Shown: positions 1 to 20,790 of the stretch, one piece after another
How the letters are laid out: every line of letters begins with the position of its first letter
How positions within the stretch are numbered: position 1 is the first letter of the stretch
Source: a virus
Reading direction: 5' to 3' (one strand)
Virus record (IMG/VR): IMGVR_UViG_3300009505_000087
Coordinates: 1-20,790 of that record
DNA length: 20,790 bases
The notes under the pieces: generated by a model
Databases searched by the model: none
Told to the model about the DNA's origin: nothing
The model's input: the letters and a program-made list of their open reading frames with translations, nothing else
Program-made: the position numbers and the translations under genes

Positions 1-26
1 AGGGTAGCCTAGAACAGAGATGGCCC

Positions 27-434
27 TCAGAGGCCCCTCTCAGAGGCCCGCAAAGGCACCTCTGTCAGCCCCATGGTCCAGATCGCTTCTGCACCCCCCA
101 TACCGAGAACAGCCTTGATGACGTCTGGCGTGGCTTTTGGTCCTGTCTCGGAACTGTCAAGCGTCCAGATGGACACAAGTGCCTGCGCCTGTGCAGCCTT
201 GGTCATGTCGATGACTTCCTCGGTATCCCACTCAGGGCGCACCACAGGGCTTTCAGCAGCGACGATGAACCCGTCAGACACAGGAAGACTTGCCGTGGCG
301 TAGAGGTTGCCATGTGCGTCCTGCCATGAGGGGTTGCGGTAGGTCAGGCCATCAGCTTTGGAATACCCCAAGACCATTGCAAGGTGGTTGGCGTTGTCGA
401 TGTGCGCTTGCGGCACTGCGATTGTCAGTCTCAT
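27..434 (-). CDS. Hypothetical phage protein, last gene of the post-terL cassette
   Basis: A 135-residue soluble protein of unknown function. It starts at ATG 434, which overlaps the TGA of the LamG-like gene (ATGA), so the two are probably translationally coupled. There is no strong Shine-Dalgarno, only GGGG upstream. The N-terminal half (MRLTIAVPQAHIDNANHLAM, then a YRNPSWQDAHGNLYATAS stretch) looks like small proteins found next to tail or adsorption genes in alphaproteobacterial phages; that is a recollection, not a search. No membrane segment, signal peptide or catalytic motif is visible. The last ~11 codons lie in DNA identical to the 3' end of terL but are read in another frame, so this C-terminus may be a product of the duplication that made the repeat. 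Confidence 0.75.
   Translation of the reverse strand: MRLTIAVPQAHIDNANHLAMVLGYSKADGLTYRNPSWQDAHGNLYATASLPVSDGFIVAAESPVVRPEWDTEEVIDMTKAAQAQALVSIWTLDSSETGPKATPDVIKAVLGMGGAEAIWTMGLTEVPLRASERGL
37..60. repeat. 24-bp direct repeat, copy 1 (end of 135-residue gene)
   Basis: Bases 37-60 are identical to 1549-1572. Here the repeat covers the end of the 135-residue gene; in the other copy it covers the last six codons and stop of terL. The two genes read it in different frames, so shared protein ancestry of the C-termini does not explain the identity. Next to it, 32-48 can fold into a 7-bp stem with a 3-base loop. Confidence 0.85.
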
Positions 435-1264
435 AGTGTAACCCCTGTTTTTCCTGCCACATACGTTTCTGACTGTGCAATCTCGTTGGCGTCAAGGTTA
501 GCACCAAAGCGGGTAACTAGGCTGTAGATGTTGCCGGAAAAGTTGGCAGAACCAGACGGATTTGAACCGACCCACATTTGCGAGTTACCAAACGATGTCA
601 GGCCACTGTCCGTTGCAGAACCTACGGCTGTCACTGAGCCGTTCTCACGTAGAGAGATTTCATCCGCGCCGACTGCGGAAGCATCATAAAGAACAGAAAA
701 CGCGGAAGTGTAAGGTGCAACAGCTGTAACTCTTGCGGTTTGGTTACTTCCTGACCCAAAAACCTGCGCCCTGTAAGCGTCAGTGCTTCCGTCTCCCGTT
801 GCAAACTTGAGAAGCGCACCAGTAGAAGAAAAAGGTGCATCGCCGTATTGGTAAACAGGACTGTTGTTTGACTTAGGCGTCGCAACGTTTACCCCTGCAA
901 AGAATTGAGCGGACAATCCTGCGCCCGGTGTGATCGTAGGCGTAACCATGTAGTCGTCTACACCGTCGAACTCCAACCAGTGCAGCGTTCCATCAGTCTG
1001 GTACTCAGGCCGTGCAGCAGCAGTGGCTTGCGTGGCGTGTAGGTCATTACCCGACTTATCCAGCATCAGCGCAACAGTCTGCCCTGCCGTGGTCACAGGG
1101 GTTGTGCCTGCTGTGTCTTGGAACAGGGTCGTCAGGTCGGACGGGTCATACCATACGCCGGGTGCGTCGTTGGCAAAAAGGGCGGAAATAGTAGGTATCG
1201 CCACGCTGGATCGAAGCCTTGTGGTCAACAAGGCACCTAGATGGATTTGATTAGTCAGTTGCAT
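431..1264 (-). CDS. LamG/concanavalin-like jelly-roll protein, putative adsorption or tail-tip protein
   Basis: A 277-residue protein counted from ATG 1264. The longer reading frame begins with TTG at 1306, but AAGGG lies about 10 bases before 1264. Near the N-terminus is a GVWYDPSDL segment, followed by DKSGNDLHATQAT, RPEY and LEFDGVDDYM. This order is typical of LamG-like/concanavalin A-like jelly-roll domains in phage tail and surface proteins, with the FDGVDDYM strand as the clearest hallmark. The remainder is S/T/G-rich and beta-like, ending in NFSGNIYSLVTRF, as in other LamG ends. The likely role is glycan or surface binding on the virion. It overlaps the upstream 76-residue gene by 14 bases and is coupled to the 135-residue gene downstream. 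No catalytic residues are apparent. The fold call is good; the virion location is inference. Confidence 0.8.
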   Translation of the reverse strand: MQLTNQIHLGALLTTRLRSSVAIPTISALFANDAPGVWYDPSDLTTLFQDTAGTTPVTTAGQTVALMLDKSGNDLHATQATAAARPEYQTDGTLHWLEFDGVDDYMVTPTITPGAGLSAQFFAGVNVATPKSNNSPVYQYGDAPFSSTGALLKFATGDGSTDAYRAQVFGSGSNQTARVTAVAPYTSAFSVLYDASAVGADEISLRENGSVTAVGSATDSGLTSFGNSQMWVGSNPSGSANFSGNIYSLVTRFGANLDANEIAQSETYVAGKTGVTL

Positions 1265-1481
1265 AGACGAATGTCCCTTCCCCTCTAACCCACACTTCAC
1301 CGCCAAGTGATGTTAGTTCTGGAATGGTTTGCGGGATGTCAGATGAGAACGCAAAACCAAGGTCTGAGGGAGACGGGGCGTTCCCCACGAATACCTCCGC
1401 TTTTACCCGCGCCTGACCAATAAATACTGCCTTTGCTACTGCTACCTGCTGGTAGGTTGTCGTCAATAAGATGCTGTTCAT
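1251..1481 (-). CDS. Small putative tail/adsorption-associated protein
   Basis: A 76-residue protein starting at ATG 1481. Its Shine-Dalgarno is weak and its leader is A/C-rich, with five AAC units. The C-terminal part (PELTSLGGEVWVRGEGTFVY) has the G-G-x-V-W-V-R-G-x-G-T pattern of small beta-rich proteins that accompany phage tail or head-fibre genes. No membrane segment or catalytic motif is seen. It is the first gene of the three-gene cassette after terL and overlaps the LamG-like gene by 14 bases, so it may be a partner, chaperone or connector for that protein. The function is not established. Confidence 0.7.
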   Translation of the reverse strand: MNSILLTTTYQQVAVAKAVFIGQARVKAEVFVGNAPSPSDLGFAFSSDIPQTIPELTSLGGEVWVRGEGTFVYATD

Positions 1482-1548
1482 CTGTTTGTCTTTCTGTGTT
1501 TGTTGTTGTTGTTGTTTTCGTCGTTTCTATTTGAAGAAACTTGTTAAT
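1482..1548 (-). promoter_or_regulatory. A/C-rich leader with AAC repeats and a small inverted repeat
   Basis: The gap between terL and the 76-residue gene reads on the minus strand as an A/C-rich tract with five tandem AAC units (plus-strand GTT, 1502-1516). Before it lies a perfect 6-bp inverted repeat (GTTTCT-6 nt-AGAAAC, 1523-1540). It has no copy of the promoter-like 19-mer seen before the capsid and fibre genes. It probably acts as an unstructured translation leader, which would compensate for the weak Shine-Dalgarno. The role is inferred. Confidence 0.35.
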
Positions 1549-1572
1549 CTCTCAGAGGCCCGCAAAGGCACC
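1549..1572. repeat. 24-bp direct repeat, copy 2 (3' end of terL)
   Basis: Identical to 37-60. It contains the last six codons of terL (GAFAGL) and its stop plus the bases just downstream. The two copies bracket the three-gene cassette, 1.5 kb apart. Confidence 0.85.
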
Positions 1573-3288
1573 CTTCTTTTTCTTCCTGATACCGCCCATG
1601 TTGACGCGCCCGGAGGTTCCCCCTCGGACTTCCTTCATGAACTTCTTGAACTCTGCCGTTCGCATCTTCTCTTGGTGCTTTGCGAAGGCATCCTCGGAGT
1701 TCTGGGACATCTGTTCGACCCAGTACGCCACAGCCATTGAGAGCGCGTCTAAGCGGTCGTCATGCTTTAGGCACCCTCGGTCCCTCGTTAGTCGAGTAAG
1801 CTGCCAGAACAGGCTATATGAGGCCTCTGAGGCTGTCTCGAAGTCACGGTTGATCAATGTGGTACAGACAACCAAGCGGTGCTGTGCAAGGACAGGCTCC
1901 AAGGTGTCGGCAATACGCATCTCTTTCTGCTTCGAGTGAGTGACTTCCTCGACCTGACACAGGTACTGGCCCCTCTTGAGGGCAGCCTGCAGTAGCTTGG
2001 TGAACATGCCGCCACCGAAGTTGCTCTCGACGATGATCACGTTGACCTTCTGGGCCTTCGCGATCTGTACGAGCTTGTCCAGAGTTTCATCATCGTAGCC
2101 ACCGACGAGACCGCCGACAGCCGTGAGGAACTGCATACCGTTGAGGTGCTTGATCACGGCATATGAGGTTTCATCCAAACCACGACCTGAGGGGTCAATG
2201 GACATGGCAGACCCGGTGAATGGCAAGAAGTCCTTACCGACGAACATCGGGCCATAGAACTTGTCGCCGGGTAGACCGGAGATGTGGACGTTCTCGACAA
2301 GATGCTCTGCACCAGAGGACCAAGCGAGTTGTGCTGGGGCCATGTTGGGGTCCAAAGGCATCGTGATCAGATCGGCCAACTTCAATGGGAACCGTAAGCT
2401 GTCGTTCAGGTTGGTGTTGAGCATGAACTGCAAGGCGAAACCTGCAGGGCCATACGACCGCGCCCGTTCATCAAGGTCTTGGTTGGAGAAGCGATCAGGG
2501 TCAGTGGTTGTGTTTGTCTTCCAGCCCTCTTCGATCAGCCTGTAGATGAATGGAGCCAACTGTCCGTTGTAGACTTCGGTGTCCTCAGGGATACGCGCAG
2601 GCCAGATGCGGATGTTGTAGCCACGTTCGGGCAACTTCACATACATCGTCATGGCGCTCTGTGGGGTACCTAGAAACGTGATAACGCCACCGGGCTTGAG
2701 TACAGCGTCAAACTCCTTCACGGCCTCTGACAGCCGCTCCCTGGCTCCCTCTGTGGCACTGTTGTTCAAGCTCTCGATGTCGTCCGCTAGGATTTCATCA
2801 GCACGGGAACCTGTGATCTGTCCGGTGATGCCGACAGACTTGAGTGAGGGGTCTTTGGAAGGACGCGATGGGCCAACGTCGAAGAACACGTTCGAGTTCC
2901 GCTGATCATCTCCGGGCACAAGGTGCGCCAGCAACGGCATCTCTTGAATGAGACGCTTAACGAAGCGCGAGAAGTCATCCGCTGTCGTCTTGGTCGCGGA
3001 CACAACCATGATCTTCCATTCGGGGTTACAGTAGAAGCGCCAACAAACGAATGCGGCGTAGACCCATGTCTTACCAACCCCTCGGAAAGCCTGAACCATC
3101 TTACGACGGGGGCCGTGCTGCATGTAGCTGGCGATGTCCAACTGAACAGGGGTGGGTTTTGGGAGGCCAAGGTGCTTCCAGACAACATGGAGGAATAGGC
3201 GGAAGTCTTTCTTGAGGGGGTCTTCCTTCATTTCCTCTCTACGGCGCACCTGTCTGGAACGCCCGTCGTGATTACTTTCGGGTATCAT
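1552..3288 (-). CDS. terL: Terminase large subunit (DNA maturase B, T7 gp19-like)
   Basis: This 578-residue packaging motor (T7 gp19 is 586) cuts phage DNA and pumps it into the prohead at the portal. The ATPase half shows Walker A FRGVGKT at 68-74, Walker B ILADDIE at 166-172 and the coupling motif FLGTPQS near 205-211. The RNase H-like nuclease half shows acidic residues in SIDPSGRG (D365), IIVES (E421) and HDDRLDAL (D510/D511/D514). The chosen start, ATG 3288, has AAAGGA about 7 bases upstream; ATG at residue 20 is a weaker alternative. The C-terminus is basic (RKKKKG), as is common for the prohead-docking tail. It is separated from terS by about 100 bases holding two hairpins, one terminator-like. 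Its 3' end carries the 24-bp repeat. Confidence 0.97.
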   Translation of the reverse strand: MIPESNHDGRSRQVRRREEMKEDPLKKDFRLFLHVVWKHLGLPKPTPVQLDIASYMQHGPRRKMVQAFRGVGKTWVYAAFVCWRFYCNPEWKIMVVSATKTTADDFSRFVKRLIQEMPLLAHLVPGDDQRNSNVFFDVGPSRPSKDPSLKSVGITGQITGSRADEILADDIESLNNSATEGARERLSEAVKEFDAVLKPGGVITFLGTPQSAMTMYVKLPERGYNIRIWPARIPEDTEVYNGQLAPFIYRLIEEGWKTNTTTDPDRFSNQDLDERARSYGPAGFALQFMLNTNLNDSLRFPLKLADLITMPLDPNMAPAQLAWSSGAEHLVENVHISGLPGDKFYGPMFVGKDFLPFTGSAMSIDPSGRGLDETSYAVIKHLNGMQFLTAVGGLVGGYDDETLDKLVQIAKAQKVNVIIVESNFGGGMFTKLLQAALKRGQYLCQVEEVTHSKQKEMRIADTLEPVLAQHRLVVCTTLINRDFETASEASYSLFWQLTRLTRDRGCLKHDDRLDALSMAVAYWVEQMSQNSEDAFAKHQEKMRTAEFKKFMKEVRGGTSGRVNMGGIRKKKKGAFAGL

Positions 3289-3312
3289 TTGATTTTCCTT
3301 TAGGTGAAACGC

Positions 3313-3336
3313 AAAAAGCCCTGCCGAAGCAGAGCC
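3313..3336 (-). terminator. Rho-independent terminator between terS and terL
   Basis: On the minus strand a 7-bp stem (GCTCTGC/GCAGGGC, one G-T pair) with a TTCG tetraloop is followed directly by TTTTT. It lies 25 bases before the terL start. No clear promoter lies between it and terL, so it probably attenuates rather than blocks transcription, or acts on host polymerase only. Confidence 0.7.
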
Positions 3337-3368
3337 TTATGGGTGTCACTTAATGTGGTGGTTGAGGT

Positions 3369-3384
3369 GCCCCCCGAAGGGGGC
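3369..3384 (-). other. GC hairpin with TTCG loop just after terS
   Basis: A 6-bp all-GC stem (GCCCCC/GGGGGC) closes a TTCG tetraloop. It begins seven bases after the terS stop and is not followed by a T-run. It may be an RNA-processing or 3'-end-protecting structure, comparable in position to the T7 RNase III site near gene 18.5. Confidence 0.55.
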
Positions 3385-3390
3385 TGCCTC

Positions 3391-3675
3391 TTAGTTGTAG
3401 TATTGCTCCTCGCCATCGTCTTTCAACGTCGGCAGGTCTTTCAGGGCATCCTGCAGTGGATCGAAACGATCAGAGCTTGCGTCCGCCGTGATGTCGTTGT
3501 CCTTGAGGAACTTGATTGCAGCCGCGATGTAGCTGGCTGGTGCAGGCATGGTGCCTGTCTCGTTACCTTCCTTGTCGTAGGTGGTAACGCCGTTCTCGAT
3601 GGTATCAGCAAGCTGCTTCGCTGTGAGCATGTGCAGCCTGTCCATCATATCAATGGTGGCTTTGCTTTGTGCCAT
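3391..3675 (-). CDS. terS: Terminase small subunit (DNA maturase A, T7 gp18-like)
   Basis: A 94-residue protein (T7 gp18 is 89) at the gene 18 position, directly before terL. It recognises phage DNA and regulates the large subunit. The LHMLTAKQLADTIENG helix, a PAPASYIAAAIKFLKDNDIT helix and an acidic tail (LKDDGEEQYYN) fit the small terminases of T7-like phages, where an N-terminal DNA-binding/oligomerisation part precedes an acidic end. ATG 3675 overlaps the TAA of the upstream gene (TAATG), so translation is probably coupled. The family call rests on length, helix pattern and synteny. Confidence 0.85.
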   Translation of the reverse strand: MAQSKATIDMMDRLHMLTAKQLADTIENGVTTYDKEGNETGTMPAPASYIAAAIKFLKDNDITADASSDRFDPLQDALKDLPTLKDDGEEQYYN

Positions 3676-3944
3676 TAGAGTAATCCCATTTTGTGAGCGA
3701 TTGCGGTGATGGCGGTGGGGACGATCACGCCGAGTGCTGCTGTGAACACTCCGACGCGGATTTTGAAGGCTTCGAGTTTACCAATACGAGCGTTGTGCTT
3801 CTCAATACTGTCATTCACGTTTGCTTCGACATCGTCGAGACGACGGTTTGTGGACCGCCGCTCTTCAACGAGGTACTTTAGATCGCCCCGCATCTCGCCA
3901 AGCATTAACCATAGCTGGTCGGGTTTGGGGCTTTCAGGGGTCAT
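3675..3944 (-). CDS. Coiled-coil protein with C-terminal membrane anchor, putative holin/lysis accessory (XhlA-like layout)
   Basis: An 89-residue protein. Residues 10-60 form a charged helix (LWLMLGEMRGDLKYLVEERR and on) likely to be a coiled coil. Residues 63-83 form a hydrophobic membrane segment (VGVFTAALGVIVPTAITAIA). Charged coiled coil followed by a single C-terminal anchor is the layout of XhlA-type haemolysin/holin accessory proteins. It starts at ATG 3944 within a TAATG overlap with the 65-residue gene. T7 has its holin gene 17.5 just before gene 18, so position supports a lysis role. It could instead be a structural or unknown membrane protein. Confidence 0.7.
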   Translation of the reverse strand: MTPESPKPDQLWLMLGEMRGDLKYLVEERRSTNRRLDDVEANVNDSIEKHNARIGKLEAFKIRVGVFTAALGVIVPTAITAIAHKMGLL

Positions 3945-4141
3945 TAGATTTTGAAATCCCAGTTAAAGGTGGTTTCAGCAGCCTCAGGGTCTTCGAGGAA
4001 GAGAACCCGCTTACGGAGTGCTACGACCTCGTCTTGTGTCCGCTTGATGCGCTTCACCGTGCTTTGTTGTGTGAAGACAGTCGTAATCAGAAAGAAGGCG
4101 ACGAAGAACAGCGCCACGATGATGATATTTTCGATGGTCAT
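3944..4141 (-). CDS. Small single-TM coiled-coil protein, putative holin or inner-membrane spanin-like protein
   Basis: A 65-residue protein. An N-terminal hydrophobic helix (about residues 5-24, IIIVALFFVAFFLITTVF) is followed by a charged helix (25-52) and a short tail ending FNWDFKI. The layout fits a class II/III holin or a small Rz-like inner-membrane spanin; no lipobox partner is evident here. The true start is ATG 4141: it has AAGGA 8 bases upstream and overlaps the desaturase TGA (ATGA). The open frame runs further upstream but has no better start. Its topology is the mirror of the next protein, whose anchor is at the C-terminus. Confidence 0.7.
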   Translation of the reverse strand: MTIENIIIVALFFVAFFLITTVFTQQSTVKRIKRTQDEVVALRKRVLFLEDPEAAETTFNWDFKI

Positions 4142-4890
4142 TTGATGGTTCCTTGTTTTGCGATCAGGGCAATGAGTGCCCCTGAAATGTCGATCTCCCA
4201 CCACTTGTGCTTGAACACAGCGCGGGAGGGTTTTGCGTGATGGTTGTTGTGCCAAGCTTCGCCCCAAGTGATTAGGGCAAGCCACCAGACGTTCCTGCTG
4301 TTCTCGTTTGTCTCGTAGGTGCGATACCCGTGAGTGTGTGTGAACCAGTTCAGGATAGAGGACATGAGTGACGTAGCTGCCTGTGGGATAAGACCAAAGA
4401 AGGCAACGGCTTGAACTCCACCGAGGATGAAGAGGACGAGATAGAAGACCGCGAAGACAGTTGTAGCGCGTTTATGGAGGAACCAGACGTAGCGGTCCTT
4501 CATCAGCCTGCGAACTCTGCGGTAATTCACTCGGTCGTCGTAGTGCGGCACCAAGAAACCCTTGATACCGTTTAGGGGTGAGTGTGGGTCATGCTCTGTG
4601 TCACTGTGTCTGTGGTGTTCTTTGTGAACTGCCACCCAAGCAAGCCCGCTCCCGGTCCCCGCTAAGGTTCCCAGAAGGATGAATAGACGTTCCATCCAGC
4701 GATACCGAAACTTGAAGCTGTTATGGGACAGGTAGCGGTGAAATGTTGTGGTTATACCCAGACAGGAGAATGCGAAGTACATCCCGAAGGCCGCGCACCA
4801 CCAGAGCAAGTCAGCCCCGGTGATGGCGTAATAGATGCCTAAACATGTACCAATCACTGTCACTGCGATGATGTGGTTTGTCTTAAACAT
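4138..4890 (-). CDS. Membrane fatty acid desaturase (delta-9 acyl desaturase family), putative auxiliary metabolic gene
   Basis: A 250-residue integral membrane di-iron desaturase that would introduce a cis double bond into acyl chains (acyl-CoA or acyl-lipid) using O2 and host electrons. All three histidine boxes are present: HRYLSH at 51-56, HKEHH at 89-93 and HNNHH at 214-218 within WGEAWHNNHHA. It also has NWFTHTHGYR (181-190) and RNVWW (199-203), both typical of bacterial DesC/delta-9 enzymes. Hydrophobic segments lie near 7-24, 28-50, 68-88 and 143-168. It is shorter than many homologues but lacks nothing essential, and it has no fused cytochrome b5 or ferredoxin domain. ATG 4890 overlaps the upstream gene by 8 bases with GGAG about 10 bases before it, and its TGA overlaps the next ATG. 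It is thus embedded in the late operon. Regiospecificity is inferred. Confidence 0.93.
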   Translation of the reverse strand: MFKTNHIIAVTVIGTCLGIYYAITGADLLWWCAAFGMYFAFSCLGITTTFHRYLSHNSFKFRYRWMERLFILLGTLAGTGSGLAWVAVHKEHHRHSDTEHDPHSPLNGIKGFLVPHYDDRVNYRRVRRLMKDRYVWFLHKRATTVFAVFYLVLFILGGVQAVAFFGLIPQAATSLMSSILNWFTHTHGYRTYETNENSRNVWWLALITWGEAWHNNHHAKPSRAVFKHKWWEIDISGALIALIAKQGTIK

Positions 4891-5305
4891 CGACGTGATA
4901 CTCCATTACTGGATAGCCTTCAAACCAGCCGCTTGTCGTCCATTTGCGGTAGCGCTTCTTAATGAAGTTATCTCTGGTTTGCATGAAGATAGCCCTAAAG
5001 CTGGCGACCCCTAGTGCGGCAGCGTATGCCTCTGGGTTCCTGTTGAGTTCAGTGAAGTGCCTGTGTGGGGATGAAACCAACATGCCTGTGCTTTCAACAG
5101 AGCCATCAGTCACGTAGTTGAGGTTGGAGTGGCCGTGGGCGTTGATAGAGATCAAGGCCGATACAGCTTTACCGTCCTCGTAGGCGCAGCGAACAACCAC
5201 GCCTTTCTCCTTGAGTATTTCGTGGTCCGTCACATCTGGGGTGAGTAACGGGGTGATTGAGACAGGAAGCTCAGTCCCATCTAAGATGTCCCATGTTTTC
5301 ATCAT
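4883..5305 (-). CDS. Hypothetical protein upstream of the desaturase
   Basis: A 140-residue soluble protein that I do not recognise. The start is ATG 5305 (AAGGA 7 bases upstream, ATGA overlap with the preceding TGA). ATG 5302 is an equal-frame alternative, and an upstream TTG at 5311 is less likely. It has an S/N/H-rich middle (ISINAHGHSNLNYVT, SSPHRHF) and a basic, aromatic C-terminus (FIKKRYRKWTTSGWFEGYPV). The C-terminal pattern of helix, aromatic Y/W, then G-W-F resembles the end of diverged GNAT acetyltransferases, but the acetyl-CoA loop motif (Q/RxxGxG/A) is absent, so this is only a possibility. It overlaps the desaturase by 8 bases and is probably co-translated with it. Confidence 0.8.
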   Translation of the reverse strand: MMKTWDILDGTELPVSITPLLTPDVTDHEILKEKGVVVRCAYEDGKAVSALISINAHGHSNLNYVTDGSVESTGMLVSSPHRHFTELNRNPEAYAAALGVASFRAIFMQTRDNFIKKRYRKWTTSGWFEGYPVMEYHVDV

Positions 5306-5940
5306 GCCCAAATCCTTACTCTATAAGTTGCGTTCGCTGCTGTGTGGAGCGCTTGACCACCAGTGAACCCATCCACCGCTGGTGTGTTTTTACCGTTCCA
5401 GTATCGGCCATTTGTTACGGTGTTGGCGTCCCCGTTGGCGCTCCAAGTTTCCATAAGGTTGGCGGGGGTGGTGCTTGTCTTATACAACTCAATGTACGCC
5501 CCCGGATTTGTGAATGTCATTGTTGAAAACTCAGGGTCGCTGCCTAAGTTAAGCCCCTGACCAAAGTCATTGGTGGTTACAAAATAAACCTGACTAAAGG
5601 AAGCCGCCGCTATGGAGCCAAACTGAGATGTGAGCAGCCAGAGTTCATTTGAAGCTGGTGTTCTTGTCCTTCCCGGCCACGTAATCCAATCAGGAAGCAA
5701 GGTGTTCTTCGCCACAACCCTTACCCCCGACACAGCAGTACTATTCTTACTTGCTGAGACTGTTAAAGTGTAAGTCCCACGGAGTGTAGGCTCTGGGAAG
5801 CTAGGGTAGACCTTGGTCCAAATCCCAGCATTGCGAACGAGAACTTCGGAGGCGCTTTTCCAAACGCCCCCGTCCCGCACAAGCACGTCACTGGGTTCTC
5901 CGCCCCATGTGCCTCCTGCATTAATGTTGATAGGTGCCAT
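5302..5940 (-). CDS. Putative tail fibre-associated/tip protein
   Basis: A 212-residue protein directly after the tail fibre gene, with AAGG about 8 bases before ATG 5940. The N-terminus holds two related units, DVLVRDGGVWKSA (about 18-30) and EVLVRNAGIWTKV (about 32-44). This V-R-x-G-x-W repeat is found in many phage fibre and tip proteins. The rest is beta-rich and S/T/N/G-rich, without membrane segments, and ends AANATYRVRIWA. Since the fibre protein is short and ends in GDLWFKV without an obvious receptor-binding head, this protein is a reasonable candidate for the distal receptor-binding part. That is inferred from position and composition. Confidence 0.75.
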   Translation of the reverse strand: MAPININAGGTWGGEPSDVLVRDGGVWKSASEVLVRNAGIWTKVYPSFPEPTLRGTYTLTVSASKNSTAVSGVRVVAKNTLLPDWITWPGRTRTPASNELWLLTSQFGSIAAASFSQVYFVTTNDFGQGLNLGSDPEFSTMTFTNPGAYIELYKTSTTPANLMETWSANGDANTVTNGRYWNGKNTPAVDGFTGGQALHTAANATYRVRIWA

Positions 5941-5942
5941 TG

Positions 5943-7178
5943 TTATACCTTAAACCAGAGGTCGCCATCCACCCCGCCAGATGGGTCTGATGCGGCGATC
6001 GTGATGCGACTGTTGTTAACCTTGCTGTCCAGCGACGTTTGAAGTCCTGTGACGTTTGCGATGGTGTGAGAGTGTGAGGTTGCTGCCTTACCATTTAAAG
6101 CAGACTGCAGGCCTGTGACGTCCGAGATCGTGTGGGCGTGAGCGACAAGTGCGTAGGTTGCACTAGCCGCGCTCGTTGTTAGTTTGCTGTTTAGCTCTGC
6201 CGTTAGGCCCACGACGTTTGCGATGCTATGGGTATGTCCTGTAGCGGACTTCCCATCCAAAGTAGCTTGAAGGCTAGTGATGTCTGTGATGTTATGTCCA
6301 TGCACAGCGAGAGCATAGTCCGCTGGATCGAACGAAGCAGCCAAAGCAGCTTCATGAGCAGAAAGAGCAGCAGCCGCAGCAGAAGCCAAAGCAGCGGCTT
6401 CATGGTCACCTGTAAGGCCCTCTAAGCGGGTCGCCTCGGCAATCAGCGCAGCACCGTCGGTACGAAGATCACCGATGTCTGTCTGGATCGTTTGACTTGC
6501 AGTCAAGGCAGCCTCAGCACCTGTTCGGGCAACCTGAGCGGCGTCCTTATGGGTTGCTGTTATATCAGCAAGCGTCAGGGACAAATCCCGTGCAGCCTCA
6601 GAGGCAGCCTGAGCAGTCTCGGAGTTGGTCTTTGCAGTTTGAGCGTCAGCTTTATACGAGAGTGTTACGTCACGGGCCGCTTCGGTGGCTGCTTTAAGGG
6701 CTGCCGTTTCGTTCTTGAGTGCTGTGGATTGGACAACGAACAGTGGACCTGTGGTCTCGACCCATTCTTTAGTCACAGCGTCTGTTGGTTCGACAGGCAA
6801 ACCGACGTTCGCAATGCGACGATTACCAGCGGAGAATGCACCTGTCTGGTCAATTAGAAGTGAACCGGATGCAGCAGAGAGAGCTTCTTCTGCGATGTGG
6901 ATTGCCTGCAGTGCCGATATGTTCAAGTCCTTCGCCACCAGAATAGAACCGTCACTGAATTGGACGATGCGGTCGGAAGCGGTGGTGCGCTTAACGACGA
7001 CGACATCACCTGCGTTAGGGGTCGCGTCGAGGGTCACCTGATAGGTTCCTGACAATGTACGACCAACTTCCACACCATTCACCAGAACTTTAACGTAGTC
7101 CTTGTTGATGTATTCAAATTCGAAGGTGTAGATCGTCGTGGAACCATCACTGACATATGTCTTAATTGTTTGTGCCAT
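5943..7178 (-). CDS. Tail fibre protein (T7 gp17-like N-terminus)
   Basis: A 411-residue trimeric fibre subunit (T7 gp17 is 553). Residues 1 to ~130 (MAQTIKTYVSDGSTTIYTFE, VKVLVNGVEVG, VVVKRTTASDRIVQF) match the gp17 N-terminal domain that attaches the fibre to the tail. Residues ~145-285 are Ala/Glu/Thr-rich heptad-like coiled coil. Four 18-residue units of the form HxHxIxxVxGLxxxLxxK lie at 293-310, 315-332, 347-364 and 369-386; such HxH repeats bind metal ions along the fibre axis in T4 gp37. The end is GGVDGDLWFKV. ATG 7178 is chosen because GGAGG lies 5 bases before it; ATG 7190 has no such site. A promoter-like element and a hairpin precede it. Confidence 0.92.
   Translation of the reverse strand: MAQTIKTYVSDGSTTIYTFEFEYINKDYVKVLVNGVEVGRTLSGTYQVTLDATPNAGDVVVVKRTTASDRIVQFSDGSILVAKDLNISALQAIHIAEEALSAASGSLLIDQTGAFSAGNRRIANVGLPVEPTDAVTKEWVETTGPLFVVQSTALKNETAALKAATEAARDVTLSYKADAQTAKTNSETAQAASEAARDLSLTLADITATHKDAAQVARTGAEAALTASQTIQTDIGDLRTDGAALIAEATRLEGLTGDHEAAALASAAAAALSAHEAALAASFDPADYALAVHGHNITDITSLQATLDGKSATGHTHSIANVVGLTAELNSKLTTSAASATYALVAHAHTISDVTGLQSALNGKAATSHSHTIANVTGLQTSLDSKVNNSRITIAASDPSGGVDGDLWFKV
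6021..6302 (-). repeat. Four HxH fibre repeats
   Basis: Four 18-codon units encode HGHNITDITSLQATLDGK-type sequences, in two closely spaced pairs with a 14-residue spacer between the pairs. The HxH pairs are the expected metal-coordinating positions in trimeric fibres. Confidence 0.8.
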
Positions 7179-7195
7179 AATGGCCTCCATTGTTG

Positions 7196-7219
7196 GCCGC
7201 CCCCGTGAGGGAGCAGCCG
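7196..7219 (-). other. Stem-loop in the tail fibre leader
   Basis: On the minus strand GGCTGCTCCC pairs with GGGGGCGGCC around a TCAC loop: a 10-bp stem with two G-T pairs. It sits between the promoter-like 19-mer and the fibre ribosome binding site and is not followed by a T-run. It may therefore be a 5' stabilising or processing structure. Confidence 0.55.
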
Positions 7220-7220
7220 T

Positions 7221-7239
7221 TTAGGTCTAGTATGTGGGT
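7221..7239 (-). promoter_or_regulatory. Putative phage promoter before the tail fibre gene (phi17 position)
   Basis: Minus-strand ACCCACATACTAGACCTAA matches 18643-18661 at 18 of 19 positions. The only two copies I found sit before the fibre and capsid genes, the same places as T7 class III promoters phi17 and phi10. The ACTA core recalls the CACTA of T7-type promoters. It overlaps the stop codon of the gp16-like gene by one base, and the fibre start lies ~42 bases downstream. The polymerase gene is outside the window. Confidence 0.65.
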
Positions 7240-10200
7240 TATTGAGAGTATTCAGGGAGGGTGCCGCTGACTGCGGAGATCACGTTCCGAATACCAAACA
7301 TGTTCTGCAGCATGAGAACTTTGGCTGCCGCTTGGGCATCCTTCTCGGAGAACTGGTAATCACCCCGCATGGATGCAGCGATACCGCCTGTCGCCCGGAA
7401 GGCACCATCAACAAGGTCACCTGTAGGGTTGCTCAAGAGGGCATTCATGGGTCCACCGCCACCTCGCAAACCGGAGGACCGGAAGTCGAAGATAGGGTCA
7501 AGACCAACGGCCTCGCGTCCTGTGTCGAAGGCGAGAGGAATGACAGACGAGAATGCTGCACGTTGGAAGGCAGCCTCAGCGATTGCCTGAGGGTTCAAGC
7601 GCTGTTCGAGGAACTTATCTCTGTCGTCACGGCCAATCGAGTTGACCTGCTGCTGGGCTGTGTAGAACAACCCACCAAAGAACATCGACGTAGAGAATGC
7701 CGCAAAGGTTTCCCAATCGCGGTTGTGAAGGCCAGCGAGGGTTTGCTTCACATAGGCAGCCATCATGAATGAGCGGAACTGGCTGACAGTCTTGCCAAGC
7801 TCGTAGCCCATAAAGTCGGGCATGTTGCCGATGTCGTTCTCTTGAATGGACTTCTTAGCCCACCTGTCCACGCCGTTGATGAATGCGTTCTTGGCGTCAA
7901 GATCATCCCACTTGTCGATGTTGATGCGGTTGACCTTCTTACCAAGCATCCCTGTGCTTTCATCGACATGCTTGCGCAGTTGTTCCTGAATGCGTGGGTG
8001 CATTTCTTCGGTGATACCCATGCCGCGCATCCGGTTGGCGTTGATGCCTCGGCGGCCTGTGGCGTCGTCCATGAACCGTTGCACCAGAACCCGCGAGTTC
8101 ATGCGCTGTAGGACCATGTTGACGTGACCCATACCTGAGCCAACCACGGTGACCTTCTTGGCGCGTTGAAGGAAGTGGTCTGTCTTCTGCATACCAGTGG
8201 AAGCCTCAATGGCCCCACTCTCGTCAAACATCGCGGACATGTTCATGCGTTCTAGATCAGTACCGAACCCCCAGATCGCCTCTGCCTCGTTGAGGAAGTC
8301 GTCTGAGAGCTTGCCCGTCTTGGCGTTAGCGAAGATTTTCTTTAGGGCGGGCATGTTCTGCATGAGGACACGCAGTCCACCGTTGCCGATGATGCTACCA
8401 ATCTCAGCCAACTGAGCCACACCAAGCTGACCACCAATGCGCGAGAAGTTGTAGTCACGAAGCATGCGTTGGGCTGTGCGGAAGTTAGAAGCACCTTCGA
8501 TTGGGATGCCGTGAACCAGCTTGTACGAGTTATCTAGCGTCCGCATCTCTGCTGCCATCTTCTTCGCAGTTATGCCCTTCTCGCCTGCCTCTTTGGCGAT
8601 GTACGCTTTGACGGTCTCGAAGCTTGGAGCATGAACTGGCAGGTTACCCTCAGCGTCCCTTACGCGGAACTCTTTCAGGAACTCTTCCATGTGCCCCGTA
8701 GCGGTTACCGAACGGACGTATTGGCCCAGTAGTTGTTCAGCATCATTCTCAAGGAAGTCCTCAATCTTGACCTCACGGCTTGTGCCATTCTTGCTATACA
8801 ACTTGCTGCTGTAGGTCTCGTCGAGATCAAGACGCCACTTGGCTGATGCAATGCGACCGCGTTCCCCTGTGTCTGCGTCGAAGCGGACCTTATCGGAGAT
8901 GCGAGAGATGTCGTCTGGCGCAAGACCAGCATCGTCCAACATCATCTTCAAGGTGTCGATGTCTTGACCCGCCAGTGCCCGGTTGAGGTTGAACTCTCCG
9001 TAGCGACGTGAGCGGATACTCTTGACATATGCAGCACCCATCTTGAGGGCATCTTCATAGTCGATCTCGTCCACTGCGTTAGCCCGACCGGGGTTGGCAT
9101 TGCGCCACTTGCGGTTGGACTTCTGGATGGACTCTGCCACCAGCTTGTTGATGTTTCCTTCACCAAACTCTGAGACCAGATCGTCGAGACGGTCGATGCG
9201 GTGACGACGAACCATATAGTTGTTGTTGGCCTTCACTTCATCGAAGCCACGAACGCCCATCTCTTGGCCGAACTTGAGCAGATCAGCGAACTCTGTCTTC
9301 ATCTGCGCGGCGGCAGCATTGACGTGTTTGTTCGCTACGGCGTCGATCTCGCGGCGCACCGCTTGGGATACCTGACGGTTGAACTCCGCACGTTCGTTAG
9401 CGCCGTGCTGCCAGAACAAGCTCTTGTTTTGGTCCTTGAGCCAGCCACTGTAGGCAGTGTTATAGGTGCGATAGAAGCGCCCCAAACGGACACGCTCTTC
9501 ACGCGCCACGGCTTCCGAAACTGAGAAGCGGTTGGTGGAACGATCAGCGTTACCGACACCGTCTTCAACAAGACCAGCACCGACACGACGCATGATGTCA
9601 CTTTCAGAACTCTTGAGAATTGCTGATCGGTCGATACGTGCGCTTGCCATAGCGGCTGTTGGTGCGCCTGCGCTGTCCAAGGCAACCTGTTCGGCTGCCG
9701 ATAGCTCGACATCTTGGGGAACCCTTGCGGCACCCATCGAACCATCTGCGGTTCCACCAGCGAACTGACGTGCGATGTTATTCGCTTCGCCATCGAGGAA
9801 GTCCCGTTGAAGGGCCTGAGCGATTGCCTTGTCTTCTGGTGTCTTCCCTTTCAGGGCACCAATGGAACTACCAAGGACGAAACCTGCGGCAGCCGAGATA
9901 GCCACGTCGTCCCAACCCATCGTCTGGTCTTGAGTGGCGAGGTAACCGTCGATGCCAGCGTTGACTGCACCAGCAGCCACACCAGCCCGGAGAGCGCGAC
10001 CCATGCGGCTAACTTTAGCGCCGTAGATCACAGGTGCTGCGAGGCCTTCGGTAGCGGCAGATGCGAGGATTGCCGCTGGGTCGAGGATAGCGGCACCCAA
10101 ACGTAGACCTGTTCCACCCCAGCCTAAGCCAGCGAGATCTTGGTCGATCTGTTGTTCACCTTTCAGTTGGGCCGAGAGTGCCCGGAGGTGCGCCTCAGAG

Positions 10201-11099
10201 GTCGCTGCGTGTAGTCCACCTTGGTAGGCTTCATCAAGATCGGTAGTGACTTCCTTCCAGAGGTCTTCGGAAAGACGGAAGTTGCTGTCCGGTGTGAACT
10301 CTTCGCGTCCCATTTGACGGGCGACGTTCAGTCCAATCCATTCTTCGTTGGCTGCCATCTTGGTGCCGTCCCACCATGAAGGTGTTAAGGCTGCAGCTTC
10401 CTCAGCTTGTTGCCGTTCCTGTCCAATCGAGTTGAACGCTGCGATAGGTGTGGTGGCGACTGCCTCTTGGGCTTGGGGAGAAAACCCTTCCATAGGTTTC
10501 AGATCGCTAAGAGCGAGTTCGAACTCCGAAGGTGCGCTTGAAGGTGCGCCCCCACCACCGCCGCCACCACTGCGAACGAAGTCGTAAGAGGTACCGTTGC
10601 GGGATGCGTTAAGGGCTTCGATCACATTGCCCGGCTGGACTGTGGATGCGTTGAGACCGTCACCATCGTAATAGCTTCGACCTGCGTTGTTCCCTGAAAT
10701 GACAGGCAAACCTGCCCATTCCTTCGCAAGGTTGTTGCCGAATTGCTCGTCGGTGATGTCACCAGCAACCCAATCGTTATACCCACGACCAGCCATGAGG
10801 TGCAGGCCCATACGGTCTTGAAGTTCTGTATCGAAAAGCTCGTCACCTGAGAGGCCCAGATCATCCACGACACCGTTGAGGGTCTTTCTGATGATCTGGT
10901 AACCACCAACTGCAGAGGATGCAGAGCCAGCATTAACGCTCCGGCGCTGCCATTCCTGCACCTCCCGTACCGTCATTTGAGTGACAGGCTTAGGAGGCGC
11001 AAGCTTGGAGCCGTCGTAGAAGTCTTCGTAGCCCTTTGAGGTTTCCGCACTGCGGATTAGACCCAGAAGTGCATCGGGAGTTGTTGTCACGTTACTCAT
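7239..11099 (-). CDS. Internal virion protein / DNA ejection protein with N-terminal muramidase domain (T7 gp16-like)
   Basis: A 1286-residue ejection protein (T7 gp16 is 1318) from ATG 11099, with AGGA 7 bases upstream. It is expected to leave the virion early, open the cell wall and help form the DNA channel. Residues ~10-130 resemble lambda-type lysozyme (GH104): LIRSAE places Glu at 19, the same number as lambda R, and SSAVGGYQII (61-70) parallels lambda's GAGRYQLL. Then come FDTELQDRMGLHLM and LAKEWAGLP. A seven-glycine linker (178-184) separates this domain from the body. A region near 325-415 is Ala/Gly-rich and hydrophobic, with helical segments that could contact membrane. The rest is a long helical body, as in T7-like ejection proteins. 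The lysozyme-like region is clear, but the exact family assignment needs a profile search. Confidence 0.93.
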   Translation of the reverse strand: MSNVTTTPDALLGLIRSAETSKGYEDFYDGSKLAPPKPVTQMTVREVQEWQRRSVNAGSASSAVGGYQIIRKTLNGVVDDLGLSGDELFDTELQDRMGLHLMAGRGYNDWVAGDITDEQFGNNLAKEWAGLPVISGNNAGRSYYDGDGLNASTVQPGNVIEALNASRNGTSYDFVRSGGGGGGGAPSSAPSEFELALSDLKPMEGFSPQAQEAVATTPIAAFNSIGQERQQAEEAAALTPSWWDGTKMAANEEWIGLNVARQMGREEFTPDSNFRLSEDLWKEVTTDLDEAYQGGLHAATSEAHLRALSAQLKGEQQIDQDLAGLGWGGTGLRLGAAILDPAAILASAATEGLAAPVIYGAKVSRMGRALRAGVAAGAVNAGIDGYLATQDQTMGWDDVAISAAAGFVLGSSIGALKGKTPEDKAIAQALQRDFLDGEANNIARQFAGGTADGSMGAARVPQDVELSAAEQVALDSAGAPTAAMASARIDRSAILKSSESDIMRRVGAGLVEDGVGNADRSTNRFSVSEAVAREERVRLGRFYRTYNTAYSGWLKDQNKSLFWQHGANERAEFNRQVSQAVRREIDAVANKHVNAAAAQMKTEFADLLKFGQEMGVRGFDEVKANNNYMVRRHRIDRLDDLVSEFGEGNINKLVAESIQKSNRKWRNANPGRANAVDEIDYEDALKMGAAYVKSIRSRRYGEFNLNRALAGQDIDTLKMMLDDAGLAPDDISRISDKVRFDADTGERGRIASAKWRLDLDETYSSKLYSKNGTSREVKIEDFLENDAEQLLGQYVRSVTATGHMEEFLKEFRVRDAEGNLPVHAPSFETVKAYIAKEAGEKGITAKKMAAEMRTLDNSYKLVHGIPIEGASNFRTAQRMLRDYNFSRIGGQLGVAQLAEIGSIIGNGGLRVLMQNMPALKKIFANAKTGKLSDDFLNEAEAIWGFGTDLERMNMSAMFDESGAIEASTGMQKTDHFLQRAKKVTVVGSGMGHVNMVLQRMNSRVLVQRFMDDATGRRGINANRMRGMGITEEMHPRIQEQLRKHVDESTGMLGKKVNRINIDKWDDLDAKNAFINGVDRWAKKSIQENDIGNMPDFMGYELGKTVSQFRSFMMAAYVKQTLAGLHNRDWETFAAFSTSMFFGGLFYTAQQQVNSIGRDDRDKFLEQRLNPQAIAEAAFQRAAFSSVIPLAFDTGREAVGLDPIFDFRSSGLRGGGGPMNALLSNPTGDLVDGAFRATGGIAASMRGDYQFSEKDAQAAAKVLMLQNMFGIRNVISAVSGTLPEYSQ

Positions 11100-11122
11100 G
11101 TGAGTGTCCTAGATTTAATGAA

Positions 11123-11148
11123 GGGGGTGGTGCCCCCTAAGGGACACC
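11123..11148 (-). other. Competing hairpins between gp15-like and gp16-like genes
   Basis: On the minus strand GGTGTCCC pairs with GGGGCACC (11129-11148, loop TTAG, one G-T pair). Alternatively the same G-run pairs with CCCCC downstream (11123-11127 with 11133-11137, 5-base loop). The two folds exclude each other. They precede the gp16-like ribosome binding site. Confidence 0.5.
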
Positions 11149-11149
11149 T

Positions 11150-13348
11150 TTAGTTGTCGTCGGACGAGGACCAAGGCCACTGGAACGAGCGAGGATTGCT
11201 ACGGGCCGCCGAGTTGTTAGCCTCGAAGTCTTCCTGACGTTCGTCTTGGTCTATGGTGAACTCGATGTTGCTGTCGATTGCTGCTTGGGCTGCCTCTAGT
11301 GCAAGCTGTGCAGCTACCTCTTGGGCAGCTTCATAGGTGCGCGTGATCTCTGACGTGTGGACGATGTTGTCCGCGCCCATGATCTGGACGGGCATAGCCA
11401 CGTTGCCCTTGTAAGCGATAGCCCAGTTGTTCGAACCATCGTGCGCTGGGATTAGCGTCAGATCGTCAACGTCCTCGCCATGCATCTGAGCGAACTCTTG
11501 AAGGACAACCACGGAGGCATCCTCGAACATAGGCGGAAGGTGGACGTTACGGGTGTTGACTGAGACGCCGTTGATGGTCGTGTGACTTGCATCATAATCG
11601 GCAATCGCATTGGCAACCGCTTGCTTCTTGGGAACACCACGCGCAATGAAGAACTTAGCCAGAGCTTCTGTCTGACCAAGGGCTGCGCCACCGTTGGATA
11701 TATCGTCACCGAACATTCCCGGCTCTATGCTGTTAGCCAGAGCTTCGAACTCAGCACGACCAAAGCTGTTCGCTGATGCAGTTCCAGCCGCAGTCGCAGG
11801 CTTAGAGGCCCGCATGAGAGCGTCCTCAGGTGAATAGCCATTCTCTTCCAAGAGCATCGCAGTGGACCAGACGTTCTCAGCATCGGTGTTGTTGATGTGC
11901 CGTGAACGAAGCTGAGGAGTTTCCGCTAAAGCCTTGTAGGTAGCATAAGCACCAAGGGCTGTTTCTGGTATACCTGTCGTGCCATCCTCAGATGTTGCAG
12001 CAGCTTCAGTCAGCGTTAGGTAACCATCAGACATGAGGTTCTCCCAAACGGGATAGGTCACGTCCACACCATAGCTCGAAAGCTGTTCAGCCATGACACT
12101 GGGCGGCGTCTCACGACGTGCCAACTCGTTCATGCTGCCTACGACCGCATCCTCAATCAGAGTCTGCCGAGTGATCGTCTGGGTCTTGCCTGCAGCATCC
12201 ACATAAGTGAAGTCCTGAATGGCATACCCCTGCCCTGCCACGATAGCCTGCAGCGCCGAAGTCTTAATGGCGTCGATCTGCTGTGTGTTCTGGGCAGTGA
12301 CTGTGGCCGCAACATGGGCGTCTGAGTTGGCCTTGACGAGGCGTTCGTACTCACCAATGCTGATCTGCTCTTGGTCCCGCATAGAGGCTGCAAGGTCCAT
12401 GTCGAGTGTACCCGCAGCGGCGGTCTGTTGGAGACCCACGATAGTTGCCGTGTTCTCTTCCCGTGCTGTTGCACCTGCATTAGCCCGTGCCTGTTCGAGA
12501 TACATGGCTGCCTCTTCGGCATACTGTTGGCGGCCCATATAAGAACCAACAACGGTACCATCCGGTCCAACGATCTCGGTGTTGAGCAGTTGGTCCAGTT
12601 CATCAACCTTGCCTTCTGCAGCGAGGCGTGAGGCAATGCCAAAGATGTTTGCATCCATCTCTGCGAAGGTCATGCCAAAGGCTTCGCGGTGTTCCCCTTT
12701 AAGGGCACCAATAGCGGCATTTAGATCGCCACCTTCGGCAACCGTTTGGTTCACAGTTTCATAAGCCATTGTGCCGAAGTTCTGGGAAACCCTGTCACGG
12801 GTCCATGTAGACTTCCACTCAGCGTGTTGGTCTTGAAGCTGGCCGAGGGTGCCCTGCATGGATGATCGGTAGCCCGACATGATGAACTCAGAGCCACCAA
12901 ACTTGTCGAGGTCTTCCCCTGCAAAGTTCGCAATGAACTCGTCGAGGTTGCCGTTATGTTTGTCGAACTCGTTGTTGTAGCTGTCCACCAACTCACGCCG
13001 ACGACGCTGTGCGAAGACGGTACCGAACTGCTTTTCAAAGGCTGCCTGATACCAAGGACTTTCGGTGTCCCTGATGGTGCCATCTTTGACAGCCGCTTGG
13101 GCAGCCTCAAAGGTCATGCCTTGAATTTCGTCGTAGGCGCGGTTCTCTTCTTTCTCTTGGTAAACCTGATGGAACTCTTCGGCATAGCCTTGGAGCTTAG
13201 GTGCAATGGAAAGAAGTGATTGAGCCAGTGCCCCGGCGCGTGATTGCTTTGGCGTGTAGACCGGAGCAGCATCCCTTGTTGGGCGGGCGACTGTACGTAC
13301 AAGTTCAGGTTGGCCGAGGTCAGTGTTTACTTGAGGGCGCTGTGCCAT
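11150..13348 (-). CDS. Internal virion protein (T7 gp15-like ejection protein)
   Basis: A 732-residue protein (T7 gp15 is 747) in the gp15 position between the gp14- and gp16-like genes. It is an inner-core protein, ejected with DNA to form the periplasmic part of the channel. ATG 13348 has AAAGGA 8-9 bases upstream. The sequence is mainly helical and rich in Ala, Gln and Glu (for example QKEENRAYDEIQGMTFEAAQ), with no membrane segment or catalytic motif. It begins MAQRPQVNTDLGQPELVRTV and ends in a Ser/Asp-rich WPWSSSDDN tail. Assignment is by synteny, size and composition. Confidence 0.85.
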   Translation of the reverse strand: MAQRPQVNTDLGQPELVRTVARPTRDAAPVYTPKQSRAGALAQSLLSIAPKLQGYAEEFHQVYQEKEENRAYDEIQGMTFEAAQAAVKDGTIRDTESPWYQAAFEKQFGTVFAQRRRRELVDSYNNEFDKHNGNLDEFIANFAGEDLDKFGGSEFIMSGYRSSMQGTLGQLQDQHAEWKSTWTRDRVSQNFGTMAYETVNQTVAEGGDLNAAIGALKGEHREAFGMTFAEMDANIFGIASRLAAEGKVDELDQLLNTEIVGPDGTVVGSYMGRQQYAEEAAMYLEQARANAGATAREENTATIVGLQQTAAAGTLDMDLAASMRDQEQISIGEYERLVKANSDAHVAATVTAQNTQQIDAIKTSALQAIVAGQGYAIQDFTYVDAAGKTQTITRQTLIEDAVVGSMNELARRETPPSVMAEQLSSYGVDVTYPVWENLMSDGYLTLTEAAATSEDGTTGIPETALGAYATYKALAETPQLRSRHINNTDAENVWSTAMLLEENGYSPEDALMRASKPATAAGTASANSFGRAEFEALANSIEPGMFGDDISNGGAALGQTEALAKFFIARGVPKKQAVANAIADYDASHTTINGVSVNTRNVHLPPMFEDASVVVLQEFAQMHGEDVDDLTLIPAHDGSNNWAIAYKGNVAMPVQIMGADNIVHTSEITRTYEAAQEVAAQLALEAAQAAIDSNIEFTIDQDERQEDFEANNSAARSNPRSFQWPWSSSDDN

Positions 13349-13360
13349 GTTTATGTTCCT

Positions 13361-13945
13361 TTACCGCCCTGTCTGGTTGCGAATTTTCCAAGTGTCTTTG
13401 TATGCGCCTACGACGCTTGTTCCTGCTTGGAGAGTTGCACCGAGGAGTGATGGGTGTTGGGGTTGTTGACGTGTGTTGACTGCGTTGACGTAGCCACGCT
13501 GGATGGAGCCACGTTCGCGCTGCATCTGTTGGCCTGTGTTCTCAAGGTTCTGGTTCACGCTGTCGCGGATGCCAGCCTCTTGTCCAAAGATGTCACCAAG
13601 AAGGGCATCGACGGAGAGACCAGAGACACCACCTGCTCCGGCTGCAACACTCGCTGAGGCTGCTGCTTTCTGGGCTGCGGTCTGGTTTTCGTTGATCTTC
13701 TGGGTGGCTGCAGCTTTCTCTTGTTGACCCATCGACGTCATAGCGTCTTGGTCTTCAATCATGTACTGCCGCGCACGGTTGTTGGCCTCTGCGTTAGAAG
13801 CCTCCAAGGTTTTCGCTTGGACCGATGCTTGGTTGTAAGCAACTGCGGTGGACGCAACACCCAGACCAGCAGAGATCGCTGTGCCGTAGGTGCTGATAGC
13901 AGTGAACGCCTTGGCCATGAGGGCCATTGTGACGGGTTCGCTCAT
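13361..13945 (-). CDS. Internal virion protein (T7 gp14-like ejection protein)
   Basis: A 194-residue protein (T7 gp14 is 196). ATG 13945 overlaps the TGA of the gp13-like gene (ATGA) and has AAGGA 8 bases upstream; the longer open frame before it is a shadow. The N-terminus is an Ala/Gly-rich hydrophobic helix (about 15-38, ISTYGTAISAGLGVASTAVA), consistent with insertion in the outer membrane. A Gln/Ala-rich helical section follows, and AGGVSGLSVDALLGDI (about 102-117) is a segment shared by gp14-like proteins. The end is TWKIRNQTGR, close to T7 gp14, which also ends in TGR. It is expected to be the first ejected core protein. Confidence 0.87.
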   Translation of the reverse strand: MSEPVTMALMAKAFTAISTYGTAISAGLGVASTAVAYNQASVQAKTLEASNAEANNRARQYMIEDQDAMTSMGQQEKAAATQKINENQTAAQKAAASASVAAGAGGVSGLSVDALLGDIFGQEAGIRDSVNQNLENTGQQMQRERGSIQRGYVNAVNTRQQPQHPSLLGATLQAGTSVVGAYKDTWKIRNQTGR

Positions 13946-14403
13946 TTCATTATCCTTAAAAATTCGATGTAGGTTTGGCCATCCATTTGGTGGTGCTGGA
14001 TGAACGTGAAGCCTATCTTCTTGAGCCATTTGATCTGCATGGTGTTGCGGGCATCTTTGAAGTTGGCCAAGACGGAGTAGCCTTCGCCGCACCATTGGAG
14101 CATCTCTTCGGTGAACCGTGTTTGGAACCGCCAACGGGGCATCGCTGCATTCGCTGTTAGGGTCCAAACAAGGCCAACCATAGGGTTCTCTGTAGGAGTG
14201 GAGCCGTAGACGCTGACAGGGCCTTGATCGGTATCCCATGTCATCATCTTCGCGCCCATGCCTTGAAGAGTTCCTTCGAGTTCCAGAGGGTCATACCCGC
14301 CAACCTCACGAAGGTCGTCGTCACGTAAATCAACCCAAACACGACTGAGGTCGCCTTGGGCATACGGCCTGAGGTTATCCCAGCCATGCTTGGAGTTTTT
14401 CAT
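13942..14403 (-). CDS. gp13-like protein with GNAT-like fold (putative acyltransferase-like virion/assembly protein)
   Basis: A 153-residue protein (T7 gp13 is 138) at the gene 13 position. ATG 14403 overlaps the tubular B stop (TAATG) and has AAGGA 7-8 bases upstream; the 13 extra codons upstream are not used. Segments such as MVGLVWTLTAN (a GNAT beta-4-like strand), FTEEMLQWCGEGYSVLANFK and IKWLKKIGFTFI fit the diverged acetyltransferase-like fold of gp13-family phage proteins. The acetyl-CoA loop is not convincing, so it may not be an active enzyme. In T7 this protein is needed for correct virion assembly. The 3' end overlaps the gp14-like gene. Confidence 0.8.
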   Translation of the reverse strand: MKNSKHGWDNLRPYAQGDLSRVWVDLRDDDLREVGGYDPLELEGTLQGMGAKMMTWDTDQGPVSVYGSTPTENPMVGLVWTLTANAAMPRWRFQTRFTEEMLQWCGEGYSVLANFKDARNTMQIKWLKKIGFTFIQHHQMDGQTYIEFLRIMK

Positions 14404-16769
14404 TACACTTTCCTTGATCTGGTGCTGTAGGTTGCTTCCCATTCGGCAGCCGTGAAGCTGGCAGGGAGTGGGCTATCGCATACGATCTTAATCAATGCGT
14501 CCACGTTGCGGGCCATGATGGGTACACGGACACGACCTGTAGGAAGGTTGAACCTCCCAATGGTGCCGCTCTCCACGCCCAACTGCCGACCTGTGAAGGT
14601 CTTCGTGTAGGTGTCCCTTCCGCGTGGCTTAGAGGTAATCCTGAAGAAACCTGCACGGGAAAAGTCGATGGACAGATAACGGAGTTGAAGGCGTCCTGCG
14701 CTGTCGGCTGTAACACCACCACCCGGCTCTTGTGATCGAAGATAGAACGTCGAGAACTGGTAGGTTGCGACATACTTCGTACCAATCAACAGCTTTACAC
14801 CCGTCCAATCACCTCGAAGTCGAAGCTGGTTTGGGGCGATCTGTTCGTGGTTTACGATGATGCCTTCGTCATGCGTGAGGTCTCCCCCACGCACCATCAC
14901 AATGGTCTCTTCGGTTGTACCAAAAGGAAGCGTGATGTTGGTGTAATCGCCATCAATGACGGACGTGATAAGGGCCTCAGTAATCCCCCGGTCAATCCGA
15001 TATTGAAGAACGGAGTCTTCGTCGGTGCTTCCGCTCTCAAGGTTCACTCGTTCAAGAAACGTCTGCCCATAACGAGAGACGACCATGTAAAGGCTGCTCT
15101 CGATGAAGGATACGCTGAGGATATTATCGTCCGCGCCAAACTCCCACTTAGACCACGCCGACTGCAGCTTACCTTCGTTGTTGAAGAAGAAACGGTAAAT
15201 CCACATGGCGTTCGTTTGCCCAGAAGCTAGGCAGACCAAAGTGTCCTCCGAAGAGGAAGCCGCCAGTTGTGTGAGAGAGCGTGGCAGGTAGCGAGGTGCG
15301 TGAGACGTGACGTCTAAGGCATCGTTCTGTTCATTGCCCTCTTGTACGAAGTATTCACGTAAACCAGAGAAGCTCCCACGGGGAACCGGGAAGTAGACGA
15401 ACTGGCCCACCCCTACTGGCCTGACGTTGGTCAAGCTTTCAAAGGCTGTTGCCTGTGCCACTGAAACCGTCTGAGGTGTCAGAGTTCCGCCACCCTCTAG
15501 GACAAACTGAGATTGGTCCGAGAAGAGCAATAGGGTTCTGTTAAAGGGCACCGCGAAGTTCAAGATGGAGACCCGCTCAGAAGTCACCGCCACGTCGATT
15601 GGGTCAGTGTCCCGAAGCGATGTCGCTGTTGAGCGGTAGAAGTCGAAGTATTCCCCGTCCTGCGAAGTGATCACGTTCTCGTCTGCTACAAAACCAAGGC
15701 GGTTCTGAAAGAAGAAAATGTCCCTGATCTTGCGTGTCGTGAAAGATGGATGCGGTACCTTGTCCAAGTCACCAACCTCGCGGTCGGCCCATGTTGCTGC
15801 GTCAAAGGTGAATGTACCATCAGCGTTGCGTACCAGCGTGTGCGGCATAGTGGATGCGTCCATACGGAACGTCTCACCACCCTTTAAGTGTTCTTTCCAG
15901 ACACCGACGCCGCCTATACCTTCCGCCTCAAAGCGCACGAAGTAGTTATCGAAGCTAGAGGATTGGTCTCCTACAACTTCCACATCGAAACCTTCAACGC
16001 CCTCTTCGGGCAGGTCACTGAAACGCTGAACCTGAGATTGGATAGCAACGATGTTCACGCCGCCTGTTCCATCCTCGGCTCGGACAGAGAACTCAAGGGT
16101 GTTTATCCGCTTGATAGACAGGACGTCACCTTTCTGGGTCATAACGAAACCCTCAGGTGCCGCACTCCAATAGCTATTCCAACTCGCCAGCAAACGAGAC
16201 GCAATATAGTTGGTGTCAATCTGCGAGGTATGTGCTGCGTCTGAACCATTTGGTGTTGTGAAGGTTGCACACTGAATATCATCTACAAAGAGGCGATAAG
16301 TCTTACCGTAGTTGCCCCCTCGAATGTAGATCAGGGCCTCGTTAATGCGGTCGGGGGTTTTCGCCGGGTCAACCGCTACAGTCTTGTTCCTGTTCAAGAT
16401 GAAGGTGTAATCAGCGACGGTCACTGCGCGGTAATCGTCAGCGTTGAAGGAGCTTAGGTAGCCCCAACCGTTTGGTGCTGTCACTGTGCGTTCGATGCCT
16501 GTGTTGGCTTCAAAGACACGCAACTGTCCACTACGAATAGCCACGATGTACCGTTCAGTCACGTCACGATTGATGGTGTGAATAAAGGCGTCAGCCCAAT
16601 CAGCATTGTCAACCATAGCGAGGTGACGTGAGGGAGGACGAACTGTCAATCCATCCGCAACGGAAGACAGGAAGTTAACTTGATCTTCGGCCTGTGAAGC
16701 AAGTCGCAAAGTGGGCGGCTGCTGCGAGATACCGTTGATCAGGTTTGGAATGGTTGATGTCATCAACAT
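14403..16769 (-). CDS. Tail tubular protein B (T7 gp12-like nozzle)
   Basis: A 788-residue protein (T7 gp12 is 794) forming the hexameric nozzle below the adaptor. ATG 16769 is chosen because AGGTG lies 7 bases before it; ATG 16763 is an in-frame alternative with poorer spacing. The N-terminus (MTSTIPNLINGISQQPPTLR, then EDQVNFLSSVADGLTVRPP) is the typical nozzle start, shared with T7-like phages. HRDV-type strands, KIRDIFFFQNRLGF, and RPVGVGQFVYFPVPRGSFSG further on are conserved nozzle segments. It follows the adaptor gene by ten bases and overlaps the gp13-like start. Confidence 0.95.
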   Translation of the reverse strand: MLMTSTIPNLINGISQQPPTLRLASQAEDQVNFLSSVADGLTVRPPSRHLAMVDNADWADAFIHTINRDVTERYIVAIRSGQLRVFEANTGIERTVTAPNGWGYLSSFNADDYRAVTVADYTFILNRNKTVAVDPAKTPDRINEALIYIRGGNYGKTYRLFVDDIQCATFTTPNGSDAAHTSQIDTNYIASRLLASWNSYWSAAPEGFVMTQKGDVLSIKRINTLEFSVRAEDGTGGVNIVAIQSQVQRFSDLPEEGVEGFDVEVVGDQSSSFDNYFVRFEAEGIGGVGVWKEHLKGGETFRMDASTMPHTLVRNADGTFTFDAATWADREVGDLDKVPHPSFTTRKIRDIFFFQNRLGFVADENVITSQDGEYFDFYRSTATSLRDTDPIDVAVTSERVSILNFAVPFNRTLLLFSDQSQFVLEGGGTLTPQTVSVAQATAFESLTNVRPVGVGQFVYFPVPRGSFSGLREYFVQEGNEQNDALDVTSHAPRYLPRSLTQLAASSSEDTLVCLASGQTNAMWIYRFFFNNEGKLQSAWSKWEFGADDNILSVSFIESSLYMVVSRYGQTFLERVNLESGSTDEDSVLQYRIDRGITEALITSVIDGDYTNITLPFGTTEETIVMVRGGDLTHDEGIIVNHEQIAPNQLRLRGDWTGVKLLIGTKYVATYQFSTFYLRSQEPGGGVTADSAGRLQLRYLSIDFSRAGFFRITSKPRGRDTYTKTFTGRQLGVESGTIGRFNLPTGRVRVPIMARNVDALIKIVCDSPLPASFTAAEWEATYSTRSRKV

Positions 16770-16779
16770 TGTTTTTCAC

Positions 16780-17355
16780 CTATCGAGTGTTGTGGATGCT
16801 GCGGACGCTGTTGCTATCGAAGAGGTAGTTCTTCTTCTTGACGCGGGTGTTGGCCCTGCGGTGTGCCCACATAGCTGTGCGTTCGTCTTCTGCTGTGATT
16901 GCATTCAGCATATCGGAGGCAACTGCGCGTCGTTGGAAGCGGCGGGCTGCGCGAATGGCGATGTACTGTCGGGTAACTTCTGGAAGGTCCATGAAGTCGA
17001 GACCCCAGATTACTTGGGCTTCAACCTCGGACTTCCCCGACATGTCATAACTGAATGTGGTGGTGTCATAGATACGGTTCCCGCGCACTGTGAGTGTCCG
17101 GTCGGTAGGGACTACGCTCAAGGCGTTCGGAGGCACCGTCGCTTCGAAAGGCGCAAAGCCTTCGGGAATAATCGGGTAGCGCTCGTCGGTGTTGAAAGTG
17201 TAACCCTCAACGAGAACTTCGCGGGTTACCTCACGAAGGGACGATATGGCTGTAATGGCGTCCACCACACCAACATCTTCGAGGGTGTTGATAGGGGCTT
17301 CGCCTACTATGGCCAACATTGAGTTGACCGCATTGAGTTCTGTAGTGGTTTCCAT
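16780..17355 (-). CDS. Tail tubular protein A (T7 gp11-like adaptor)
   Basis: A 191-residue protein (T7 gp11 is 196) forming the dodecameric adaptor between portal and nozzle. The start is ATG 17355 with GAGGAACC just upstream; the open frame extends to 17442 but crosses the capsid terminator, so that part is untranslated. METTTELNAVNSMLAIVGEA (1-20) and INTLEDVGVVDA are the classic start of the family, and FMDLPEVTRQYIAIRAARRFQRR is its conserved C-terminal helix. It is the first gene after the terminator and needs read-through or another promoter. Confidence 0.95.
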   Translation of the reverse strand: METTTELNAVNSMLAIVGEAPINTLEDVGVVDAITAISSLREVTREVLVEGYTFNTDERYPIIPEGFAPFEATVPPNALSVVPTDRTLTVRGNRIYDTTTFSYDMSGKSEVEAQVIWGLDFMDLPEVTRQYIAIRAARRFQRRAVASDMLNAITAEDERTAMWAHRRANTRVKKKNYLFDSNSVRSIHNTR

Positions 17356-17375
17356 TGGAGGTTCCTCAAAGATCG

Positions 17376-17412
17376 AAAAAAACCCCCACCAAGAAATCAA
17401 TCTCAGTGGGGG
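17376..17412 (-). terminator. Rho-independent terminator after the capsid gene (T-phi position)
   Basis: On the minus strand CCCCCAC (17412-17406) pairs with GTGGGGG (17389-17383) around a 16-base loop that can itself partly pair. Seven T residues follow (17382-17376). It begins ten bases after the capsid stop. T7 has its partial terminator T-phi at the same place; read-through supplies the tail genes. Confidence 0.88.
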
Positions 17413-17422
17413 CTTGGGTAGC

Positions 17423-18382
17423 TTAGAGGCGGGCCAGTTCAACAGCAGCCTCAGGGCGCAGAACGCCGTGGCCTACTGCATAACGAGACACAACCTGTGT
17501 ACCTAAACGACGTGGGTCGTAGTCCATGCGTGTGGACAGGTCCATCAACTGGACGGTACCAATCGCAGACTTGTGCATGATCAGGCCAGCAGTCTTGGAG
17601 AAGTTGCCAACGTAACCATCACGCGAACCACCAGCAACAGACGCCGAAGTGACGTTTGTCTTTGGAAGGTTGTTGGTCTTCACGATTTCGATACCAGCAA
17701 CTTCGAAGACTTTGCCTTTAGCGAAGTCGCCGTTACCTGCAGAGAAGTCACGGTTGATGACTTTGTCCGACTGCACCAGAGTGTAATACTCAGCAGGTGA
17801 CAGGTAAGCGACACGGTCAGCTTCTGGGATGTTCTTCTCGTCCATCAACTGAGCAGCAGCATAAAATGCAGCAGCCAGTTTGTCAGGATTAGCGAAGTCA
17901 GAAGCAACGCCCTCTGTGACGATGGAACCAGCAGGTGTTTCACCTGTGATGTTGCCAACAGCAGTACGGGCAGCGAGAACGCCAACCTGCAGGGCATGCT
18001 TGTCCCAAGTCTGGGCAAGAACACGACCAACTTCTGTTGAGTAGTGACCACGGACGTCGTAGTGGTTCTTGGCTTCGTCGATCTCAGCGATGAACACAGG
18101 AGAGATCAGCAAGTCGTCAATGACGATCACTTTCTCGTTGTGCTTGATTGTGCCGCCGAGGATTTCGTTGCCGGGTGTATGGTAGAAGGCAGATGCGCGG
18201 CCCATTACTGGGAACTGTGCGGACTTGCCGGAAGTGATGGAACGCGACATTACGCGGCCCTTAGTTACGTTCTCGGCTTCGAAGGTCGTCATGACCTCAC
18301 CGGAGAAGACTTTCAGAAAAAGGTCGTCAGTGAGACCAGCACCATTTGCTTGGCCGAGAGCGGATACAACTGCATCAGTCAT
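17423..18382 (-). CDS. Major capsid protein (T7 gp10A-like)
   Basis: A 319-residue HK97-fold capsid protein (T7 gp10A is 345). ATG 18382 is chosen because AAGGA lies 9 bases before it and MTDAVVSALGQANGAGLTDD fits; the upstream extension is leader. Recognisable family segments are DDLFLKVFSGEVMTTFEAEN, RSITSGKSAQFPVMGRASA, the HNEKVIVIDDLLISPVFIAE strand, AYLSPAEYYTLVQSDKVINR and the C-terminal RRLGTQVVSRYAVGHGVLRP. It is preceded by a long leader with a promoter-like element and followed by a strong terminator, so it is probably the most highly expressed gene. I see no slippery site for a gp10B-type extension. Confidence 0.96.
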   Translation of the reverse strand: MTDAVVSALGQANGAGLTDDLFLKVFSGEVMTTFEAENVTKGRVMSRSITSGKSAQFPVMGRASAFYHTPGNEILGGTIKHNEKVIVIDDLLISPVFIAEIDEAKNHYDVRGHYSTEVGRVLAQTWDKHALQVGVLAARTAVGNITGETPAGSIVTEGVASDFANPDKLAAAFYAAAQLMDEKNIPEADRVAYLSPAEYYTLVQSDKVINRDFSAGNGDFAKGKVFEVAGIEIVKTNNLPKTNVTSASVAGGSRDGYVGNFSKTAGLIMHKSAIGTVQLMDLSTRMDYDPRRLGTQVVSRYAVGHGVLRPEAAVELARL

Positions 18383-18642
18383 AGTGTATTTCCTTGTGAG
18401 AGAGTGGGTGACCTCTCCGCACCACTCACAGCGCAGCCCGGAGTTATCCGCCTCAGCGGGCAACGGGGCCTGATCGTAAGTTTGGTGGAGGTTCTGTTGA
18501 CGCCGCCTAAAAAGGTCAGCACGTCATGTCTCAAAAGGAATGCAGTTAGGGTGGGGTGTGGCCTCTCAGCGTCCAAACGTGATTAGCGTCCAGTTCTGAG
18601 AGGCCTTCCATTCACCCCTGAAAGGAACCCCAGACAGATGTC
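18383..18642 (-). promoter_or_regulatory. Long structured leader of the capsid gene
   Basis: About 260 bases of apparently non-coding sequence lie between the promoter-like 19-mer and the capsid ATG. It holds a perfect 10-bp inverted repeat (18560-18569 with 18596-18605, 26-base loop containing two GGACGC copies), a CCGC-CTCA-GCGG hairpin near 18448-18459, a T5 tract near 18511-18515 and the AAGGA site next to the start. I found no credible ORF on either strand; the plus-strand frames are shadows. Confidence 0.5.
18560..18605. repeat. 10-bp inverted repeat in the capsid leader
   Basis: GGCCTCTCAG at 18560-18569 is perfectly complementary to CTGAGAGGCC at 18596-18605. No T-run follows on either strand, so it is not a standard terminator. 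It could be an RNA stem for stability or processing. Confidence 0.7.
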
Positions 18643-18661
18643 TTAGGGCTAGTATGTGGGT
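18643..18661 (-). promoter_or_regulatory. Putative phage promoter before the capsid gene (phi10 position)
   Basis: Minus-strand ACCCACATACTAGCCCTAA, one base different from the copy before the tail fibre gene. It starts ten bases after the stop of the holin-like gene. The capsid ATG is about 260 bases downstream. The pair of sites mirrors T7 phi10 and phi17, and the ACTA core is T7-promoter-like. Start point and polymerase are unknown. Confidence 0.65.
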
Positions 18662-18670
18662 GAATAGAAT

Positions 18671-19129
18671 TTAGTAGAGGGAGCCATCGACAGGCACACC
18701 TCGGTTGCCGTTAGTTCCTGTTCGCTTCTCGTATGTACGCAAAGTGCCAAGACCCAAGATGCCACCAAGGACAGTCAGAAGGGTCGTCATATCGAGGTCT
18801 GGAAGGGTCGTGATAGGGAAGTCCACATTGAAGTAAGTGGTCAACGCCCAGATAGCGAAAACAAGAACAGGTTGGAGTACAAAGTTGTAGGCGAAGGCAA
18901 AACCACACACCCAGCCAATGAAGGGCCGCCAGCCAGACACGAAGATGTTCTCGTGCTTGGCTTCGACAGCGTTCACTGCAATCTGGGCAAGCTGCCCCTT
19001 CTGCTGTAGTTCGATCAACCGTAGTTTCGCATTGTCGCGTTCTTCATCAGTCGTGAAGAGGTTGTCGATAAGCTCGAAGAGGCCGCCTGCGATGTTGCCT
19101 ACGTCCACGTTCACAAGGTTCTTGGACAT
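18671..19129 (-). CDS. 3-TM holin of the gene-transfer-agent type
   Basis: A 152-residue membrane protein from ATG 19129, with AAAGGA upstream. Residues 1-60 are a soluble helical part (ELIDNLFTTDEERDNAKLRL). The holin core follows: SGWRPFIGWVC (65-75) leading into a membrane helix (~70-95), a second hydrophobic stretch, LPDLD (109-113) and a third helix LLTVLGGILGLGTLRTYEK (117-135). The SxWRPxIGW and GxLGLGxLRTYEK signatures are those of the GTA_holin_3TM family. The expected role is to permeabilise the inner membrane for lysis. Its place between scaffold and capsid is unlike T7, whose holin lies before gene 18. It could have been adapted to another membrane role. Confidence 0.85.
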   Translation of the reverse strand: MSKNLVNVDVGNIAGGLFELIDNLFTTDEERDNAKLRLIELQQKGQLAQIAVNAVEAKHENIFVSGWRPFIGWVCGFAFAYNFVLQPVLVFAIWALTTYFNVDFPITTLPDLDMTTLLTVLGGILGLGTLRTYEKRTGTNGNRGVPVDGSLY

Positions 19130-19140
19130 AGGGTTTCCTT

Positions 19141-19932
19141 TTACATGACGTTGGAGCGGGACAACTTCGCCATGACGTCGGCACGGTAAGATGCGTCACG
19201 CGAATAGCGAGGGTCTGACATCGCCTTGGTGACTTCCGCAGTGGACCGGAATACTTCACCAGTTGCTGCACCGCCACGCTTGCCAGCGACGAGGTTCGGG
19301 GTAGCGCCACCTTCAGCACGGAAGCGGGCATTCAGGCCTTGAAGGGCCATCTGAATTTGCACTTCGGAACCGCTGTCGATGGTTGCGTTGAATGCGTTGA
19401 CTTCATCAGGCGACATATTCTCAGCGCCCCAACCCAGAAGGTTATTGAACGCTTCTTCGCCGCCAACGGTTTGGTGCATGTTTGAAACCAGACGTTCGCC
19501 AAGAGCCTGTTGACCTGCAACGTAGCTCTGAACCATGTCCTTCGAGATGCCCTGCTTCGCAAGAGCTTCATAGTCGGCTGCATCTAGATCGCCTTTGTCC
19601 ACGATCTTCTGGCCAAGTTCGTCCATGTTCAGGCCAGCACCTTCGACAGCCTTATTGGCAGCCTCTTGGACTTCCTTAGTTCCACCCTCAGGTGTCGCCT
19701 CAGGTTTCGCCTCAGGTGTCTCTTTGCCACCACCAAGCTTCTTCTCAGCTTCTGCGTAGGCTTTGGCCATGTCTTCTGGCGTTGCAAACTTCTCAGGCAA
19801 CCAAGCAGGTCGCTCAGAGGTTGCCTCAGGGGTTGCCTTAGGTGTTTCTTTACCTTCGGCCTTTGCCACCATTTCGTCGATATGTGCGGCGGTGTCTGAC
19901 CCTTGCTCAGGGGTGATGTTCACTTCGGTCAT
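19141..19932 (-). CDS. Capsid assembly scaffolding protein (T7 gp9-like)
   Basis: A 263-residue acidic protein (T7 gp9 is 307) from ATG 19932, with AAGGA about 6 bases upstream. It guides prohead assembly and leaves before packaging. Residues 41-66, RPAWLPEKFATPEDMAKAYA and on to EKKL, are the standard family motif. It is flanked on both sides by Pro/Glu/Thr-rich low-complexity repeats (KETPKATPEATSE and KETPEAKPEATPE). The C-terminal part (FRSTAEVTKAMSDPRYSRDA) matches the capsid-binding end of the family. It is placed between portal and capsid as in T7. Confidence 0.93.
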   Translation of the reverse strand: MTEVNITPEQGSDTAAHIDEMVAKAEGKETPKATPEATSERPAWLPEKFATPEDMAKAYAEAEKKLGGGKETPEAKPEATPEGGTKEVQEAANKAVEGAGLNMDELGQKIVDKGDLDAADYEALAKQGISKDMVQSYVAGQQALGERLVSNMHQTVGGEEAFNNLLGWGAENMSPDEVNAFNATIDSGSEVQIQMALQGLNARFRAEGGATPNLVAGKRGGAATGEVFRSTAEVTKAMSDPRYSRDASYRADVMAKLSRSNVM

Positions 19933-19934
19933 GA

Positions 19935-20099
19935 TTAGTCCTTAATCCACATTGTGACGCCAAAACGGACGACCTTACGGCCCCGGTCTTCGGCTGCTTC
20001 TGGGGCCACTTTCGCAGCCTTCTTTGTCTTCGGCGCTGGTGCTACCTCAGGGACAGTGGCGTTCGCCTCAGTCGCTGTTTCATTTTCCTTGGCTGCCAT
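19935..20099 (-). CDS. Small K/A/E-rich protein between portal and scaffold
   Basis: A 54-residue protein from ATG 20099, with AAGGA 9 bases upstream. The open frame extends to a TTG at 20123, which is less likely. The gene overlaps the portal 3' end by 20 bases in another frame. Residues 1-45 are low-complexity Ala/Glu/Lys/Thr/Pro (APAPKTKKAAKVAPEAAEDR), then a hydrophobic/basic end (RKVVRFGVTMWIKD). It stops three bases before the scaffold start. It may be a minor capsid or assembly protein; the function is unknown. Its tightly coupled position and RBS support it as a real gene. Confidence 0.65.
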   Translation of the reverse strand: MAAKENETATEANATVPEVAPAPKTKKAAKVAPEAAEDRGRKVVRFGVTMWIKD

Positions 20100-20790
20100 T
20101 GGCTTCCATTCCTTTCTGGGCAAGTCCGCCCATTTGGTTGATCATGTTAGGGAGACCCTGTTGCATCATCATCTGTTGTTGACGCTGTTGGGCTTCTTCT
20201 TCCTTCTGCTCTGGTGTCTTGAGCAGGCCTGTTGGGTCGATGCCGAGGGCCGCAGCACGGCGCTTGACGTAGTCACCCACGTTCGTTTCTGCCGCCAAAG
20301 CCTCAGGGCCGTAGAGATCGCGCAAGCCAGCGACCATGCGGTCAAGCTTGTTGAGATCACTCTGTCGGGATAAGGCGTCGATGCCAGTTGTGACGGTGGG
20401 TTGAACCAATTCCTTGGGCAGCTTCGGCAGACGCTTCTGCTTCACCAACCGCTCAATGGTAATCTTGACCAAAGGAAGCTGGAACTCTTGCGAAAGCTGC
20501 ACGTAAACAGCACCAATAGTCGCCTCAAGGTCAGCCGCCATGTAGCGGATTTCCTCTGCGGTCACCCGTTCACCACTTCGTTGGATTGAAGAGTTCATCA
20601 GGAAGTGCTGCTCGATGCGGCGTGTGAGATCGTCGGCAAGGTTCTTCGCCACCTGTAGATCGGCGTACTTGTCGATACGAAGGAAGCTCACGTCGTCAGC
20701 AACACCGGATACGAATTGGAAGTTCTCGGCATTGGAAAGGTCTTCTTCATCAGTGACACCGTTAGGGTTCACCAATGCGACAACCTTCGC
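20080..20790 (-). CDS. Portal (head-tail connector) protein, T7 gp8-like, C-terminal part only
   Basis: The reading frame is open to the right window edge, so only the last 236 residues are seen (T7 gp8 is 536). It forms the dodecameric vertex ring through which DNA passes. SGERVTAEEIRYMAADLEAT, GAVYVQLSQEFQLPLV, LPKLPKELVQPTVTTGIDAL and LGIDPTGLLKTPEQKEEEAQ closely follow the gp8 C-terminal half (gp8 has ERVTAEEIRYVASELEDTLG). The end is Gln/Met-rich (RQQQMMMQQGLPNMINQMGG). The final 20 bases overlap the small downstream gene. Confidence 0.96.
   Translation of the reverse strand, partial: AKVVALVNPNGVTDEEDLSNAENFQFVSGVADDVSFLRIDKYADLQVAKNLADDLTRRIEQHFLMNSSIQRSGERVTAEEIRYMAADLEATIGAVYVQLSQEFQLPLVKITIERLVKQKRLPKLPKELVQPTVTTGIDALSRQSDLNKLDRMVAGLRDLYGPEALAAETNVGDYVKRRAAALGIDPTGLLKTPEQKEEEAQQRQQQMMMQQGLPNMINQMGGLAQKGMEANGSQGK

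Follow-up and report, generated by a model that had tools for sequence, protein, structure and literature searches.

Why does a T7-like phage carry a holin gene between its scaffold and capsid genes, when the holin gene of T7 adjoins the terminase, and does this gene, whose protein family is named after gene transfer agents (GTAs), owe its place to exchange with such elements? The window analysed here comprised the whole of an IMG/VR record (20,790 bases) and, as such, probably represented roughly half of the genome of such a phage. On its minus strand the genes followed the order portal, 62-aa ORF, scaffold, holin, capsid, tail tube genes, internal virion proteins, tail fibre, and terminase, some of them named from position and the rest from Pfam or PHROG. 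This series is a T7-type late region. The original prediction had placed a GTA-type holin within the head cluster, in a position unlike that in T7, and family matches of the gene and of its two neighbours bore out both the placement and the departure from T7. The genes concerned were as follows.

18671 to 19129, minus strand: PF11351-family holin of 152 aa, starting with ATG (Pfam, PHROG, dN/dS)
19141 to 19932, minus strand: T7-type capsid assembly (scaffold) protein, PF05396, forming the upstream border of the interval (Pfam/PHROG)
17423 to 18388, minus strand: major capsid protein, PF21703, forming the downstream border (Pfam/PHROG)

The capsid ORF opened with a TTG at 18463; its probable start was the ATG at 18388, and it ended at 17423. 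At the other end of the series, after the large terminase gene, a 291-aa ORF (431-1306, minus strand) had no Pfam match at E 0.01 and resembled, by eye only, a sugar-binding tail-type protein.

The 152-aa ORF matched PF11351 (GTA_holin_3TM) with an E value of 1.6e-19 and 71 bits, against a cut-off of 24.8, and PHROG 3427 ('holin') with 111 bits, and both matches were near full-length. Judged by its sequence, it is a clear member of PF11351. Compared with the copy in the sibling contig L003 (86% amino acid identity), dN was 0.10 and dS 0.69 (NG86), and the differences at codon positions 1/2/3 numbered 22/9/51. The low dN relative to dS and the excess at the third position indicated that the gene is real and under purifying selection. 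Hydropathy located hydrophobic stretches at residues 62-106 and 109-132, and the structure model (mean pLDDT 71.6) contained two long helices, at 62-100 and 114-137, with no clear third. The protein is predicted to have a helical N-terminal part and, after it, a hydrophobic hairpin or a triple segment. When this model was compared with BFVD, no match reached an E value of 0.001; the four best-ranked entries were named 'Holin of 3TMs', yet their E values were 0.7-1.7, and the comparison therefore contributed nothing. No match to the T7 gp17.5 holin (PF10746) was found in the window. The gene followed the scaffold gene in siblings L002-L004 (86%) and L012 (75%), lay between scaffold and capsid genes in L003, L011, and L012, and preceded the capsid gene, as a partial copy, in L005.

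Holin activity has been demonstrated for TeaA of phage ICP1, which its authors place in PF11351 via remote homology (PMC7182436). ICP1 ORF137 (HQ641347), taken as TeaA from the number Gp137 of another isolate, matched neither PF11351 at E 0.01 nor the PF11351 profile built here. TeaA was dropped as a homology bridge to the window's holin, since the comparisons showed no similarity.

Two motifs of the ORF, SGWRPFIGW and LGLGTLRTYEK, had been taken as signatures of alphaproteobacterial GTA holins, and the unusual position had been read as a hint of gene exchange with GTA or prophage elements. Both motifs were present exactly, but their reading as GTA signatures was not supported. The pattern GWRP[FA]IGW was found in 3/3 window-type rows, 0/12 other slot rows (holins from the same scaffold-capsid interval), and 0/3 GTA-cluster-linked rows, and in 10 of the 26 alphaproteobacterial rows that had been retrieved with the family profile, independently of the motif. 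It also occurred in relatives from many bacterial phyla and in viral contigs recovered by motif-pattern scans; these scans supplied most of the relatives and are unable to gauge the frequency of the motif, because the motif itself was the search pattern. The neighbours of the window's holin gene were T7-type head, tail, and packaging genes, linkage to GTA structural genes was not encountered, and a Pfam scan of 19 ORFs of the window matched no GTA gene.

Acquisition of the gene from an alphaproteobacterial GTA, or from a GTA-bearing prophage, would accord with the Pfam name of the family and with the presence of PF11351 genes close to GTA_TIM at two loci, and weakly at a third.

G209, C2:841408-841746: PF11351 gene at most 3 kb from GTA_TIM
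G211, C1:1932548-1932886: PF11351 gene at most 3 kb from GTA_TIM
G201, L292 16913-17801: weak PF11351 match at most 3 kb from GTA_TIM, followed by phage lysozyme

The GTA-type clusters in G209, G211, and G201 seem to carry their own lysis genes. For Caulobacter GTAs, one study reports no canonical holin-endolysin genes, unlike in R. capsulatus (PMC13236601). In a sample of 192 alphaproteobacterial genomes, PF11351 was present in 9 of the 22 genomes with GTA_TIM versus 41 of the 170 without, a difference that leaned towards a GTA source and was not significant (Fisher p 0.12). A bacterial family with GTA_TIM in 33 of 40 genomes had PF11351 in 6 of the 40; none of these PF11351 genes was seen near GTA_TIM, though in three genomes the two were on different contigs. 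Against a GTA source, GTA_TIM was found in just 3 of 20 genomes carrying near relatives of the window's holin, which were hand-picked from the motif-pattern scan and of which 19 were titled alphaproteobacterial.

The comparison with GTA-linked holins that the original prediction had called for was then made by phylogeny. PF11351 trees were built from 89 members and, for a careful tree, from 87, over 125-127 columns. Their rows included 22 genome and 16 viral sequences, each set taken at random from 79 that cleared the coverage filter. L001, L263, and short hits were not included, and the AU tests also omitted L292 (G201, a long weak row). In the careful tree the window's holin grouped with L003 and L011 (100/95), apart from G209 and G211. 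Next to this clade stood the phages ParMal1, ParKuw1, and MedPE-SWcel-C56 and a 19-kb MAG contig (SH-aLRT 97 in the first tree); in the careful tree, the node uniting the window's clade and the Paracoccus phages reached 94/53 and was not starred. The G209 and G211 holins lay on another branch, together with the slot holins L030, L052, and L080 and with L297-L299, which are PF11351 genes from the GTA_TIM-rich family. A clade of the window's group with the two strong GTA-linked holins was rejected by the AU test (p 2.2e-4; p 1.8e-5 without L095), and GTA-linked and phage copies therefore appear as cousins in a large phage holin family. We consider it most improbable that the gene came from a GTA, an origin supported neither by GTA_TIM co-occurrence nor by the trees. 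The GTA reading of the window's holin rests on the Pfam family name.

The scaffold-capsid interval, hereafter the slot, was surveyed in the best 80 capsid-gene relatives in IMG/VR, of which 74 carried both genes on the contig and could be scored, 6 loci without a scaffold match being set aside. Because the 80 loci represented only 38 capsid clusters at 90% identity, the locus counts that follow overstate independence. Among these best 80 relatives, a PF11351-type gene lay between scaffold and capsid in 21 of 74 when scored by a profile constructed for this work from 12 seeds and not by Pfam's own, which was run on three slot genes and on 50 whole records. Other content filled the slot in 29 of 74, and the gap was shorter than 220 bases in 24 of 74. 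The 29 comprised 23 slots with at least one hydrophobic ORF, a count set by a hydropathy threshold and containing ORFs that overlap the scaffold end in L031 and L032, and 6 with neither a hydrophobic nor a lipoprotein ORF. A spanin-like lipoprotein ORF with a lipobox was found in 14 of those 23 hydrophobic-ORF slots (the lipobox was flagged in 15 rows, and L051 was removed by eye), and such lipoprotein-like ORFs typically overlapped their neighbour, like Rz1. Pfam and PHROG searches of sampled slot genes gave PF11351 in L014, L030, and L083, a holin of another family (PF23987) in L008, and an Rz-like spanin (PHROG 1275) in L016 and, weakly, in L009. Named phages added further variants. An amidase is annotated in the slot of Lo5R7ANS; Limnohabitans phage YIMV22061 has a PF11351-like gene directly before the capsid gene, in a record that annotates no scaffold; and hypothetical genes are annotated in the slots of LUZ100, BB8, RHEph01, and RHEph21, with a tRNA-Asn as well in three of these four. 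In a broad group of T7-like phages, the scaffold-capsid interval probably serves as a lysis-gene slot with varied, interchangeable lysis genes.

The slot holins did not share a single history. Placing all 15 of them in one clade was rejected by the AU test (p 9.7e-5 with L095 counted as a slot row though its record annotates no scaffold; p 0.0013 without it), and it follows that PF11351 genes entered the slot repeatedly or arrived there by replacement. Whether the gene was ancestral in this position across all relatives had been named as a check on the original prediction, and the result was divided: the near relatives shared the position, whereas the wider relatives showed turnover. The slot is not used by all T7-like phages, since JG068 keeps its lysis genes at the right end of the genome (PMC3765740). 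A scaffold-capsid lysis slot as a topic was not found in the literature searched, which consisted of titles and abstract openings, with most subscription papers outside its scope.

PF11351 genes also occurred away from the slot. They lay beside the small terminase, with a short or nearly empty slot, in CRP-361, CRP-125 (where the slot holds a short hypothetical gene), and the IMG/VR records L050, L067, and L075, and after the large terminase in ParKuw1 and in ParMal1, where the scaffold-capsid gap is 45 bases. In the remaining short-slot records no PF11351 gene was seen. More than one PF11351 match was found in 0 of the 50 records searched with the Pfam profile, many of which are fragments.

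The original prediction had also drawn attention to two further membrane proteins at the T7 holin position of the window, and both were recovered beside the terminase.

3391 to 3675, minus strand: small terminase (PF11123, Pfam), marking the T7 holin position
3675 to 3944, minus strand: TMa, 89 aa, located at the T7 holin position, with a charged stretch and a single hydrophobic segment at its C-terminal end
3944 to 4147, minus strand: TMb, 67 aa, with one N-terminal hydrophobic segment, in a variable island

TMb, a fatty-acid desaturase, and two further ORFs had no tblastn match in siblings L309 or L310 and were therefore regarded as a variable island. The desaturase gene (PF00487, 72 bits; 4138-4890, minus strand) lies in this island between the tail fibre and terminase genes. 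TMa was kept in L309 and L310 (91% and 85%).

The recurrence of TMa-like proteins and of PF10746 matches beside the terminase makes a two-part holin, or a holin with a regulator, conceivable. In the former, TMa at the terminase and the PF11351 protein of the slot would cooperate in the manner of XhlA and XhlB of PBSX, and the window would have split genes that are adjacent elsewhere. Short proteins with one C-terminal hydrophobic segment were indeed found directly before a PF11351 holin and the small terminase in L305 and L306, and upstream of the terminase genes in six relatives (L309, L312, L313, L316, L317, and L318), as TMa is in the window, and the conservation of TMa in the siblings points the same way. 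The TMa-like protein from L318 scored against XhlA (PF10779) with E 0.012, which is below the cut-off, whereas the window's TMa matched no Pfam family at E up to 1, XhlA included, and in L091 the PF11351 gene adjoins the terminase but no TMa-like partner is listed. We regard such a joint action as a tentative possibility. A weak, sub-cut-off match to the T7-type holin (PF10746) occurred in seven other records and lay beside the small terminase in those inspected (L014, L016, and L019); two of the seven, G261 (L014) and G266 (L019), also have a PF11351 gene in the slot. Given TMa in the window and the PF10746 matches in L014 and L019, the slot protein could be an additional holin or have a regulatory role. 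In another reading, TMa would be the working holin, at the place where T7 has its own, and the slot protein an antiholin or timing regulator. We think this unlikely; PF11351 itself stands beside the terminase in L050, CRP-361, and CRP-125, and its occurrence at that place fits a main-holin role.

A capsid promoter downstream of the holin gene had been assumed, and the sequence between the two genes was examined for it.

18643 to 18661, minus strand: repeated 19-base promoter-like motif, ACCCACATACTAGCCCTAA, between the holin stop and the capsid start (exact repeat)
7221 to 7239, minus strand: the motif repeated exactly, ahead of the tail fibre gene
L303, 217-235 and 3609-3627, minus strand: copies of the 19-base motif, conserved in siblings
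18389 to 18670, minus strand: holin-capsid intergenic stretch (RNA folding versus shuffles, sibling conservation)

The motif ACCCACATACTAGNCCTAA was exact at both window sites, the first just past the holin stop, against a chance expectation of 0.02 matches. It was also present at the capsid site in siblings L002-L005 and upstream of the tail fibre gene in L310. In L303, which is the whole contig of L004, a copy with one mismatch lay upstream of the portal gene and another, with three, close to the beginning of the RNA polymerase gene. We read the motif as a probable promoter for the phage-encoded RNA polymerase, the gene for which is present in L303. A scan of 17300-20200 found sigma-70 sites no commoner than in shuffles, and terminators likewise. 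The assumed promoter was thus supported as a motif and not by sigma-70 sites. In folding, the RNA of the intergenic stretch surpassed all 200 shuffled versions (z -5.3), and it contained a 10-bp perfect stem; parts of the stretch were conserved in L003, L011, and L012, and it had no tRNA and no Rfam match.

No endolysin was matched by Pfam in the 19 ORFs scanned of this partial genome. The sibling contig L303, whose holin is 86% identical, encodes an Amidase_2 endolysin and a T7-type RNA polymerase, and its amidase gene lies about 9 kb upstream of the holin gene, between the RNA polymerase gene and the head genes. Gene 3.5 of T7, an amidase gene, is placed likewise, and the T7-type amidase is taken to need a holin for access to the wall. 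Spanins were sought by a lipobox scan of the window and of L303, L309, and L310; the single match lay on the other strand of L310 and was not trusted. L303 also carries a phage integrase gene (16250-17212, minus strand; PF00589, 108 bits), and the window's genus may consequently be temperate.

We consider it likely that the slot protein is the PF11351 holin of a T7-like (Autographiviridae-type) phage, that it frees a T7-type amidase, and that its gene occupies an interchangeable lysis-gene slot. Late in infection the PF11351 protein would gather in the inner membrane and open it, and the cytoplasmic T7-type amidase would then reach the cell wall. Membrane opening and its timing are inferred, as is the role of the slot protein, in preference to the protein next to the terminase, as the main holin. 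Lying before the capsid promoter, the gene would be co-transcribed with the head genes, and this placement suggests that the holin is made together with portal and scaffold, below the level of capsid. It is conceivable, if somewhat doubtful, that the slot serves more generally as an exchange site for unrelated holins, spanin cassettes, and separate PF11351 lineages while a partner stays by the terminase, with two-part lysis driven from two late transcripts, one of them head-coupled.

Together, our results remove a misleading GTA label and explain the position of the gene better by turnover at a shared lysis slot. A known holin family is found in a place unlike that in T7 yet common to many relatives. 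Should the slot have a bearing on timing, these phages would provide natural experiments in which the holin gene changes place with respect to the capsid promoter, and the relation between transcription order and lysis time would become testable in them. The name of PF11351 implies GTA release, whereas the window's copy sits in a T7-like phage. Its nearest named relatives, the PF11351 holins of the Paracoccus phages ParMal1 and ParKuw1 (Autographiviridae; 53-56% identity), lie after the endolysin and large terminase genes, while the window's lies between scaffold and capsid. The gp44 proteins of the Roseobacter phages CRP-361 and CRP-125 (Autographiviridae), annotated as hypothetical, are of the PF11351 type like the window's holin, but their genes adjoin DNA maturase A, which is the T7 holin position. 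The slot of phage Pasto (MT708545) is annotated with endolysin, holin, i-spanin, and o-spanin, and that of ProddE (MZ666938) with endolysin and holin. As in the window, lysis genes occupy the slot in both; these two phages combine annotated two-segment holins with an endolysin there, whereas the slot of the window contains a holin alone.
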